Assembly: GCF_001403875.1 (NCBI RefSeq)
Contig: NZ_LN884299.1
Location: 3,262,547-3,326,546 of the forward strand
Length of the DNA stretch: 64,000 nt
Direction: 5' to 3'
Source: Paenibacillus ihumii
GTDB lineage: Bacteria; Bacillota; Bacilli; Paenibacillales; Paenibacillaceae
The stretch's first letter is position 1, and every line of letters starts with the position of its first letter. Of this stretch, positions 1-64,000 are shown piece after piece. Both the position numbers and the translations under genes were made by a program. The notes beneath the pieces were generated by a model. That model saw only the letters and a list, made by a program, of their open reading frames with translations. It did not search any database and was not told the origin of the DNA.

Positions 1-1
1 G

Positions 2-325
2 CAGGCCTGGTTCGTACGGGCGGCAGCGGTTGTCATGGCTACGGGCGGCTGCGCTTTCTTGAGCAAGGCTCTGGGCTGCAATGTGCTGACCGGGGACGGA
101 TATCTGATGGCCGCCGAAGCCGGGGCGGAGTTCTCCGGCATGGAGTTTTCCAATGCCTATGGGATTGCGCCCGCCTTTGCTTCCGTAACGAAGACGGCTT
201 ATTACCAGTACGCATCCTTCTATTATGAAGACGGGACGCTGGTCGAGGGGGCAGGCTCCAAGCAGGGCCGCGCTGTGATCGCCCGAAATCTGCTGGAGGG
301 TCGGCAGGTATATGCCCGGCTTGAC
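2..325 (+). CDS. FAD-binding flavoprotein (fumarate reductase / APS reductase type), fragment
   Basis: This is an internal piece of a flavoprotein, open at the window start and cut on the right by the mosaic-end junction at 327. The visible 108 codons include the ATGGCAFLSKALG and TGDGYLMAAEAGAEFSGMEF stretches. These match the segment of the succinate dehydrogenase/fumarate reductase flavoprotein family where an Ala-Thr-Gly-Gly turn near FAD is followed by the conserved TGDG motif. The family oxidises or reduces a small acid or sulfur substrate with FAD and passes electrons to a partner subunit; the substrate cannot be told from this fragment. An ATG at 35 is internal, because the frame runs upstream of it without a stop. 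It is probably not a true neighbour of what follows. Confidence 0.65.
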
Positions 326-326
326 C

Positions 327-366
327 ATGTCTCTTATACACAGCTCGAGGTGGGTATAAGAGACAG
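327..366. other. Inverted Tn5 mosaic-end pair, probable library/assembly junction
   Basis: Positions 327-345 match the reverse complement of the 19-bp Tn5 mosaic end (CTGTCTCTTATACACATCT) at 17 of 19 bases. Positions 348-366 match its forward form at 17 of 19, with two bases between. Two head-to-head mosaic ends back to back are the hallmark of a transposase-based library junction adapter. The unrelated flavoprotein fragment on the left and the C-terminal end of a minus-strand gene on the right are therefore probably joined artificially. A natural Tn5-like insertion would carry a transposase or cargo between the ends; none is present. Confidence 0.85.
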
Positions 367-368
367 CG

Positions 369-1793
369 TCACGCAGGCTGCTCCCGAAGCTGCTCCAGCA
401 CTGCCTCGCGGCGGGCGGCATACTCCGCCGCGAGATGCGCCGCATGCTCCGGCCAGGCAAATGCCGGAGCGCTAAGCAGCGCGTACAGCCGCTGCTCATA
501 GGCCGCCGTCTCCTTCACAGGGGTCTTCAAGCGCCTGATCAAGGCTGACCGAATATGGGCCAGAGCTTGAATAACACGCTCGCTCCCCCGTATCCACGCT
601 ACGGGCAAAGACGGGAACGCCGTAGCCTGGAAGGAGCCTATGCCGACTACCTCAGCGCCGGAGTATAAGAGAGGCTCCTCCTCGCGAAGCCGGTAAAGCG
701 TTTTCCATTCTGCATCGCGCTTTCCCTGATCTGCCGCCGCACCTTGCAGCTTTGGCTGTCCTCTTTTGTATAGAGCCTGCCCTTCATGCCCCCCGCCTTC
801 CCCGTATTTGCCGGTCCTTATGCACCCGCTGTCCTCTCTATGCTTAAGCCCGCTATGCCTACCATTTACCTCATGCTCATACTCATACTCACAATTACCT
901 TCGCACTCGCACTTACCTCCATCCTTGCTCCGCTCCCGCCCCCATCCCTCCTGCTCCGCTGCATGCCTTTCGGGCGCGCCATATCCTCCGGCCGCTTCCT
1001 GCTTTCCTGATCTCTGCTGCAATTCAGGCGCATCACAATTTACCCGACTCCTTGTCTCCAACCTCTGTTCGCTGCTGTGTCCGCTATCCCTTCCCGTTCC
1101 CTGCTTCTCCCCAGCCCTACTCCCATTTCCCAGACCATGGGAAGCCGCAGCCTGACTACTAAACGGAATGGCTCCTGCTGAATCATCCTCGACAAGGAGC
1201 AAAGAATGCCGCGCGGCCAAGCGAAGCAGCTCCCGCAGCCTCTGCTCGCTCCACACCCGGCCGGAAGGATTCGAATAGCGAGGGGTGACATAAATCAGCG
1301 AGGGGCGAGCCCTCTTGATTTGTTGTTCCAGCGATGCAAGGATCATTCCTTCCCTATCGCACGGGACAAGAATCGCCTGGCCGCCTTGCTGGCGAACCGA
1401 CTCCAGCATTTCGGGAGACGCGGGCGTCTCCAGCAGCACCGTCCCGCCGATGTTCAGACACCAGCGCAGAAGGAGATTCACCGCATCGGCGCTGCCGCCC
1501 GCCAACAGCAGCCTGCCGGGCTCCGTCAGACACCCCTCTTCATCCCTATAAGCGGCCGACAGCCAACTCCGGAGCAGCAAGCTGCCTTGCGGACCGCTGT
1601 CACACTCTCTCCCGGCAAACTCCGGCTTCGTCCCGGCCTTTAGCAGCACCGCATCCAGTTTCTCAACGCCTTCCCCGCCGTCTCCTCCGCAAAGCGCAAG
1701 GGAGATCATCTCCGTCCCGTCGCTCCATCTGCCGAATTGCTGTCCTAAGGGTAACAGCTGCTTTCTTTGCCCCAAATCCATCCAGCGTTCCAA
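369..1793 (-). CDS. PLP-fold (aminotransferase class I/II, MocR-like) protein lacking the catalytic lysine
   Basis: The 474-residue product has the large domain of fold-type I aminotransferases. A GGSADAVNLLLR segment, a PRYSNPSGR turn (the NPTG motif) and a VEDDSAG strand (the conserved Asp contacting the pyridine nitrogen) appear in the right order. Where MocR and aminotransferases have SFSK with the Schiff-base lysine, this has GSFQAT, with alanine at about residue 390. A hydrophilic, low-complexity insertion of about 150 residues (bases about 690-1160) separates the Asp strand from that site. The GntR winged helix of MocR regulators is absent. The C-terminus stops shortly after a REAVLEQLRE helix, about 70 residues short of the family, right beside the mosaic-end junction. 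The TTG start at 1793 follows GGAGG by eight bases. It may be a degenerate enzyme or a pseudogene; function is not assignable. Confidence 0.6.
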   Translation of the reverse strand: MERWMDLGQRKQLLPLGQQFGRWSDGTEMISLALCGGDGGEGVEKLDAVLLKAGTKPEFAGRECDSGPQGSLLLRSWLSAAYRDEEGCLTEPGRLLLAGGSADAVNLLLRWCLNIGGTVLLETPASPEMLESVRQQGGQAILVPCDREGMILASLEQQIKRARPSLIYVTPRYSNPSGRVWSEQRLRELLRLAARHSLLLVEDDSAGAIPFSSQAAASHGLGNGSRAGEKQGTGRDSGHSSEQRLETRSRVNCDAPELQQRSGKQEAAGGYGAPERHAAEQEGWGRERSKDGGKCECEGNCEYEYEHEVNGRHSGLKHREDSGCIRTGKYGEGGGHEGQALYKRGQPKLQGAAADQGKRDAEWKTLYRLREEEPLLYSGAEVVGIGSFQATAFPSLPVAWIRGSERVIQALAHIRSALIRRLKTPVKETAAYEQRLYALLSAPAFAWPEHAAHLAAEYAARREAVLEQLREQPA

Positions 1794-1825
1794 AATATCC
1801 GCCTCCATGCATCGTCGTTTCAGCT

Positions 1826-1855
1826 ATTGTACAGGAGGACAAATTTACCATTCAA
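1826..1855 (-). promoter_or_regulatory. Sigma-A-like promoter for the PLP-fold gene
   Basis: On the minus strand TTGAAT (1855-1850) is followed after 18 bases by TACAAT (1831-1826). This places transcription about 30 bases before the start region of the PLP-fold gene. Confidence 0.5.
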
Positions 1856-1883
1856 CAGGCCGCAAATATATCAATCTATCGCT

Positions 1884-1912
1884 TTGCCATTAAAAAGTGC
1901 ACGTGATAGAAT
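1884..1912 (+). promoter_or_regulatory. Sigma-A promoter for the coiled-coil/glycosidase pair
   Basis: TTGCCA (1884-1889), a 17-base spacer and TAGAAT (1907-1912) form a good vegetative promoter about 30 bases upstream of the GTG start at 1945. Confidence 0.65.
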
Positions 1913-1944
1913 GTAATCTTGAACTAATAATTGAGGTGATAAAT

Positions 1945-2355
1945 GTGTCTTATTCTACGGAGCCTATGACCACTTCCGAACCCCTCCCCAGCAAGAAAAA
2001 GCGAAGGCCTTCCGTAAAAATCGTTCTGCTTACTTGGATTTTACTTATTAGCGCAGGCGTCACCACCGCTTATATGTATAGCAATCATTTAAAGCAATCG
2101 ATGCTGGAGCAGCTCGATGCCCGCATACAGGACCGGACGGACGTGATGAAGGCCGATTATACGACCCAGCTGGCAGCGTTATCTGAGCAAGTGGAGCAAT
2201 TGAACAGCAAAGTAGAGACGTTCAACGAACTGCTGACCTTTACCAAGGATAATGCAAGCGATAAAACCGATAACAGCAATAAATTGTATTCTCAGCTCAA
2301 CGAAGTGAAGAACCAGCTGGCCAAGCTGCAGAAACAGATGGATTTGCTGAAATAA
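1945..2355 (+). CDS. Membrane-anchored coiled-coil protein
   Basis: The product has about 136 residues. A short basic cytoplasmic tail (SKKKRRPSVK) leads into one transmembrane helix (IVLLTWILLISAGVTTAYMY). An extracytoplasmic region follows that is rich in Q, L, N and K with heptad spacing and is predicted to form a coiled coil up to the end. I do not recognise a named family. A GTG start at 1945 is chosen because GAGGTG lies just upstream; the in-frame ATG at 1897 has no ribosome site. Its stop codon shares one base with the ATG of the following phosphodiester glycosidase (TAATG), so the two are translationally coupled and probably work together at the cell surface. Confidence 0.7.
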   Translation: MSYSTEPMTTSEPLPSKKKRRPSVKIVLLTWILLISAGVTTAYMYSNHLKQSMLEQLDARIQDRTDVMKADYTTQLAALSEQVEQLNSKVETFNELLTFTKDNASDKTDNSNKLYSQLNEVKNQLAKLQKQMDLLK

Positions 2356-3422
2356 TGAGCGATATCAAAGGGATAAATCGGTTTTTTCTGCTTGCGACCG
2401 CTCCCCTGTTCGGTCTTCTTATAGCGCTGGCCTTAAGCGGGCCTAAGATTAGCTGGACGACGGAGCAGGATCTGCTCACCGCGGATCCTCAACCATTAGA
2501 TCGCACCTTCAGCGCTATCTCGTCTGGTCTTCAGCAAGCCGAGGAGACAGCCAAGTTTACCATTTCCTCCATTCGCGAGACGGCTGAGCTATATCACAAA
2601 ACGACGAGTACCATGACGGCTATCCTGCAGGCATCCAGAAATACCGCGGCCAAACCGGAAATCATTTATAACAAGCGAATTACCGCGAAGCTCGGCACGC
2701 CCAAGGAAACTGTCAAGAGCGATCGTATAATCCTTGAGCTGTACAAGGTAAACCCCGGCAGCTACAAAGGGCATGCCCTGAAAGTGAAGCTGAAGTCTCC
2801 GGATGCCATAAAAATGACGCTGGGCCACGACAAAATCGGCGGCTCGGAAACAACAAAGCAAGCGGTTAAGCGGTACGGTGCCGTTGCCGGAATCAATGCA
2901 GGCGGCTTCGCCGACTCCAAGGGCAAACGCTATCCGCTTAGCACCACCGTATTGAACGGGAAATACGTGAACGGCTTCGAACCGTCCTATAAAGACCTGT
3001 TCTTCGTCGGGATGAATAAGAACGGCAAGCTGATCGGCGGCAAATTTCAGGAGCAGGCGCAGCTCGACAAGCTTGAGCCCTCCTTCGGCGCCTCATTCGT
3101 ACCGATTCTGCTCCAAAATGGACAAAAAACAGAAATACCTTTAAAATGGCAGACCTCTCCTCTGCGGGCACCGCGAACCGTGATCGGGAACTACAAGGAC
3201 GACCAATTGATTATTCTCGTCATTGACGGTTACGATGAGAACGGGAATTCCGGCGCAACGCTGAAGGAGCTTCAGGACAAGCTTTATGATATGGGCGTCG
3301 TGAACGCATATAATCTGGACGGCGGAGGCTCTTCTTCACTCGTCTTGAACGGTAAAGTGATCAATAACCCTTCCGACGGCCAGCTCCGTCCGGTGCCTAC
3401 CCATTTCCTGTTTTTTAAATAA
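2355..3422 (+). CDS. Phosphodiester glycosidase family protein (NAGPA-type), membrane anchored
   Basis: The 355-residue protein has an N-terminal transmembrane segment (FFLLATAPLFGLLIALALSG), a linker of about 100 residues and a C-terminal phosphodiester glycosidase (NAGPA/DUF2233) domain. The domain is shown by the AGINAGGF strand-turn, the SPLRAPRTVIG segment and the signature NLDGGGSSSLVLNGK near the end. Members of this family cleave sugar phosphodiesters, for example uncovering enzymes and polymer-modifying enzymes, and in bacilli are often annotated as exopolysaccharide biosynthesis proteins. The active domain should face outside the membrane. It is coupled to the coiled-coil gene before it. 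A second member of the family lies at 37.5-38.6 kb. The natural substrate is not known from sequence. Confidence 0.8.
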   Translation: MSDIKGINRFFLLATAPLFGLLIALALSGPKISWTTEQDLLTADPQPLDRTFSAISSGLQQAEETAKFTISSIRETAELYHKTTSTMTAILQASRNTAAKPEIIYNKRITAKLGTPKETVKSDRIILELYKVNPGSYKGHALKVKLKSPDAIKMTLGHDKIGGSETTKQAVKRYGAVAGINAGGFADSKGKRYPLSTTVLNGKYVNGFEPSYKDLFFVGMNKNGKLIGGKFQEQAQLDKLEPSFGASFVPILLQNGQKTEIPLKWQTSPLRAPRTVIGNYKDDQLIILVIDGYDENGNSGATLKELQDKLYDMGVVNAYNLDGGGSSSLVLNGKVINNPSDGQLRPVPTHFLFFK

Positions 3423-3550
3423 AAAACGATGTTCAAGCCCGGATTCCATGGAGGACCCATCAGGCGTCTATGAAATAAATCATATAAGGATTTATTTTTT
3501 TGACAGAGGCGGGTATAATAAGAGGCAGTTAAATGTGGAGGTGTTCACCT

Positions 3551-3658
3551 TTGTTTTCATTTTCGCTGACGTTTTGGATCGTGACTTTGGTGTTTGCTCT
3601 TTATCTTTGCGGTATTCTGACCTCGTCTTATAATAACGATAAAACAAAAGGTCTGTAA
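3551..3658 (+). CDS. Small single-pass membrane peptide, 35 residues (candidate)
   Basis: A TTG at 3551 lies seven bases after GGAGGTG (3537-3543) and opens a 35-residue frame. The peptide has a hydrophobic core (FWIVTLVFALYLCGIL) and a short polar tail (NNDKTKGL). A TATAAT box at 3514-3519 sits at a suitable distance for transcription, although its -35 is weak. The strong ribosome site, hydrophobic helix and polar tail look like a real small membrane protein; no family is recognised. A longer overlapping frame in another phase (3448-3633) has no ribosome site and a less protein-like composition. Confidence 0.45.
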   Translation: MFSFSLTFWIVTLVFALYLCGILTSSYNNDKTKGL

Positions 3659-3796
3659 GCAAAGCCCCAGGGAAGGTGCTGTTTAAGTAATCCGGCAGAC
3701 GTGCCATAGCCGCCAGCTTGCGGCCAGCAGCATTTTTCCGATTTCAGGAGGCCCTTGCTTCGAATGCGATTCGAATGAGGCGTCCTCTGGTCACCT

Positions 3797-3825
3797 AAAT
3801 AAGCTTCCCGGAGGGAAGCTTATTT
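3797..3825. terminator. Bidirectional stem-loop terminator
   Basis: A perfect 13-bp inverted repeat (AAATAAGCTTCCC, loop GGA) is flanked by A/T-rich sequence on both sides. It separates the rightward small ORF region from leftward abrB. Confidence 0.7.
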
Positions 3826-3842
3826 ATATTTGGCAGCAAAGA

Positions 3843-3874
3843 AAATGAGCATCTGCCCACGCAGACACTCATTT
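3843..3874 (-). terminator. Rho-independent terminator of the abrB-like gene
   Basis: The AAATGAG/CTCATTT outer stem and TCTGC/GCAGA inner stem are followed on the minus strand by TTTTCTTT. It begins about 20 bases after the abrB-like stop codon. Confidence 0.75.
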
Positions 3875-3895
3875 CTCCAAATAAACTTATGGGAG

Positions 3896-4141
3896 TTAAG
3901 TAAGACGGTTCATTTCGACGAGGCACTGATTACAGATGCAGCGCTCTTTGAAATCGCTGACACTTTCCATTGAACCGCAGAACACGCATTTCGGGCGATA
4001 ACGCTCCAAAATGATATGGTCCCCCTGTACTAGAATTTCGACAGGATCCCCCTCGTTCATTTGATACCTCTTACGCAGCGATTTGGGCAAGACGATTCTT
4101 CCCAGCTGATCCACTTTACGGACCACACCAGCAGGTTTCAT
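3896..4141 (-). CDS. AbrB/SpoVT-family transition-state regulator with a cysteine-rich tail
   Basis: Residues 1-50 match the AbrB swapped-hairpin DNA-binding domain (GVVRKVDQLGRIVLPKSLRKRY, with EGDPVEILVQGDHIILERY). This domain dimerises and binds A/T-rich promoters to control post-exponential genes. Instead of the usual AbrB C-terminal multimerisation domain, the last 30 residues carry CVFCG and CICNQC, a CxxC-CxxC pair that could bind zinc. At 81 residues it is slightly shorter than B. subtilis AbrB. The start is supported by AGGAGAGGTG upstream. It is monocistronic, with its own terminator. The DNA-binding family assignment is firm; the zinc role is inference. Confidence 0.85.
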   Translation of the reverse strand: MKPAGVVRKVDQLGRIVLPKSLRKRYQMNEGDPVEILVQGDHIILERYRPKCVFCGSMESVSDFKERCICNQCLVEMNRLT

Positions 4142-4227
4142 AATTTACTTACACCTCTCCTAAAAAATGGTATGTACATATTTGGACGAAAATGCTACTT
4201 CCCTCTCTATATATTTCGCGCTCTATC

Positions 4228-4803
4228 CTAAGATTCCTGCTTTATTTCGACATATTTTAATATTTTTGCAGGATTTCCTCCTACAACAGCACCAGGAGGA
4301 ACGTCTTTAGTAACAACGGCCCCCGCTGCTATGACTACGTTGTCTCCGATCGTTACTCCCGGAATAATCACCGCCCGGCCTCCGATCCATACATTGCTGC
4401 CAATGGTTACCGGCTTGCCATATTCCAAGCCGGAATTGCGCTCATGGGGATCAAGCGGATGGGTCGCGGTGTAGATGTGGACCCCCGGCGCCATAAAGCA
4501 GTTATCGCCGATTCTTACTTCGCAGATATCCAGGATGACGCAGTCGAAATTTGCATAAAATTGGCGGCCTACATGGATATTGTAGCCGTAGTCGCAGCGA
4601 AAGGTTGGTTCGATGTAGGTATTGTCCCCCATCGAGCCGAGCAGCTCCTGCAGCAATTCTTTTCTGCGGGACAATTCATCCTCATGCGTCTCATTAAATA
4701 ATCGGGTTAACCTTCTGGCCCGCGCTCTGTCTTCTACCAGCTGCCGGTCCGAAGCATCATACATTTCCCCAGCCACCATTTTCTCGCGTTCAGTTCTTGG
4801 CAT
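4228..4803 (-). CDS. Sugar O-acetyltransferase (maltose/galactoside acetyltransferase family)
   Basis: The product of about 191 residues is a left-handed beta-helix acetyltransferase. The N-terminal helical [19 protein letters not shown] segment matches the Maa/LacA mac domain. Hexapeptide repeats follow ([57 protein letters not shown]). The His in TATHP is the expected catalytic base. The family transfers acetyl from acetyl-CoA to a sugar hydroxyl as a trimer in the cytoplasm. The ATG at 4803 is preferred because GAGGGAG lies eight bases upstream; ATGs further 5' have poor spacing. It lies 38 bases after trmL on the same strand and could be cotranscribed with it. Confidence 0.85.
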
Positions 4804-4841
4804 GTTCATATCTCCCTCTTTAGTCATGATGTCAGCTGCTC

Positions 4842-5306
4842 TTACTGCATTCCCGGAAATTCCAGCTGCCGAAGCGCTTCGAATACGATAATGGCCGCTG
4901 AATTGGATAGATTCAGGGACCGCACCTTATCCGTCATCGGCATGCGAATCAACTGGTCAGGATGGGCCTGCAAGATTTCATCCGGAAGACCTTTGGTCTC
5001 TTTGCCAAATACGAAGAAATCCCCATCCTGATATTCGAAATCGGTATAACGCTTCTTCGCCTTGGTCGTCGCAAAGAAGAAGCGGCTGCCGCTGTACTTC
5101 TCTTCGACCTCCTGAAAAGAATCATGATATTCGATGTGCACCGCATACCAGTAATCAAGCCCGGCCCGCTTCAATGTAGCATCATCCGTACGGAAGCCGA
5201 GCGGCCGCACCAAATGCAGATGAATGCCCGTTGCAGCGCAGGTACGTGCAATATTCCCCGTATTAGCCGGTATTTCCGGTTCAACAAGTACGATATGCAA
5301 AGTCAT
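4842..5306 (-). CDS. trmL: tRNA (cytidine/uridine-34 2'-O)-methyltransferase TrmL
   Basis: This is a 154-residue SPOUT methyltransferase, the full length of the TrmL/CspR family. The N-terminus reads [20 protein letters not shown]. The knotted SAM-binding region shows FGKETKGLP (motif 2) and [19 protein letters not shown] (motif 3). The enzyme methylates the ribose of the wobble base 34 in tRNA-Leu isoacceptors and works as a dimer. The ATG at 5306 is chosen because GTGAGGA lies nine bases upstream; the in-frame GTG at 5321 overlaps that site. Confidence 0.92.
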
Positions 5307-5414
5307 AACTTCATTCCTCACTAGTCCAGTTTTTGAATTTATTCACAGGTATTTCATTTTTCATCGGCTGTTTTACTTGCTTATTATAACAGTAAATTTC
5401 AATTCCCAAAACAA

Positions 5415-5446
5415 AAGCCTCCCGCCATCTGCATGGCGAAAGGCTT
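5415..5446 (-). terminator. Rho-independent terminator after serC
   Basis: The AAGCCT/AGGCTT and GCCAT/ATGGC stems are followed on the minus strand by TTTTGTTTT. It closes the serC transcript before trmL. Confidence 0.75.
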
Positions 5447-5522
5447 GCTGTATTCAGCCGGAACGTCTGCTATGATGACTTCTCAGGCTAACGGCACAGT
5501 ATCAGGCATTCCCCGATAAGGC

Positions 5523-6611
5523 TTACCCGTTGGACTTCTGGAACTCTGCCATGAAATCCACCAATGCCTTGATGCTGTCATAAGGCACAGCATTGTAAAT
5601 CGATGCTCGCAGCCCGCCGACACTGCGGTGTCCCTTCAGGCCCACGAAGCCCTCCTTCTCGGATTCCTTCACGAATTGCTTCTCCAGCTCCTCCGAAGCG
5701 AGGCGGAAGGTAACGTTCATCAGCGAGCGGCTGTCCGAGTCGGCGCATCCGCGGTAGAACCCGCCACTATTATCAATGGCATTGTACAGAAGCGCCGCTT
5801 TCTCCCGGTTCTTCTTCTCAATGCCTTCCAGCGAGCCCTGCTCCTCGATCCATCTCAACACCTGGTTTACCATATAGATCGAGAAGGAAGGCGGTGTATT
5901 GTATAGGGAGTTGTTGCCTGCATGCGTGTCGTAGCGCAGCATCGTCGGCAGATGCTTCGGCGAATCTTGAAGCAGCTCCTCACGAGCGATCACTACAGTT
6001 ACGCCGGATGGCCCCAAATTCTTCTGCGCGCCGGCATAGACCATGCCGAATTGTTTAAGATCAAATGGACGGGACAGAATATCGCTTGACATATCCGCAA
6101 TCAGCGGCACGCTGCCTGTGTCCGGGAAGCTCTTGAACTGGGTTCCTTCGATCGTCTCATTGGAAGTAACATGCAGATAAGCGGTATTGTCCGGCAAGCT
6201 CAGATGGCTCAAATCAGGCAGGCTCATGAACTTGCTCTCCTTGGAAGAGGCGGCCTCGAACACTTCGCCAACCAGCTTCGCTTCCTTGATCGCCTTGCTG
6301 GCCCAGCTTCCCGTCATAACGTAGCCGGCCGTTTTGCCCTCCGTCAGGAAGTTCATCGGAATCATCGAGAACTGCGTGGAAGCCCCGCCCTGCAGGAACA
6401 ACACCTTGTAACCCTCCGGATTTCCGAGCAGCTTCAAGAGGCGGCTTGCCGCTTCGTTGTGAGTCTCCTCGTACACCGCTCCGCGGTGCGACATTTCCAT
6501 GATCGACATTCCCGTACCGCGATAATCCACGAATTCCGCCTGAGCCCGCTGTAATACTTCCAACGGAAGCGCTGCAGGTCCTGCGTTAAAATTATAAGCT
6601 CTCTTACTCAT
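5523..6611 (-). CDS. serC: Phosphoserine aminotransferase
   Basis: The 362-residue protein matches SerC in length and motifs. MSKRAYNFNAGPAALP opens the protein, FLQGGASTQFSMIPMN binds the cofactor phosphate, and the PLP lysine is in GAQKNLGPSGVTVV. RSVGGLRASIYNA near the C-terminus carries the carboxylate-binding residues. It converts 3-phosphohydroxypyruvate and glutamate to phosphoserine in serine synthesis and also serves pyridoxal phosphate synthesis. The ATG at 6611 begins the conserved sequence and has AGAGGA/GGGGGAG upstream; the frame continues 29 codons further but those codons are not family-like. It is a single-gene unit with its own promoter and terminator. Confidence 0.95.
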   Translation of the reverse strand: MSKRAYNFNAGPAALPLEVLQRAQAEFVDYRGTGMSIMEMSHRGAVYEETHNEAASRLLKLLGNPEGYKVLFLQGGASTQFSMIPMNFLTEGKTAGYVMTGSWASKAIKEAKLVGEVFEAASSKESKFMSLPDLSHLSLPDNTAYLHVTSNETIEGTQFKSFPDTGSVPLIADMSSDILSRPFDLKQFGMVYAGAQKNLGPSGVTVVIAREELLQDSPKHLPTMLRYDTHAGNNSLYNTPPSFSIYMVNQVLRWIEEQGSLEGIEKKNREKAALLYNAIDNSGGFYRGCADSDSRSLMNVTFRLASEELEKQFVKESEKEGFVGLKGHRSVGGLRASIYNAVPYDSIKALVDFMAEFQKSNG

Positions 6612-6669
6612 TTCTCCCCCGTCCTCTCTTAACACTTGTTTATAGGCTTTCGAAGTTTTGATAAGGTTT

Positions 6670-6698
6670 ATCATAGCAACTATTCTTTTTTCCAGCAA
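6670..6698 (-). promoter_or_regulatory. Sigma-A promoter of serC
   Basis: On the minus strand TTGCTG (6698-6693), 17 bases and TATGAT (6675-6670) lie about 60 bases before the serC start. Confidence 0.6.
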
Positions 6699-6765
6699 GC
6701 TGATATTTCATGAGATTTCATAGTTTGCAGAATTGACACATTAACGCTTCATCTGAATGAAGGAT

Positions 6766-7656
6766 CTATCCCAGCTCACGATAGAATTCATACTCCCTAG
6801 ACCACGTGACACTCTCTCCAGGCGCAAGCTCGAGGCGGATGAAGATTTCCGGAGAGACGACATGCCCCATACCCCATACCGCGGCCGAGGAGACCGGAAA
6901 AGAGCTGATTTCCCGGACGCCGGCCCCGCTGGGCCGATGCTTCAATTCCCATAGCCATGGAGACGAACAGGCTTGAAATCCGTCTACTTGAAAATAAAAG
7001 GGCTTCTTCGGCTCGCCTGCCCATGTCACCTCTCCCCCGTCGATCCTTACCCCGTCCAGCGTTCCAGGATCATCGCTCCACGGCCGGATTGCAAAGGGAA
7101 ATTTCAACTCGTATTCCGGACCGATCGGCTGACCGTCTATCCCCAGAAAGTTGTGATTGTACTCCTCCGTACAGATTCTATTCGTGCCTGTATTGCTTAA
7201 TTGATATTGTATTCGCAGCCGATTCCCGGCGATGGAGATCACCTTCTCAAGCCGGGCAGCGTATCCGCTGCAATTCTCTGGATGCACCGTAAATGCGAGG
7301 CTCTGCCTGTTTTTCATCTCGGCCTCGATGCGGAAAGGCTGCAGCGGATAATCCCGGTAAAATCGATAAGGCTGCTCATCCGTCCGGGTGAGCAGCCCGA
7401 CCCCGAGCTTTGGAAACTGTCCACCGATCGCAGTATGCTCATACCCGATAGCTTCTCTTATGGAGAACTCGTTGCACAAGCCCTGGCCTCCCGTTCCCTC
7501 TCCAGTGATAAGGCTCTCCGGGACGCAGAAGGAATGGTCCCCGTCCCGCAGTGTTACCCCCGTAATAAAACCGCTCCAATCAAAACGCATTCCCTTGTAA
7601 TCGCCTATGGCGGCTATATCTACGATTAGATATTCATTGCTTAATTGAAATCCCAT
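6766..7656 (-). CDS. Aldose-epimerase/mutarotase-like protein
   Basis: This 296-residue protein is beta-strand rich, with the look of the galactose-mutarotase-like superfamily. It contains RFDWSGFITGV, LTRTDEQPYRFYRDYPLQPF, a central EEYNHNFLGIDG with the candidate catalytic His, and a WLWELKHRPSG region late in the protein. Such proteins interconvert sugar anomers or bind sugars. It follows the GH94 phosphorylase on the same strand, so it may equilibrate the anomers made or used by phosphorolysis. A terminator lies between them, so expression may be partly separate. The ATG at 7656 has AGAGGGG six bases upstream. The fold assignment is moderately sure; the substrate is inference from context. 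Confidence 0.6.
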   Translation of the reverse strand: MGFQLSNEYLIVDIAAIGDYKGMRFDWSGFITGVTLRDGDHSFCVPESLITGEGTGGQGLCNEFSIREAIGYEHTAIGGQFPKLGVGLLTRTDEQPYRFYRDYPLQPFRIEAEMKNRQSLAFTVHPENCSGYAARLEKVISIAGNRLRIQYQLSNTGTNRICTEEYNHNFLGIDGQPIGPEYELKFPFAIRPWSDDPGTLDGVRIDGGEVTWAGEPKKPFYFQVDGFQACSSPWLWELKHRPSGAGVREISSFPVSSAAVWGMGHVVSPEIFIRLELAPGESVTWSREYEFYRELG

Positions 7657-7724
7657 ACTCGTCCCCTCTAATCCCAGGCGTTCTACGCTCTTTCTCTCTT
7701 TGGCTTTGGCTGGCGTTAAGGCAG

Positions 7725-7760
7725 AAAACCCCGGCTCACAGCTACGAGCAGCGGGGTTTT
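7725..7760 (-). terminator. Terminator after the GH94 gene
   Basis: AAAACCCCG pairs with CGGGGTTTT around an inner GCT/AGC stem. On the minus strand it ends CGGGGTTTTCTG, about 57 bases after the phosphorylase stop codon. Confidence 0.7.
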
Positions 7761-7817
7761 CCACACGAGCGGGCTTAAGGGCCGTTCAGCCCTCGGCCAG
7801 CCCCGTCATATTCCGTC

Positions 7818-10547
7818 TCATTTATGTTCCAATACGATATCCATGTGCTGTATGCCCTCTTTCGGCAGCGAATCCAGCACGGAACGCTGAATAATGGCAC
7901 CGGTGCCGAAGGCTTCGAACTGCACGGGCTGGCCGTTGACGGCTATCGTTCCGATCCGGTATTGACCGTAATCGAGAAGCCCGGCGTTACGGTACGCTAC
8001 GCGCAGCATCCGATCGGCAAACAGCGTCTCCACCGATGCATCGCCTTGCCCGTCAAACTGCTCCTTTACGAGCTTAGGCTCAAGATGCAAATGCCCATAT
8101 CTACCCTTCACGCCATAAACCTCCGTCAGCTCCGTCAGCAGCAGCCAGCTCGCCGATCCTGTCAGGAACGGATACATGCCTCGTCCCTTTTCATTGATAT
8201 ATTCAGGCACGCCCGGATACATGCGGCTCAGCGCAAAATCCGTTGAGAGGCGATAGATTGAATCCAGCACCTCGTAGCCTTCCTTGACGAAGCCGCGCTT
8301 ATAGAGCGCATTGGCATACATGACCGTCATATGGCTGAACATGGCGCCATTCTCTTTATGACCGAAGGCAAAGCCGAAGGCGCGGCCCAGATTCTGCTGG
8401 ATGCCCCCGAAATTCGAGTTCAGGCGGTAGCCGATTTTCTCGTCCTTCAGGTACCGGTCTACAGCCTTGGAGATTTTGCCAACCTGCTCTTCCGTAGCAA
8501 CGCCTCCCATGATGCTGAACACCTGGCCTGTCAGCGTCATGCGCACACCTTGCGGGAAGTCCCCCTCGACCCGTTCAGCGTCGTCGTTGTAATAACCGTT
8601 GAACCATTCATAGCCTTCCTGGCTGGAAATCCATTCGTTTCTCCGAAGATGAGCGATAGCCCATTCCGCCTTGTTTCTTAAATCGCTAGCTACCTTCGCG
8701 ATGTCCAGCTCCAGCTTCTTCCCGCTAACCGCAGGAGTAACGGCTTCATAGTAGCGATGCAGCAGTGCCAGCTTCTGATCGACACTTTCGTAATCTACAG
8801 GCTCAGCAAGCGAATCCAGCAGAATGCCCATCTCCTCTGCCAGTTCAATTGAACCGATGCCCGCTTTATCCTTAAGATAGGTTAACAGCTCAGCCAGCTC
8901 CAGCAAATTGCTGGCGTAGAATGCCGTGAACGCCACGCTCTCGCCGCGATTCGGCGCAAGGTCAAGCCCGTCGTTCCAGTCTGCGCCCTCCAGCTTGATA
9001 TTGTTATGCTCCCCGACATGGAAGAACGGAACGATATTCTGCAGCAAAATATGCTCCAGAATGGTGCCTTCATAGATGCTGCCATCTACAGTAGTCAGCT
9101 TGTTTCCGCTATCCGCGCTCCAGCTTGAATCCCGCTCGCTGCAGCGCTTGACGAAGATGTCACGGAAATACGTTTGCGGCTGCAGCAGAATGTCCAGATC
9201 GCCGCTTTGATGCACGTAGAGCAGCGTCGTCAATAGTGGCCATGCACCGTGATCCATCCAGACCCTTGGTATGTTATTTCGGTCGGCGATGAATTCGCCC
9301 GGCTTCGAACCGATAATCGTAGCATTGCTGCCGTCAATGCGAACTCCCGCATAGTTGTTTACGAGCAAATGCCTTACTTCATTGGGCTCCATCACCATAA
9401 GCGCCAGACAGTCCTGCCACAGGTCGCGCCAGCCGCGGCCGCCCCGGCCGTAGTCGTGATAAGGGAGGAACGAATTTCCGTACAGGCGGCGCAATATCGG
9501 CTGCAATGTAACCCATTTCATCCACAGATCCTGTTCTGCATCACCGGACTTGAATTTGATCGTATCCAGCTTCCCTCGCCAATAGGCTTCATTCTCCTGC
9601 AGCAAGGTGTCAAACTGTGCTTCGGACAAATATTGGGACGCATAGTTCCCCTGCTCAATCCGATCCTCTGAAATGACCATGGCGATGACATAGCTCACCG
9701 ATTGCCCGGGCAATAATTGCACAGGGGCGAACCGGAGCGCCCCGACCGCTTCATAGCCTTCCAGCTCGGCGCCGGCCTTCGCCAGCGGCTCGCGGTTGCG
9801 CACGACAGCCTCCGGCCAATCCAGCGCACCGCCTTCCCCGACGAATTCCTCATTGATCGGGAACATGCCGATCGGAGCCTTGCCGCTGCCTTCTGCCCCA
9901 AGTACGCTGTAAGTCACTTTATTTATGCGATGGCCCCGCTCGTCAAAGGACAAGGCAGGCTGAACCTCAATGCCATACTCGGTGACGTAAATACGATGCA
10001 GCAGGGAAGTGACATGACGATGATCCCGGAGATCATCGGCCGAACGGCCATACAGCGGAATCGCTGCCGTTGGAGTGAATTCAAGCGGGGCAGCGGCGGT
10101 ATTGGTTATTTTTACCTTCATCAGCTCTATCTTATCGTCCTTCACCGGAACAAAGCTGGTCGTCTCCGCCTTTACTCCAAGCTCTGTATGATGACGGGTA
10201 AGCTTGTGCCACAGGAAGCCGGCTTCGATTTCACTCTGTTCTTCGTCAGACACGAATTGAGCTGCGTTCTGCCTTGCCGAATTTCCGCTGGCGGACCAAG
10301 CACCCTGGCCTTCGATATGAAGCCAGAAATTACGCGAAGCCTTGGAATTATGCAAATCCTCCACGGACACAGGCTCCATCAAAAATGTGTTGTGTCCAGA
10401 CGTAATGCCGCCGTGAAGATTCGGAGTGACCGCCGACATCATTCCCGCTTCATTGACCAAGGGAAAATACAAATAACTGTTCTTCTCTGGGTGCTTGAGT
10501 TTAAATACGCCCTGTTCTCCTTGAAACTTCCAACCGGACTTTGTCAT
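7818..10547 (-). CDS. GH94-family disaccharide phosphorylase (cellobiose/laminaribiose phosphorylase-like)
   Basis: The product has about 909 residues, as expected for GH94 enzymes, which split beta-linked glucosides with phosphate to give glucose 1-phosphate. The N-terminal beta-sandwich (GYxxPLVNEAG-like opening, TPNLHGGITSGHN) is followed by the catalytic (alpha/alpha)6 barrel. That barrel carries GADWNDGLDLAPNRG at about residues 520-533, which holds the general-acid Asp of the family, and GRGWRDLWQD upstream. The C-terminal sandwich has YGHLHLEPKLV. The ATG at 10547 follows AGGAGAGGGAGAAG. It lies last in the importer operon, so the imported disaccharide is probably its substrate. Laminaribiose phosphorylase is known from Paenibacillus, but cellobiose, laminaribiose or longer glucans cannot be separated by eye. 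Confidence 0.85.
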   Translation of the reverse strand: MTKSGWKFQGEQGVFKLKHPEKNSYLYFPLVNEAGMMSAVTPNLHGGITSGHNTFLMEPVSVEDLHNSKASRNFWLHIEGQGAWSASGNSARQNAAQFVSDEEQSEIEAGFLWHKLTRHHTELGVKAETTSFVPVKDDKIELMKVKITNTAAAPLEFTPTAAIPLYGRSADDLRDHRHVTSLLHRIYVTEYGIEVQPALSFDERGHRINKVTYSVLGAEGSGKAPIGMFPINEEFVGEGGALDWPEAVVRNREPLAKAGAELEGYEAVGALRFAPVQLLPGQSVSYVIAMVISEDRIEQGNYASQYLSEAQFDTLLQENEAYWRGKLDTIKFKSGDAEQDLWMKWVTLQPILRRLYGNSFLPYHDYGRGGRGWRDLWQDCLALMVMEPNEVRHLLVNNYAGVRIDGSNATIIGSKPGEFIADRNNIPRVWMDHGAWPLLTTLLYVHQSGDLDILLQPQTYFRDIFVKRCSERDSSWSADSGNKLTTVDGSIYEGTILEHILLQNIVPFFHVGEHNNIKLEGADWNDGLDLAPNRGESVAFTAFYASNLLELAELLTYLKDKAGIGSIELAEEMGILLDSLAEPVDYESVDQKLALLHRYYEAVTPAVSGKKLELDIAKVASDLRNKAEWAIAHLRRNEWISSQEGYEWFNGYYNDDAERVEGDFPQGVRMTLTGQVFSIMGGVATEEQVGKISKAVDRYLKDEKIGYRLNSNFGGIQQNLGRAFGFAFGHKENGAMFSHMTVMYANALYKRGFVKEGYEVLDSIYRLSTDFALSRMYPGVPEYINEKGRGMYPFLTGSASWLLLTELTEVYGVKGRYGHLHLEPKLVKEQFDGQGDASVETLFADRMLRVAYRNAGLLDYGQYRIGTIAVNGQPVQFEAFGTGAIIQRSVLDSLPKEGIQHMDIVLEHK

Positions 10548-10586
10548 ATCTTTTCTTCTCCCTCTCCTAGTTCCTTTATTCAAAAC

Positions 10587-10620
10587 GAATCCCGCTCCAT
10601 GTACAGCAGGCGCGGGATTC
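10587..10620 (-). terminator. Partial terminator between permease and phosphorylase genes
   Basis: A 9-bp stem (GAATCCCGC/GCGGGATTC) is followed on the minus strand by GTTTTG. It probably lowers downstream expression rather than ending all transcripts. Confidence 0.5.
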
Positions 10621-10626
10621 AACAAG

Positions 10627-11463
10627 TTACGATTTGACGGCACCTGCAAGAGCTCCGTCCACAAGATATTTCTGGATAAACGTATACAGGATGATCAGCG
10701 GAGTCGCCACGATGGTGATTCCGCAGGCAAGCAGCGGCCAATTGTTGCCGTACTGGCCTTTAAACTCCTTCAATCCGAAGGTGATCGGATAATTCGTCTG
10801 GCTCGGCAAATACATGATCGGTCCGACGAAGTCATTCCAGATGCCGATCGCCGTCAGAATTACACCCGTTGCGATAACCGGCTTCATCAATGGAGTGACC
10901 ATTTGGAAGAGGTAACGGATATAGCCCGAGCCATCAATCCCTGCAGCCTCATCCAGCTCGCGGCTGATCGATTTGATGTAGCCGACGAACATCATGAACA
11001 CTACACCGGTTCCTGTCGTTTTCAGGATGATATACCCAAGCTTCGTATCGTATCCGAAGATGCCGAGCGATTCCTTGAAGCCCAGCATCAGCTTGTACTG
11101 CGCAACCATCGGGTTCGGCAGGAACTGCGAGAGCAGGAAGAACATATAGATGAACCCGCTCCACTTCACGTATTTGCGCGCCACCGGAAAGGCGCCCATC
11201 ACCGATATGATGATGGTCAGTACCGTAGCAGCCCCGGTGTAAATGAGACTATTAATGAAGTAATTCGCGAAGTTCCCTTCCGTCCAAGCAGTAATGTAGT
11301 TGCTCCACTGAAATTCCTTGACAAGGCCGATCGGGTTGATCAAATATTCTGGATACGACTTCAATGAAACGTTGAGCACCAGAATTAGCGGCACTAGATA
11401 TAGAACGAGCAATACAGCGATGACGGCGTAAGATAGTATCGTAAACGATCTGGAATTTTTCAT
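10627..11463 (-). CDS. Carbohydrate ABC transporter permease, MalG/UgpE type
   Basis: The 278-residue inner membrane protein has six predicted helices. It carries the cytoplasmic EAA loop that docks the ATPase (LDEAAGIDGSGYIRYLFQMVTPLMKP, residues about 180-205). The last residues (YLVDGALAGAVKS) match the usual end of the CUT1 family. It starts two bases after the stop of the other permease gene, so they are cotranscribed. No ATPase gene is in the locus, as is usual for CUT1 importers in this group, which share an MsmX-type ATPase encoded elsewhere. Confidence 0.9.
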   Translation of the reverse strand: MKNSRSFTILSYAVIAVLLVLYLVPLILVLNVSLKSYPEYLINPIGLVKEFQWSNYITAWTEGNFANYFINSLIYTGAATVLTIIISVMGAFPVARKYVKWSGFIYMFFLLSQFLPNPMVAQYKLMLGFKESLGIFGYDTKLGYIILKTTGTGVVFMMFVGYIKSISRELDEAAGIDGSGYIRYLFQMVTPLMKPVIATGVILTAIGIWNDFVGPIMYLPSQTNYPITFGLKEFKGQYGNNWPLLACGITIVATPLIILYTFIQKYLVDGALAGAVKS

Positions 11464-11465
11464 AA

Positions 11466-12359
11466 TTAATATTCCACCTCTCTCTTACGCGTTTGCCGTA
11501 CGGCGACAACGACAAATACCAGAATGATCAGGAACTGTACGACGGACAGTGCAGACGGTAGGCCCATATCAAGGCTGCCGCGGAAGGTCTCCTTATAAAC
11601 ATCGTAAGCCATCGTTCTCGTATTGAAGCGGCCATCCGTCGTCGCCAGAATAATATCAAAGGTCGACATGGCGCCGATAATCGATAACAGCATATTTACC
11701 GTAAAGGATGGAGCGATCAGCGGGAACGTGATATGGCGGAAGGACTGCCATTTGCTGGTTCCGTCAATATAGCCGGCTTCATACAGATCCTTGGGAACGG
11801 ACTGCAGACCAGCAAGAAAGATGAGCATGGAATAGCCCATATACATCCAGATTTGCACGAATATAATATAGCCAAAAGCATGTGTAAAGCTGGCGAAGAA
11901 CATATCCTTGTAGCCGAACAGCCAGTCATACAGCATGTTCACAGGGCCGCTCATCGGGTCGAACATCATCCCCCAGATCAAGGCGACGACAGCTACCCCG
12001 AGCACGACCGGGAGAAAAAATACGGCGCGATAGAAATAATCGCCGCGCAGCCGCTGATTCAGCAGAACCGCTACGAACAGGGCAACCCCGTTCTGAACAA
12101 TGGTGACAATAAACATGAAAATCAATGTATTCGTAATGGAGCGCCAACGTTCTCCAGAGTTTCCGGAGTAGAATAGATCATAGTAATTTTCAAGCCCGAC
12201 GAACTTCATTGTGCTGCCGGGGATATTTTTAACATCGGTAAAGGAATAAATGACCGTCATCACGGATGGTCCGAAATAAAAAACTACGTACAAAGCCATC
12301 GGGATCAATAAGAGCAATAAAGGTACGTAGCGAGCCATGCCTTTTCCAAATGGATACAT
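11466..12359 (-). CDS. Carbohydrate ABC transporter permease, MalF/UgpA type
   Basis: The 297-residue protein has six hydrophobic segments, beginning with YVPLLLLLIPMALYVVFYFGP. Its EAA loop (LYEAGYIDGTSKWQSFRHITFPLI) lies near residue 195. It forms the heterodimeric channel with the following MalG-type permease. The ATG at 12359 is preferred because GAGGTGA lies five bases upstream; an in-frame GTG nine bases earlier overlaps that site. A 10-bp stem-loop separates it from the solute-binding protein gene upstream. Confidence 0.9.
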   Translation of the reverse strand: MYPFGKGMARYVPLLLLLIPMALYVVFYFGPSVMTVIYSFTDVKNIPGSTMKFVGLENYYDLFYSGNSGERWRSITNTLIFMFIVTIVQNGVALFVAVLLNQRLRGDYFYRAVFFLPVVLGVAVVALIWGMMFDPMSGPVNMLYDWLFGYKDMFFASFTHAFGYIIFVQIWMYMGYSMLIFLAGLQSVPKDLYEAGYIDGTSKWQSFRHITFPLIAPSFTVNMLLSIIGAMSTFDIILATTDGRFNTRTMAYDVYKETFRGSLDMGLPSALSVVQFLIILVFVVVAVRQTRKREVEY

Positions 12360-12395
12360 CTCTCTCACCTCGCGGGTTACGAATCAATAAATGAT

Positions 12396-12419
12396 CGGGG
12401 TCTGAACAATCAGACCCCG
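12396..12419 (-). other. Intergenic stem-loop in the importer operon
   Basis: A perfect 10-bp stem (CGGGGTCTGA, loop ACAA) lacks a T-run. It lies after the solute-binding protein gene, where such hairpins commonly protect the upstream message so that the binding protein is made in excess. Confidence 0.6.
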
Positions 12420-12451
12420 AGACAGTACAGTATGGTTAATGAATTTCGAAC

Positions 12452-13816
12452 TTATTTAGGAGCTGCGGCTTCCCATTCCTTCTGCTGCACATCGGCCAGT
12501 TCTTTCGCTGTCTTGAACTCTCCGCCCGGTGCAAGGTATTCCGTATGAACACCCTCAGCGGCAAGATGCTCGCCCACGTTCTCGCGGTTAATCATCATAA
12601 TTTCATATGCCAGCTCGAAATCGCCAAGATAAGGCGTCAATTCGTTGTCGATAAAATCGCTGTCCGTCGAGATTCCGTCCATTGTAGGGATGAATCCGGC
12701 TGCTTTAACGAACGTCGTGTAGTTCTCAGGCTCGGAGAAGAATTCCAGCCATTTCAATGCGCCTTCTTTATTCGGGCCTTTCTCGGCAACGTACCAGGTT
12801 ACATCGTATTTACCTACGAAAGAAGCGTTTTTCGCTGCGTCTTCAGTTGCTGGTACGGGGAAATAACCGAATTTAAGGTCTGGATTCGCCGTAGCGATCG
12901 TCGGAGCGTCCCAGGAGCCGTCAGCCAGCATAGCTACTTTGCCCGTTGCAAAAATCGCAGGCGCGGAAGCATAATCGATACCCATGAAGCCTTCGATCAT
13001 GTAGTTGTCTTGGAGAGTTTTCATTTTCTCCAGAACCTCAACCGCTTCGGCATCGTTGAACGCTGTTTCGCCTTTCCATACACCTTCGATCCATTTTTGC
13101 TGGTCACCGCCGCCCAGGATTTTCGCTTGCAGCGCGAACACAGGCAGCTTCAGCGGCCATACGTCTTTACCTGCTACGCCGATTGGCGTGATGCCCTTGG
13201 ATTTCAGAGTTTCGTTCAACTGAATGAACTCGCTCCAAGTTTTCGGCACCTCCAGGCCATGCTCTTCGAAAATTTCTTTATTATAGAACAAACCGGACAT
13301 CGCTACTTTGCCAGTAGGAATGGCGTACACTTTGCCGTTATATGTACCGGCTTTTTCAATATCGTTAGCGTTCCATTTGCTGACGAAAGCCTGATCAGAC
13401 AGGTCGGCGATCAGACCGGAGTTGATCCACTGCTCCCAGTCAGGCACCTTGGCCCCTGGCGTCCATTCCTGAGGAGACAATCTCATGCCGGACAAGTCGG
13501 CAAGAATATCGACGTCATTCGCCGTAAGTCTTGCTCTTTGCGCTTGCTTATACTCATCATCCGGACCAGTCGTCGTGTACTCGATTTTATATTCCGGATA
13601 TTTCTCTTCAAACTTTTTGTTGATCTCATTCATTGCTTTATTGATGTTGTCTTGCTTCCAGTGCAGAATCTTGATCACTTGTTTCTGTCCGGAAGAAGTC
13701 TTAGCGCCTTCGCCTTCGGTTCCAGTAGCTGCATTGTTGCCTTTACCACCGCCGCAAGCCGCCAGGCTTAGCGTCAATGCGCCAGCAAGAACGATGGCAG
13801 AAATTTTCTTGACCAT
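12452..13816 (-). CDS. Extracellular sugar-binding lipoprotein of the ABC importer
   Basis: The 454-residue precursor has a lipoprotein signal (MVKKISAIVLAGALTLSLAACGGG) with the acylated Cys at about residue 21 and a Gly/Thr/Ser-rich linker. The mature domain belongs to CUT1 solute-binding proteins (WKQDNINKAMNEINKKFEEKYP at the start, GKVYAIPTGKVAMSGLFYNKEIFEEHG, then AMLADGSWDAP). It captures sugar outside the membrane for the two permeases downstream. It is the first gene of the operon, directly behind a promoter with a palindromic operator, so it should be the most regulated and most highly expressed. Ligand identity is inferred only from the GH94 gene downstream. Confidence 0.92.
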   Translation of the reverse strand: MVKKISAIVLAGALTLSLAACGGGKGNNAATGTEGEGAKTSSGQKQVIKILHWKQDNINKAMNEINKKFEEKYPEYKIEYTTTGPDDEYKQAQRARLTANDVDILADLSGMRLSPQEWTPGAKVPDWEQWINSGLIADLSDQAFVSKWNANDIEKAGTYNGKVYAIPTGKVAMSGLFYNKEIFEEHGLEVPKTWSEFIQLNETLKSKGITPIGVAGKDVWPLKLPVFALQAKILGGGDQQKWIEGVWKGETAFNDAEAVEVLEKMKTLQDNYMIEGFMGIDYASAPAIFATGKVAMLADGSWDAPTIATANPDLKFGYFPVPATEDAAKNASFVGKYDVTWYVAEKGPNKEGALKWLEFFSEPENYTTFVKAAGFIPTMDGISTDSDFIDNELTPYLGDFELAYEIMMINRENVGEHLAAEGVHTEYLAPGGEFKTAKELADVQQKEWEAAAPK

Positions 13817-13956
13817 GATATTTCCCCCTATTTGTAGTCATTGGTTGGAACCCCGTTCTCGGCATTGCTCTGCCTTGGCCGTTCGAAGCTATGAAAATTC
13901 GTCTGCTTATGCGTTTCGTATTTTCGTAATTTCAACGATACCAAAGAGCAAAATCC

Positions 13957-13970
13957 CGAAAGCGGTTTCG
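13957..13970. promoter_or_regulatory. LacI-type operator at the importer promoter
   Basis: The palindrome CGAAAGCGGTTTCG lies nine bases downstream of the -10 box of the importer promoter, in the start region of the transcript. It has the same CGAAA-N4-TTTCG form as the site at 14158-14171, the only other such site I saw in this intergenic region. Confidence 0.65.
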
Positions 13971-13979
13971 CTCAAAATC

Positions 13980-14008
13980 ATTATTACATCAATTATTTTG
14001 TTTGTAAA
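13980..14008 (-). promoter_or_regulatory. Sigma-A promoter of the sugar importer operon
   Basis: On the minus strand TTTACA (14008-14003), a 17-base spacer and AATAAT (13985-13980) are found. This gives a leader of about 155 bases before the binding-protein gene. Confidence 0.6.
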
Positions 14009-14122
14009 GACCTATTTTAAATATTTTTGTTTTTCCTGTCGCTTCGAGTAGACTTCCCTCGCATTTTGCAATTAATCCTATATAAATCAGGGTCTTTACC
14101 CTTTCCCCAACCTTTATTTTCA

Positions 14123-14151
14123 TTGACCGTGTATAAAAAAAGAGGTAAGAT
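14123..14151 (+). promoter_or_regulatory. Sigma-A promoter of the LacI-type regulator
   Basis: TTGACC (14123-14128), 17 bases and TAAGAT (14146-14151) form a clear promoter. An operator palindrome starts six bases downstream of it. Confidence 0.7.
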
Positions 14152-14157
14152 AATTGG

Positions 14158-14171
14158 CGAAAGTGTTTTCG
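14158..14171. promoter_or_regulatory. LacI-type operator at the regulator's own promoter
   Basis: CGAAAGTGTTTTCG repeats the CGAAA-N4-TTTCG form of the importer operator and covers the expected transcription start of the regulator gene. This implies autorepression. The two sites are about 200 bp apart, which would allow looping by a tetramer or paired dimers. A weaker AGAAACTGTTTC lies at 14266-14277. Confidence 0.65.
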
Positions 14172-14340
14172 TTGTTTCGTAAAACCGTGGATTCGGCGCT
14201 TTTCTTGGAGGATTGTTTCGCTAATCAAATTTCGTTACTTGCTATTCTCAAAGTGTGCGATCCACAGAAACTGTTTCGCCAACAACCAGCAGCTTACGAT
14301 CATTGTTCGATTTTGCTTTATCTAGAAGGGGGTTTTGTCT

Positions 14341-15369
14341 TTGTCGATCAACATCCGAACGATTGCGGAAATGGCCGGCGTTTCGGTATCGACCGTATCC
14401 AAAATCATTAACAACTACAGTGATATTTCTGAAGATACTAAAAATAGAGTATTGGAAATCATGAAGCAAACCGGGTATGTTCCTTCGAACTCCGCGAAAA
14501 CATTAGCGACGAAAAAATCGAATCTCATTGGCGTCATTTTTGCGGGTAAGCTGAATATTGATTTCACCCATCCCTTTTTCGTCGAGGTGCTGAACTCCTT
14601 CAAGAAGCAGGTCGGTCTGCTCGGGTATGACCTCCTATTCTTCTCGAACGAGAAATTCTCTGCTGTCGATGGCGAGTATCTCGCCCGTTGTAAGCACTTT
14701 CAAGTGGACGGCTGCATCATCGTGACCGGCCAGCAGCTCGAGCCCTCTATCAGCGAGCTGGATCTCAGCGACATTCCATGCATCGGGGTGGATATTGAAC
14801 TGAAAGGCAAGAACTCCGGTTTTATTATGTCCGATAACTACAAAATGTCATACAAGGTTGTGGAGCACTTCTATCTGCAAGGGTACCGGGAGCTTGGGTA
14901 TATCGGAAGCACGCAGGAATCGGATATATCCAATATGCGCGAGGCGGGCTACAAAGACGCCATAGATAGCTTCGGACTGCCTCTGAACGAAAACTGGTTC
15001 GTAAATGGAGAGAACTTCTTTGAGGGAAGCGGGTATGAGGCGATGAACCGGATCATTCAATCGGGCTCGCTGCCAAGAGCGATCTTTGCTGCCTCGGACC
15101 TGATTGCAATTGGGGCCATGCGGGCGCTCAAGGAGCATAAGCTGCGGGTGCCGCAGGACGTGGCCATCATCGGCTGCGATGATATCGAGGCCTGCAAATA
15201 TACGAATCCGGCGCTGACGACGATCCGGCAGAACAAAGAGAAGATCGGCAGGCTGGCCGGCTTGATGCTGTACGACCTGATGAACAGCCAGTCCGAGACG
15301 AGCAGCATCGTGGTGGAGCCCGAGCTGGTCATTCGCGAATCCTGCGGGAGCAGGCTCGATAACTTCTAA
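14341..15369 (+). CDS. LacI-family transcriptional regulator of the disaccharide locus
   Basis: The 342-residue protein has an N-terminal LacI helix-turn-helix and hinge (SINIRTIAEMAGVSVSTVSKIINNYSDIS, residues 1-60). A periplasmic-binding-protein-like sensor domain follows (LIGVIFAGKLNIDFTHPFF, IIVTGQQLE, GCDDIEACKYTNPALTTIRQ). It should bind a sugar or sugar phosphate and release the operators. The TTG at 14341 is preferred over the TTG six bases earlier because AAGGGGG is eight bases upstream of it and the protein then begins MSINIR like its relatives. It is transcribed away from the importer operon, and matching palindromes at both promoters support it as the local repressor. Confidence 0.9.
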   Translation: MSINIRTIAEMAGVSVSTVSKIINNYSDISEDTKNRVLEIMKQTGYVPSNSAKTLATKKSNLIGVIFAGKLNIDFTHPFFVEVLNSFKKQVGLLGYDLLFFSNEKFSAVDGEYLARCKHFQVDGCIIVTGQQLEPSISELDLSDIPCIGVDIELKGKNSGFIMSDNYKMSYKVVEHFYLQGYRELGYIGSTQESDISNMREAGYKDAIDSFGLPLNENWFVNGENFFEGSGYEAMNRIIQSGSLPRAIFAASDLIAIGAMRALKEHKLRVPQDVAIIGCDDIEACKYTNPALTTIRQNKEKIGRLAGLMLYDLMNSQSETSSIVVEPELVIRESCGSRLDNF

Positions 15370-15458
15370 GCGCTCAGCTTGAACTTTATAAATGGTCCAT
15401 AAGGTGTAAATCGCCACTACAATCAGCTAAAAAATTCTCAATATAATCAGCTAAAATA

Positions 15459-15499
15459 AACACCCCTCCGGCCATCCTTGAGAAGGCTAGAGGGGTGTT
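15459..15499. terminator. Bidirectional terminator between lacI-type and aroF genes
   Basis: AACACCCCTC pairs with GAGGGGTGTT. On the minus strand it is followed by TATTTTAG, so it mainly ends the DAHP synthase transcript and also separates two converging genes. Confidence 0.7.
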
Positions 15500-15560
15500 A
15501 TGCGTGCTATAGCTCAGTAGCTCAGTTTTAGGGTCTGTGTGTACAGCGTGTTATGCTGTT

Positions 15561-16604
15561 TTACGCTTGGACAGCAGCTTTCGGCGTTTCGAAACGTTTG
15601 CCGACCAATGGAGCAAGCTGCTCCAGGTCGCGGAGCAATGCGGCGAATTGATCAGGGAACAGCGATTGAACGCCGTCGCCCGTCATCGAATTGTCCGGAT
15701 CGGTATGCATTTCGATAATGAGTCCGTCCGCCCCTGCGGCAACCGAGGCTTTCGTCATCGGTTCTACGAGCTCGCGGCGGCCTGTGCCATGGCTAGGATC
15801 GGAGATGACCGGCAAATGGCTCAAGCCTTGCAGTACCGGAATCGCCGACAGATCCAGCGTATTTCTCGTATATGTCTCGAAAGTCCGGATGCCGCGCTCA
15901 CAGAGCATAACGTTCGGATTGCCGCCTGCCAGAATATATTCCGCCGCATTCAGGAACTCGTCGTACGTTGCGCTGAATCCGCGCTTTAACAGAACCGGTC
16001 TGCCGCAGGTGCCCAGCTTGCGCAGCAAGTCGAAGTTCTGCATGTTGCGCGTGCCGACCTGCAGAATATCTGCGTACTCGGCGCATACATCAACATATTC
16101 CGGCGTCATGACCTCCGTAATTGTCAGCAGCCCATGCTTCTTGCCGGCCTCGGCCATCATCACCAGGCCCTCTACTCCAACTCCCTGGAAGCTGTAGGGT
16201 CCCGTACGAGGTTTAAAGGCTCCGCCGCGGAGCACTTGACCGCCTGCGGCCTTGACCAGGCGGGCGATTTCATCGATCTGCTCCGCGGATTCCACAGCGC
16301 ACGGACCGCCCATAACGACGAGCTCCCCTCCGCCAATCTTCACATCGCCAATCTCGATGACCGTATTCTCCGGATGGAAGTCACGGCTGGCCAGCTTATA
16401 GGACTTGGAAATTTTGATTACATTCTCTACACCCTTCATTTGGCGCAAATGCTCGGCAAGCTTCGGCTCGATCGCGCCGATCAATCCGATGACCGTACGG
16501 TCGCTGCCGCGCGAGACATGCGCTTGCAGGCCTTCCTTCTCAATGACGGCGATAATTTCGTTAATCCGCTCTTCCGGCGTTTGGTTAGAAGTGATTACGA
16601 TCAT
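15561..16604 (-). CDS. aroF: 3-deoxy-7-phosphoheptulonate synthase (type I-beta) with ferredoxin-like regulatory domain
   Basis: The 347-residue enzyme condenses phosphoenolpyruvate and erythrose 4-phosphate in the first step of the shikimate pathway. Residues 1-70 form a ferredoxin-like domain (MIVITSNQTPEERINEIIAV, GLQAHVSRGSDRTVIGLIG) as in Thermotoga-type DAHP synthases, where it mediates tyrosine or phenylalanine feedback. The barrel follows with VMGGPCAVES, RGGAFKPRTGPYSFQG, LLKRGFSAT and ISDPSHGTGRRELV, which include the phosphate and metal ligands. The start at 16604 is chosen because AAAGGATG lies upstream at proper spacing; the ATG nine bases earlier touches that site. It is a single gene with its own promoter. 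Confidence 0.93.
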   Translation of the reverse strand: MIVITSNQTPEERINEIIAVIEKEGLQAHVSRGSDRTVIGLIGAIEPKLAEHLRQMKGVENVIKISKSYKLASRDFHPENTVIEIGDVKIGGGELVVMGGPCAVESAEQIDEIARLVKAAGGQVLRGGAFKPRTGPYSFQGVGVEGLVMMAEAGKKHGLLTITEVMTPEYVDVCAEYADILQVGTRNMQNFDLLRKLGTCGRPVLLKRGFSATYDEFLNAAEYILAGGNPNVMLCERGIRTFETYTRNTLDLSAIPVLQGLSHLPVISDPSHGTGRRELVEPMTKASVAAGADGLIIEMHTDPDNSMTGDGVQSLFPDQFAALLRDLEQLAPLVGKRFETPKAAVQA

Positions 16605-16715
16605 GTCCTTCATCCTTTCGTCTTTGCGGGCATTGCCCAATGTTTATATCAAATACCTTGAATTATTTTGCCACTTAAACGCTTGTCCGCTTTTAAGCTT
16701 TTAACCGCTAAAGTA

Positions 16716-16744
16716 AATATAACTGATTCCTCCTGCCTCGTCAA
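16716..16744 (-). promoter_or_regulatory. Sigma-A promoter of the DAHP synthase gene
   Basis: On the minus strand TTGACG (16744-16739), 17 bases and TATATT (16721-16716) lie about 110 bases before the start codon. Confidence 0.65.
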
Positions 16745-16807
16745 GCATAACATCCGTAACTCAGCGTTTTTCAATATATCATCATGTCCATATATAATAA
16801 CGCACAA

Positions 16808-16854
16808 AAGCCGTCTCTACCGGCACCAATATCATCGGTCCCTCAAGACGGCTT
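16808..16854 (-). terminator. Rho-independent terminator of ispH
   Basis: AAGCCGTCT pairs with AGACGGCTT around a CCG/CGG inner stem. On the minus strand it is followed by TTGTG after a run of T. It begins 22 bases past the ispH stop codon. Confidence 0.7.
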
Positions 16855-16875
16855 CTAAATAATTGCTATAGCGTA

Positions 16876-17829
16876 TTAAGATTTCTTCGCTGCAGCCTTA
16901 ACGGGCGGCAGCAGCTTCTGCATGTTGACCGTGCGCACGATTTCCCAGGTGTCCGGGTTTGCCGGATCATACTGCTCCAAATAGGCAATTACCTCTTTGG
17001 TGATCGGTGTTGGCGTGGATGCCCCCGAAGTGACGGCGACCTTGCCTACGCCTTCCAGCCATTCGCGCTTCAGCTCGGTTACGTCGGAAATCCGGTAGGC
17101 TGTTACTCCGGCAATCTCCTCCGCGACTTGAGCAAGGCGGTTCGAGTTGTTGCTGCGAGAATCGCCTACAACGATCACGAGGTCCGCCTGACCGGCCTGC
17201 TCCGCTACGGCCTCCTGCCGCACCTGGGTGGCGAGGCATATCTCATTATGAACCTCTGCGCCAGGGAACTTCTCCAGCAGCTTCTTCATGATGTGCTTGA
17301 TATCCCATTGGCTCATCGTCGTCTGGTTCGTGATAACAATCCGCTCCGCATCGATCTTAAGCGAATCGATCTCCTCTTCCTTCTCGATCAAATGCACGCG
17401 ATCCGGTGCGACCCCGATCGCCCCCTCCGGCTCTGGGTGGCCCTTCTTGCCGATGTAAATGATCTCGTAGCCGTCGGCCACCTTCTCCTCAATGAGGACA
17501 TGCGTCTTGGTTACGTCAGGGCAGGTGGCATCCACCGTAGTCAGCCCCTTATCGCGGGCGATTTTCCGCACCTCTGGCGATACGCCATGAGCGGTGAAGA
17601 TCACCGTGCCGCTCTCCACCTGACTTAATATATCCAGACGGTTTGGCCCGTCCAGGGTAATGATTCCTTCATCCTCGAAGGATTGAGTTACATGACTGTT
17701 GTGCACAATCATTCCCAGTATATAAATCGGCCGCGGCAAGTCAAGATTCTTGGCTGCTTGCCGGGCTAGCACCATTGCATCTACAACGCCGTAACAATAA
17801 CCGCGCGGCGAAATTTTGATCACTTCCAT
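16876..17829 (-). CDS. ispH: 4-hydroxy-3-methylbut-2-enyl diphosphate reductase
   Basis: The 317-residue iron-sulfur enzyme makes isopentenyl and dimethylallyl diphosphate in the last step of the MEP pathway. The three cluster cysteines are visible in PRGYCYGV (about residue 12), VDATCPDV (about 103) and [12 protein letters not shown] (about 198). The substrate-binding histidines are in IVHNSHV and FTAHGVSP, and [11 protein letters not shown] carries the conserved Ser/Asn cluster. Length and motif order match IspH throughout. It lies downstream of a two-component system on the same strand, about 80 bases away, and ends with its own terminator. Confidence 0.96.
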
Positions 17830-17906
17830 GATTTTGCACCCTCGCTTTCTTGTTCCCTCGCATCCATGCTGGATCCTTACTGAAGGGCAACAATCTTTAT
17901 TATAGC

Positions 17907-19364
17907 CTATTCCGGCTGCTCATTAAAGACAACAGGAAGCCATATGACGAAAGTCGTCCCTTCGCCGCGCCGGGTAATTACCTCGACCGACCCTTGATGC
18001 TCATCGATAATCCACTTGGCAATGGATAGCCCGAGACCCGTTCCCTGCGTTACTCCCCGGGACGGGTCGGCCCGATAGAAGCGCTCGAAGATTTGAGGAA
18101 TTTCACTGCGATCCATGCCGATGCCGGTATCTTTAATCCGGATGCCGACCTGTTCCTCCGCTTTGACCGCATCGATGACGACCTGCCCTTCCGGGGTATA
18201 TTTAAAAGCATTTTCAATAAAAATAAACAGCATTTGCTGCAAGTAATCCTTATTGCCGTCGATATAAGCGCCCTGAATGGCCGATAAGTCCCCCTGCAGC
18301 CATAACGCTTTGCGCGGCAGAAAATTGGCTCTCCGCACAACCTCCTCCACGATCGGTTCCAGAAGCTGCGGCTGCTTCTCGATCGTCTGGCCGGCATCCG
18401 CCCGGGCGAGAGACAGCATATCGTTGATCAAGCGGCTCATGCGCTCCGCTTCATCGGCGATATCGCTCACGGCCTCCAGAGAGAACTTGCGGAGCTGCTC
18501 CTCGTCCATGGCGCCCGGCTCTCCTTCCTCTCTGACCCAAATTTTCTTCAGCAGATCCACATTGCCCCGGATCGTCGTCAACGGCGTTCTCAGTTCATGC
18601 GAGGCATCGGATACAAAGCGCCGCTGGTTAGCATACGCCTCGTCCAGCTCCTTATAGAAGCCTTCCGTACGGGCCAGCATGTTGTTAACCGTGCCGATCA
18701 GCCTGCCGATCTCATCGCTGGGGCCGTCATATTCAATGCGGACGCTTAAGTCCGTCCCCTTCTGGATACCGTTCGCCGCCTCGATGACCTTGCCGATCGG
18801 CGCCATCGATTGGCGGGCCAGGAACAGGCCGAACGTGCTCGCTACGGCAATGGTAATGAAGGAGCCGAACAGCAGCACGGTCTTCAGCTGATCCATAATC
18901 CGGTTCTCCGCATTGGTATCCGCGGCAAGCTGGAGCAGGCCGACGATCGTATTGCCATAGACAAGCGGCCTTTCATACAGCAAATAAGAATTTCCGTTGA
19001 TGTTTATATTCTGAAAGACGCCCTTTTTGCCGATCTGATCGATGTTTGGAACAGGGAATACCATCTCCCTGTTGAGCATTCCTTCAGAAATCCGCGTAGT
19101 ATTTTTGACGTAATTGTTGAGCTGCCAGAAAATGCGCGCATCCTCCAGGCGCAGAATCTGATTGCGCTCCATCTGCAGGTCCAGTCCCTGGGACAGGCTG
19201 ACGTTCTGGGCTTTTTCAATCTGAGCCCCATGCTCCTCAACCTTCTTCTTCACTTCCAGAAAAATATTGTACCTTACTATTCCGTATATGGATGCGCCGA
19301 ACATAATAAGCGTGATCGCCAAGATCCCCGTATACCAAGCTGTTAGACGAAGCCGAATCGACAT
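17907..19364 (-). CDS. Membrane sensor histidine kinase, CssS/CusS-like
   Basis: The 485-residue kinase has an N-terminal transmembrane helix ([24 protein letters not shown]) and an extracytoplasmic domain of about 120 residues. A second helix near residues 165-185 leads to a HAMP linker. The DHp helix carries [19 protein letters not shown] with the phosphorylated His, and the ATP-binding domain has N, G1 (IKDTGIGMD), F and G2 ([10 protein letters not shown]) boxes. It starts two bases after its response regulator stops, so the pair is coexpressed. Its position behind htrA, and the phased repeats in the htrA promoter, suggest a secretion or envelope stress system, but the ligand is unknown. 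Confidence 0.9.
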
Positions 19365-19366
19365 GC

Positions 19367-20065
19367 TCAGGAATCCCCTCTCAGAATGTAGCCGGCGCCG
19401 CGTATCGTTTGAATAAGACGCTTCCCTCCATGCTCCTCCGTCTTCTGCCTCAGCATGGCAATGTAAACTTCAAGCACGTTGGACTCGCCGCTGTAATCAT
19501 AACCCCATATTTTATCCATGATCAGATCCCGGGTCAGCAGCCGCTTCGGATTTTGCATGAATAGATGGAGCAGCTCGAACTCCTTGGCAGTCAATTCCAG
19601 CCGATGGCCGCCGCGCAGCACCTCACGGGAATCCATGTCCATGATCATGTCTTCAAAGATAAGCCGATGGCCCGCCGCCTCTCCTCCCGCAGATTCCTTG
19701 CGGCGAAGCAGCGCGCGAACCCGGGCCAGCAGTTCCTCAAGCGCAAACGGCTTCACCAAGTAGTCGTCCGCGCCGATGTCGAGTCCCTTGACCCGATTCT
19801 CGACCTCGTCCTTCGCCGTCAGCATGAGAACGGGAACAGTGCTTCCTCCTTCCCTGAGCCTGCGGCAGACCTCAAAACCGTCCAGCTTTGGCATCATCAC
19901 GTCCAATATGATCAAATCCGGATCCGCGGTCAGCATCATCGACAAGCCTTCCATCCCGTCATTCGCCGTATATACATCGTATCCTTCAAACGCCAGGCCC
20001 CGGCGCAGCATGGATGTAATTTTCTCATCGTCGTCGATAACCAATATTCCCGATCTCACGGCCAT
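19367..20065 (-). CDS. OmpR-family response regulator
   Basis: The 232-residue protein has a receiver domain with the acidic pocket (VIDDDEK), phospho-acceptor Asp in LIILDVMMPKLDG, the Thr in LMLTAKD and the Lys in YLVKPFALEEL. A C-terminal winged helix (ELTAKEFELLHLFMQNPKRLLTRDLIMDKIWGYDY, then YIAMLRQKTEEHG and IQTIRGAGYIL) binds DNA as a tandem dimer on 11-bp-phased direct repeats. The ATG at 20065 follows AAAGGAGAG; the 16 codons upstream in frame are not family-like. It is the partner of the kinase encoded directly downstream. CCTTAAA repeats 11 bp apart before htrA are a plausible target. Confidence 0.92.
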   Translation of the reverse strand: MAVRSGILVIDDDEKITSMLRRGLAFEGYDVYTANDGMEGLSMMLTADPDLIILDVMMPKLDGFEVCRRLREGGSTVPVLMLTAKDEVENRVKGLDIGADDYLVKPFALEELLARVRALLRRKESAGGEAAGHRLIFEDMIMDMDSREVLRGGHRLELTAKEFELLHLFMQNPKRLLTRDLIMDKIWGYDYSGESNVLEVYIAMLRQKTEEHGGKRLIQTIRGAGYILRGDS

Positions 20066-20182
20066 CTCTCCTTTATCAAGCCGGCATAACCGTTCATTAG
20101 CGGCTTGTACCATAGTCCATATCTATATTGTACAACAAAAAGCAAATTTGTCTCCGCTTGTCCGGACAGCCTGACTGCACTA

Positions 20183-20215
20183 AGAGGCGGCATGGCAATT
20201 CGCCGTGCCGCCTCT
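20183..20215. terminator. Stem-loop between htrA and the two-component genes
   Basis: AGAGGCGGCA pairs with TGCCGCCTCT around an inner GGC/GCC stem. There is little T-run on either side, so its strength as a terminator is uncertain. Confidence 0.5.
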
Positions 20216-20251
20216 CTTAGCTTCTCCAGACCTGGTCTCGCTTCCGGTCTA

Positions 20252-21883
20252 TTACTCTAGGTTAGGAAACTCATTCTTGTCGCCGATCGTAACCTTCAAG
20301 TCCATGCTCTTGCCGTCCCGAACGATATTGAAGGTAACGACCGTGCCGACGCTTTGCTTCTGAATATAGGCGATCAGATCTTCCTTCGTCACGTATTTCT
20401 TGCCGTCTGCTCCGGTGATGATGTCATACGGACGAAGGTCCGCATTATATGCCGGAGATTTATAGACGATATCCGAAACGACGGAGCCTTCCTTCACATC
20501 GGTACCCATCTGCTTCGCCACTTCATCCGTCATCGTCATCAGCGTAGCCCCGATAAACGGTACCGGCTTCTTAGGAATTTCCTCGTTATTCTTCAGCTTA
20601 TCCAGCACCTCGGACACCGTAGACGTCGGAATCGCGAATCCGATCCCTTGAGCATCAGAGCTCACCGCCACGTTAATTCCTACGACTTCCCCGTTCAGGT
20701 TCAGCAGCGGTCCGCCGGAGTTCCCCGGATTAATCGAGGCGTCGGTTTGCAGCAAATGCTCATATTCCCGATCCTTCTCCCCGTTCTCGCCGGCGATGCG
20801 AATGCCGCCTCTTTCCTTGGCGCTCAGAACCCCGGCCGTCACCGTATGGTCGAAGCCCTTAGGATTCCCGATCGCAACCAGCCATTCGCCTACTTGCGTA
20901 TCGTCGGAATTACCCAGCGGAATCGAAGGGAAGTTATTGTCACCCTCGATCTTCAGCACCGCCAGATCAAGCTCGTAGCTGGTACCAAGCACCTTCGCTT
21001 CATAAGGCTTCTCGCTGTCCTGGAGCGTAACCTGAACGATATCGGCGTTATGAACCACATGCTCATTCGTTAGAATATATCCTGTCTTGTCGAAGATGAA
21101 GCCAGAGCCGATTCCGGTAGGCACCAGCTGGTTGGAATTCGAGGAGCCGCCTCCGCTATTGCCTCCGCCGTAGCTGCCGTACAGGTCATCGCCGAAGAAG
21201 AAACGGTAGAACGGATCATTGTTCGGGATGCGCTGGCTTTGCCGGCCGGCCTTGACCAGGGTCTCGATCTTTACGACCGCCGGGCTGGCCTGCTGCACGA
21301 CGCTGGTAACGTCTCCTGGGTTCGTCATCGGAAAGACCGCTGTCGAGGTCTTGGCCGATGAGCCCCCGTCCCCTGCCGCTGTCTTGGATTCCGGTGTTGC
21401 TGCCGCCGGAACATGAGTAGCCGAATCCGGCGTGAAAAGGTTGGTCCGGTCTGCGAAGACCATCGCCCCGGTCAAGATCAGCATTCCTGCCAGCATGCCG
21501 GCAAGCACCGACTTGAAGGACGAGCGCTTCGGACGTTCATTGTACTGCCAGTTGGCGTTTCTGGTTGCGGATGAGGCCGGAGCCGAGCTTCCCGTACCTC
21601 CGCCCCCGAATGCGCCTCGCTGGCCTTCCGCGGAAGAATAGCCGGTAAAGGAAGACGTAGGAATCGGCTTCACCGGCTGGGGCTTGGTGATTTCGACCTC
21701 CCCTGGCTGCCGGCGCTCGTAGGATTGGCCTTGGCCAGATTCCTCATTCGCCTTGCCATAGGATTGAAAAGGCCCGTAAGAATAATAATATGAAGAGGAC
21801 GAGTCGGACTCCGGAGTTTGCTGCGGTTTGTCATTTCCGTTCTCTCCAAAGCCTTGACCCGGTTTATTTTTTTGATCGTCCAT
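20252..21883 (-). CDS. htrA: Membrane-anchored HtrA/DegP-type serine protease
   Basis: The 543-residue protein has a long polar cytoplasmic N-terminus rich in Gln, Ser and Gly, then one transmembrane helix (VLAGMLAGMLILTGAMVFA). The trypsin-like protease domain faces outside. The triad is visible as His in YILTNEHVV, Asp in YELDLAVLKI and Ser in INPGNSGGPLLN. A single PDZ domain follows (VVSDIVYKSPAYNADLRPYDIITGADG). It degrades or refolds misfolded exported proteins. In bacilli htrA is induced by the CssRS system, and the OmpR/kinase pair downstream is a candidate controller. The middle linker carries a Gly/Ser-rich GGGNSGGGSSNSN segment typical of Paenibacillus HtrA. Confidence 0.93.
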   Translation of the reverse strand: MDDQKNKPGQGFGENGNDKPQQTPESDSSSSYYYSYGPFQSYGKANEESGQGQSYERRQPGEVEITKPQPVKPIPTSSFTGYSSAEGQRGAFGGGGTGSSAPASSATRNANWQYNERPKRSSFKSVLAGMLAGMLILTGAMVFADRTNLFTPDSATHVPAAATPESKTAAGDGGSSAKTSTAVFPMTNPGDVTSVVQQASPAVVKIETLVKAGRQSQRIPNNDPFYRFFFGDDLYGSYGGGNSGGGSSNSNQLVPTGIGSGFIFDKTGYILTNEHVVHNADIVQVTLQDSEKPYEAKVLGTSYELDLAVLKIEGDNNFPSIPLGNSDDTQVGEWLVAIGNPKGFDHTVTAGVLSAKERGGIRIAGENGEKDREYEHLLQTDASINPGNSGGPLLNLNGEVVGINVAVSSDAQGIGFAIPTSTVSEVLDKLKNNEEIPKKPVPFIGATLMTMTDEVAKQMGTDVKEGSVVSDIVYKSPAYNADLRPYDIITGADGKKYVTKEDLIAYIQKQSVGTVVTFNIVRDGKSMDLKVTIGDKNEFPNLE

Positions 21884-21942
21884 GGTGAATACCTCCTTGC
21901 CCCGGTATTGCAGGGGTTCTTGTTTACTTGTTCTTATTTTGT

Positions 21943-21968
21943 ACTATAAACCTTAAACGTACCTTAAA
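21943..21968 (-). promoter_or_regulatory. htrA promoter with 11-bp-phased direct repeats
   Basis: On the minus strand two TTTAAGG heptamers (21968-21962 and 21957-21951) lie exactly 11 bp apart, with TATAGT (21948-21943) two bases beyond as a -10 box. The repeats replace a proper -35. This is the arrangement expected for activation by an OmpR-family regulator bound as a tandem dimer. Confidence 0.6.
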
Positions 21969-22037
21969 AACAATTAAAAAGGAGATAAAAGCCAAAAACA
22001 ACCTATACAATCCTGCAGCTGCGGGATCAGGCTGTGG

Positions 22038-22700
22038 CTAGGCCCCCGTTACCCAGCCCTGGCGGTGGGCATAAATCGCCAGCTGCGTCCGGTCCTCCAG
22101 CTCGCATTTCATCAGCAGATTGCTGACATGGGTCTTGACGGTTTTAATGCTGATATGAAGCTCTTCGGCGATATCTTTGTTGCTCTTCCCCTCGGCGATC
22201 AGCAGCAGCACTTCCTTCTCGCGCTCAGTCATTCCAGAGCTATCTCCTTGAACCGTACGCTGGCGCAGCCCGCGCGTCAAGGCCTGGGCAACGTCGCCGG
22301 TCATGACGGGCATGCCGCGGTATGCGCCCTGCAGGGCGTAGATAAGCTCTGCAGCGGACACCGTCTTCAGGACATAACTGACCGCCCCCGATTCGATGGC
22401 CTGAACCACAAGATCGTCCTCAAGAAAGCTTGTCAAGATAACGATTTTCAATTCAGGATATCGACCGAGCACCTCCTTCGTGGCTTCCGCCCCGTTCATC
22501 ATAGGCATCATCAAATCCATCAGGATGATGTCCGGAAGTCCACCCTCGATGCCTTGGTCAAGCAGCTTGATGACCTGGTCGCCGTCGCCGGCCTCCGCCA
22601 CAACCTCAAAGCCCGGGTCAAGCATCAAATACGTTTTGAGGCCCATGCGTACCATATCGTGGTCATCCACGATCATCACTCTGATTTTTTTGTCGCTCAT
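22038..22700 (-). CDS. liaR: LiaR/NarL-family response regulator
   Basis: The 220-residue protein has a receiver domain (VMIVDDHDMVRMGLKTYL, acceptor Asp in IILMDLMMPMMNG, Lys in YVLKTVSA) and a C-terminal LuxR-type helix-turn-helix (LTxREKEVLLLIAEGKSNKDIAEELHISIKTVKTHVSNLL). It is the DNA-binding output of the LiaFSR cell-envelope stress system, which senses damage from lipid-II-binding antibiotics in Bacillus. AAAGGGGAG precedes the start. It ends the liaF-liaS-liaR operon here, 15 bases after liaS. The promoter it controls is not obvious in this window. Confidence 0.92.
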   Translation of the reverse strand: MSDKKIRVMIVDDHDMVRMGLKTYLMLDPGFEVVAEAGDGDQVIKLLDQGIEGGLPDIILMDLMMPMMNGAEATKEVLGRYPELKIVILTSFLEDDLVVQAIESGAVSYVLKTVSAAELIYALQGAYRGMPVMTGDVAQALTRGLRQRTVQGDSSGMTEREKEVLLLIAEGKSNKDIAEELHISIKTVKTHVSNLLMKCELEDRTQLAIYAHRQGWVTGA

Positions 22701-22715
22701 CTGCCGTTCTCCCCT

Positions 22716-23741
22716 TTACTCATCTTCAAACTTCGGAATGTGAACGCGTATGGTCGTTCCTGCCCCGGGCTTGCTGATTATTTCAACATTGCCGCCGAGC
22801 TTCTCCGCCCGTTCCTTCATCGTTGTAAGGCCATAAGAGCCTTGGCGGTGCGAGCCGTTGCTGAAGCCCTGCCCGTCATCGCTGATGCTCAATACAACCT
22901 GCCGCGGACCTTCCCTGAGCGACAGGCTGACCAGCTTTGCCCCGGAATGCTTGACGATGTTCGCCATCGCCTCCTGAACGATAAGGAACAGCTGATGCTC
23001 CTTCGCCTCGGATAAATCACCCTGCAAATCCATGTCCTTCATGCCCTTGAGGCCGTTCTGCCGGCAATAATCCGGGAACCACTGATCCAGCGCCTCGGCG
23101 AGCGTCTTGCCTACCAGCTCCATTGGACGAAGCTGTGCAATAAGCGCCCGCATCTGCTTCTGGGCCATGTTGGACATTTGAATCAGCTGGTTCAGCACGA
23201 CCTCTGCCTGGGCTTCATTCCTCTCGAGCACCTTCGGCAAGGAAGAGGCGGCCATGTGGATCGCGAACAGCTGCTGGCTGACCGTATCATGCAGATCGCG
23301 CGCCAGCCTTCTGCGTTCCTCGAGCACCGCCTTTTCGGCTGCCTGCTCCTTCTCGATCACTTCCTGCTCGCCAAGCTGCTGCAGCAGCTTCATCTTCTTC
23401 TCGACGGCCTCCGTCATATTGTTAAATTCCTGATAGACCCCAGAGAAGGTCTGATCTGCCGTATCCGGCATGCGGACGGACAGATTCCCCTTCGCCACCT
23501 GAAGCATGTTCAGATGCAGAGAATCGAGGCGCCGCTGAATGCGCTGTCCGGCGATATAACCGATAATCAGAATAAACACAAGAATCCCCGCGATGATGTA
23601 AATCCATACCCGAGGATCAATGACAAGAATGGCTCCAAAGACAGAGCCGATATAAAGAGCCGCTGCCGTCAGACTTCCCGTTAAGAGGAAGTAGAGCAGC
23701 AGCTCCCATTTTGTATTTTTCAATATACGCTGCACGATCAT
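22716..23741 (-). CDS. liaS: LiaS-type sensor histidine kinase
   Basis: This 341-residue kinase has two close transmembrane helices (residues about 15-60) with almost no external domain, as in intramembrane-sensing kinases. A HAMP-like linker (HLNMLQVAKGNLSVRM) follows. The HisKA_3 domain has the phospho-His in ERRRLARDLHDTVSQQLFAIHM and a HATPase domain with DDGQGFSNGSHRQGSYGLTTMKERAEKLGG. It phosphorylates LiaR. Signal input is expected from LiaF, which is encoded directly upstream with only two bases between the genes. Confidence 0.92.
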   Translation of the reverse strand: MIVQRILKNTKWELLLYFLLTGSLTAAALYIGSVFGAILVIDPRVWIYIIAGILVFILIIGYIAGQRIQRRLDSLHLNMLQVAKGNLSVRMPDTADQTFSGVYQEFNNMTEAVEKKMKLLQQLGEQEVIEKEQAAEKAVLEERRRLARDLHDTVSQQLFAIHMAASSLPKVLERNEAQAEVVLNQLIQMSNMAQKQMRALIAQLRPMELVGKTLAEALDQWFPDYCRQNGLKGMKDMDLQGDLSEAKEHQLFLIVQEAMANIVKHSGAKLVSLSLREGPRQVVLSISDDGQGFSNGSHRQGSYGLTTMKERAEKLGGNVEIISKPGAGTTIRVHIPKFEDE

Positions 23742-23743
23742 AA

Positions 23744-24688
23744 TCAGCCCACCATGTTCACTTTTACGTCGCCGACAAACACGCTAACGACCAGTTTAAT
23801 CCGTTTGCCCGCCTCGCCGTAATGCGGCGACTGGGCACTCACATTGCTCATGAATCCTCCACGCTTCTCCGACAGCACCCTCAGGTCGCCAATTAGCGCG
23901 CTGGAGGTTGCGGTAATGCCGATATCCATATCCTCGGGAATGAATACCTTCACGTCGCCAATTAGCGCTGACACATTGATTTTAGTCTCTCCGTAGGGGA
24001 TTTGCGCCTTGGTCAAATCAATAATCGTATCCCCGATAAAATGGGATATATTCATCGGCTGCAGCTGGAAGTAATCCTGCCCCAGATGGACATCCCCGAT
24101 AAATCCAGACTTGGTGAGCACTTCCCGCTTTCCGGATTTTGGTGCCTCGCCCGCAAATTTATCGTAATTCATCTTGTCCTTGAACGGGTCCTCCCCTTGG
24201 CTGGCCCCCGCCTTGTCCGACGTTCCAAAGATCTTATCCAAAGGCGATTCCATTTCGGGATGGAAGGCAGGATCCATTGGAGTTTCAAATGGGCTGTCGA
24301 CCGGAGGCGGCGGTGTTGGAGGCAGCATCTCCTTGTTTTTACGCTCTCCGCGCGGCTTGAACAGAATGGATAGACCGCCAATAATAAGCATGACCGGGAC
24401 AAACATCTTAAAGAAATCAGAAGCGCTGATGTCCAAATACCCCAGATTTTTGCCCAGGAAGTACAGGCCGAGCACGATTAGAACAAGACTCCAAATGAAA
24501 TTGGAACCGCCCCGCTCCCTGTTTACGAGGTTGAGAATCCCCCCTAATATTAAAAATACCGGCCAGTATGTGGAAAATAAATAGCCGAAGCTAATGTCGG
24601 TGTAGCCAAGCTGATTGAGCAGAAAGATAACGCCGACTCCAATCAGCACTAGGCCTCCGAATATGCGGCCTGTCATACCGTTCTTCAT
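23744..24688 (-). CDS. liaF: LiaF-type inhibitor of the envelope stress kinase
   Basis: The 314-residue membrane protein begins with four hydrophobic helices in the first 110 residues (GRIFGGLVLIGVGVIFLLNQLGY and related). A Pro-rich linker leads to a C-terminal cell-wall-active antibiotics response domain with three FIGD/LIGD/VFVGD repeats (SGFIGDVHLGQ, HFIGDTIIDL, SALIGDVKVFIPEDMDIGITATSSALIGD). LiaF holds LiaS inactive until envelope damage. The ATG at 24688 is chosen because GGAGGG lies eight bases upstream. The first of three genes, it sets the usual F-S-R order of the system. Confidence 0.9.
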   Translation of the reverse strand: MKNGMTGRIFGGLVLIGVGVIFLLNQLGYTDISFGYLFSTYWPVFLILGGILNLVNRERGGSNFIWSLVLIVLGLYFLGKNLGYLDISASDFFKMFVPVMLIIGGLSILFKPRGERKNKEMLPPTPPPPVDSPFETPMDPAFHPEMESPLDKIFGTSDKAGASQGEDPFKDKMNYDKFAGEAPKSGKREVLTKSGFIGDVHLGQDYFQLQPMNISHFIGDTIIDLTKAQIPYGETKINVSALIGDVKVFIPEDMDIGITATSSALIGDLRVLSEKRGGFMSNVSAQSPHYGEAGKRIKLVVSVFVGDVKVNMVG

Positions 24689-24867
24689 TTTCATTCCCTC
24701 CATCTTAAGAAGCACGAGCTTATTTCGATTTAATCTGTATTTAGTGTACAACATCCTGCTGCGAAGGGACAGCGGCGGCAGATGGAAAGTCGTCTACATC
24801 CCGAGACCGATACCGCACCAATAAATGTATGTATTTGAATTAGTTTCTTGGCCTGATGGCAAAAAAA

Positions 24868-24889
24868 GAGCGTCCTGGTCAGGACGCTC
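24868..24889 (-). terminator. Rho-independent terminator of the SASP-like gene
   Basis: The perfect stem GAGCGTCCT/AGGACGCTC is followed by seven T on the minus strand, only 8 bases after the stop codon. Confidence 0.85.
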
Positions 24890-24897
24890 GCGTTGCC

Positions 24898-25065
24898 TTA
24901 TTTTCCACTTTGAGAGCTTGGGTTCGAAACAGCGTTACGGGAAGCCTTCGCTTTTTGTGCAACTGTTGCCATGCTTTCTTCAGCGAATTCTTCATTGAAT
25001 TTCTCGTTTGGCGTTTTGTAGCCTGGAGAAGCTGCGTTCTTTTGGTTTTGATTTTGGTTTGGCAT
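24898..25065 (-). CDS. Small acid-soluble spore protein-like (gamma type?), 55 residues
   Basis: An ATG at 25065 six bases after GGGAGGTGA opens a 55-residue frame that begins MPNQNQNQKNAASPGYK and continues KFNEEFAEESMATVAQKAKASRN. It is small, very polar, rich in Asn, Gln, Lys and Ala, and free of Cys and Trp. A phenylalanine-Glu-Glu-Phe-Ala motif resembles the FGTEFASET repeat of gamma-type SASPs, which serve as amino-acid stores in spores. A strong terminator follows at once. A longer overlapping frame (24879-25124) has no proper ribosome site and is rejected. The family call is tentative; that it is a real gene is well supported. Confidence 0.7.
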   Translation of the reverse strand: MPNQNQNQKNAASPGYKTPNEKFNEEFAEESMATVAQKAKASRNAVSNPSSQSGK

Positions 25066-25090
25066 CTGTGTTCACCTCCCTTAAGCCGTC

Positions 25091-25107
25091 GCATGCATGC
25101 ATGCATG
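25091..25107. repeat. Tetranucleotide repeat (GCAT)4 upstream of the SASP-like gene
   Basis: Four perfect GCAT units plus G, followed by further CATGC/GCATG copies to about 25130, lie in the upstream region of the 55-residue gene. The stretch is self-complementary and could fold or vary in copy number. Confidence 0.7.
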
Positions 25108-25174
25108 ACATGCAGCGACTGCATGGATGCATTCGTATTATGCGACCCGGGAAGCTATATTATGCAAATTATGA

Positions 25175-25858
25175 TTAAATGGCCTCATCCCAAATATCGT
25201 CAGGTATTTCCTTGTTGACCTCCAACGCCTTGCCAAGCTCGCGAAACATTTCTTCCGTCAGCTTGCCCGTACCCTTGCGGATCACCTGAACCTCTACTTC
25301 CTTCTTGCCCCATTCTTTGAACACCTGCTTGGTGGTTGCAAAATACAGGTCGATCTTATTGCCTTTGATGGCCGAGCCTTTGTCGGCTACAACGCCATAG
25401 CCATAACCGGGGATATACAGAATCGTCCCCAATGGGAACACCTTTAGATCGGCGGCAATGGTCGAAATGGTATCCTTGTTTCTCTGCACTTTTACACCGG
25501 AATAAGTAATGCCGTAGCCCGGATGATTCGGACGTTTTCCGGTAGATTCATAGCCGGCAGTATAACCGGTAGCCACCACTTTCACCTTTGGAAATTGTAT
25601 TTTGTTTGTTTTCTTGTCGGCATCAGTCGCTTGATCATGCTCCGCAAGTTTGCTTGAAATATATATCGGATGCGGGATAACTCCCTGCCGAGCTAATACT
25701 GCGGTCGTCTTGAACGTATTTATCGCCGCGATTTGTTGGAAATTCTGCTGCTGAGCCGGATCAGCATAAATCGTACTATCCTTGGCTATTAACGCTGTAA
25801 GCGTAAATACCAGCGTTAAGCACATCCCAAGCCGGTCCCTGAAAATAGTTTGGCGCAT
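25175..25858 (-). CDS. Secreted 3D-domain protein (MltA/YocH-like cell-wall protein)
   Basis: The 227-residue product has a signal-like hydrophobic N-terminus ([14 protein letters not shown]) and a short helical linker. A C-terminal 3D domain follows: [51 protein letters not shown], with the three conserved aspartates that name the domain. The fold is a double-psi barrel shared with lytic transglycosylases and expansins, so a role on peptidoglycan outside the cell is likely. Unlike YocH there are no LysM repeats. The ATG at 25858 follows AGGGAGGAGA; the 15 codons upstream are not signal-like. It stands between thrS and the SASP-like gene. Confidence 0.85.
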
Positions 25859-25936
25859 GTGACAATCTCCTCCCTTAGTCCAGAGGATGTCCACATGCGC
25901 CAAAATTTATACCCTTGCCGGGCTTAATGCCTTTAC

Positions 25937-27874
25937 CTAAATCTTATGGTTCTGGATATCGTGCTGAAGCATGGCAATCACTTCATCCAGCGATTTCGCG
26001 CCAAGATCTCCTTCTCCGCGCTTGCGGACGGAGACGGTTCCTTCCCGCTGCTCGTTCTCGCCGACCACGAACATATAAGGAATTTTCTCCAGCTGGGCTT
26101 CGCGGATCTTATAGCCGAGCTTCTCGTTGCGAAGATCGCTTTCAGCCCGGATTCTGCCTGCGAGAAGCTTCTCCTCTACCTCACGCGCATAAGCTTCGAA
26201 GTTTCCGGAAACCGGAATGACCTTCGCCTGTACCGGTGCGAGCCAGAGGGGCAGGTTGCCCGCAAAATTCTCCAGCAGGAAGGCTGTGAAGCGTTCCATC
26301 GTGCCGAGAATGCCGCGGTGCAGAACGACCGGACGGTGCTTGGCGCCGTCTTCCCCGACGTACTCGAGCTCGAAGCGCTCCGGAAGCAGGAAGTCGATTT
26401 GCACAGTGGACAAAGTCTCTTCCTTGCCAAGCGCCGTTTTGATTTGGACGTCCAGCTTCGGTCCATAGAACGCCGCTTCGCCTTCGGCCTCGAAGAATGG
26501 AAGGCCTTCCTCTTCCACAACCTCACGAAGCATGCGCTGTGCGGTGTTCCACATATTGTCGTCCTTGAAGTATTTATCTGTATCCTCTGGATCGCGATAG
26601 GATAGACGGAAGCGGTAATCGTTGATTCCAAAATCCTTGTACACCTGACGGATGAGGGCGAGCACGCGTTTAAACTCATCCTTGATCTGATCCAGACGGC
26701 AGAAGATATGAGCATCGTTCAGCGTCATCGCGCGTACCCGATGCAATCCTGTTAGCGCGCCTGACATTTCATAGCGATGCTGCATCCCGAGCTCGGCGAT
26801 GCGAATCGGCAGGTCGCGGTAGCTGTGCATTTCGCTCTTGTATACCATCATATGGTGCGGACAGTTCATCGGCCGAAGCACAAGCTCCTCGTTGTCCATC
26901 ACCATTCTAGGAAACATGTCATCCTGATAATGCGCCAAGTGTCCGGAGGTTTTGTATAGCTCCACGTTACCGAGCACCGGAGTATACACATGCTGGTATC
27001 CTAGACGCTCCTCGATATCGACAATGTATCTTTCCAGCGTGCGGCGCAGCGTTGCCCCCTTCGGAAGCCAAATCGGCAGGCCTTGTCCCACGAGATTCGA
27101 GAATGTAAATATGCTTAGCTCTTTGCCGAGCTTGCGATGATCGCGCTTCTTGGCTTCCTCGAGCATATGCAAATGGTGATCCAGGTCAGCCTTTTTGAAG
27201 AAAGCCGTGCCATAAATCCGCTGCAGCATTTTATTGTCGCTGTTTCCGCGCCAATAGGCACCTGCTACGCTCAGCAGCTTGAATACCTTGATTTTGCCTG
27301 TGGACGGTACATGCGGTCCGCGGCAGAGGTCGAAAAATTCACCTTGATCATAAATAGACAGCACGCTGTCCTCAGGCAGATCGCGAATCAGCTCTAATTT
27401 ATACGGATCCCCCAGCTCGGTGAAAATTGCCACCGCTTCCTCGCGGCTTACTTCCCGGCGGGTAATCGGCAGATTCTCGCCGATGATCCGTTCCATTTCC
27501 TTCTCGATCTTCTGCAGATCCTCCGGGTTGATTGGATGCTCCAGATCCATGTCATAGTAGAAGCCGTCTTCAATGACCGGACCGATGCCCAGCTTGACTT
27601 CCTTGTTGCCAAACAGACGTTTAACCGCTTGCGCCATCAGATGCGCCGTACTGTGCCGCATGATTTCAAGGCCTTCCTTGGAATCCGGCGTAATGATCTC
27701 GACCGCTGCGCCGTCCTTTAATTGTGTGTTCAAATCGACGGCTGCCCCGTTGATTTTACCTGCAAGCGCATTTTTGCGCAGGCCGCTGCTGATCGATGCA
27801 GCGACATCCGCCAGCGTGCTTCCGTCTGCATACTCCCGGACTGAGCCGTCCGGCAAAGAAATTGATACTGCCAC
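25937..27874 (-). CDS. thrS: Threonyl-tRNA synthetase
   Basis: The 645-residue enzyme has all ThrRS parts: the N-terminal TGS domain ([25 protein letters not shown]), the editing domain with [16 protein letters not shown], the class II core ([14 protein letters not shown] with the zinc Cys and His, motif 2 in [20 protein letters not shown], motif 3 in [20 protein letters not shown]) and the C-terminal anticodon-binding domain. It charges tRNA-Thr in the cytoplasm. The GTG start follows AAGGGAGGAACAG. Expression is governed by the T-box leader at 27929-28196, which reads uncharged tRNA-Thr. Confidence 0.97.
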
Positions 27875-27928
27875 TTTCTGTTCCTCCCTTAATTTTCGTA
27901 TTTCTTACCGGGAGCGGACAAACAAAAA

Positions 27929-27956
27929 ACGCCCGTCCCGGAAAAGGGACGAGCGT
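27929..27956 (-). terminator. Regulated terminator of the thrS T-box leader
   Basis: A GCCCGTCCC/GGGACGAGC stem is followed on the minus strand by TTTTTTGTTT. It is the terminator that the T-box antiterminator competes with. Confidence 0.9.
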
Positions 27957-28196
27957 AATATACCCGTGGTTCCACCCTCATTCGACCGTCCAGAGCACCG
28001 CAAGCTGCATCTCGAACGAGTCCTTATTAGGCATTATATAACGGTAATGAACCGGCAATCCTTAGTGATCGGACACTCAATGTCCAACGTTCGGGAATGC
28101 AGCTACAAAGTGGTAAACCAAAACCGAATCCGAAGGAAATTTCAGCCTAACGTTCCCTCTCTCTGCACTGTTCGAATTTCTGGTCCATGTCTTTGT
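27930..28196 (-). promoter_or_regulatory. T-box riboswitch, threonine specific
   Basis: The minus strand carries the T-box core AGGGTGGAACCACGG (27978-27964) before a terminator, and an upstream stem I closed by ACAAAG (28196-28191) and CTTTGT (28110-28105). The specifier position directly before the closing arm reads ACC (28114-28112), a threonine codon. A GCAGAGAGAGGGAA segment matches the conserved internal loop of stem I. Uncharged tRNA-Thr should pair with ACC and with the UGGA bulge, letting transcription reach thrS. Confidence 0.92.
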
Positions 28197-28222
28197 CGAC
28201 GCTTTTCGCTTGAATATTTGTT

Positions 28223-28251
28223 ATTATAATGCCATCCACAGGCACCGTCAA
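28223..28251 (-). promoter_or_regulatory. Sigma-A promoter of thrS
   Basis: On the minus strand TTGACG (28251-28246), 17 bases and TATAAT (28228-28223) are found, just before the T-box leader and directly after the ytxC stop codon. Confidence 0.8.
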
Positions 28252-28270
28252 GAACCTGCCGGATGAAATA

Positions 28271-29179
28271 CTAAGTAACCTGATCCCGCTGCCTCGTTCC
28301 TTGCATAAAATCCTTGCACTTGGGGCAGCGCAAGCATAGCTGAACCCGCTGGCCAAAGATCCGCTGGATCGTTTTGATAGCCAGAGCCTCTGGATCGCGA
28401 GTATGCAGCAGAATCCGTTCGGGCGATAAAGAAATAAGCGTGCTGACAATCACGTCCTCCATCTGCATTTCCTGATCAGCCAGGCGCATGATCACATCGC
28501 CGGATGAAGCCTCGATTTGTTTCAAGCCTTCATTCATAATAACAAATTCGCTGCCACGCCTGTGCATAAGATGGATGAACGGAGTTAGCGGCTCCTGAAA
28601 ATACACGAAATACTGCAGCAGCCCGATAAAATCCTCGTATTGCTTATCCAGCAAAAATTCCTCCACCGCATAATCGACCATTTCGCGCAGCTTCATTCCA
28701 TAATCCTGCAGCCTGAAGGTGACGAAGCCGTCAAGATCAATCGAAGCATGCTCATCAAGCATCTGCCGGAACGCTGCTTCAACGAGCATGATTCGCGCCT
28801 TTCTGGCCTCAGCCTGTCCTTCATCCATGCCCAGAAACCTGCTGCAAATGTCTTCAACAGCCTGTTTTTCACTTTCGTCGAGTTCATAATCCTTCGTTAA
28901 AATTTTACGGACGATTCCGGGTTCCCTAACATCAACGACGTACTCCGCAACGGCGCGAGCCAGCTCATCCGGAATTTTGCTGCCGGTCTGGACGGGTTTG
29001 GCACCCTTCCCGGTCGTGAGGCGAATGCTCCATTCAGCCCTACCGCAACTCGGCAGATATGCAAAATCGGAGGTGACGCTTCCTTTATGTAAACCCTTGG
29101 TCAGCCGCCGCATATATCCGGCGAACTGGTTGGCTGACGCTGCGGATTCGACATTCGTGCCAATCGTAAAAAAATCCAT
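28271..29179 (-). CDS. ytxC: YtxC-like sporulation protein
   Basis: The 302-residue protein matches the YtxC family in length and in its C-terminal pattern (VDYAVEEFLLDKQYEDFIGLLQYFVYFQEP, then VIVSTLISLSPERILLH and a C-terminal CLRCPKCKDF cysteine pair). In B. subtilis ytxC also lies directly upstream of thrS and is linked to sporulation, with no known activity. The AAAGGGGCGAG upstream sets the start. The two cysteine pairs at the end (CxxCxxC) could bind a metal. The family call rests on sequence pattern and conserved gene order. Confidence 0.8.
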   Translation of the reverse strand: MDFFTIGTNVESAASANQFAGYMRRLTKGLHKGSVTSDFAYLPSCGRAEWSIRLTTGKGAKPVQTGSKIPDELARAVAEYVVDVREPGIVRKILTKDYELDESEKQAVEDICSRFLGMDEGQAEARKARIMLVEAAFRQMLDEHASIDLDGFVTFRLQDYGMKLREMVDYAVEEFLLDKQYEDFIGLLQYFVYFQEPLTPFIHLMHRRGSEFVIMNEGLKQIEASSGDVIMRLADQEMQMEDVIVSTLISLSPERILLHTRDPEALAIKTIQRIFGQRVQLCLRCPKCKDFMQGTRQRDQVT

Positions 29180-29301
29180 GAACTCGCCCCTTTCCGCTTC
29201 CTTCTCAAAGTATATGGTGAGGAGGAAGCAGATATACGGGACGGCTTATGGAAACATAAACAGCAATTCCTTTGTTTTACCTTTTAAAAACCAAGTATAG
29301 A

Positions 29302-30438
29302 TTAGTTCTGCATGACGAAATCCTTTTCGACCTGGCTGTCTTGATCGAACACGCGGAGAATTTCATATTTTGTGCTCCGCTGTGCCGGAGTTTTGCCTGC
29401 CTCGCGAATTATGGACAGGATGGATTCAATATTGACTTTGTAAGTCGCCCCTGCAGAGGAGACGACATTCTCTTCAATCATCGTGCTGCCAAAATCATTG
29501 CAGCCGTATTGAAGCGACAGCTTGCCGATTTCAGGACCCATGGTGACCCAGGACGATTGAATGTTCTTGATGTTGTCCAGCACGATCCGGCTGATCGCTA
29601 CGGTCTTCAGGTATTCCCGCGGAGTCTGCCTCTCCCGCTTCAAATTCGTGTTGTCCGGCTGGAATGTCCATGGAATGAATGCCAGGAAGCCCTCGGAGTC
29701 ATAGCCGTTCTGCAGGCATTCGTCCTGGGCATCCCGAACCCGCATCAGATGAAGCGCGCGCTCCTCCATCGATTCGCCAAAACCGATCACCATCGTGGCG
29801 GTCGTATTCATGCCGATGCGATGGGCCGTCTGCATGACATCCATCCAGTCTCTCCATGAGCCCTTCAAGCGGCTGATTTTACGGCGTGTCCGGTCATCAA
29901 GAATTTCCGCTCCCCCGCCAGGCAAGGAGTCGAGGCCGGCTTCATGAATTTGCCGTACGACTTCCTCCAGAGACAAGCCATCCGATACTTCCTTCATCTT
30001 CAATATTTCCGCCGGAGAGAAGGAGTGCATCGTGATATCCGGGAATCTTTGCTTAATCGCCTTCAGTAAATCCGTATAGTAGCTGAACGGCAAATTCGGA
30101 TTCGTGCCGCCCTGCATCAGTATTTCGGTACCGCCTACGTCGATTGTTTCCTGGATCTTCTGGAAAATAACCTCGTCCGGCAGCACATATCCCTCATCCG
30201 AGCCCGGTCTGCGATAAAAGGCGCAAAACCGGCAGTATACGTCACATACGTTCGTATAGTTCACATTCCGTCCGATGACGAAGGTCGTGATCGGCTCGGG
30301 ATGCATCCGTTCCATCAGAATGTTGGCCACATGCCCCATTTTCTCCACTTCATCGGATTCGAATAAAGCGATCGTATCCTCCAGGTTAAGACGCTCTCCC
30401 CGAAGCGCTTTGTCTAATATGTCGTCGATTGCCATCAT
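29302..30438 (-). CDS. mqnC: Cyclic dehypoxanthinyl futalosine synthase (radical SAM)
   Basis: The 378-residue radical SAM enzyme has the cluster motif CDVYCRFCAFYRR near residue 65. MQGGTNPNLPFSYY, HSFSPAEI and LDSLPGGGAEILDDRTRR follow, typical of MqnC. It cyclises dehypoxanthine futalosine in the futalosine route to menaquinone. No other futalosine gene (mqnA, B, D, E) is in the window. SAM and a 4Fe-4S cluster are required. Either of two adjacent ATG codons could start it. Its paralogues MqnE and CofH are related, but the GGGTNPNLP and PGGGAEIL pattern favours MqnC. Confidence 0.85.
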   Translation of the reverse strand: MMAIDDILDKALRGERLNLEDTIALFESDEVEKMGHVANILMERMHPEPITTFVIGRNVNYTNVCDVYCRFCAFYRRPGSDEGYVLPDEVIFQKIQETIDVGGTEILMQGGTNPNLPFSYYTDLLKAIKQRFPDITMHSFSPAEILKMKEVSDGLSLEEVVRQIHEAGLDSLPGGGAEILDDRTRRKISRLKGSWRDWMDVMQTAHRIGMNTTATMVIGFGESMEERALHLMRVRDAQDECLQNGYDSEGFLAFIPWTFQPDNTNLKRERQTPREYLKTVAISRIVLDNIKNIQSSWVTMGPEIGKLSLQYGCNDFGSTMIEENVVSSAGATYKVNIESILSIIREAGKTPAQRSTKYEILRVFDQDSQVEKDFVMQN

Positions 30439-30559
30439 GGGCTGCCTTCCCCTCTTCCTTAAAATGATCTTTGAGCTCTATTTCACTTGCCCAGATATGA
30501 ATATCAAAAATTTAGAAATTAAATAGTATGGTTTTATCGTAACATAATCTGGACAGAAA

Positions 30560-30590
30560 AACAGCACCCGATCCAGGATCGGATGCTGTT
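30560..30590 (-). terminator. Terminator of the met operon
   Basis: AACAGCACCCGATCC pairs with GGATCGGATGCTGTT (one wobble) and is followed by TTTTCTG on the minus strand, 46 bases after the metC stop. Confidence 0.85.
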
Positions 30591-30636
30591 CACGGCAATC
30601 GCCGGATCAATTCTATAATTGCAATACTATCCGAAA

Positions 30637-31824
30637 TTACCGCTCCAATGCCTGCTTCAAATCTGCGATAAGATCGTCGATATCCTCCAAGCCGACAGAG
30701 AAGCGAAGCAGACCATCGGTAATGCCTCGCTCATGGCGAACCTCTCTCGGCATCGAGGCATGGGACATCATTGCAGGGTAGGAGAGAATGCTCTCTACCG
30801 CTCCCAGACTGACGGCGACTAGCGGCAGCTTCACGCTGCTGAGCACCTGCTTAGCCCTCTCTCCGGATCCGGCGTCAAAGGATACGACAGCCCCATAGCC
30901 GGAGGACTGCTTCTCATGAATTTCCCGCCCCGGATGGCTGGCAAGGCCTGGGTAGAATACCGCTTCAATATCGCTGCGGCTGCTCAGCCATTCTGCCAGC
31001 TTAGCCGCACTTTTCTCGCTGTGGGCCATCCGCGCGCCAAGCGTCTTCATCCCGCGCATCAGCAGCCAGGATTCCTGTACCCCCAGCACGGTGCCAAGGC
31101 CGTTCTGCATATACTTCAGCTTGCGGCCCAGCGCTTCCGTTCTCGTAACGGCAAGGCCTGCCAGAACATCGCTGTGGCCGCCCAAAAATTTAGTCGCACT
31201 GTGCAGCACGATATCGACTCCCTGTTCGATGGGCCGCTGATAATAAGGCGTCATGAACGTATTGTCAAGTATGCTGAGCAGGTCATGAGCATGCGCCCAT
31301 TCCGTCACGGCAGAGATATCGGTAATTTTCAGCGTCGGGTTGGAAGGCGTCTCAAGGTAGACTGCCTTCGTATTTGGCTTAAGCGCAGCCTTCACAGCGT
31401 CGATCTGCGTCATGTCCACGAAGGTTGCTTCGATTCCAAGCCGATTCAGAATGCCTGTCAGCAGGCGGTATGTACCGCCGTATACATCCTCCGTAACGAT
31501 GATATGATCTCCGGCCGAGAACAGCATGAACGTCGTTGAGATCGCTGCCATACCGCTGGAGAATGCGAAGCCGCGATGTCCGCCTTCCAGCACTGTAATA
31601 TAATCCTCAAGCGCCTGTCTCGTCGGATTTCCCGATCGGCTATAGTCATAGGAGGGCGGATTGTAGATATCATGGTGATGGAACGTCGATGCCTGGTAAA
31701 TCGGCACGCTTGATGCGCCTGTCACGCTGTCCACCTCGCCGCCAAAGTGGATAAGCTTCGTATCGAATTTCTTATCCTTTTTGTCTGCTCTAGGTAATTC
31801 GTTTGAGCTGCTGTGATCAGTCAT
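30637..31824 (-). CDS. metC: Cystathionine beta-lyase (trans-sulfuration PLP enzyme)
   Basis: The 395-residue protein belongs to the Cys/Met metabolism PLP family. IYQASTFHHHD, YDYSRSGNPTRQALE and FSSGMAAIS occur early, the PLP lysine is in VLHSATKFLGGHSD, and LGAVESILSYPAMMSHAS lies near the end. As the last gene of metA-metI-metC it should cleave cystathionine to homocysteine. Lyase and gamma-synthase members cannot be split with certainty by eye; order and B. subtilis precedent favour MetC. The ATG at 31824 follows GGAGG by nine bases and overlaps the end of metI by eight bases. Confidence 0.85.
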   Translation of the reverse strand: MTDHSSSNELPRADKKDKKFDTKLIHFGGEVDSVTGASSVPIYQASTFHHHDIYNPPSYDYSRSGNPTRQALEDYITVLEGGHRGFAFSSGMAAISTTFMLFSAGDHIIVTEDVYGGTYRLLTGILNRLGIEATFVDMTQIDAVKAALKPNTKAVYLETPSNPTLKITDISAVTEWAHAHDLLSILDNTFMTPYYQRPIEQGVDIVLHSATKFLGGHSDVLAGLAVTRTEALGRKLKYMQNGLGTVLGVQESWLLMRGMKTLGARMAHSEKSAAKLAEWLSSRSDIEAVFYPGLASHPGREIHEKQSSGYGAVVSFDAGSGERAKQVLSSVKLPLVAVSLGAVESILSYPAMMSHASMPREVRHERGITDGLLRFSVGLEDIDDLIADLKQALER

Positions 31825-33004
31825 TCTTGCTGCCTCCTTCAACTTCTGCCCGCGCTGCTGCCAGCGCCTGCTCCAGATCCTGAATCAGGTCATCAACATG
31901 TTCAATGCCGACGGAGAAGCGCAGGAGACGATCGTCTACGCCTATGGCGTCCCTGACTTCAGCCGGGATATCGGCGTGTGTCTGCACGGCTGGATAGGTC
32001 ATTAAAGACTCTACTCCGCCGAGGCTTTCAGCAAAGGCGATTAATTTCAAATGGCGAAGCACCGGATCAACATAACGCGCATCGGCGACTCTAAAGGAGA
32101 AGATCCCCGTATTTCCGCTCGATTGGGCATTCTGGATTTCATAGCCTGGATGCTCAGGCAGTCCCGGGTAGAACACTTCCGTTACTTGCGGATGGCTCTG
32201 AAGGTATTTGGCGATGGCGAGCGCGTTGCTCTGATGACGTTCCATGCGCAGCGCGAGCGTCTTCATTCCCCGCATGAGCTGGTAAGAATCTGTAGGACCG
32301 AGCACCGCTCCGATGGAATTGTGAAGAAAGGCGATTTCTTCGGACAGCTCCTTGCCTTTGGTCACAATGAGGCCCGCCAGCACATCATTATGTCCCCCAA
32401 GATACTTCGATGCGCTGTGAACGACAATGTCGGCCCCAAGCTCGATCGGACGCTGGAAAAACGGAGTCAGCAGCGTATTATCGACGATGGTCAGAAGACC
32501 GTGATCGCGCGACCATTGGCTGACCGCCCGGAGATCCGTAATCATCATCAATGGATTTGTAGGCGTCTCGATGAACACCGCCTTCGTGTTCGGCCGTCTG
32601 GCCTCCTCCAGCGCGCTGATATCGTTCGTGTCCACGTAGGACGCGGTCACTCCGTATTTGGACAATACCCGCTCCAGCAAACGATAGGTTCCTCCGTACA
32701 GATCAATCGACACGATCAGATGATCACCGCTGGCGAACAGGGTGAACACCGTCTGAAGCGCCGCCATGCCGGAGCTGCAGGCGAAGCCGGCATCCCCGGA
32801 CTCCAGCCGGGCAGCAGCCTCCTCCAGCACAGAGCGCGTCGGACTTTTGGTGCGCGAATAATCGAATCCGGTGCTCTGACCCAGTCTAGGATGCCGGAAT
32901 GCCGTTGCCTGATAGATCGGATAGTTTACTGCTCCGGTCACCGGCTCTTCGACCGAGCCGATCTGCGCGAGCAGACTTTCAATACGGTACCTCTTCTCTG
33001 ACAT
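31817..33004 (-). CDS. metI: Cystathionine gamma-synthase / O-acetylhomoserine thiolyase
   Basis: The 395-residue PLP enzyme is a paralogue of the next gene. It shows YQATAFRHP, FDYSRTKSPTRSVLEE, ACSSGMAALQ, the PLP lysine in VVHSASKYLGGHND, and SLGGVESLMTYPAVQTHAD. MetI of bacilli joins O-acetylhomoserine with cysteine, or with sulfide. It lies between metA, which makes that ester, and metC, which uses cystathionine, so the three genes form the homoserine-to-homocysteine route. GGAGGG precedes the start by eight bases. Confidence 0.87.
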   Translation of the reverse strand: MSEKRYRIESLLAQIGSVEEPVTGAVNYPIYQATAFRHPRLGQSTGFDYSRTKSPTRSVLEEAAARLESGDAGFACSSGMAALQTVFTLFASGDHLIVSIDLYGGTYRLLERVLSKYGVTASYVDTNDISALEEARRPNTKAVFIETPTNPLMMITDLRAVSQWSRDHGLLTIVDNTLLTPFFQRPIELGADIVVHSASKYLGGHNDVLAGLIVTKGKELSEEIAFLHNSIGAVLGPTDSYQLMRGMKTLALRMERHQSNALAIAKYLQSHPQVTEVFYPGLPEHPGYEIQNAQSSGNTGIFSFRVADARYVDPVLRHLKLIAFAESLGGVESLMTYPAVQTHADIPAEVRDAIGVDDRLLRFSVGIEHVDDLIQDLEQALAAARAEVEGGSKND

Positions 33005-33023
33005 TTAACAATCCCTCCACAAC

Positions 33024-33959
33024 CTATATATGATAAATGAGTCCGCCCTGCTGATCGATGTCATAAGGCGTTTCTTGATACACATAGTAGTTCAGCCAAT
33101 TGGAGAATAATAAGTTAGCATGAGATTTCCAAGTTGATTTCGGCGTACGGGAAGGATCGTCATTCGGGTAATAATTAACAGGCAGATCGATATCGAGTCC
33201 CTTCGCAACATCGCGGTCATATTCCCATTTTAGCGAACATGGATCGTACTCGGAATGGCCAGTCACGAAAATTTGCTTGCCGTCCTTCGTTGCGACAAGA
33301 TAAATGCCCGCTTCTTCGGATTCGGCCAGAATATCGAGCTCGGGCACCTTCTCGATGTCGCGGCGCTCCACATCCGTATGACGGGAATGGGGCACCTGGA
33401 ATACTTCATCAAAGCCCCGCAGCAGCTTGACGTTAGGAATATTTACGGTGTGCGGGAACACACCGAAGCATTTCTTCGGAAGGTGAATCTTTCTGACCCC
33501 ATAATGGTAATACAATCCGGCCTGGGATGCCCAACAAATATGCAGGGTTGAAGTGACGTTCGTTTTGCTCCACTCAAAGATCCCCTTCAACTCTTCCCAA
33601 TAGTTCACTTCCTCGAACTCCAGCTGCTCGACCGGCGCCCCCGTAATAATGAGTCCGTCGAAACGGCGCGACTTGATTTCGTCGAATGTCTTGTAGAACA
33701 TTTCGAGATGCTCCGCCGACGTGTTCTTGGACTTATGCGAACGAGGATGGAGCAGGACGATTTCTACCTGGAGCGGCGTATTCCCGAGCAGACGCAATAT
33801 TTGCGTCTCGGTCGTCTCCTTCGTAGGCATCAGATTCAGAATCGCGATCCGCAGCGGACGGATATCCTGGCGGTAAGCCCGCGATTCATCCATCACGAAT
33901 ATATTCTCGTTCTCCAGTACTTCTTTTGCCGGCAAGTGATCAGGAACCTTAATTGGCAT
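33024..33959 (-). CDS. metA: Homoserine O-acetyltransferase (MetA family)
   Basis: The 311-residue protein is a MetA-fold homoserine transacylase. Cys in [16 protein letters not shown] is the acyl acceptor, and His in [10 protein letters not shown] with the downstream Glu completes the triad. Residue 111, which sets acyl-donor choice, is Glu ([16 protein letters not shown]). Family work links Glu111 to acetyl-CoA and Gly111 to succinyl-CoA, so acetylation is predicted. It is the first gene behind the SAM-I riboswitch, 20 bases ahead of metI. Confidence 0.92.
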
Positions 33960-34046
33960 ACTTTCTTCAACTCCTTCTTAGAAAAAACATTGTTGTGTGT
34001 GCAGTCATCCTATAGTAGAAAGCGGACGTATTCATACAAAGAAAAA

Positions 34047-34069
34047 ACCTTTCTCGATTGGAGAAAGGT
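34047..34069 (-). terminator. Regulated terminator of the SAM-I riboswitch
   Basis: ACCTTTCTC pairs with GAGAAAGGT and is followed on the minus strand by TTTTTTC. It forms when SAM is bound and stops transcription before metA. Confidence 0.9.
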
Positions 34070-34222
34070 CTTCATCTGTAACATGAATGCGCCTCTCTCA
34101 TCTCTCAGATACCGAAGGACGCCTCCGTCCAACGGTTCTGCAAGAATTAGCACCGTACGATTGAAAATCGCCGGTTGCCGGGTATCATCGGGCCAGTCCC
34201 TCCACCTGCTCTTGATAAGATT
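34069..34222 (-). promoter_or_regulatory. SAM-I (S-box) riboswitch
   Basis: The minus strand shows CTTATCAAGAGCAGGTGGAG (start near 34218), GGACTGGCCCGATGATACCC and GGCAACC, then GGTGCTAATTCTTGC and TCTGAGAGATGAGAG. These are the conserved core, in order, of the S-box aptamer. The P1 closing arm is near 34069-34076. Binding of S-adenosylmethionine should close the terminator and shut the met operon. Confidence 0.97.
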
Positions 34223-34267
34223 TCGCGATATTTAATTATTCACGGAACACTTCGGTTCCCTGAGTTC

Positions 34268-34296
34268 ACTTTAATGGATAAAGCGGGTTCCGTCAA
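34268..34296 (-). promoter_or_regulatory. Sigma-A promoter of the met operon
   Basis: On the minus strand TTGACG (34296-34291), 17 bases and TAAAGT (34273-34268) lie about 45 bases before the aptamer. Confidence 0.65.
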
Positions 34297-34374
34297 GAAC
34301 CGATAACTGAATCTTTCACCTTCCGCCCGCTATTGCCATAAGCTGAAAAATAGCCCCGCATATACGATAATGGC

Positions 34375-34403
34375 TTGATCATGTCAAATGTGAGGGTTAT
34401 ACT
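34375..34403 (+). promoter_or_regulatory. Sigma-A promoter of corA
   Basis: TTGATC (34375-34380), 17 bases and TATACT (34398-34403) give a transcript starting near 34410 with a leader of about 260 bases before corA. Confidence 0.7.
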
Positions 34404-34451
34404 AGACAAGTGTTAATAAGCTTATTCAGGCAAAAAAGAGGTGAAATGATT

Positions 34452-34574
34452 ATGGAAGGCGACCCGAGTCCGCAGAGAACTGCCCCACAACAACAATGGC
34501 ATAGGAAATCGATCAGCAGAGCGCTCACGGATGATTTGGGGCTCTTTCGTTTTCGTTTCCCGGTGTTTGTATAA
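34452..34574 (+). CDS. Small ORF in the corA leader, 40 residues (candidate leader peptide)
   Basis: An ATG at 34452 lies eight bases after GAGGTG (34438-34443) and encodes 40 residues beginning MEGDPSPQRTAPQQQWHRK and ending LFRFRFPVFV. It sits wholly inside the long corA leader. The stop codon runs into an AACGCC/GGCGTT hairpin at 34573-34590, with a TTTTT run 15 bases beyond. Proline-rich leader peptides control Mg2+ transporter genes in enteric bacteria (mgtL, corL), so a similar role is possible here. No homologue is recognised; coding status is not proven. Confidence 0.45.
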   Translation: MEGDPSPQRTAPQQQWHRKSISRALTDDLGLFRFRFPVFV

Positions 34575-34670
34575 ACGCCTGTTCCGGCGTTACCGGCTGC
34601 TGATCCTTTTTCCTATGCTCAACCTAGAGCATTATATCCGACAGGATTGGGGAAAAGGAGAGTGACACCC

Positions 34671-35606
34671 TTGAAAATTCGTCATGTTAAAGACGGCGTA
34701 TTTACAACGGTAGATGACGTGGAAGCAACGACTACAGCACCGGAGGAAGGCTTTTATTGGATCGATGCGGACGGTGAGGATCTCAGAATTCTGCAGCCGC
34801 TGTTCTCCCTGCATGATCTGGCCGTGGAGGATTGCTTGACGGAAGAGGAGCAGCGTCCGAAGATCGAAACGTATGACAACCATTATTTCATTGTTGTCAA
34901 CAGCATCCGCTTCGACGACGAGGAGATTTTTCTGCGGGCCCTGAATATTTTTCTCGGCCGGCATTATATCATCACCGTGACGAAGCAGAAGATCAATGAG
35001 CTGCGCGCCGTCAAACCGATATTGTGGGAGCAGGAAGTCAGCGAGCCCGACCGGTTCCTGTACCTGCTTATCGACCTCGTTGTAGACAACTATTTTACAG
35101 TCAGCGACCGGATCGAAGTGAAGATCGAGAAGCTGGAAGAGGACATCCTTATGCATACGAAGCGCTCTCACCTGAGCGAAATTATCGGTCTGCGAAGCGA
35201 AATATTATGGCTGAAAAAGATGCTTGGTCCGCAAAAGGAAGTTATCAATATTTTAAATAAAAAGGATTTGCGCCTGATCGATGATCAGCTTCAAAAATAT
35301 TTCAGCGACATTTACGAGAACGCCGTAAAAATCTCCGAGAACTTCGAGACGTTCCGGGAGCTGATGGGCAACTTGCGAGAGGCCTACCAGTCCTCGATCG
35401 CCAACAGGGCAAACGAGATTATGCGCGTGTTCACCGCCATCACGACCATCTTCATTCCTCTGACCCTGATAACCGGGATATACGGAATGAACTTCGACAA
35501 CATGCCCGAGCTGCATTGGAAATATTCTTATTATGTGGTGATCGGGATCATGGTCGTCCTTGGTGCCGGGATGTACTACCTGTTCCGTAAGCGGGACTGG
35601 ATTTGA
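34671..35606 (+). CDS. corA: CorA-type magnesium transporter
   Basis: The 311-residue protein has a large cytoplasmic N-terminal domain and two C-terminal transmembrane helices. The signature YGMNF lies after the first helix (ITTIFIPLTLITGIYGMNFDNMPEL), and the protein ends in a basic tail (RKRDWI). CorA forms pentamers that let Mg2+ (also Co2+ or Ni2+) in, gated by Mg2+ bound to the cytoplasmic domain. A TTG at 34671 is preferred since AAGGAG is ten bases upstream; an in-frame GTG at 34662 touches that site. It is a single gene with a promoter, a long leader and a terminator. Confidence 0.93.
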   Translation: MKIRHVKDGVFTTVDDVEATTTAPEEGFYWIDADGEDLRILQPLFSLHDLAVEDCLTEEEQRPKIETYDNHYFIVVNSIRFDDEEIFLRALNIFLGRHYIITVTKQKINELRAVKPILWEQEVSEPDRFLYLLIDLVVDNYFTVSDRIEVKIEKLEEDILMHTKRSHLSEIIGLRSEILWLKKMLGPQKEVINILNKKDLRLIDDQLQKYFSDIYENAVKISENFETFRELMGNLREAYQSSIANRANEIMRVFTAITTIFIPLTLITGIYGMNFDNMPELHWKYSYYVVIGIMVVLGAGMYYLFRKRDWI

Positions 35607-35611
35607 AGCTT

Positions 35612-35661
35612 AAAAAGGACGAAAGCCTCCGCAAGAGCCGGGGAATGCTTTCGTCCTTTTT
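35612..35661 (+). terminator. Terminator of corA
   Basis: AAAAAGGACGAAAGC pairs perfectly with GCTTTCGTCCTTTTT. It stands between converging corA and the HRDC gene and may serve both. Confidence 0.9.
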
Positions 35662-35667
35662 CTACGA

Positions 35668-36843
35668 TCAGGCTAAAAACTGCCGCTGATTTCGGTTCAT
35701 CCTCCAAAATGCCAATAGCCACGGCTCCTGCTTCATGAACAGATCAATCCGGCTAACCCGCATCGCGTACCGTGCTTCTGCCCCTGCGGTAACGAATTCG
35801 TATAAGGCGCAGGCGCTCATACAGCAATTCCCGATCCTCGGCTTCCGCCGCTTCCAGGCCATACACCCTCTGCGGTAACGAATTCGTATAAGGCGCAGGC
35901 GCTCATACAGCAATTCCCGATCCTCGGCTTCCGCCGCTTCCAGGCCATACACCCTCTGCAGCACCGGTTTGAGAAATGCATCCCCAAGCTCCTCATAGGC
36001 CTGCATAACGGCAGCCTGCTCTTCCTCCGGCATGGCCTGCAGCTCGTTCTTTACCAGCTGTTCCGTACTGTAACCGTCCTTCTCCAGCTCTTCGAGCATT
36101 TCAATCAAATCCCGGCGGCCCACAGCAACACGTTCTCGAATCTGTTCTACATCAAGCCCCTCGGCAATGCCTTCAAGCAGTTTGCGGCGTACGCTGTATC
36201 TCTCTGCTTCCACCCGCAGCTTCGCCTCCTTCTGCTTATACAGCCAGCACCGGAGCGTCTCCTGATCCACTGCTGCATCCACCCAATCCAGCGGGAATGA
36301 GGTCTTACGGTCGTGCTTCCGGGTGATCGCAAGCAGCTCGTCCCCGTAATCCGCCGCTTTATTCTGCCCTACCCCTGGAAGCAGCAGCAATTCTTCCACC
36401 GTATGCGGCAGAAATACGCTGATCAGCCGGAGGAGCCGATTGCTCGCAATGAGATACGCCGCCTTGCGCTCTGCCGCGGCTTTCTTCCTCCGCCAATTGC
36501 TCAGCTCGGTGTAGAGCGGCTCATTCTCGTTGCTCTCGCTATAACAGATCAGCTTCTGAGCGGTCATCGATTTGCCGCGGAGCTGCTCCTTATCCTCCCA
36601 AATTCCCTCGACCGTAGGCTGGAAGCCTTCCCCCAGCTTAATGACCAGACGATGGCGATAGACATGGAGCATCTCTGACCAGGAAGAGCCTTCATACCAT
36701 ATGTCCTCCTGCTCTCCGTCCGCTGTAGCCTCGTTCCAGCCCATGCGCCACAAGCTTTCTTCCTCTCCCATCCAGACCTGCGCGCTGCCGACAACCGCCC
36801 CGCCTTCCCGTTTCTCCAGACTGTTCAAAAATATGATCCTCAA
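35668..36843 (-). CDS. HRDC-domain protein with C-terminus altered by tandem duplication
   Basis: The protein of about 391 residues begins MRIIFLNSLEKREGG. It contains an HRDC helical domain (LYTELSNWRRKKAAAERKAAYLIASNRLLRLISVFLPHTVEELLLLPGVGQNKAADYGDELLAI as several segments near residues 155-220), a fold that aids nucleic-acid binding in RecQ helicases and RNase D. A helix-turn-helix-like segment (LDVEQIRERVAVGRRDLIEMLEEL) follows. No helicase or nuclease domain is seen. An 86-bp duplication near the 3' end (35784-35959) shifts the frame, replacing a short basic ending (RYRRGRSTVRDAG then stop) with about 68 other residues. The TTG at 36843 follows AGGAGGGGG by six bases. Confidence 0.7.
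   Translation of the reverse strand: MRIIFLNSLEKREGGAVVGSAQVWMGEEESLWRMGWNEATADGEQEDIWYEGSSWSEMLHVYRHRLVIKLGEGFQPTVEGIWEDKEQLRGKSMTAQKLICYSESNENEPLYTELSNWRRKKAAAERKAAYLIASNRLLRLISVFLPHTVEELLLLPGVGQNKAADYGDELLAITRKHDRKTSFPLDWVDAAVDQETLRCWLYKQKEAKLRVEAERYSVRRKLLEGIAEGLDVEQIRERVAVGRRDLIEMLEELEKDGYSTEQLVKNELQAMPEEEQAAVMQAYEELGDAFLKPVLQRVYGLEAAEAEDRELLYERLRLIRIRYRRGCMAWKRRKPRIGNCCMSACALYEFVTAGAEARYAMRVSRIDLFMKQEPWLLAFWRMNRNQRQFLA
35784..35959. repeat. 86-bp perfect tandem duplication
   Basis: Positions 35784-35873 and 35870-35959 are identical over 90 bases, giving a period of 86 with a four-base CTGC overlap at the joint. 86 is not a multiple of three, so the copy lying downstream on the minus strand is read in a second frame. 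Either recent slippage or an assembly error would explain it. Confidence 0.95.
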
Positions 36844-36913
36844 AGGATCCCCCTCCTTCATTATTCTCAGTAAATGAACGGCACTTCTAAGCTCATATTC
36901 CCGTGAACGCAAA

Positions 36914-36948
36914 AAGCACCCCTTCTGCAAAATACAGAAGAGGTGCTT
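36914..36948 (-). terminator. Leader terminator upstream of the HRDC gene
   Basis: AAGCACCCCTTCTG pairs with CAGAAGAGGTGCTT (one mismatch) and is followed on the minus strand by TTTTTGCG. It lies about 20 bases after the promoter start point and about 70 bases before the HRDC start codon, so it would attenuate that gene. Confidence 0.65.
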
Positions 36949-36974
36949 CCTCCATTCATATACTGTTATAACTA

Positions 36975-37002
36975 ATAATACCATTTTATATTTCGCTGTC
37001 AA
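36975..37002 (-). promoter_or_regulatory. Strong sigma-A promoter of the HRDC gene leader
   Basis: On the minus strand TTGACA (37002-36997), 16 bases and TATTAT (36980-36975) are close to consensus. A terminator hairpin follows within 30 bases of the -10 box. Confidence 0.7.
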
Positions 37003-37111
37003 TGCCTGTCATATTTTTTTCCATTAACCGCGAATATCCGCTATAATGACTAGGAGCAATAGATTAATTTTAAAGTAACTTCACGCACTAATCGTTCAAG
37101 GAGGCATATAA

Positions 37112-37414
37112 ATGACTGACCCGCACAAAGAGCTGGATTTCCTTTCCGACAGTACGGAAAGCACCTCCACTAGGTTCGTAACCTTTATCGGAGCATCCTT
37201 GAAGCGTTTCGATCTGGCCATCACTACAACGAACCGCTTCTACGGAAAAAAGCTCGTTACCGATTTGCAAAGCGGCAAGACGGCAATTCTGGGCACGGAT
37301 GACCTTGAGGAGGAAGGCTATCTGGAGCATGTCTATAAACTGGAGGAGGAGGAAGCCGAGGAGCTTAGAACATTCCTGTACCAGGTTGTAGGCGATGCTT
37401 ATTTCACAGACTAA
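37112..37414 (+). CDS. DUF3055 family protein
   Basis: This small acidic protein of 100 residues begins MTDPHKELDFLSDSTESTSTRF and continues RFDLAITTTNRFYGKKLVTDLQSGKTAILGTDDLEEEGYLEHVYKL in the conserved part. This looks like the DUF3055 family found in Bacillus and Paenibacillus, whose role is unknown. It has no signal or membrane segment, so it should be cytoplasmic. AAGGAGGC precedes the ATG by nine bases. It is a single gene ended by a strong terminator. Confidence 0.75.
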   Translation: MTDPHKELDFLSDSTESTSTRFVTFIGASLKRFDLAITTTNRFYGKKLVTDLQSGKTAILGTDDLEEEGYLEHVYKLEEEEAEELRTFLYQVVGDAYFTD

Positions 37415-37493
37415 GATGAATTATGCCCTGTCAAGGAAGCTCGATCAGGCCTGCCGGCTCCCCGTTGCAGATGGGATCGAGTGCTATATGGCT

Positions 37494-37529
37494 GGAGGCT
37501 TATCGCCAAATCTATTGCGATAAGCCTCC
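37494..37529 (+). terminator. Terminator of the DUF3055 gene
   Basis: GGAGGCTTATCGC pairs with GCGATAAGCCTCC, followed by TTTTATTTT. Confidence 0.85.
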
Positions 37530-37540
37530 TTTTATTTTGC

Positions 37541-38647
37541 TTACTTATTCAAATTTGCGCCGAATACAAGGATATTGCTGAGATGCCGCCCGGCAGTGGT
37601 CAGCATTTTGCCTCCGCCATAAAGAGCAGAGGAGGCCCCGCCGTCCAAATTCATTGCCTGCTTCGCGCCCAGCGCCTTCATGATCTCCGCCCATTGCTTC
37701 ATTGTGGCTCCCGGCACGGTGGCCAGCATAATCGAGCCGTCCTGCATAATGGCGATACCGCTGCGGGCTGCCGAGCTCGTCAGGATTTTAGCGTCATGGA
37801 AGCCCTCGGCAGCCGCATTCAAAGCGACCTTGCTGTCCTTCACCAGACGAGGACCGGCGCCGACAGCGGCAACGACGTCTTCCCATTCCGGCAGCAGTTC
37901 ACCTTGAGGATTCTTGTAGCTGAGCTTCAGCTCTACCTCGCTTCCAACGGCAAAACGTTCTGCCGAGCTCTTCTCCGTTCCGGTAAAGACAAGCACATAC
38001 CCGTTCTTCGGTATGGAAGCATTGGCATTCACTTCATTCCCGACCACCCTGCCGTCCTCTACCGTAACGGCCAATCCTCCAGAGAAGCCGACCTTGCTTC
38101 CGCGGGCAGGGGTAAACATAATGCTGGTGCTGCTGCCCGCAAGCGGCACCCGGTTCATAAAGGTCGCATACCAGCCTCTGGACTTGCCTTCCGGAGAAAC
38201 GACCGTCCCGGTAATGGAAATGCGCAGCTCATCCATGATGGCCGTGCCGTCCTTCTTAAAACCGATCGTCGTGCCGTTTCCGCCTTTATGCATCACTTCT
38301 TCTCCCGCGATAAGCGTGCCGTAAGGATCCGGCGGCCCCCCGTAGGCCTCAAAAAAAGCCCCGTTGATCGCAGCCTCGGCCCGGTAGCCCTTCACGATAG
38401 AAGCAAAATCCTCCGTGCTGCCGACCTGTCTCTTAGCCAGCCCTACCGTGACTGGAGTCCCTTTCGGGATACGGACGGTTTGCACGGTAAAGCTCTTTTT
38501 CCCGACCTTCACTTTCTTCGTCTCCGTCTTGATGCCTGATGTCTGGGCGGCGGCTGCAGCGCTTCCCCCGCTGAACGTCAGCACGCCAGCAAGAACGGAA
38601 CCCGCAAGAACCATAGACAGCCATTTTCGCCAATGATGCTTACTCAT
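37541..38647 (-). CDS. Secreted phosphodiester glycosidase family protein (second copy)
   Basis: The 368-residue precursor has a signal peptide (WRKWLSMVLAGSVLAGVLTF, cleavage near AAAAA) and then a phosphodiester glycosidase/NAGPA domain with AAINGAFFEAYGGPPDPYGTLI, VGAGPRLVKDSKVAL and the signature MNLDGGGSSALYGGGKML. It should act outside the cell on sugar phosphodiesters, perhaps wall polymers. The ATG at 38647 overlaps the 3' end of the upstream exonuclease gene by eight bases, so translation is coupled. It shares the domain, but little else, with the protein at 2355-3422. Confidence 0.82.
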   Translation of the reverse strand: MSKHHWRKWLSMVLAGSVLAGVLTFSGGSAAAAAQTSGIKTETKKVKVGKKSFTVQTVRIPKGTPVTVGLAKRQVGSTEDFASIVKGYRAEAAINGAFFEAYGGPPDPYGTLIAGEEVMHKGGNGTTIGFKKDGTAIMDELRISITGTVVSPEGKSRGWYATFMNRVPLAGSSTSIMFTPARGSKVGFSGGLAVTVEDGRVVGNEVNANASIPKNGYVLVFTGTEKSSAERFAVGSEVELKLSYKNPQGELLPEWEDVVAAVGAGPRLVKDSKVALNAAAEGFHDAKILTSSAARSGIAIMQDGSIMLATVPGATMKQWAEIMKALGAKQAMNLDGGASSALYGGGKMLTTAGRHLSNILVFGANLNK

Positions 38648-39539
38648 TTGTTGCAGCCACTCCCATCCAGTTGATGATGCTCGCCATTTCCAGCTCTTCA
38701 AATTTGGCGGCAACCTGAGCCTGATTCACTTCGAAGCGGCAGGCCTCCTGATCGCATTCGAGCTCTACGTCGCAGCGGATCTCCGCTAGCTGCCTGGACA
38801 GATGCAGCATGTCGAGGTCAGCCTCAATCTTGGCCCGAATCGACTTGGACAGTTTGTCCAGGTTGCCCAGAATCCCCTCTACCGATCCATATTCCCATAC
38901 CAGCTTCAGAGCGGTCTTCTCGCCGATGCCGCGAACCCCTGGATAATTGTCGCTGGCATCTCCCATCAATCCCTTTAAATCCACGATTTGGGCGGGCGTC
39001 AGCTGCTTCTCCTCGAATAAGCTTTGCGGGGTATACACGCTATAATTGCCATGGCCTTTTCTCATGATGATTACGCTGGTCGCCTCGTTTACCAATTGGA
39101 GCATATCATGATCGCCCGTCAATATATACACGTTCATATGCCCGCCAAAGCGCGCAGCCAAAGTGCCGATACAGTCATCGGCCTCATAGCCTGCAGCGCT
39201 GACGTTCGGTATTCCCAGGCTGTCCATCACCTCCTGAATGACCGCAAATTGCGGAATCAGATCGTCTGGAGCCTCCGAGCGGTTGCCTTTGTACGCCGTA
39301 AATTGCTCCGTCCGAAACGTCTTGCTGCCGAGATCCCAGCAGCAGGCGATATGGGTGGGTTGGAATTTCTGTACGGCATCCCAGAAATATCTCATGAAGC
39401 CGTATACCGCATTCGTCGGCAGTCCGGCTTTCGTTCTGCGAATATAGCCTGTAGCGGCCGAGGCATAATAGGCTCGAAACATCAGGGCCATGCCATCCAC
39501 CAGCATAATGCTGTCTCTACCATTCGGTGTATCTGTCAA
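38640..39539 (-). CDS. 5'-3' exonuclease, YpcP/ExoA type
   Basis: The 299-residue protein equals the 5' nuclease domain of DNA polymerase I without the polymerase. It shows LVDGMALMFRAYY, HIACCWDLGSKTFRTEQFTAYKGNR, AAGYEADDCIGTLAARFGG with metal-binding acids, ILTGDHDMLQLV, and the helix-hairpin-helix LKGLMGDASDNYPGVRGIGEKTALKLV. YpcP of B. subtilis is such a stand-alone flap nuclease that removes RNA primers. A TTG start follows GGGAGAG by four to five bases. It is 29 bases after an ArsC-like gene and overlaps the glycosidase gene. Confidence 0.93.
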   Translation of the reverse strand: MTDTPNGRDSIMLVDGMALMFRAYYASAATGYIRRTKAGLPTNAVYGFMRYFWDAVQKFQPTHIACCWDLGSKTFRTEQFTAYKGNRSEAPDDLIPQFAVIQEVMDSLGIPNVSAAGYEADDCIGTLAARFGGHMNVYILTGDHDMLQLVNEATSVIIMRKGHGNYSVYTPQSLFEEKQLTPAQIVDLKGLMGDASDNYPGVRGIGEKTALKLVWEYGSVEGILGNLDKLSKSIRAKIEADLDMLHLSRQLAEIRCDVELECDQEACRFEVNQAQVAAKFEELEMASIINWMGVAATNE

Positions 39540-39568
39540 TTTACTCTCTCCCTGCCTCTAGATTGGCG

Positions 39569-39931
39569 CTATTTGCCCCATACCCGTTCAAATTCCTCGG
39601 CCTTGAAGCCCACTGTAACCCGCTGTCCATCACTCACGAGGGGCCTCTTAATCAGCATGCCGTTAGAGGACAGCAATGCGATTTGTTCCTCTCGGGACAT
39701 CCCCGGCAGCTTGTCCTTTAATCCTTCCTGCCGGTATACCTCGCCGGACGTATTAAAAAACTTCTTCAGTTCAAGTCCGCTTCGCTCAATCCAAGCGGAC
39801 AGCTCCTTAACATCTGGAGGAGAGTCCTTAATATGGCGCAGCTCCAATTCATGCCCTTGTCCTTCCAGCCACTTGACTGCGTTACGGCAGGTGCCGCATT
39901 TCGGATATTGATAAACAATCAGCTTGCTCAT
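39569..39931 (-). CDS. ArsC/Spx-family protein (YusI-like)
   Basis: The 120-residue thioredoxin-fold protein has YQYPKCGTCRNAVKWLEGQG with a CxxC pair near residue 12. It also has FFNTSGEVYRQEGLKDKL and a RPLVSDGQRVTVGF ending with the conserved RP. The ArsC family includes arsenate reductases, Spx and MgsR regulators, and YffB/YusI proteins of unclear role. Length and the FFNTSG pattern fit the YusI group better than Spx. AGGAGGATGAATAG lies upstream. No arsenic genes are near, so an arsenate role is not supported. Confidence 0.8.
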   Translation of the reverse strand: MSKLIVYQYPKCGTCRNAVKWLEGQGHELELRHIKDSPPDVKELSAWIERSGLELKKFFNTSGEVYRQEGLKDKLPGMSREEQIALLSSNGMLIKRPLVSDGQRVTVGFKAEEFERVWGK

Positions 39932-40012
39932 TTCTATTCATCCTCCTAATCCAATTCAAATCAAAGGTATTGCAAATAGCCGCCGGGGACCGTGACAGCC
40001 GCTGGGCAGGCT

Positions 40013-40981
40013 TCAAATCATAGCGGTCAAAGCCTGCTCCAGACACTGCATATCCGGCGGGAATGGCGCATGGAAGACCATATGCTCCCCGGTTAACGGA
40101 TGGCGAAAGGCCAGCTCGGAGGCATGCAGAGCCTGGCGCTGAATCAGAGCATCCAGAGTCCTGTCCTGAACAGCTACACGCGCTTCTGTGTCCCCTTCCT
40201 CCGGATTGTCCGGAAAGCGATATAGCTTGTCCCCGATAAGCGGGTGTCCGATCGAGGTCATATGCACCCGGATCTGATGCGTCCGGCCCGTTCCAAGCCG
40301 CAGCTCAACCTTAGAGGCCGGACCCATCCCCCGGATAGTGGCATAATAGGTGAGGGCCGGGTAACCAGCAGGGGTGACAATCCGGCGATGCGGCTCCTCC
40401 GGATCACGATCAATCGGCCCTTCAATCGTTCCTTTCAGCGGCTCAGGAGTTCCATGCACGAACGCCACATATTTCTTATCTACCTGCCCCGCGATCATCT
40501 GCTCGGAAATATGCTGATGCACGTAAGCGTTCTTGGCAATGGCCAGCACGCCGCTCGTCTCCTGATCCAGACGATGCACCGGCCTGAAGCGGAACATCTC
40601 GCCCTTTTCCCGCCAATAATGGACGACCCCATTCGCCAAGGTATCGGTATAATGCCCGTGCGTCGGATGAACGATGATTCCCGGCGACTTATTAACGATT
40701 AGCAGAGCATCATCCTCATAAATACAATCGAAAGGAATCGGCTGCGGCAGGATATCCTCAGACGTCTCCTTCTCCAGAGAAATCGCGGCTATATCCCCGG
40801 TCTTCACCGGTACGCTGATGTACACCCTTTCTCCGTTCAGCGTAATTCCCTTCTCCGTAAGCTTCAGTCTCGACATCAGCTTCCTGGATACGCCAAGCCG
40901 CCTCTGCAGCACCTTCTTGAGCTGCCAGCCTGCCTCCTCCTCCGTTACTACAAATACAATCGGGTCATAATATTGAGTCAT
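40013..40981 (-). CDS. RluA-family pseudouridine synthase
   Basis: The 322-residue protein has an N-terminal S4-like region (KKVLQRRLGVSRKLMSRLKLTEKGITLNGERV) and the RluA catalytic core. Motif II HRLDQETSGVLAIAKN contains the catalytic Asp, and RLGTGRTHQIRVHMTSIGHPLIGDKLY lies further on. It isomerises uridine to pseudouridine in rRNA or tRNA; the target (RluD, RluC or TruC type) cannot be told here. Its ATG overlaps the stop codon of the cobalamin adenosyltransferase gene (ATGA), so both are translated together. Confidence 0.9.
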   Translation of the reverse strand: MTQYYDPIVFVVTEEEAGWQLKKVLQRRLGVSRKLMSRLKLTEKGITLNGERVYISVPVKTGDIAAISLEKETSEDILPQPIPFDCIYEDDALLIVNKSPGIIVHPTHGHYTDTLANGVVHYWREKGEMFRFRPVHRLDQETSGVLAIAKNAYVHQHISEQMIAGQVDKKYVAFVHGTPEPLKGTIEGPIDRDPEEPHRRIVTPAGYPALTYYATIRGMGPASKVELRLGTGRTHQIRVHMTSIGHPLIGDKLYRFPDNPEEGDTEARVAVQDRTLDALIQRQALHASELAFRHPLTGEHMVFHAPFPPDMQCLEQALTAMI

Positions 40982-41547
40982 GATTTTCGACCGAACACCT
41001 TCGCACTGCGGACATATTCCGTATCCTCGACCTGCAGAAGGGCGTTTGCCGCACGAGCTGCAGCGAAGAAGTAATCGGACAGCCGATTCAAATAAGTAAG
41101 CACTTCGGGATTGATCTCATGCTCTCTGCCCAGAGTAACGGTTCTGCGCTCGGCACGGCGGCATATTGTCCGGCACACATGCAGCGCGGCGGCCAAAGGG
41201 CTCCCTCCAGGCAAAATGAACTTCTCTAGCGGCGGGTTGCTGCTTTCGTGGCGGTCGATCCATGCTTCCAGCCGTTCAGCCAGCTCCGCCCCGACTTTAT
41301 ACCGATCCTCGCTCAGCCTGGCATAAGCCAAATCAGATCCGCAATCGAACAGCTCATGCTGAATCTGCAGCAGCTCTGCCTTTAGATCAGCGAATGCTTC
41401 GGAATCCATCAGGCTGGCAGCTTGCCCGACAAAACTGTTGAGCTCATCGATGGTTCCATAGGCCTCGATCCGCGTATCATCCTTGTCTACTCTGCCCCCG
41501 ATGATGGAGGTCTGTCCCGTATCGCCGCTTCTTGTATATAAATTCAC
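40978..41547 (-). CDS. Cob(I)yrinic acid a,c-diamide adenosyltransferase, PduO type
   Basis: The 189-residue protein matches PduO-type ATP:cob(I)alamin adenosyltransferases: LYTRSGDTGQTSIIGG at the start forms the ATP loop, then EAYGTIDELNSFVGQ and CRTICRRAERRTVTLG with the conserved RRAER, and YLNRLSDYFFAAARAAN near the end. It forms trimers that make adenosylcobalamin. A GTG at 41547 is chosen because GGAGG lies six bases upstream. It heads a short operon with the pseudouridine synthase. Confidence 0.92.
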   Translation of the reverse strand: MNLYTRSGDTGQTSIIGGRVDKDDTRIEAYGTIDELNSFVGQAASLMDSEAFADLKAELLQIQHELFDCGSDLAYARLSEDRYKVGAELAERLEAWIDRHESSNPPLEKFILPGGSPLAAALHVCRTICRRAERRTVTLGREHEINPEVLTYLNRLSDYFFAAARAANALLQVEDTEYVRSAKVFGRKS

Positions 41548-41660
41548 CTTGCATCCTCCATTCACCAATATTCCTTTTACACATCAAATTGATATATGTC
41601 CAATATACCATAAATCGCTCTGACGATCTGGCCCCAGGCTTCCTAATGCAGGAAAGTAAA

Positions 41661-41688
41661 AGAGGGAATCCGTAAGCGGATCCCCTCT
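41661..41688 (-). terminator. Terminator of the Spo0E-like gene
   Basis: AGAGGGAATCCG pairs with CGGATCCCCTCT (one mismatch) and is followed by TTTTAC on the minus strand, 32 bases past the stop. Confidence 0.8.
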
Positions 41689-41720
41689 GTGCGCAGGATA
41701 CTATCGATTAACGAGCCGGA

Positions 41721-41984
41721 TTATTTCGCTTTCTGGCTCTTCATAAATTCATTAATCTTCAAATCAAGCAAACTGCTGATTTCGATGACAATTTCCGAGG
41801 TAAAAGACTTCTCCTCTAGAAAAATTTCTTCCATTCTAGCACGGAGCAGTTGGATTTCATCCTCCAATGTCAATGCTTGTGGTGATATCGTCCGGCCTTC
41901 TTCGTCCATCCATTGATTCGTCTCACTGCCTTCAGCAATATAACCGCCTGTCTCGTACGGCATGTTGTATTCACCACAAAACAA
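41721..41984 (-). CDS. Spo0E-like aspartyl-phosphate phosphatase
   Basis: The 87-residue protein has a polar N-terminus and a C-terminal two-helix Spo0E domain (LEDEIQLLRARMEEIFLEEKSFTSEIVIEISSLLDLKINEFMK). Its S-x-x-L-D-x-x-I motif is the mark of phosphatases that remove phosphate from Spo0A~P to hold back sporulation. A TTG at 41984 lies seven bases after GGAGGG and is the best start; Spo0E members are usually 50-90 residues, which fits. It is a single gene with a near-consensus -10 box. Confidence 0.75.
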   Translation of the reverse strand: MFCGEYNMPYETGGYIAEGSETNQWMDEEGRTISPQALTLEDEIQLLRARMEEIFLEEKSFTSEIVIEISSLLDLKINEFMKSQKAK

Positions 41985-42026
41985 AAGATATCCCTCCCTG
42001 AGAAACTCAACCTCTTCCAAAATCAA

Positions 42027-42056
42027 ATTATAACATGATTATTGGACAACGATCAA
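42027..42056 (-). promoter_or_regulatory. Sigma-A promoter of the Spo0E-like gene
   Basis: On the minus strand TTGATC (42056-42051), 18 bases and a consensus TATAAT (42032-42027) lie about 40 bases before the start codon. Confidence 0.65.
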
Positions 42057-42108
42057 ATAATAAATGAAAGTTCTGGCAAATACCTCCATTTACATGTTCC
42101 TCGGAAGC

Positions 42109-43311
42109 TTAGCCCTGCTTCAATTTTTGTACGAATTTTCCCATCCGGTCGAGCGCTTCGTTAATGTGATTGACCGAAGTCGCATAGGAGCACCGCAGGT
42201 ACCCTTCGCCCCCGGCGCCAAAGGCGGTGCCAGGTACGGCTGCCACCTTGGCTTCCAGCAGCAGGCGCTGGGCAAATTCATCCGAGCTAAGTCCAGTAGC
42301 TTCTATTCCAGGAAAAGCGTAAAACGCTCCCTGAGGCTCATGGCAGGATAATCCGATGTCGCGAAGCCCTTGAACAATCAGCCTTCTTCGCTGATTATAG
42401 GATTCGACCATCTGATCCTTCTCCTCCAATCCATTCTTCAAGGCTTCTAGCGCGGCTACCTGTCCCATGACCGGAGCGCACATCACCGTGTATTGATGGA
42501 TTTTGAGCATGGCATAAATCAGTTCCGGGTGGCCGCAGGCATATCCCATTCTCCAGCCGGTCATAGCGAAGGCCTTAGAGAAGCCGTTGACAAGAATCGT
42601 GCGATCCTTCATCCCCGGGAGGGATGCGAAGCTGACATGCTTCCCGCCGTAGGTAAGCTCGGCATAAATTTCGTCAGAAATAACGATCAGATCATGCTTC
42701 TCAACTAGCTTGGCAATGGGAAGCCAATCCTCATAGGTCATGATCCCGCCCGTCGGATTGCTCGGGTAGTTCAGGATGAGCACCTTCGAACGCGGCGTGA
42801 TCTTCGCTTGCAAATGCTCCGCCTTCAGCTTGAAGTTATCCTTTGCATAAGTCTCGATTTCCACAGGAATTCCGCCGCCGATAAATGATATCGGAGAATA
42901 GGAAATATAGCAGGGGGCAGGAACGAGAATTTCATCCCCAGGCTCAATCAGTGCGCGAAGCGCCAAGTCAATCGCTTCACTGCCGCCAACCGTAACCAGA
43001 ATTTCATCCTTAGGATCATAATTCAGGTCAAATCCGTTGTGCAAATACTCTGCAATGGCTTCCCTCAGCTCTGGGGTGCCTGCATTGGATGTGTAGCTGG
43101 TATAGCCCCTCTCCAATGAATAAACGCAGGCTTCCCGGACATGCCAAGGCGTAATGAAGTCGGGCTCGCCCACACCCAGGGTAATGATATCTTTATTGCC
43201 GCTGGCCAGATCGAAGAATTTCCGAATACCGGAGGGCTGAATCTCTCTTACCCTTGGAGCCAAATAAGATAGCATTGATCTATCCGATGGTTGTTGCGAT
43301 TGTATTGTCAT
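42109..43311 (-). CDS. PLP-dependent aminotransferase (PatA/YugH type)
   Basis: The 400-residue class I aminotransferase has GVGEPDFITPWHV, YTSNAGTPELREAIA, LNYPSNPTGGIM, Asp and Tyr in ISDEIYAELTY, and the PLP lysine in VNGFSKAFAMTGWRMGY. The C-terminal carboxylate-binding Arg is in YLRCSYA. It matches the aspartate/aromatic/branched-chain group. Thirteen bases upstream ends an Lrp/AsnC regulator gene; the same pair is yugG-yugH in B. subtilis. AAGGAAG precedes the ATG by seven bases. The amino-acid substrate is unknown. Confidence 0.9.
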   Translation of the reverse strand: MTIQSQQPSDRSMLSYLAPRVREIQPSGIRKFFDLASGNKDIITLGVGEPDFITPWHVREACVYSLERGYTSYTSNAGTPELREAIAEYLHNGFDLNYDPKDEILVTVGGSEAIDLALRALIEPGDEILVPAPCYISYSPISFIGGGIPVEIETYAKDNFKLKAEHLQAKITPRSKVLILNYPSNPTGGIMTYEDWLPIAKLVEKHDLIVISDEIYAELTYGGKHVSFASLPGMKDRTILVNGFSKAFAMTGWRMGYACGHPELIYAMLKIHQYTVMCAPVMGQVAALEALKNGLEEKDQMVESYNQRRRLIVQGLRDIGLSCHEPQGAFYAFPGIEATGLSSDEFAQRLLLEAKVAAVPGTAFGAGGEGYLRCSYATSVNHINEALDRMGKFVQKLKQG

Positions 43312-43324
43312 AACACTACTTCCT

Positions 43325-43825
43325 TTACGGAGAAATCATAAGACGGCGATCCTCTTCAGGATCTTCAAAGATAATGCCGTCCTGTTTGTACTTCTTAAGT
43401 ATGAAATGCGTCTTGGTGGAGAGCACGGACTCCAGTGTCGATAGCTTGTCAGAGACGAAGCTCGCCACCTCTTTCAACGTGCGGCCCTCGACTTCTACCA
43501 GCAAGTCGTAAGCTCCAGACATGAGATACACCGATTTGACCTGCGGGAACAAATAGACGCGCTCGGCAATCGCTTCGAATCCGCGTCCTCGCTCGGGAGT
43601 AATCTGCACCTCGATCAGGGCGGTTACCTTCTCATCATCCAATTTGCCTGAGTTGATGACCGTCGCATATTTCACAATAACGTTATCTTCCTCAAGCTCC
43701 GCGATCGCCTCAGTTACCTCATCCTCGGTAACGCCAAGCAAGGTTGCCAGAAGAGCAGGGCTTCTTCGAGCATCTTCCTTCAATAGGTCCAGCACTTTCA
43801 GCTTCAATTCGCTTAGTGGTTTCAT
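43325..43825 (-). CDS. Lrp/AsnC-family transcriptional regulator (YugG type)
   Basis: The 166-residue protein has an N-terminal helix-turn-helix (LLKEDARRSPALLATLLGVTEDEVTEAIAELE) and a C-terminal RAM/ACT-like domain (VTALIEVQITPERGRGFEAIAERV, VYLMSGAYDLLVEVEGRTLKEVASFV) that binds amino acids and forms octamers. It likely controls its own operon with the aminotransferase downstream, as the YugG-YugH pair does by position. GAGGATGAAGC lies just before the ATG. Confidence 0.9.
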   Translation of the reverse strand: MKPLSELKLKVLDLLKEDARRSPALLATLLGVTEDEVTEAIAELEEDNVIVKYATVINSGKLDDEKVTALIEVQITPERGRGFEAIAERVYLFPQVKSVYLMSGAYDLLVEVEGRTLKEVASFVSDKLSTLESVLSTKTHFILKKYKQDGIIFEDPEEDRRLMISP

Positions 43826-43932
43826 GCTTCATCCTCCAGCGCTGTTCCGGTGGGACGGAAGCTTACCCGCTTACTCACCGGAATCTAAATTTAATATTAA
43901 TATTACATGAATTTAGGAATCCTGCAAAGAAA

Positions 43933-43972
43933 AACCGTCCGTTTCAGGAGTTATTCCCTCATGCGGACGGTT
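43933..43972 (-). terminator. Terminator of the coat-like gene pair
   Basis: AACCGTCCG pairs with CGGACGGTT and is followed on the minus strand by TTTCTTTGC. Confidence 0.8.
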
Positions 43973-44014
43973 CCTTCACCCTGCTCTGCTTGAGCCAGGC
44001 CTCAAGCGGGTGAA

Positions 44015-44407
44015 TCAACTATATGTGCGGTTCCCTACATTCGGCTGAGCATTAGGCTGCGATGCCTGTACGTTGCCCCCAAACTGCGACGTGCGCTGCT
44101 GCGTGAACTGCTGCAGCTTCTGCTGGGTCTGCTGGGCCTCCTGAAGCTTCTTGTCTATCTCCGTGCGGCTGGCCTTTGACGGAGCCGAGTACATGTTCTG
44201 ACTGCTCATCAGCTGGTATAACTGGCCCTGAAGCTGTAGCGTGCTGTCCGTCAATTGAGTGAACATTTGACGTACGGAAGGGCATGAGGACTCTGTGGTC
44301 GCTGTTGTATACTCCCGAACGGTCCGCTTCAGGTCGGCCAGAATGAAGTTCAGCAGATCCTCCTCGGGAAGCAGGTTCATATGCTGAGATTGAGAAGTAG
44401 GCGTCAA
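44015..44407 (-). CDS. CotF-like spore coat protein
   Basis: The 130-residue protein reads MNLLPEEDLLNFILADLKRTVREYTTATTESSCPSVRQMFTQLTDSTLQLQGQLYQLMSSQNMY. This is the CotF/ferritin-like coat pattern of B. subtilis, with helical segments and the central conserved Y-x-x-A-x-x-E-x-x. The C-terminal third is Gln, Asn and Ser rich, common in coat proteins. It is expected to be made in the mother cell during sporulation. It follows a small related gene after 26 bases, and both end at the terminator near 43.95 kb. AGGAGGAG precedes it. Confidence 0.78.
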   Translation of the reverse strand: MTPTSQSQHMNLLPEEDLLNFILADLKRTVREYTTATTESSCPSVRQMFTQLTDSTLQLQGQLYQLMSSQNMYSAPSKASRTEIDKKLQEAQQTQQKLQQFTQQRTSQFGGNVQASQPNAQPNVGNRTYS

Positions 44408-44433
44408 GAAAAACTCCTCCTGTTCGTTTGATT

Positions 44434-44667
44434 TTAATGGGCTTGGGCCGGTGCTAGCGGCTGATGCTGCGAAAGCGCCTGAATAAGCTGATTCATATGC
44501 TGCTCATGGGCGCTGATTTGGCGTGAGATCACACTCTGGACACTAGGATTCTGAGATACCGCAGAAGCGGCCGCCGTCATTTTCAGCAGCATCTCCTCAT
44601 TGGAAATCGAATCGGAAATATACTCTAGTTCCTTAGCCGTCAGCGGCTGCATTTGCGATGCGTTCAT
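44434..44667 (-). CDS. Small spore-coat-associated protein
   Basis: This 77-residue, mostly helical protein reads QPLTAKELEYISDSISNEEMLLKMTAAASAVSQNP and HEQHMNQLIQALSQH. It resembles the small partner that often precedes CotF-like genes in Paenibacillus. Met, Gln and Ser are common and there is no signal. AGGAGGTAACC precedes the ATG. It is first in a two-gene unit. A CATAATAT box upstream resembles the -10 of mother-cell sigma factors. Coat location is inferred from the neighbour. Confidence 0.65.
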   Translation of the reverse strand: MNASQMQPLTAKELEYISDSISNEEMLLKMTAAASAVSQNPSVQSVISRQISAHEQHMNQLIQALSQHQPLAPAQAH

Positions 44668-44707
44668 ATACGGTTACCTCCTGTGTGTGGATTCGTTCAC
44701 ATCAGGG

Positions 44708-44738
44708 ATATTATGTCCAGCTGAACCATGGATATGTA
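44708..44738 (-). promoter_or_regulatory. Possible sigma-E/K promoter of the coat-like genes
   Basis: On the minus strand TACATATCC (44738-44730) and CATAATAT (44715-44708) sit 14 bases apart and resemble mother-cell sigma boxes. The match is loose. Confidence 0.35.
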
Positions 44739-44853
44739 GGGCCCCCTAAAAGTTCAAACCTTATACATATGACGATATTTTTTGTGCATTCTTTTAAAGT
44801 AATATCTCTGGCATAATCAGCATAATTAAAATATCGCAAAGGAGCAGTAGCCG

Positions 44854-46092
44854 ATGATGAAGCTGCACAGCGGAAATTTTGCCTGGCAAGAAACAAATTT
44901 ACCTGATACCGCATTATACCCCGCTCTCCAGCAAAGCCTGTCCTGCGACTGCCTGATCATCGGCGGAGGCATCAGCGGTGCATTATGCGCATATCTCCTC
45001 GCCGAATCCGGCATAAATGCGGTATTGATCGACAAAAGGACGATAGCGTCCGGAAGTACCCTGGCCAATACGGGATTGCTGCAATTTACGAACGACAAAA
45101 TGCTGACCGCAATGATCCACACCTTCGGCGAAGAGCCGGCTGTCCGATTTTACGGAATGTGCCGCGAGGCCGTGGACAAGCTGATCAGGCTTAGTCATAG
45201 CCTGGGGGAGGAGGCCCGTTTTATTCACAGGAGCAGTCTCTATTATGCAAGCACGGAGGAGGATACAAGGAGCCTTTACGAGGAATATCATACGCTCCGG
45301 AAATACCGTTTTCCTGTGGAATGGTGGGACGCCGCGCTTATCGCCGAACGCTTTCCGTTCCATAAGCCTGGTGCCATCTTTCATCATGCGAGTGCGGAAG
45401 GAAATCCCTTTGCTTTTGTTCATGGACTGATCGAGGCCGCCATTTCCCGGGGTGTTGCCGTCTTCGAGAATACGGAAGCGACCGGCTTTGATTTTCGGGA
45501 GCATAGCGTGCTCTGCCGGGCAGGTAAGCATATGATCCAGGCCAAGCATGTTATCTTTGCGACAGGGTATGAGACGCAGCAATTTCACAAGGCAAAAGGG
45601 GCATATCTGACATCGAGCTATGTCATGGTTACCGAGCCCGTCAGGCAGTTTAACGATTGGTTCGAGCGCTGCCTCATCTGGGAGACGGCCCGGCCTTATC
45701 TATACCTGAGAACAACCCCGGACAACCGTATCATGATTGGAGGACTTGACGAGCCGCTGAGCGGTGGAAAGCTGGACAAAGCCCGCTACCTGCATCAAGG
45801 CGAGCAGCTGCTGAAGAGGCTGCACGGCTTGTTTCCGGATAAGCGAGAGCTGAAGGCGGCCTATGCGTGGGGCGCGGTTTTCGGACAAAGCCGGGACGGA
45901 CTTCCATTCATCGGCACTCACCCGGAATATCCCCGCTGTTATTTTGTGGAGGGCTATGGAGGAAATGGTACCGTGTACAGCCTGATTGCTGCTGAAATGA
46001 TAACCGATGTGATTGCCGGGAAAGCACGGCCTGACATGGAATGGTTCTCGCTGCAGCGAAGCTCAAAGCCTGCTTCTGCTGTCAAGCGATAG
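44854..46092 (+). CDS. FAD-dependent amino acid/amine oxidoreductase (DAO family)
   Basis: The 412-residue protein has an FAD-binding Rossmann motif (CDCLIIGGGISGALCAYLLAESG, residues 31-53) and the DAO fold, with SGSTLANTGLLQF, a HVIFATGYET flavin strand and a final GYGGNGTVYSLIAAEMI. The family oxidises amines or amino acids such as gamma-glutamylputrescine, glycine or sarcosine. The N-terminal NFAWQETNLPDTALYPAL resembles PuuB-like members. GGAG lies nine bases before the ATG. It is monocistronic and faces the MFS gene. The substrate is not clear. Confidence 0.83.
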   Translation: MMKLHSGNFAWQETNLPDTALYPALQQSLSCDCLIIGGGISGALCAYLLAESGINAVLIDKRTIASGSTLANTGLLQFTNDKMLTAMIHTFGEEPAVRFYGMCREAVDKLIRLSHSLGEEARFIHRSSLYYASTEEDTRSLYEEYHTLRKYRFPVEWWDAALIAERFPFHKPGAIFHHASAEGNPFAFVHGLIEAAISRGVAVFENTEATGFDFREHSVLCRAGKHMIQAKHVIFATGYETQQFHKAKGAYLTSSYVMVTEPVRQFNDWFERCLIWETARPYLYLRTTPDNRIMIGGLDEPLSGGKLDKARYLHQGEQLLKRLHGLFPDKRELKAAYAWGAVFGQSRDGLPFIGTHPEYPRCYFVEGYGGNGTVYSLIAAEMITDVIAGKARPDMEWFSLQRSSKPASAVKR

Positions 46093-46128
46093 CGCATCTC
46101 CAGCGGCTGGACATAAGACAGCTGGCCC

Positions 46129-47316
46129 TTAAGCGGTCAGCAGCCTCCGCATCGCAAGCCAGCTGATGAGCGGAGCTGCTCCCAGTCCAGCCATCAGCCA
46201 CAACACCGTTGTCATTTGCGGGGAACGGGAATAAAACCAGATAAAGATGATGATCCCTGCCAGTCTTCCGAACATCATGCTGATTTCACGCAGGACGGTC
46301 AATTCTACACGATAATCAGCATCTCCTGTCTCCCGTCCCATTAAATCGAACACAGATGAAATCATCGGGATAATGTAAAGGGGCATGAACAATGCGGTGC
46401 CTACGCCAAAAATAATCAAGGCGGCATAGCTCACCTTCCACAATAAAGGAATGACAGCCAGCGTCATCATAATGGCCCCGATCAGCATCTCTGCCCAGCG
46501 GTGCCGGATGGCAATCCATTTGCCCGCAGCCCAGTAGCTGATTAAGGATACCAGAGAGGTGATCAGCATATATTGGCCCACTCTCCATTCCGAGGTTGTA
46601 TTGATGTAGACGAGTAAATTGATCAGGAACAAGAACACCCCTTCCCTGAGACCGTAAGCGATAGAAGCGGGAACTGCCTCCCTCCAGGGGCTGCCGGGCT
46701 TCATTCGCCGTACGGGCTCCAGCCAGCGGTAATCCCTCCCCCTCTTCCGTTTTTTCAATCGAAAGCTGAGCAGAACGCCTCCCGCATACACAATCAGAGA
46801 TATCGTAAAAATCATCCGGTACCCCCGTTCTCCAGGCATAGCCGAGATGAGCCATCCGGACAGCCAGGGTCCGATAATCCCGATCACCGAGCCCATGATT
46901 CCGACCCAGCCGTTGAAGAGATCCCGGTTATTCCTGTCGGTCACTTCGAAGTAAACGACGTTAAACGCCAGCCAGAAGAGGCCTACCCCGATGCCGGACA
47001 CGATGCCAAGCGGCCAAATATAATAGATCATGCGGGTGCCGCTGGCCAGCACCAGCAAATAGAACAATCCCGAAATGACGATTCCGAGCCGCAGAATGAA
47101 CATTTTATCCCGTTCCTTCACCCATTTGCCCGCCACCCAGAACGTAAGGCCGATGGCCAGCTGCTGGCTGAAGGCGAACCAGCCGATCATCGCGAAGTCC
47201 TGCCTGAACTTCCATAAATATACGTTGAGAAAAGTGCCGGACAACGCTCCGGCGAGCACGAATAAACTATTGACGGCTAACAGCAATTTGCATTGTTGGT
47301 TCAACGGGCTCTTCAT
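46129..47316 (-). CDS. MFS transporter, probable multidrug or sugar exporter
   Basis: The 395-residue protein has about 12 transmembrane helices and the cytoplasmic loop pattern of the major facilitator superfamily (helix 2-3 loop WVAGKWVKERDKMFILRLG, then FRLKKRKRGRDYRW between the two halves). It resembles the YkuC/YcxA group. The substrate is unknown. The ATG at 47316 is chosen because GGAGGAGC lies five bases upstream. It faces the oxidoreductase gene and is separated from the zinc-ribbon gene upstream by a terminator. Confidence 0.8.
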   Translation of the reverse strand: MKSPLNQQCKLLLAVNSLFVLAGALSGTFLNVYLWKFRQDFAMIGWFAFSQQLAIGLTFWVAGKWVKERDKMFILRLGIVISGLFYLLVLASGTRMIYYIWPLGIVSGIGVGLFWLAFNVVYFEVTDRNNRDLFNGWVGIMGSVIGIIGPWLSGWLISAMPGERGYRMIFTISLIVYAGGVLLSFRLKKRKRGRDYRWLEPVRRMKPGSPWREAVPASIAYGLREGVFLFLINLLVYINTTSEWRVGQYMLITSLVSLISYWAAGKWIAIRHRWAEMLIGAIMMTLAVIPLLWKVSYAALIIFGVGTALFMPLYIIPMISSVFDLMGRETGDADYRVELTVLREISMMFGRLAGIIIFIWFYSRSPQMTTVLWLMAGLGAAPLISWLAMRRLLTA

Positions 47317-47370
47317 GCTTGCTCCTCCAGAGGTTCGGTAATTTCCCCTGTAAGGATGCCCAAAAAAGAA

Positions 47371-47395
47371 AAAAGCATGATCCAATCATGCTTTT
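47371..47395 (-). terminator. Terminator of the mutS2 operon
   Basis: AAAAGCATGAT pairs with ATCATGCTTTT and is followed by TTCTTTTTT on the minus strand. The stop codon of the zinc-ribbon gene lies inside the stem (47386-47388). Confidence 0.85.
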
Positions 47396-47916
47396 TCACT
47401 CACTTTACGAATCAATGTATTCCGATCCTCCTCGGCCAAAAACCGGCTTACGCTAAAGCAGGCCGAACATACAAATACGTTAAGCTTCGCCGTACCGGAC
47501 AGCAGCGGGGCTGTCATGCCTTTAGGAACAATTGGCTCGAACGAGCTATCGCTAATCGTCTGCTGCCCTGCATGGAGCATATATTCCCGGCAGTGCGGAC
47601 ATTCCGGCACCTCATCCTGCCCGTCGAGCACTTTCTCCACGCCGGATTCATAGGCCAGCAGATCGCCGCCTCCGGCCACAAAGCTCTCAACGCGGCGAAT
47701 CGCGTCAATATGCGCGTTGTCGCTTTCCTCCCAATAATCCGCATCCGGCCCGTCGCCGTCCGCTTCCTCCTCGAACTCCTCCTCATCGCCAAGCTGGATA
47801 TTCAAGGTGCGGTAGCCCTTCAGCTCATTATGGCAATAAGGGCATTCCTCTTCCGCTCCAAGCTCCTCGTCCCACACTATTTCAGTTTGGCACCAGGGAC
47901 AAATGGTCGTCTCCAT
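47386..47916 (-). CDS. Zinc-ribbon protein of unknown function
   Basis: The 176-residue acidic protein has four CxxC knuckles: CPWC and CPYC near the N-terminus, then CPHC and CSAC further on. Two zinc ribbons are likely. Between them is an acidic stretch (GDEEEFEEEADGDGPDADY). The last part (LNVFVCSACFSVSRFLAEEDR) is moderately hydrophobic. No family name is recognised, although similar proteins occur in Paenibacillus. It is the last gene of the mutS2-DUF350-small peptide unit. AAAGGA lies upstream; the ATG at 47916 is used rather than the TTG six bases before it. Confidence 0.7.
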   Translation of the reverse strand: METTICPWCQTEIVWDEELGAEEECPYCHNELKGYRTLNIQLGDEEEFEEEADGDGPDADYWEESDNAHIDAIRRVESFVAGGGDLLAYESGVEKVLDGQDEVPECPHCREYMLHAGQQTISDSSFEPIVPKGMTAPLLSGTAKLNVFVCSACFSVSRFLAEEDRNTLIRKVSEKA

Positions 47917-47940
47917 ACACAACCCGTCCTTTCTTCCTCC

Positions 47941-48033
47941 TTATGACTTCCACAGAAATACGATTCCGCCGATCAGGAACAATATGGCGGCCACAAATAT
48001 CACGCTTGTCAGGTTCTTAATAAAATTTCTCAT
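47941..48033 (-). CDS. Small single-pass membrane protein, 30 residues
   Basis: An ATG at 48033 seven bases after GGGGGGTG encodes a 30-residue peptide: a short basic start (MRNFIKNLTS), one hydrophobic helix (VIFVAAILFLIGGIVFLW) and KS. This is a typical single-pass membrane peptide. It lies between the DUF350 gene and the zinc-ribbon gene on the same strand with short gaps, so it is part of that operon. No family is recognised. It is too short to be found by usual length limits. Confidence 0.7.
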   Translation of the reverse strand: MRNFIKNLTSVIFVAAILFLIGGIVFLWKS

Positions 48034-48044
48034 GACGCACCCCC

Positions 48045-48461
48045 CTAACCTATGCAGGCCCCGATCAGGAAAGATACCGATACGGACACGGACATCGCTA
48101 TGAATCCTACAGCGACATTGCCGTTCGCTATCTCCTCATCGATGCGGAACACAGGGGTCAGAAATTCAAACAAAATATAAGCTGCAAAGAGCAGCACGGC
48201 CCCGACCAAGGACCAGATCATGAATTCATAGATCGGGGTGTGAACAGCGGCATAACGAATGACGTTGCTGATGCCGAAAATTTTGCCGCCCGTAGCGATC
48301 GATGCCGCCAGATTTCCCTGCTTGATTTCCTGCCAGCACCGATACTTGGCCACCAATTCGAAGCAGGACAAGAACACGATCAATTCCAGCACTGCGATGG
48401 ATAAATAACCGATCATCAGCCCAAACGGCTGCTCCAGCAAAGGTTCAATATTCCCAGCCAA
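48045..48461 (-). CDS. DUF350 membrane protein
   Basis: The 138-residue protein has four predicted transmembrane helices arranged as two related pairs (LSIAVLELIVFLSCFELV with NLAASIATGGKIFGI, then MIWSLVGAVLLFAAYILFEF with NVAVGFIAMSVSVSVSFL). The N-[LV]-A-x-[SG] start of the second helix of each pair is the DUF350/YjfL signature. In B. subtilis a DUF350-type gene (yshE) also follows mutSB. The function is unknown. It is 20 bases after mutS2. Confidence 0.85.
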   Translation of the reverse strand: MAGNIEPLLEQPFGLMIGYLSIAVLELIVFLSCFELVAKYRCWQEIKQGNLAASIATGGKIFGISNVIRYAAVHTPIYEFMIWSLVGAVLLFAAYILFEFLTPVFRIDEEIANGNVAVGFIAMSVSVSVSFLIGACIG

Positions 48462-48481
48462 TTCGCCTTCGCACCTCCCGC

Positions 48482-50845
48482 TTATTTCAGCTCGGCTACC
48501 GTGACACCCGTGCCGCCTTCTCCATAATTGCCCAGCCGATAGCTCTTAATATGTTTATGCTTGCGGAGATAGTCCGATATGCCGGTCCGCAATATTCCTG
48601 TTCCCTTGCCGTGAATGATATAAATCTGACCCAAATTAGCAAGGTAAGCTTCATCAATAAAGCGATCCACCTCGATCAGCGCCTCCTCCAAATTGGCGCC
48701 CCTGAGATCCAGTTCGCTGCGCACATTCTCGTCGCGCGTCCGCTTGACGTTCGTTACGATCTTCTGGGCGGCCTTGGCTGCGGATGGAGCAGCGATCAGC
48801 TCCAGGTCATCCAGGCTGACCTTCATCTTCATAATTCCCAGCTGAACGAGCGCCTCCTTGCTGCCGGCAAGCTCTACAACATGCCCCTTCTGGTTCAGGC
48901 TGTAGACCATAACCTCGTCACCGGGCTCGATTTTGCGCGGGGCCTTACCTGCTTGGCGAGCCGGTCCGCTCTTCTTCCGCTTCGGCTCAGCCTCCTCCAG
49001 CTCCTTCCGGGCAGCGATCAGCTTATGCTCCTTCACCGAGGCGCCCTCTTCAAGCGCAAGCTTCCGCAGCTCCTCGATGATCCGCTCGGCTTCGCTGCGC
49101 GCTTTGGCCACGATCGCTCTCGCCTCTTCCTCGGCCTTCTCGATCCGTCTATCGCGCTCGCGCGTCAGCTTGTCCAGCTCGGCTTCATGCCGCTTCCGCA
49201 GCTCCTCGAGCTCTCTCCGCAGACGCTCCGCCGTCTCCCGTTCCTGCTCGGCTCCAAGGCGGTTCTCTTCGAGGGATGCAATCATGTGCTCGACGCGTAA
49301 ATCCTCTTCCTTGACCTCGCCGCGCGCGAAATCGAGAATCTGCTCCGACAAGCCCAGCCGCTCGGCGATGGCAAACGCATTGCTTCGGCCAGGAACGCCC
49401 ACGAGCAGGCGATAGGTCGGACTGAGCGTATTCACGTCGAATTCCATGCTGGCGTTAATAACGCCTTTGCGCTCATATGCATATGCTTTGAGCTCGCTGT
49501 AGTGCGTGCTGGCCACCATGCGGCAGCCAAGCGAGTGGATATGCTCCAGGATGGCAATGGCAAGCGCGGAGCCCTCAGCGGGATCCGTGCCTGCGCCGAC
49601 TTCGTCCAGCAGCACCAGGCTCTTGGCCGTCATGCGGCGCAGGATGGAAATGATGTTCGTCATATGGCTGGAAAACGTACTCAGGCTCTGTTCAATGCTC
49701 TGTTCATCGCCGATATCGGCATAGATCGCATCGAATACGCAGAGCTGGCTGCCATCCTCCGCAGGGACGAACAGGCCCGACATCGCCATCAGGCTCAGCA
49801 GCCCGATCGTCTTGAGGGTAACCGTCTTCCCTCCCGTGTTCGGTCCCGTTACGATGATGGAGGTATACTGGTTGCCCAGCTCCACATCGATCGGGACGAC
49901 CTGTTCGGCGGGAATGAGCGGATGACGGCCCTTCTTCAGCTTGAGGAAGCCCCTGTCGTTCATGCGCGGCAGCGAGGCCCGCATCTCCCTTGCCAGGCGG
50001 GCCTTGGCAAATATGAAGTCCAGCTGGGCCAGCACGTCGCTATCGTACCCAAGCAGTTCAGCCTGCTCGCCGACCTGTGCGGTCAGCTTCTGCAGAATCA
50101 CTTCAATTTCCCGCTCTTCCTTCAGCCTCGTCTCACGCAGCTTGTTGTTCATCGCCACGATCGATTCAGGCTCGATAAACAGAGTCGCCCCCGAGCCGGA
50201 CTGGTCATGGACGATGCCGCCGAAGTGCGCGCGGTATTCCGCCTTCACGGGAATGACGAAGCGGTCGCCCCGGATCGTGATCAACTGATCCTGAAGCATC
50301 TTGGCTACGCTGGAGGAGCGGATCATCGCGTCGAGCTTCTCCCGGATCCGCACCTCGCCGCCGCGAAGCTCACGGCGGATTTGCGCCAGCTCCGGGCTGG
50401 CTGAATCAAGCACCTCGGCGCTCTCGTCGATGCAGCGCTTGATTTGATCCTCCAGCGTCTTCTGCTCGCTGAGCATATCGCTTAGCGTAAACAGCAGTTC
50501 TACCGGTTCATCCTCATGGATGTTCGCGATGTACCGCTTCACCCGGCGCGAGCCCTCAAGCGTCGTTGCAATACCCAGCAGCTCGTGCGGATTCAATGTG
50601 CCGCCGATGCGGGCCCGCTTTACCGCAGGCATCATATCGACGATGCCGCCGAAGGACGGCGCCCCTTTCAGGCGATCTACCTTGAAGGCTTCATCCGTTG
50701 CCTGCAGCAGCCGCTTGACTTCTTCGAGATCGGACACGGGGCTCAGGCGTTCAGCAGCAGCCTTTCCAAGCGAGGTCTGGGCGTATTTTACAAGCATATC
50801 TATGATTTTATGATATTCCATCGTTTTGAAAATTTTCTCATCCAA
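48482..50845 (-). CDS. mutS2: MutS2 ATPase/endonuclease
   Basis: The 787-residue protein has the MutS-like lever and clamp region (residues about 20-320) and an ATPase with Walker A TGPNTGGKTVTLKT and Walker B LVLLDEVGAGTDPAEGSALAIAILEHI. A long coiled-coil/linker rich in Glu, Arg and Lys follows. It ends in a C-terminal Smr domain (ELDLRGANLEEALIEVDRFIDEAYLANLGQIYIIHGKGTGILR). MutS2 acts on branched DNA and, in B. subtilis, on collided ribosomes; it has no mismatch-recognition domain. A TTG start (MDEKIFKTMEYHK) follows AGGGGAG. It heads an operon with DUF350, a 30-residue membrane peptide and a zinc-ribbon protein. Confidence 0.95.
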   Translation of the reverse strand: MDEKIFKTMEYHKIIDMLVKYAQTSLGKAAAERLSPVSDLEEVKRLLQATDEAFKVDRLKGAPSFGGIVDMMPAVKRARIGGTLNPHELLGIATTLEGSRRVKRYIANIHEDEPVELLFTLSDMLSEQKTLEDQIKRCIDESAEVLDSASPELAQIRRELRGGEVRIREKLDAMIRSSSVAKMLQDQLITIRGDRFVIPVKAEYRAHFGGIVHDQSGSGATLFIEPESIVAMNNKLRETRLKEEREIEVILQKLTAQVGEQAELLGYDSDVLAQLDFIFAKARLAREMRASLPRMNDRGFLKLKKGRHPLIPAEQVVPIDVELGNQYTSIIVTGPNTGGKTVTLKTIGLLSLMAMSGLFVPAEDGSQLCVFDAIYADIGDEQSIEQSLSTFSSHMTNIISILRRMTAKSLVLLDEVGAGTDPAEGSALAIAILEHIHSLGCRMVASTHYSELKAYAYERKGVINASMEFDVNTLSPTYRLLVGVPGRSNAFAIAERLGLSEQILDFARGEVKEEDLRVEHMIASLEENRLGAEQERETAERLRRELEELRKRHEAELDKLTRERDRRIEKAEEEARAIVAKARSEAERIIEELRKLALEEGASVKEHKLIAARKELEEAEPKRKKSGPARQAGKAPRKIEPGDEVMVYSLNQKGHVVELAGSKEALVQLGIMKMKVSLDDLELIAAPSAAKAAQKIVTNVKRTRDENVRSELDLRGANLEEALIEVDRFIDEAYLANLGQIYIIHGKGTGILRTGISDYLRKHKHIKSYRLGNYGEGGTGVTVAELK

Positions 50846-51041
50846 AAACGATCACAACTCCCCTCGGGACTATGTTCTAATATTGCGGCGTGATCAAAAT
50901 GGAGCGTTTTGAACAACTCCTATTATAGCGAAATCGCACATTTTACGCCATTTTGCAAAGTAGCACACATAAGAAATGGATTTACGGAACATTATATACA
51001 CGTATACGAAACGTTAACTTGATTAAAGGAGGCCTCGTGCC

Positions 51042-51404
51042 ATGAATTTCTTGGGACACGTCGTTCGTTTCATCGTATCTGCTCTGGTACTGCTCGTCGT
51101 AGGCTGGCTCGTCCCGCAATTCAGCGTAGGCGGATTTGGCAGCGCCCTTCTGCTTGCTCTGGTTATTGCGCTGCTCGGATGGGCCATTGAGGGGATCTTC
51201 GGAAAAAGAGTCACTCCTTTCGGCCGCGGTATCGTCGGCTTCCTTGCCAGCGCTCTGGTGATCTGGCTGGCCCAGTTCATCATCGCAGGCGTATCCGTAT
51301 CGATCCTCGGAGCGCTGCTGGCTGCCCTCGTCATCGGGATCATCGACTTGTTCATCCCGGTCGGCTCGCCGTTTAATGCGGCAAAGGATAGATCAGGCCG
51401 CTAG
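51042..51404 (+). CDS. Phage-holin-family IV membrane protein (YvlD type)
   Basis: The 120-residue protein has four hydrophobic helices (FIVSALVLLVVGWLVPQF, ALLLALVIALLGWAIEGIF, GIVGFLASALVIWLAQFII, ILGALLAALVIGIIDLFIP). It matches the mycobacterial four-helix holin superfamily, of which YvlD of B. subtilis is an envelope-stress member. There are no lysis genes nearby, so a role in phage release is unlikely. AAAGGAGG precedes the ATG by nine bases. Confidence 0.85.
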   Translation: MNFLGHVVRFIVSALVLLVVGWLVPQFSVGGFGSALLLALVIALLGWAIEGIFGKRVTPFGRGIVGFLASALVIWLAQFIIAGVSVSILGALLAALVIGIIDLFIPVGSPFNAAKDRSGR

Positions 51405-51423
51405 CCTCCGCGCAGCATGGCCT

Positions 51424-51461
51424 GCAGACAGCTCCCTGCTTTTAAGCAGGGGGCTGTCTGC
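51424..51461 (+). terminator. Stem-loop after the holin-like gene
   Basis: GCAGACAGC pairs with GCTGTCTGC around a further CCCTGCTT/AAGCAGGG stem. No T-run follows, so it may only slow transcription. Confidence 0.55.
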
Positions 51462-51574
51462 GTTGCTGGAAAGAGTTCATGAATATTTCAAAACCTTGGC
51501 ATTCGTGCCGAGTTTTTTTGCGCTATGATATAAATAAATTTGTCACAAAATACTTCGTATTAAGGGGGATATTC

Positions 51575-51949
51575 ATGAAAAAGGCTATTGCTTTAATGCT
51601 TAGTTCTGTGTTATTGGTTATCCTGGCTGCTTGCGGCAGCGGCGGCTCCAGCAGCGGTGCCGAGGAGAGCAATCTGAAGCCTGAATCGGAAATTGTCATT
51701 GAGGCGACAAACTTCAAATTCGATCAAGAAGAGTATCGTGTGAAGAAGGATACACCGGTCAAAATTACGTTCAAGAATGTAGAGGGAAATCACGGCATCA
51801 TCATTCCTGGACTGAAGGTTGAGCTGAAGGGCAAGAGCCAATCCAAGGTCGTCGTTCCTAAAGAAGCGGGAGAGTTCGAAATCGCCTGCTCGATTATGTG
51901 CGGTGCAGGCCACTCCACCATGGTCTCCAAGCTGATCGTCGAAGAATAA
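51575..51949 (+). CDS. CuA/cupredoxin-domain lipoprotein (cytochrome oxidase subunit II-like)
   Basis: The 124-residue precursor has a lipoprotein signal (MKKAIALMLSSVLLVILAAC, acylated Cys at residue 20) and a Gly/Ser linker. A cupredoxin domain follows with NFKFDQEEYRVKKDTPVKITFKN and a C-terminal CSIMCGAGHSTM. That motif (C-x3-C-x3-H-x2-M) with the earlier His in GNHGI matches the CuA site of cytochrome c oxidase subunit II. No transmembrane helices or oxidase genes are near. It may hand copper to an oxidase or carry electrons at the outer face. The start at 51575 follows AGGGGG. Confidence 0.8.
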   Translation: MKKAIALMLSSVLLVILAACGSGGSSSGAEESNLKPESEIVIEATNFKFDQEEYRVKKDTPVKITFKNVEGNHGIIIPGLKVELKGKSQSKVVVPKEAGEFEIACSIMCGAGHSTMVSKLIVEE

Positions 51950-51954
51950 GCCAT

Positions 51955-51992
51955 AACGAAGAGCCTTCGGTCAATCCGAGGGCTCTTTCGTT
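51955..51992. terminator. Bidirectional terminator between the CuA lipoprotein and zapA
   Basis: AACGAAGAGCC pairs with GGCTCTTTCGTT (one bulge), with TTCGG/CCGA inside. It ends the rightward lipoprotein gene and, on the other strand, the zapA transcript. Confidence 0.75.
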
Positions 51993-51997
51993 TGCCA

Positions 51998-53548
51998 TTA
52001 TTCATTTCCTGACTGCTCGATCAGCTCGATCCACTCATTGAACTCGGTCTGGAGCTTCGTATAGTCTTCCTTCAGACGATCATACTCCTCCTTCGTCTTC
52101 TCCATTCCCTCGCGCTCCATCTCCCGGGCCGTCTGCAGCAGTCTGTATTCATGGGATACGATCTCATAGCTGCCCGATATTTCCTTCAGCTGCTCCTCCA
52201 GCCTCTGCTTCTCTTCTTCAAGCTCGCGGTATTGCGAGGACAAATCCATAACCTGCTCCCCGCCTGCCGCACACTGCTGCTGCCATTCCTGCAGCTGTCG
52301 CTGGAGATCGGCTTCCGTCTCGCGCCAGGAGGCGAGCTCTTGTTCGGCGGCAGCAAGCTGCTTCCTCCACTCCTGCTCTCTCTGTTCCGCAGCCAGACGG
52401 GAGCTCTCCTGCTCCTCGGCCAGATTGACGTAGCCCTGCAATTCCCGCTCCAGGTCGGTCAGCTTATCGCCAAGCTCCTTCACTTCCTCCCGTAGGCGGG
52501 AATTCTCTTGTGCGGTCGTCCCTGCTGATTGCAGAGTGCTCTCATGCTCCCGCTTGATCCGGTCCAATTCGGATTTCAGGAACTCCGCTTCCTTCTTCAG
52601 CTTGGCGGAATGAGCCTGCTCGCCTTCTAGGCTCTCCTGTGCAGCCGCCGCTTCCTTCTTCGCCGAGCCCAGCTCGGCCTGCAGCTGCTCTACAAGTCCG
52701 TTGGACTCCAGCAGGCTAATCTCAAGGCGGCTAATCTCCTCATTGCGCTTCTCCGCCAGCCTCTGCCAAGATTTCTCGTTCTGAACCGCTTCGGCAGCCT
52801 CCGCGCGCAGCTTCTCCTCGCGTGACTTAGCTTCATCCAGCAGCCCCTGCTGCCGCTTCCTCTCGGCTTCAGCCGCTTGCAGCGACTGCTGGAGGCTCTT
52901 CGTCTGCTGCTCAAGCTTCGCCAAATTCTCCTTCAAACGCTGCTCGGAAGATCTGGCGCTCTGCTCGCGCTGCACAGCTCCCTTCAGCTGCTCGGCAAGC
53001 TTCGCTCGCTCCTCCTTCTCCCGCTTCGCTTCCTGCTCCGTCCCGCGCAGCTTCGCCTGAAGCTGGGACGAGCTTGCCCTCTGCTCCTTCAGCTCGCGCT
53101 CCAGATCGCTAATTCTCGCGTTAAGCTTGCGAGCATCCGCCTCCTGCTCCTTAAGCGCCGTCTCCGCCTTGGCGAGCTGCTCTGAGGCCGCCTTCTTGTC
53201 GCTCTTCAGCTGATGATGCTCCTCCTGCAGCTGCTGGTGGGCTTTCTCCTGCTTGGATTGCAGCGCCTGCATAACGGAGATTTCCTGGGCAAGGTCCGCT
53301 TTCTCCTGTTCCATCTTCCGAAGCTCCTCCTTGAGCTGCTCCGCCTTCATGGCCTCTTCGGCCATACGAACGGCAGCCAGCACTGCAAGGCGCGGCGTAT
53401 CTAAATGGGAGTACACTTTAGCTATGGATTGCATGTGATGATCGACGCGGCGAGCAACCTCTTTCATATAGTCGGCGCTGCTCCCCACGATTTTATAAGA
53501 TGTACCGTAAATTTCAACATTTACACTAATACGGTCAGGGGTAGTCAA
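51998..53548 (-). CDS. zapA: ZapA-domain cell-division protein with a very long coiled coil
   Basis: Residues 1-85 match ZapA, which bundles FtsZ filaments: RISVNVEIYGTSYKIVGSSADYMKEVARRVDHHMQSIAKVYSHLD and RLAVLAAVRMAEE. The remaining 430 residues are almost pure Glu, Gln, Lys, Arg and Leu heptads predicted to be one long coiled coil. ZapA usually has about 85-110 residues in total, so this is over four times the normal length. A TTG at 53548 follows AAGGAGG by nine bases. It sits downstream of pheT, as in B. subtilis. Whether the long form is common in this genus cannot be judged here. Confidence 0.85.
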   Translation of the reverse strand: MTTPDRISVNVEIYGTSYKIVGSSADYMKEVARRVDHHMQSIAKVYSHLDTPRLAVLAAVRMAEEAMKAEQLKEELRKMEQEKADLAQEISVMQALQSKQEKAHQQLQEEHHQLKSDKKAASEQLAKAETALKEQEADARKLNARISDLERELKEQRASSSQLQAKLRGTEQEAKREKEERAKLAEQLKGAVQREQSARSSEQRLKENLAKLEQQTKSLQQSLQAAEAERKRQQGLLDEAKSREEKLRAEAAEAVQNEKSWQRLAEKRNEEISRLEISLLESNGLVEQLQAELGSAKKEAAAAQESLEGEQAHSAKLKKEAEFLKSELDRIKREHESTLQSAGTTAQENSRLREEVKELGDKLTDLERELQGYVNLAEEQESSRLAAEQREQEWRKQLAAAEQELASWRETEADLQRQLQEWQQQCAAGGEQVMDLSSQYRELEEEKQRLEEQLKEISGSYEIVSHEYRLLQTAREMEREGMEKTKEEYDRLKEDYTKLQTEFNEWIELIEQSGNE

Positions 53549-53603
53549 AATGTTGTGCCTCCTTCGGTCCTTACGTTTCATCTAAGCTGTCTGTCCTTGC
53601 ACG

Positions 53604-53647
53604 AAAGTCACATCGAATCGATACTTAACTTGATTCGATGTGACTTT
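53604..53647 (-). terminator. Stem-loop between pheT and zapA
   Basis: A perfect 16-bp stem (AAAGTCACATCGAATC/GATTCGATGTGACTTT) lies 13 bases after the pheT stop. The T-run is short. Confidence 0.75.
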
Positions 53648-53659
53648 GTTCAATTCCTG

Positions 53660-56116
53660 CTATTTTCTTAATTCAGCCGCAAAAGTTTGCTCTAGCACCG
53701 ACACAACCTGGCCATGTACAGCAGCGATCTCCTCGTCGGTCAGCGTGCGCTCCTTATGGCGGTATACCAAAGACAAAGCTACGCTTTTCTTGTTTTCACC
53801 CAGCTTGCTGCCCGTATACACGTCAAATACGTTCAGCTCTTCGAGCAGGTCGCCCGCCGTATTCCGAATGGCAGCCAGGAGCGAGCCCGCTTCCACATCC
53901 GTGTCAACGACGACGGCAATGTCCCGCTGCATGGAAGGGAAGCGAGGCAGATCGCGGTATACAGCAGTATCCCCCGCATACTGGTATACCGGCTCCAGAA
54001 GCAGCTCCGCAACATAGGTATCCTCAAGGTCATGCTCACGCTGCAGCTCGGGATGAAGCTGACCGAGCGAGCCGAGCCGCTGCCTGCCTGTCGGCGCATT
54101 TAAATATACGGAAGCCGAACGCCCCGGATGGAAGCCTTCCGGCGCATCCGCTTCATAGCTGACAAGCTCTCCGATGCCGAGATATCCGAAAATGCTCTCA
54201 AGCACACCCTTCAGATCGAAGAAATCGACCTTCTCCGGACTTGCATTCCAGCGCTTCTCTTCACGATCACCGGCAAGCAGCAAGCCCAGCACCGGGATTT
54301 CCCGCGGCTGCTTCGTCAATTTCTCTTCGTTCGTCAGAAAGACGCTGCCCATCTCGAACAGGGCAAGATTATCCAGCTTCCTGTTGCGGTTATAGGCGGC
54401 AATTTGAATCAAGCCGGGAATAAGGCTTATGCGGAGCACGCTGCGATCCTCGCTCATCGGCATCGCCAGCTTCACTTCGCGTCCTCCTTCATCCAGCTTG
54501 GGAAACAATGGACCGAATCCTTCATGGATGAAGGAGTATCCCATCACTTCCTGCAGGCCCCCATGGACCAGCAATCCCCGCAAAGCACGGCGCAGCGCCT
54601 GCGGCCTCGTGTATCCCCCGGCCGTTGTCGGCCCTTCGATCGCCGTCGTCGGAATGTTGTCATATCCGTACAGCCGGGCTACCTCTTCGATCAAATCCAC
54701 ATCCCGCGTAATGTCGCCGCGGCGGGTAGGCACGCGAACCTCCAGCATACCGCCTGCCGCCTCCCCGCACTCGAAATGCAAGCGGGCGAAAATCGCCTTC
54801 GTCTCCAAGGAGGAAATATCCGTACCTAAGTATGCGTTTAATTTCGCCAAAGAGAGCTGGATGATCTTGTCCTCCGCCTCTGAAACGACACTCTCAACGA
54901 TTCCTTGATGCACCTTGCCTCCGGCGTAGAGCGCCATCAGTTCAGCCGCCCGGTTCAAAGCTGGAATCACCGCCTTAGGATCAACCTCTTTCTCAAAACG
55001 CAGGGATGCTTCGGAACGCAGCCCCAGATTGCGCGAGGTTCTGCGAACAGAGCCGCCGTCAAATTTGGCGGATTCCAGCACGATGTTCACCGTACTTGCA
55101 GTCACCTCGGTATCGAGTCCGCCCATCACGCCGGCGAGACCGACCGGCCGATCCTCGCCGTCGACGATCAGAAGGGCACCCGCCTCCAGTTCTCTTTCCT
55201 GGCCGTCCAGTGTGACCAGCTTCTCGCCCGCTCTGGCTTTACGGACTCCAATGACACCGCCTTGTATAGTATCCGCGTCGAACGCATGTAGCGGCTGGCC
55301 GTATTCCAGCATGACATAGTTGGTAATGTCCACGATGTTATTGATCGGGCGGATTCCCGCCGCTATCAAGCGATTCTGCATCCACTGCGGGGACGAACCG
55401 ATCGTTACGCCGGAAATGTATCTAACCGCATAACGGCTGCACAGCTCGTCCGCTTCAATTTTGACCGAGACCCGTTCCTTGGCCGGCTCCCCTGCCTCTA
55501 CAAGCTTCTTCTCCGGCTCCGGCAGCTTGACCTCCCTGCCCAAAATAGCCGCAACCTCATAGGCAGCCCCAAGCATGCTCAGACAGTCGGATCTGTTCGG
55601 TGTAAGATCGAAATCAAGCACCTTATCATCCAACCCCAGCAGCTGTGCGATCGGCGCGCCTATTTCGGTGCCTTCAGGCAGCACCAGAATTCCTTCCTGC
55701 TGCTCCTTCGGAAGCAGCTTGTCATTCAGGCCGAGCTCCTTGGCAGAGCAGATCATCCCTTGGGAGAGCATGCCGCGCAGCTTGGCCTTCTTGATGTCCA
55801 GCCCGCCGGGAAGCTTGGCGCCAACGAGCGCGACAGGCACCATCTGGCCCGCGTCAACGTTCTTAGCGCCGCAGACGATTTGCAAATCCTCTTCCTGGCC
55901 CGCATCGACGATGCATACATTCAGCTTATCCGCGTCAGGATGCTTCTCCTTGCTTTTTACATAACCGGCAACGACTTTCGTAACTCCCTTGTTCCGGTCC
56001 TCGACCGCATCGATCTCGATGCCCGAGCGGGTAATTTGCTCGGCCAATTCCTCAATGTTGATTTGATCCAATGACACATATTCCGACAACCATTCGGTTG
56101 ATACTTTCATGCTCAA
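53660..56116 (-). CDS. pheT: Phenylalanyl-tRNA synthetase beta subunit
   Basis: The 818-residue subunit has the parts of bacterial PheT. It starts MKVSTEWLSEYV, then the tRNA-binding EMAP-like domain (KEKHPDADKLNVCIVDAG, QIVCGAKNVDAGQMVPVALVGAKLPGG). B3/B4 editing domains carry FDLTPNRSDCLSMLG and IVDITNYVMLEYGQPLHAFD. B5 has RDVDLIEEVARLYGYDNIP, and the C-terminal ferredoxin-fold anticodon domain has FPSMQRDIAVVVD. It pairs with PheS as a heterotetramer. It begins 23 bases after pheS, behind AAGGAAGGGAA. Confidence 0.97.
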   Translation of the reverse strand: MSMKVSTEWLSEYVSLDQINIEELAEQITRSGIEIDAVEDRNKGVTKVVAGYVKSKEKHPDADKLNVCIVDAGQEEDLQIVCGAKNVDAGQMVPVALVGAKLPGGLDIKKAKLRGMLSQGMICSAKELGLNDKLLPKEQQEGILVLPEGTEIGAPIAQLLGLDDKVLDFDLTPNRSDCLSMLGAAYEVAAILGREVKLPEPEKKLVEAGEPAKERVSVKIEADELCSRYAVRYISGVTIGSSPQWMQNRLIAAGIRPINNIVDITNYVMLEYGQPLHAFDADTIQGGVIGVRKARAGEKLVTLDGQERELEAGALLIVDGEDRPVGLAGVMGGLDTEVTASTVNIVLESAKFDGGSVRRTSRNLGLRSEASLRFEKEVDPKAVIPALNRAAELMALYAGGKVHQGIVESVVSEAEDKIIQLSLAKLNAYLGTDISSLETKAIFARLHFECGEAAGGMLEVRVPTRRGDITRDVDLIEEVARLYGYDNIPTTAIEGPTTAGGYTRPQALRRALRGLLVHGGLQEVMGYSFIHEGFGPLFPKLDEGGREVKLAMPMSEDRSVLRISLIPGLIQIAAYNRNRKLDNLALFEMGSVFLTNEEKLTKQPREIPVLGLLLAGDREEKRWNASPEKVDFFDLKGVLESIFGYLGIGELVSYEADAPEGFHPGRSASVYLNAPTGRQRLGSLGQLHPELQREHDLEDTYVAELLLEPVYQYAGDTAVYRDLPRFPSMQRDIAVVVDTDVEAGSLLAAIRNTAGDLLEELNVFDVYTGSKLGENKKSVALSLVYRHKERTLTDEEIAAVHGQVVSVLEQTFAAELRK

Positions 56117-56139
56117 ATTCCCTTCCTTCTTATAGAGGT

Positions 56140-57174
56140 TTAAATTCGGGCGAACTGCCCCAAGAAGCGCAGATCATTATTAAAGAAATGGCGAATATCA
56201 TCCACGCCGTATTTCAGCATTGCAATTCGCTCTACGCCCATCCCGAAAGCAAAACCGCTGTATTGCTCCGGATCGTAGCCGCTCATTTCCAGAACGCGAG
56301 GGTGAACCATGCCGCTGCCCAAAATCTCAAGCCAGCCGGTGTTTTTGCATACCCGGCAGCCGTCTCCGCCGCATTTCACACAGGTGACATCCACTTCGAC
56401 GCTAGGCTCAGTGAACGGGAAAAAGCTTGGACGCAGCCGGATTTGCGTGTTCGGCCCGAACATCTCGCGCGTGAATTGCAGCAGGGTCCCCTTCAGGTCG
56501 CTCATGCGAATGTTCTTGCCAATCACCAGGCCTTCGATCTGATGGAACTGGAAGGAGTGGGTAGCATCGTCATCATCGCGCCGATATACGCGTCCGGGGC
56601 AAATGACCTTCACAGGCACCTCGCCCTTCATCGCTTCCATCGTCCGAACCTGTACCGGGGAGGTTTGCGTGCGCATCAGCAGCTCCTCGGTCAGATAGAA
56701 GGAATCCTGCATATCGCGGGCAGGGTGGTTCTTCGGCAAATTAAGCGCTTCGAAGTTATAGTAGTCGGTCTCGACCTCAGGCCCCTCCGCGATCCGGTAG
56801 CCCATCCCGATGAAAATGTCTTCGATGTCCTGGATGACCTGATTCAGCGGATGAATGCCTCCCTGCTTCAACGGACGGCCAGGCAGGGTGACGTCTACCT
56901 TCTCTGCGGCAAGCCGCTCTTCCGTCTCCCGTCTTTGGAAATACTGCTGCTTCTCTTCCACCAGCGCTTCAATCGCCGAGCGAACCTCATTGGCTACCTG
57001 GCCAATCACCGGGCGTTCCTCTGCGCTTAATGCGCCCATGCCTCGCAAAATTTCCGTCAGCGCGCCCTTCTTGCCCAAATATTTGACCCTAAGGTCGTTC
57101 AATTGAGCTGCATCGGCCACCGAATTCAACTGGGCTACAGCTTCGTGTTTGAGTGCTTCCAAACGTTCTTTCAT
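56140..57174 (-). CDS. pheS: Phenylalanyl-tRNA synthetase alpha subunit
   Basis: The 344-residue catalytic subunit begins with a coiled-coil tRNA-binding segment ([16 protein letters not shown]) and has the class II core: [12 protein letters not shown] (motif 1 region), [26 protein letters not shown] (motif 2), and [25 protein letters not shown] (motif 3). It binds phenylalanine and ATP and charges tRNA-Phe together with PheT. A T-box leader lies upstream. Confidence 0.97.
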
Positions 57175-57320
57175 CGATAATCCTCCTTAGGTTGAATAAG
57201 AAAAACGTTTACCGGCTGGTCTCCCGGCAAGGAACCGCGATTAACGGCTGTTTGCCTGGAATGAACAGAATAGTTCAGGTCCGCCGAAAACTTGTGGATT
57301 CCATTAGCTGAAACAAAAAA

Positions 57321-57352
57321 AGGCCTTTCTCCCTGAAAGGGACGAAAAGACC
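57321..57352 (-). terminator. Regulated terminator of the pheS T-box leader
   Basis: AGGCCTTTCTCCCT pairs with AGGGACGAAAAGACC (with small mismatches), followed by TTTTTTTG on the minus strand. It is the terminator arm of the T-box switch. Confidence 0.85.
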
Positions 57353-57640
57353 GTGGTACCACCCTTGTTAGAGCATAAGCAGGAAATGCAAATGCACTTG
57401 CTGTACAATTGGCGGGTTAGGGACAACCCTTCGCCTACTAATTTGGCTCTCACTCGAGCGACATAACGGATCGCGGCCGGTATACCCCTACAGCCACGCT
57501 TATGGCGGGTTCAGGGAACTGCTCAGGAGCGAACTTCGGCAGTCTGTTTCCCTAGAGTCGCTCTCAGTCTGCGGCGGCTCTTCCCTGGAAGGAGGCTTCT
57601 GCTTACTCTTCTCCATCATCGCATTTGCATATAGCATCGA
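57321..57640 (-). promoter_or_regulatory. T-box riboswitch upstream of pheST
   Basis: The minus strand holds the T-box GGGTGGTACCACGG (57364-57351) before a terminator, with a long structured leader upstream to about 57640. That leader includes GGAGAAGAGTAAGC and CTGAGAGCG, which resemble stem I elements. The UGGU bulge would pair with the ACCA end of tRNA-Phe. The TTC specifier could not be fixed by eye. The 5' limit is approximate. Confidence 0.88.
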
Positions 57641-57676
57641 ATCACTCCACAGCCCGAGGGCAGCGGCTTATTTGTT

Positions 57677-57705
57677 ATTATATGCAAAGTTGGCTGCAAT
57701 GGCAA
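57677..57705 (-). promoter_or_regulatory. Sigma-A promoter of pheST
   Basis: On the minus strand TTGCCA (57705-57700), 17 bases and TATAAT (57682-57677) give a start near 57670 and a leader of about 500 bases. Confidence 0.7.
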
Positions 57706-57802
57706 GGTTATCGCTGTCAGGCAAGCCTACTTTCATGAAGTACAGGAAATATGCTAAATTATATTCACTGAATATACTGAGCATAAGCAAGGAGCTGACA
57801 TC

Positions 57803-58033
57803 ATGAACGGTAGACTGCGCAGCAGCGTTAAGCAAGGCCTGACCGTCGATATTGTCCTTAAAAAGGATCAGGCCACCGGCCGGCTGACCCGCGGCATCGT
57901 CAAGGATATTCTGACCCATTCAGCCAACCACCCGCACGGCATCAAAGTCCGTCTTCAGGACGGCCAGATCGGCCGCGTCAAAGCGATTATTACTAACTCC
58001 CCGAGCGAAGCAGAGAAGAAGGAAGAAAATTAA
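57803..58033 (+). CDS. ywbE: YwbE family protein
   Basis: The 76-residue protein matches YwbE (DUF2196): MNGRLRSSVKQGLTVDIVLKKDQATGRLTRGIVKDILTHSANHPHGIKVRL and GQIGRVK. It is a small, basic, beta-rich protein of unknown role, cytoplasmic by composition. AAGGAG precedes the ATG by nine bases. It is divergent from pheST and ends at its own terminator. Confidence 0.9.
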   Translation: MNGRLRSSVKQGLTVDIVLKKDQATGRLTRGIVKDILTHSANHPHGIKVRLQDGQIGRVKAIITNSPSEAEKKEEN

Positions 58034-58052
58034 TGGTTCAAGCACAAAAAGA

Positions 58053-58074
58053 ACGGGCAGCGCCGGCTGCCCGT
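58053..58074 (+). terminator. Terminator of ywbE
   Basis: ACGGGCAGC pairs with GCTGCCCGT (loop GCCG) and is followed by CTTCTTTACTTTC. Confidence 0.8.
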
Positions 58075-58110
58075 CTTCTTTACTTTCTAAAATAGCTAGA
58101 AGAATATGAT

Positions 58111-58818
58111 TTACCAGGATCTCCGATGCTGTCCTGCATCCCTTGATCCAAGGTCATTTGCCCGTTCCCCGTTCTCATTCCGTTCATTCATGGCTCGCTC
58201 TCCATCCTGCGGCGGAATTTCCTGATAGAATGTTCCCGCCGTCTCTCTAGTTTCCATCCCTGTGCTTGGCGCTCCGGCTTCCCTATGCAGCGCCGTATTG
58301 GTACGATCGGCGTCGGTCAAGCCGAAATTTTGGGAATTCAAGGCGCGGTTGTCGCGGAAAATCCGATAAATGAGGCTGCTTTGCTCTTCTTCGGCATCAA
58401 CGAGCACAAGAATCCGGCCATGCTCTACATAGCTGCCATATTCCTTCGCTTCATCCTCGGGAATGCCCAGGCCGATTAGTCCGCCCACCAGTCCGCCCGC
58501 TCCGGCCCCTACGGCAGCCCCCGTAAGCGCAGCAGCAATAGGACCTGCAGCGATGATCGGACCGATCCCGGGTATTGCAAGCGCGCCAAGGCCTGCCAGC
58601 AGCCCTGTAAGCCCGCCTAATATGCCTCCCGTGGCCGCTCCGGACGCTGCGCCCTCCGGCGCTTTCGTCCCGGTATTTTCCCGTACAGAATCACTGTGGT
58701 CTCTATTCCTGCCAACGACCGAAATGTCATCGACCGGATAGCCGTGCCGTTTTAAATCCTCTATTGCCTTTGTTGCATCCTGTTCCGAAGCAAAGACGCC
58801 AACGATTTTCTTCATCAT
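58111..58818 (-). CDS. YflT-type general stress protein with glycine zipper
   Basis: Residues 1-40 match the YflT domain (KKIVGVFASEQDATKAIEDLKRHGYPVDDISVVGR) of general stress proteins. A long Gly/Ala-rich, zipper-like hydrophobic stretch follows (residues about 58-115, GAATGGILGGLTGLLAGLGALAIPG and on), then GIPEDEAKEYGSYVEHGRILVLVDA with the repeated stress-protein motif. A polar tail rich in Asn, Glu and Arg ends in HRRSW. It may associate with membranes. GAGGAGGT lies seven bases before the start. No sigma-B promoter was located. Confidence 0.8.
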   Translation of the reverse strand: MMKKIVGVFASEQDATKAIEDLKRHGYPVDDISVVGRNRDHSDSVRENTGTKAPEGAASGAATGGILGGLTGLLAGLGALAIPGIGPIIAAGPIAAALTGAAVGAGAGGLVGGLIGLGIPEDEAKEYGSYVEHGRILVLVDAEEEQSSLIYRIFRDNRALNSQNFGLTDADRTNTALHREAGAPSTGMETRETAGTFYQEIPPQDGERAMNERNENGERANDLGSRDAGQHRRSW

Positions 58819-58922
58819 GTCCAGTACCTCCTCAGGAATGTCGGGTTGATAACGCTACACTGGATAATTAACCACTGCGGCAGCATTTAAACGCTGATTG
58901 GGAAGTACTGCTGAAAATAAAA

Positions 58923-58942
58923 AAACTGCCCGTTGGCAGTTT
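58923..58942 (-). terminator. Terminator of the tRNA pair
   Basis: AAACTGCC pairs with GGCAGTTT and is followed on the minus strand by TTTTATTTTC. Confidence 0.85.
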
Positions 58943-58958
58943 GTCGTTTACTTAATAA

Positions 58959-59032
58959 TGGAGCGGGTGATGGGAATCGAACCCACGCTACCAGCTTGGA
59001 AGGCTGGAGTTCTACCATTGAACTACACCCGC
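58959..59032 (-). tRNA. tRNA-Gly (anticodon TCC)
   Basis: The minus strand folds as a tRNA: acceptor GCGGGTG/CACCCGC, D arm around AGTTCAATGGTAGAACT, anticodon arm CCAGC-CTTCCAA-GCTGG with TCC, T arm GTGGGTTCGATTCCCAT. U is the discriminator and an encoded CCA follows. It reads GGA codons. Confidence 0.96.
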
Positions 59033-59102
59033 ATATATACCCACAAAAGTGACGATATGCTCTACAGCGAATTCCGATGACTTCTGAGGGCCTATTGTAT
59101 AG

Positions 59103-59179
59103 TGGTCGGGACGACACGATTTGAACATGCGACCCCCTGGTCCCAAACCAGGTGCTCTACCAAGCTGAGCTACGTCCCG
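59103..59179 (-). tRNA. tRNA-Pro (anticodon TGG)
   Basis: The minus strand has acceptor CGGGACG/CGTCCCG, a D arm with AGCTCAGCTTGGTAGAGC, an anticodon arm CCTGG-TTTGGGA-CCAGG with TGG, and T arm TCGCATGTTCAAATCGTG. A is the discriminator and CCA is encoded. It is cotranscribed ahead of tRNA-Gly. Confidence 0.96.
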
Positions 59180-59218
59180 AAGCTTCAATCGAGTCAATTG
59201 CTCGTGAAGACAAAAATA

Positions 59219-59247
59219 AATATACCACTTCTACCGCCGCTTTGCAA
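59219..59247 (-). promoter_or_regulatory. Sigma-A promoter of the tRNA pair
   Basis: On the minus strand TTGCAA (59247-59242), 17 bases and TATATT (59224-59219) lie 40 bases before tRNA-Pro. Confidence 0.65.
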
Positions 59248-59311
59248 CAGCTAATTTATGGCATTTTTATTCCGTTAGCAGTTAGCGAGGAGAGGGAAGG
59301 CGCCCCCTGCG

Positions 59312-61432
59312 TTACCCGGCAATGTGGGTAAGGAAGCGCCGCTCGAATAGGCCGGCAGGCAGCGGCTTGCTGAACAAATACCCCTGCCCTTCATGACAAT
59401 TCTGGAGCCTGAGGAACTCCAGCTGCTCAGTGTTTTCTACTCCTTCCGCCGTTACCTTCAGCTTCAAATGATGGGCCATCATGGCGATCGTAGAGACGAT
59501 AGCTGCGCCGTTCCCGTCAAGCAGAACCTCTTGGACGAAGGAACGGTCAATTTTGAGGCGGTCGATCGGCAGCGTCTTCAAATAATATAGCGAGCTGTAG
59601 CCTGTACCGAAATCGTCGATACTGATATGAACCCCCAGCCGCTTCAGTCTCTGCAGCTGATCAAATGCCGTATCGATGTCAAATGTCATGCTTTCGGTAA
59701 CCTCCAGCTCCAAATATTTCGCTTCCAGCCCTACCTCTCGCAGGATGCTGTCGACTTTATCGACCAGATTGCATTGGCGAAATTGCCGCATGGACAGGTT
59801 GACAGACACGCATAAGGGAGCATAGCCTTCATCCTGCCACTTCTTGTTATAGCGGCATGCCGTCCGGAGCACCCATTCCCCCAGCGGAACGATCAGTCCG
59901 CTATCCTCGGCGATCGGGATGAACTCCCCTGGCGACAGCAATCCCCTGCGCGGGTGATTCCAGCGAACCAGCGCTTCCATGCCGACTACGCAGCCGGAGT
60001 CCAGGCTGACCTGAGGCTGAAACTCAAGAAAAAATTCGTCCCGCTCCAGCCCTTTTCTCATATCGTTCTCAAGCTCTACCCTAGAGTGGGTTTGATTCTT
60101 TATAGCGGCCGTATAGCGCATGAATTCCAGCCCCTGCTCCTTGCCGTTATGAACCGCCATATCCGCGTGCTGAATGATTTGGTCTACACTTTGGCCATCC
60201 AACGGATAAATGGACAGCCCCATGCTCAGGGAAATATGGTATTCCGTCCCCTCTATCGTGACCGCGGGATGAATGGATTTAAGCAGCTGCTGGGCCCGAA
60301 TCTCAATCGCGCGGGGATCGGAGTACTCCGGTATCGTAATTGCAAATTCGTCCTCGCCCAAGCGGTAGACGCCTTCCTCCGGCAAGCAGCGCCGGCTTAA
60401 ACGGGCTCCTACATCGGTTAGCAGCTGATCGCCGGCCCGGTATCCGAACGAATCATTGATCGCCTTGAAGCGGTTGATGTTGATCACGGCTACCCCCGTA
60501 TAAAGCCCCGACCGGCCTTCAGGTGCCAAGTGAAAGGCCAGCTGCTCCTTCAATCGGCGGATATTAGGCAGACTCGTTAAATCATCATGGTAGGCCATAT
60601 GCATCATTTGTGCCTCCGCAAGCTGCTGCCCGCGGAACGGTTCTTCAATCGTCAGGCGATAGACGCCCTTCAACACATAATAATAGGAGAGGCCCATAAA
60701 GCATTCGCCAGCGATATGAGCAATCCCCTTCCCGAACGGATCGGCAGCGGTCAATAAAATATGTCCGATCATCATAAACAAAAGCGCACAGACGACCGTT
60801 AGCGCCGCAGGCGGACGCTCCTGGCGATGCCTGTACAGAATTGCGAAAATGCCGAGGGCATACAGAAACGGAACCCCGATCCATACAGCCTGCTTAGTCG
60901 TTCCGAGCGCCTGCCCGCCCAGCAAGTCGGCGAGCTGGAACTGATATTTGTACAACAGCAGGATCACGGCCACGAGCAGCACCGCTGCTCCAGTGAATGC
61001 CGCTGCTTTATGGCGTACGGTCACCTGCTTGTCCGGCAAGCTGAAAATGAACAGCATCCCCGCAGCTCCAGCCATATGGGACAGCAGCAGAAACCATACG
61101 GAAAGCGTATGACCCGGCATGAAGCCAAACAAGGGTACACCGCTAAAGGCGGCGATATGCAGCACATCCAGGGTGCCTACGATAACAAATAGCACGGCAG
61201 AGTAGAGACGCTGCCTGGACAGCTTGTCCTTGAACAGCATCCAGCCCTGGGCAAACACCGCAAAGGCAACCGCTCCATACATCAGCGCTGCCAGCAGGTA
61301 CATCGCCTCGCGTACAGGATTGGAAAATACAGGAAAATCGATACTTGAAGAAAAATAGATGATGCCCAGCATAGCAAGCAGGCCAAGCGTCCCCATGACG
61401 ATTGTTGCTTTCTCTTCTTTCCTGATTCGCAT
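59312..61432 (-). CDS. MASE3-like membrane GGDEF-EAL protein (c-di-GMP phosphodiesterase with degenerate GGDEF)
   Basis: The 706-residue protein has about eight N-terminal transmembrane helices (residues about 10-250), resembling a MASE3 sensor (LDVLHIAAFSGVPLFG). A GGDEF domain follows (LTSLPNIRRLKEQL, then the site RLGEDEF at about residue 359) and then an EAL domain. The EAL domain keeps MEALVRWNHP, SVNLSMRQF, LEVTESM, the DDFGTGYSSL loop 6 and LKIDRSFV, so c-di-GMP hydrolysis is likely. The GGDEF site has Glu in place of the second Gly (GEDEF), so cyclase activity is doubtful. It may sense GTP. The ATG at 61432 has GGGGG nine bases upstream. Confidence 0.88.
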   Translation of the reverse strand: MRIRKEEKATIVMGTLGLLAMLGIIYFSSSIDFPVFSNPVREAMYLLAALMYGAVAFAVFAQGWMLFKDKLSRQRLYSAVLFVIVGTLDVLHIAAFSGVPLFGFMPGHTLSVWFLLLSHMAGAAGMLFIFSLPDKQVTVRHKAAAFTGAAVLLVAVILLLYKYQFQLADLLGGQALGTTKQAVWIGVPFLYALGIFAILYRHRQERPPAALTVVCALLFMMIGHILLTAADPFGKGIAHIAGECFMGLSYYYVLKGVYRLTIEEPFRGQQLAEAQMMHMAYHDDLTSLPNIRRLKEQLAFHLAPEGRSGLYTGVAVININRFKAINDSFGYRAGDQLLTDVGARLSRRCLPEEGVYRLGEDEFAITIPEYSDPRAIEIRAQQLLKSIHPAVTIEGTEYHISLSMGLSIYPLDGQSVDQIIQHADMAVHNGKEQGLEFMRYTAAIKNQTHSRVELENDMRKGLERDEFFLEFQPQVSLDSGCVVGMEALVRWNHPRRGLLSPGEFIPIAEDSGLIVPLGEWVLRTACRYNKKWQDEGYAPLCVSVNLSMRQFRQCNLVDKVDSILREVGLEAKYLELEVTESMTFDIDTAFDQLQRLKRLGVHISIDDFGTGYSSLYYLKTLPIDRLKIDRSFVQEVLLDGNGAAIVSTIAMMAHHLKLKVTAEGVENTEQLEFLRLQNCHEGQGYLFSKPLPAGLFERRFLTHIAG

Positions 61433-61617
61433 AATGTTCAACCCCCGGAAATGGTAAAATGCGGCGCCCAGTCATGGTGCGTATAACAATACTAGGTATA
61501 TCCCGATGGTTATTTAAATAAAGGGTGAGTAACGGAACCCTGGATTAAAACAAAAAATCGTTTTGAATTAAAATTATTCAACATTTTTTGTCGATTTTCC
61601 TGCTTCTCTCCAAAAAA

Positions 61618-61645
61618 AGCACCACGGCCGTTTGACCATGGCGCT
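61618..61645 (-). terminator. Terminator of the aldolase gene
   Basis: AGCACCA pairs with TGGCGCT (one wobble) around an inner GG/CC. Seven T follow on the minus strand, 14 bases after the stop codon. Confidence 0.7.
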
Positions 61646-61658
61646 CATTGCGCTGACC

Positions 61659-62621
61659 TTATTGTTTTTTCTCGAAGCTCACTTCAGGCGTTGTAAGCTT
61701 ATCATAGAACTCTACTGCTTTATCCTTATCCGCCGATGCGCGCAAAGCCATCGCGGAACGCGGATGCTCATCCAGAGTCCCGGTTATCATGTAAGGGATC
61801 AGGTAGCCCCACTCTTCCTTCTCGCGAAGCGGGATCATCAGCTCCTCCAGCACCTCGAGCACAGGACGAAGATTGTATTTCGTATTCTTCAGGTGGGTGA
61901 CCAGCAGCTCCGTAGGACAGTTCCCCGCCGCGCGGCCCATGCCGTATACAGAGGCATCTAGCAGTTCAACGCCAAGATCGGCCGCTACCAGCGTATTGGA
62001 AAATGCAAGCTGCATATTGTTATGCGTGTGCACGCCCAAGCGCTTATTCGGCAGATGCGTCTTGAATTTGTTTACCAGATGCTCCATGTCCTTGTAATCC
62101 AGGCTTCCGTAGGAATCTACAATGTAAACTACGTCCACAACACTTTCTTTGATCATTTCGAACGCCTCAAGCAGCTCGTGCTCCATTACGTTGGATAATG
62201 CCATAATATTGATCGTCGTCTCGTAGCCGCGGTCATGAAATGTCTGCACCAACTGCAGCGCCTTGTCCACATCCTTTACGTAGCAGGCTACCCGAATCAG
62301 GTCGAGCAGGCTCTCGCTGCGCGGCAGAATATCATTCTCGTCCACGCGTCCGATATCCACGAGAGCGGAAAGCTTAGTTTGGCCCTTCTGCGGAATGACC
62401 TTGCGGAGGAATTCATCATCGAGAAAACGCCAAGGTCCGGCCTCGTCTGCCCCCTTAAGCAGCTTTGGAGAGTTCTTATATCCGATTTCCATATAATCAA
62501 CACCAGCTTCGTTAAGCCCGGCATAGAGCTTCTGCACAAATTCTACGCTGAAATCCCAATTGTTGACTAAGCCGCCGTCACGAATGGTGCAATCTACGAT
62601 CTTGCTCTGATTCACTTTCAT
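61659..62621 (-). CDS. DRE-TIM metallolyase (HMG-CoA lyase/4-hydroxy-2-oxovalerate aldolase-like)
   Basis: The 320-residue TIM-barrel protein has the DRE-type opening IVDCTIRDGGLVNNW with Asp and Arg for catalysis. It also has DYMEIGYKNSPKLL, VVYIVDSYGSLDYKDM, the metal-binding LGVHTHNNMQLAFSNTLVA, and DASVYGMGRAAGNCPTELLV. The family includes 4-hydroxy-2-oxovalerate aldolase, HMG-CoA lyase and 2-isopropylmalate synthase. No dehydrogenase partner (acylating aldehyde dehydrogenase) is near, so the aldolase substrate is open. It is a single gene with its own promoter and terminator. Confidence 0.8.
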   Translation of the reverse strand: MKVNQSKIVDCTIRDGGLVNNWDFSVEFVQKLYAGLNEAGVDYMEIGYKNSPKLLKGADEAGPWRFLDDEFLRKVIPQKGQTKLSALVDIGRVDENDILPRSESLLDLIRVACYVKDVDKALQLVQTFHDRGYETTINIMALSNVMEHELLEAFEMIKESVVDVVYIVDSYGSLDYKDMEHLVNKFKTHLPNKRLGVHTHNNMQLAFSNTLVAADLGVELLDASVYGMGRAAGNCPTELLVTHLKNTKYNLRPVLEVLEELMIPLREKEEWGYLIPYMITGTLDEHPRSAMALRASADKDKAVEFYDKLTTPEVSFEKKQ

Positions 62622-62656
62622 CTTACCGATTCCCTTCGTCTTATGTTTTACTATCC

Positions 62657-62686
62657 ATCTTACTTTAATGGGATTAAAAATGTAAA
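62657..62686 (-). promoter_or_regulatory. Sigma-A promoter of the aldolase gene
   Basis: On the minus strand TTTACA (62686-62681), 18 bases and TAAGAT (62662-62657) lie about 35 bases before the start codon. Confidence 0.6.
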
Positions 62687-62768
62687 GTAATTATTATGAT
62701 GAACTTAGTCACGGGGATAGAAAATACCGGACACAGACGATTGAGCACATATTGAAACAGGCAAAAAA

Positions 62769-62781
62769 GGCGCCTTGCGCC
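62769..62781 (-). terminator. Terminator after the sensor kinase gene
   Basis: The short GC-rich stem GGCGC/GCGCC is followed by TTTTTTG on the minus strand. It lies about 110 bases after the kinase stop codon. Confidence 0.6.
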
Positions 62782-62892
62782 TCCTGCCTTCAATACATTT
62801 CTCTCAGCAGGCTGCAATCCTTCACAGCACCTTCCTTGAGCGAATTCTGATATTCAATTCCTCCTCCGGAGATCTGCATCTTAAAGCGGGTC

Positions 62893-64000
62893 TCACGAAG
62901 ATTTCATCATGTTAAGCGATACTATTGGAAGCGCTATTACAAAAACTGTCCCGATCCCTTTCATACTATCGACAGAAATATTTCCTTTGTGATTTCTGAT
63001 GATCCGATAGCTTACGGACAGGCCAAGTCCGGTTCCCTTCTCTTTGGTCGTAAAAAAAGGATCGAACAAACGGCTTAGCAAGCCTTTATCCATGCCATTC
63101 CCGTTATCCTGTATTGAAATATGGACGTAATTATCTACAAGCTTCGCACCTAGATGTATGGTTCCATTATGAACTGAATTGCTGACCTCCTCAATGGCGT
63201 CCATCGCATTCTTGATGATGTTGAGCAGAACCTGCTTGATCTGCTTCACGTCAATGGATACGTACATTTCTATATCCGCAACCTCCAAATGGATTTCGCA
63301 GCCCTTCATCAATGCCTCGCTCTCGGTTAGCAGCACTACCTCCTTTAATAAGGAAGACACGCTGATCACGCTCTTCTGGGGAGCCGACGGCTTAGAGGAA
63401 TTCAGAAATTCATGAATAATATCATTAGCCCGGTCGATTTCGGTTAGGATGATTCGGGCATATTCATCGCGGCCAAGCTGAATGAGATGCGGACGCAGGA
63501 GCTGAATGAATCCTCGGATCGCCGTTAAGGGATTGCGGATTTCATGGGCGATCGCCGCGGATATTTTGCCGAGCATGGCAAGCTTGTCGTTCTGATAAGC
63601 CGTCTGCTCGATTTGCTTGTAATCTGATACATCCTTTACGCTAAGCAAATAGTCTCCATCCATCTGATCTCCATAAGTAATGGTAATCAGCCAATGGCGA
63701 CCGTACTCGTCAATGAGCTCGTGATATTTTTTGCGGTGAAAAATAGCCTCCCTGTATATTCGTAAAATCCTCCGCTTCTTGAAACGGCTAAGGTGAGGAT
63801 GCCGCAGCATTTGCAGCAAGTTGCAGCCGATCAGTGACTGGCGCGGCATCTCCATAAGCTTGGCCATCTGCACATTAATAAAAGTTAGCACGCCTTCACT
63901 ATCAAACAGTATAATTCCGCTATCGAGATTTTCTAGAACATTCTCATACTTGTTCTTGACCAGCTGCGTCGATTGAAATGCCTTGACAGACTGCAGCAAA
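62893..64000 (-). CDS. PAS-domain sensor histidine kinase (sporulation/Kin type), 5' end beyond window
   Basis: The visible 368 residues hold a PAS domain (YENVLENLDSGIILFDSEGVLTFINVQMAKLMEM), a DHp helix with the phospho-His (KISAAIAHEIRNPLTAIRGFIQLLRP) and an ATPase domain. The ATPase boxes are N box KQVLLNIIKNAMDAI, G1 IQDNGNGMD, F box LFDPFFTTKEKGTGLGL and G2. The arrangement fits the KinA-E family that feeds the Spo0A phosphorelay, though ResE- or AtoS-like kinases are similar. The frame runs open to the window edge, so the sensor domain and start codon are outside. No response regulator lies next to it. Confidence 0.85.
   Translation of the reverse strand, partial: LLQSVKAFQSTQLVKNKYENVLENLDSGIILFDSEGVLTFINVQMAKLMEMPRQSLIGCNLLQMLRHPHLSRFKKRRILRIYREAIFHRKKYHELIDEYGRHWLITITYGDQMDGDYLLSVKDVSDYKQIEQTAYQNDKLAMLGKISAAIAHEIRNPLTAIRGFIQLLRPHLIQLGRDEYARIILTEIDRANDIIHEFLNSSKPSAPQKSVISVSSLLKEVVLLTESEALMKGCEIHLEVADIEMYVSIDVKQIKQVLLNIIKNAMDAIEEVSNSVHNGTIHLGAKLVDNYVHISIQDNGNGMDKGLLSRLFDPFFTTKEKGTGLGLSVSYRIIRNHKGNISVDSMKGIGTVFVIALPIVSLNMMKSS

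Follow-up and report, generated by a model that had tools for sequence, protein, structure and literature searches.

The corA gene of Paenibacillus ihumii is preceded by a leader RNA that carries a small upstream open reading frame (uORF), and this arrangement is confirmed as a real feature. As judged from related sequences, residues 2 and 4 of the uORF product are acidic and the leader has a covarying RNA helix (helix A). We consider it rather probable that ribosomes operate the leader as a translational attenuator: when Mg2+ is low they would fail at the acidic start, and corA would be turned on. Since the acidic start is found in nearly all sampled relatives, the ribosome itself may report the shortage of Mg2+, much as in enteric bacteria. 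A preliminary description of this DNA had already suspected the plan of a Mg2+-responsive leader peptide ahead of corA, a suspicion strengthened here by the conservation of the acidic/proline start of the ORF and by the covariation of the switch helix. The window is the whole stretch of DNA analysed, 64,000 nucleotides in length.

Anatomy of the corA leader

The features of the leader are as follows.

34375–34403, plus strand: sigma-A type promoter-like site, TTGATC-17-TATACT (promoter scan; TATACTA in relatives)
34410–34670, plus strand: corA leader RNA (5' end inferred from the promoter; matched by DNA search in all 36 genomes of the genus)
34438–34443, plus strand: Shine-Dalgarno sequence GAGGTG of the uORF
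34452–34574, plus strand: 40-codon uORF, beginning M-E-G-D-P
34452–34471, plus strand: strand 1, the uORF start, which can pair with about 34533–34550 in helix C (folding; nearly invariant)
34499–34519, plus strand: strand 2, the ORF-internal half of helix A
34533–34550, plus strand: C3, the stretch that strand 1 can pair with in helix C (folding)
34574–34591, plus strand: AACGCC/GGCGTT hairpin, opened by the last base of the uORF stop codon (covaries in the genus)
34597–34618, plus strand: strand 3, with two alternative partners: strand 2 in helix A (ON) and, by prediction, the corA Shine-Dalgarno sequence in helix B (OFF)
34649–34660, plus strand: strand 4, GGGGAAAAGGAG, the corA Shine-Dalgarno sequence
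34671–35606, plus strand: corA, 311 aa, GMN motif, TTG start, Mg2+/Co2+ transporter family

The promoter, the Shine-Dalgarno sequence and the 40-residue ORF lie where the preliminary description had put them, and its estimate of a leader of some 260 bases agrees with the ~260 nt found here (34410–34670). The promoter scan by itself is at chance level (5 sites, against 2.8 in shuffles, sd 1.8); TATACTA recurs no more than 150 nt 5' of the uORF in all 36 first loci and in 104 of 119 overall. The uORF runs from an ATG at 34452 to a TAA stop at 34572–34574, and its 40-aa product, MEGDPSPQRTAPQQQWHRKSISRALTDDLGLFRFRFPVFV, contains four prolines, in keeping with the proline content that had been remarked on earlier. 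The in-frame stretch 34410–34571 has no match in Pfam or NCBIfam, which gives no sign of a known protein in the uORF. The corA product matches TIGR00383 (256.8 bits, cut-off 200.75) as well as PF01544, and the GMN motif is present. When the whole leader is folded, z is −1.65, a value equalled or bettered by 13 of 200 shuffles; for the segment 34490–34630 alone z is −3.18, equalled or bettered by 2 of 200. Further copies of the leader in this genome were sought with one pattern only, GGTG-N5-14-ATGGANGGNGA, with which a diverged copy could be missed; it occurs in four places, the corA leader and L137, L138 and L140, which lie inside longer ORFs.

The surroundings of the leader hold two other features. 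A SAM riboswitch (RF00162, 76.6 bits, 34095–34221, minus strand), divergent to the corA leader, lies ahead of metA (33024–33959, minus strand; best NCBIfam match homoserine O-acetyltransferase MetA). By eye, L220 has a sequence like this riboswitch 5' of its corA, and the arrangement may therefore be a conserved one. On the other side, an 86-base unit is perfectly duplicated in tandem (35784–35959) within a minus-strand ORF (35668–37002) that has a RecQ C-terminal-like stretch; as the unit is not a multiple of three, the duplication shifts the reading frame of this ORF, and it may have arisen recently or reflect an error of assembly.

Conservation of the acidic uORF start

A DNA search with the leader gave matches in 36 of 59 genomes, namely in all 36 of the genus and in none of the 23 from other families, and in 89 of 295 in a family-wide draw. 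All 76 loci chosen through leader DNA start with ATG and read M[ED]GD, with a Shine-Dalgarno sequence 7–11 nt upstream (GAGGTG in 74, GGGGTG in 2), but as this set was picked by leader similarity it is no proof of presence. Another set was chosen through corA: 60 regions were hand-picked from the corA matches listed for their spread over genera and families, with the leaders unseen, 51 aimed at this corA orthologue and nine at paralogues. Four genomes of family f9 had no corA match among the matches listed. The orthologue, with a protein start like MK.R, was found in 44 of the 51 regions. When the rule asks for [DE]x[DE] directly after the start codon and for four or more matching bases in the Shine-Dalgarno sequence, the uORF is present in 43 of these 44 orthologues, from 10 families of the order, and the one orthologue outside the rule, L105, reads MDGNP. 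Pooled with the leader-DNA-chosen loci, 119 of 120 have the acidic start. The rule imposes the acidic residues at 2 and 4, yet it dropped one locus only, and it does not impose Gly3, which is nevertheless present in 41 of the 43 corA-chosen loci with all four Gly codons in use.

The codons of these 43 loci are mixed. Codon 2 is GAC in 24, GAA in 13 and GAT in 6; codon 3 is GGC in 21, GGA in 11, GGG in 7, GGT in 2 and another in 2; codon 4 is GAC in 30, GAT in 9, GAA in 3 and GAG in 1; and the start codon is ATG in 41, GTG in 1 and TTG in 1. Such mixing of codons and start codons, with the charge at 2 and 4 kept, points to a constraint on the peptide rather than on the RNA. It bears on the possibility of a direct metal-binding riboswitch, in which the ORF would be incidental and its conserved start part of an aptamer. 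The core ATGGAAGGCGACCCG is almost invariant in the 76 leader-DNA-chosen loci, wobble bases included, so that an RNA constraint may act there, and it can pair in helix C; in farther relatives, however, start codons and wobble positions vary and the amino-acid classes are kept, and a cmscan of the leader with Rfam 15 returned no cis-regulatory family and, up to an E-value of 10, one sub-threshold miRNA model only. We regard the riboswitch as very improbable.

In a named collection, made up of the best 80 of at least 590 CorA-protein matches and overlapping partly in species with the other sets, 76 of these best 80 loci pass the uORF rule, or 77 if L244 is counted, whose MDVDRP start lies farther out than the scanned distance. 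The labels are mostly Paenibacillus, with Cohnella, Saccharibacillus, one Neobacillus, one Bacillus sp. and one Paenibacillaceae bacterium. The acidic pair is shifted but kept in two named loci (MGDDRP in L231, MDGADP in L239). In L220 (Paenibacillus alkaliterrae, 1061–1212) the promoter and GAGGTG are kept in a short leader before corA that has no such uORF or switch strands, possibly a natural constitutive control. As a control, the regions upstream of 25 other corA genes, paralogous or distant, were put to the same lenient rule; 3 of the 25 pass, by chance or otherwise (L097, L133, L135), none of them with Gly3, and the motif is found in 0 of 11 corA2 orthologues of family f32. The frame in L135 (g18), started by GTG 149 nt 5' of the corA paralogue with a 6-base Shine-Dalgarno match, reads MEPDHAEA.. 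and recalls the EPDP of MgtL; it could be chance inside another gene.

Beyond its start the uORF is less constant. Its length is 27–63 aa (median 38, 119 loci), its residues are variable from about position 9 onward, and in L076 a different frame is read after codon 15 with the DNA conserved. This frame change and the variable residues lead us to reject a function for the whole C-terminus of the peptide, apart from the constraint that helix A places on the bases.

Of the 76 leader-DNA-chosen loci, 71 have Pro at position 5; in the 43 corA-chosen loci this residue is Arg in 20, Pro in 19, His in 3 and Gly in 1. The same uORF switch might then respond to another signal, such as charged tRNA-Pro, EF-P or ABC-F activity, or translation inhibitors, for any slowing at strand 1 would have the same RNA outcome; the frequency of Pro5 in both sets would fit, and mgtL is acted upon by EF-P and its proline codons (excerpts of PMC6460261) and also by EttA (excerpts of PMC11282234). 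Yet Pro5 gives way to Arg in those 20 corA-chosen loci and Pro 7 is unfixed, whereas the acidic pair stays, and the gene under control is a member of a Mg2+ transporter family. We think another signal unlikely.

The uORF overlaps corA in none of the 119 loci, with a median stop-to-start gap of 88 nt, and this speaks against translational coupling alone, by which the uORF would be a constitutive feeder of ribosomes that hold the corA Shine-Dalgarno sequence unfolded, without any sensing. The strong Shine-Dalgarno sequence of the uORF would suit a feeder, as would the unrelated ORF that enters corA in several loci of family f32, but coupling would leave unexplained both the fixed acidic start and a helix that excludes the Shine-Dalgarno helix, and we find it quite improbable.

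Five loci of family f32 (L141, L142, L147, L148 and L150) have in common another leader ORF (..PS.EALR.AYELIL..) with a strong Shine-Dalgarno sequence, 5' of the corA orthologue, which reads beyond the corA start codon in another frame; the sequences suggest that it is translationally coupled to corA. It starts also with acidic residues and proline (VDTP, MDKP, MKTSDPD).

Predicted alternative helices in the leader

A larger inverted repeat, which the preliminary description did not have, joins 34499–34519 with 34597–34618 as helix A. The strands follow one another in the RNA in the order 1, 2, C3, 3, 4, so that helix C (1:C3) crosses helix A (2:3), helices A and B share strand 3, and the ON state would be A and the OFF state C plus B. 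In this predicted scheme strand 3 would alternatively cover the corA Shine-Dalgarno sequence (helix B), and the uORF start would be held in helix C, excluding A. The leader can thus be drawn with mutually exclusive helices, one of them overlapping the uORF, of which A covaries and B and C are predicted.

Helix A was assessed on alignment A2, which comprises 34 genus leaders (of 38 genus loci), is based on sequence only and was not fitted to the helix. Of 634 cells, 86.1% are paired, against 36–48% with the partner slid by 1–3 columns, a comparison that favours helix A in the share of paired cells since the structure came from the window sequence. There are 11 double-changed pairs against 5.2 in shuffles (0 of 500), and the outer 10 bp are 96.1% paired, six of them with compensatory change. 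More widely, 61 non-redundant loci were assembled, 59 of which entered a dinucleotide-shuffle test (two had too little sequence); helix A beats the shuffles at p ≤ 0.05 in 29 of the 59, with a median z of 2.3, as against 8 of 74 control windows with a median z of 0.24. It is weak in several short leaders from other families, and among the best duplexes listed for other families strands at similar positions pair with different letters (e.g. L107, L115, L119).

Comparative support for helix B is weaker: 78.2% of cells are paired on A2 and the covariation score lies above all shuffles, but the number of double-changed pairs (6) stays below that of the shuffles (6.9); it passes the shuffle test (p ≤ 0.05) in 9 of 59 loci. 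As the corA Shine-Dalgarno sequence is itself fixed, covariation in helix B is limited, and helix C is so nearly invariant that covariation is uninformative. When each locus's own duplex was ranked against swapped ones, the median rank for helix A was 0.175, with 31% of the 61 loci under 5%, followed by helix C with 20%, helix B with 7% and the control 1:3 with 3%; the control 2:4 reached 15%, which calls for caution, and the means of this test are distorted by a dummy energy from L074, where one region was empty. The preliminary description had proposed comparing the leader across Paenibacillus, and that comparison, with the start conserved and the switch helix covarying, brought no refutation.

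The leaders of L030 and L032 have an additional small hairpin in the loop of helix B, between strands 3 and 4 (TATGTG..CACATA in L030, a variant in L032).

The hairpin at the uORF stop

The preliminary description had pointed to a hairpin followed by a T-run at the end of the uORF. The stop codon does enter the AACGCC/GGCGTT hairpin, its last base opening the stem (34574–34591), and in the genus this hairpin covaries, being 76.1% paired with 13 double-changed cells as against 4.2; the paired share of a competing hairpin, GGTGTTT/AAACGCC, is 83.8%, and covariation supports it less. A T-run also exists (34607–34611), but 15 bases separate it from the stem, and it makes no terminator tail. A GC-rich hairpin followed directly by a U-run, as in an intrinsic terminator, was not found. 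There is a weak 5-bp terminator-like site at 34585–34602, one of 3 such sites in the region where 2.2 are expected. The 15-base spacing and this chance-level scan lead us to reject the hairpin plus T-run as a terminator.

Transcription attenuation through this hairpin could draw on its covariation in the genus, on the nearness of the T-run and on the weak terminator-like site, but the distance between stem and T-run, the chance level of such sites and the place of the T-run within strand 3 make it hardly credible. Because the T-run lies in a strand able to mask the corA Shine-Dalgarno sequence, control is most likely exerted on translation, and the working switch is probably the covarying helix 34499–34519/34597–34618, not the stop-codon hairpin and T-run.

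Accessibility of the corA Shine-Dalgarno sequence

The corA Shine-Dalgarno sequence is predicted to be hidden in the OFF structure, in the manner of mgtQ. By ensemble folding with strand 1 masked, its mean probability of being unpaired is 0.405 with strand 2 free and 0.249 with strand 2 masked; the mean is 0.338 when nothing is masked, and shuffling strand 2 gives 0.250. Of the 61 loci, 46 have a more accessible sequence with strand 2 free than with it masked (Wilcoxon p = 4e-7, taking loci as independent), among them 30 of the 37 in the window's family, and the effect is smaller outside this family (16 of 24 loci, p = 0.011). For the window the values are 0.44 with strand 2 free, 0.07 masked, 0.15 unmasked and 0.13 with strand 2 shuffled. 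With no strand masked, the window leader keeps this sequence mostly closed (0.15), so that corA would stay off if ribosomes dropped off completely and did not re-initiate; the model requires ribosomes that visit strand 1 repeatedly.

A model for ribosome-operated control of corA

With ample Mg2+, ribosomes would traverse the uORF and cover strand 2, helix B would form and corA would be off. In low Mg2+, 70S ribosomes may pause or drop off at the acidic-x-acidic start through intrinsic ribosome destabilisation; by occupying strand 1 repeatedly, the failing ribosomes would keep helix C open and strand 2 free, helix A could then form, the corA Shine-Dalgarno sequence would be released and CorA would be made. 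The low-Mg2+ induction of corA and the failure of ribosomes at the uORF start are inferred by analogy with enterobacterial leaders.

The M-box (RF00380) is a Mg2+-responsive leader of Mg2+ transporter genes. In standing before such a gene the corA leader resembles it, but the RF00380 model has no match in the leader, the window or this genome, which leads us to reject an M-box reading and bears out the preliminary description, to which the leader had looked unlike an M-box by eye. This genome has no M-box, though mgtE is present. The model finds an M-box in 2 of 21 relatives and, with stricter filters, in at least 14 of 119 genomes of the order, and the Bacillus subtilis and Lactococcus lactis controls are positive. 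This scarcity is circumstantial evidence. The corA leader may help to explain how Mg2+ uptake is controlled largely without a detectable M-box.

On the wider proposition we are evenly divided: that a Gram-positive order gauges Mg2+ for corA by how stable its ribosomes are while they make an acidic-x-acidic start peptide, independently of MgtL and MgtQ, by translational and not Rho-dependent control, with the M-box mostly undetected. Within the open-licence PubMed Central literature we found no Gram-positive leader of this kind, and there the sensing of Mg2+ by ribosome destabilisation has so far been enterobacterial. If true, the acidic-start uORF before corA, kept throughout the sampled families of a Gram-positive order, would turn this sensing into a more general, convergent principle, and a second type of ribosome would be available for testing why acidic residues after the start codon break translation.

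Comparison with known leaders

Among enteric leaders, that of corA in E. coli and Salmonella (corL) likewise has a uORF before corA and alternative RNA structures, but corL of E. coli starts with UUG, is poorer in acidic or proline residues, with one proline only, and acts with Rho (excerpts of PMC11552253). A corA motif is also on record from Gammaproteobacteria and metagenomic DNA, with 325 representatives (excerpts of PMC6429828).

MgtL is alike in its peptide. Both have acidic residues at 2 and 4 and Pro5 (EPDP there, EGDP here), both involve a uORF whose translation represses (here, would repress) a Mg2+ transporter gene, and the leaders are similar in length (264 nt for MgtL), but MgtL works through Rho-dependent termination, whereas here a hidden Shine-Dalgarno sequence is predicted and Gly3 stands for Pro3 (excerpts of PMC11282234 and PMC6460261). 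In MgtL the low-Mg2+ drop-off has been located to EPDP, and with Gln and Asn in place of Glu2 and Asp4 mgtA-reporter expression was undetectable (excerpts of PMC11282234); the mgtL prolines have been tied to EF-P (excerpts of PMC6460261).

The RNA plan resembles that of mgtQ, a uORF with acidic residues at 2 and 5 and alternative helices that act on translation of the Mg2+ transporter gene mgtB. There Asp2 and Glu5 lower translation of the uORF, and helix 2:3 replaces 1:2 plus 3:4, freeing the mgtB RBS from 3:4; in the excerpts of that paper its authors state that destabilisation itself is not demonstrated there (PMC8092293). The mgtQ uORF has 8 aa and lies in Salmonella between mgtC and mgtB in an operon (excerpts of PMC8092293), whereas here the uORF has 27–63 aa, stands at the 5' end ahead of corA in Gram-positive bacteria and contains strand 2. 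Only a short motif is common to the corA uORF and mgtL/mgtQ; the leader would work like both, descent is not claimed, and convergence is assumed. By analogy, then, the corA leader described here would combine the acidic positions of MgtL with the RNA plan of mgtQ.
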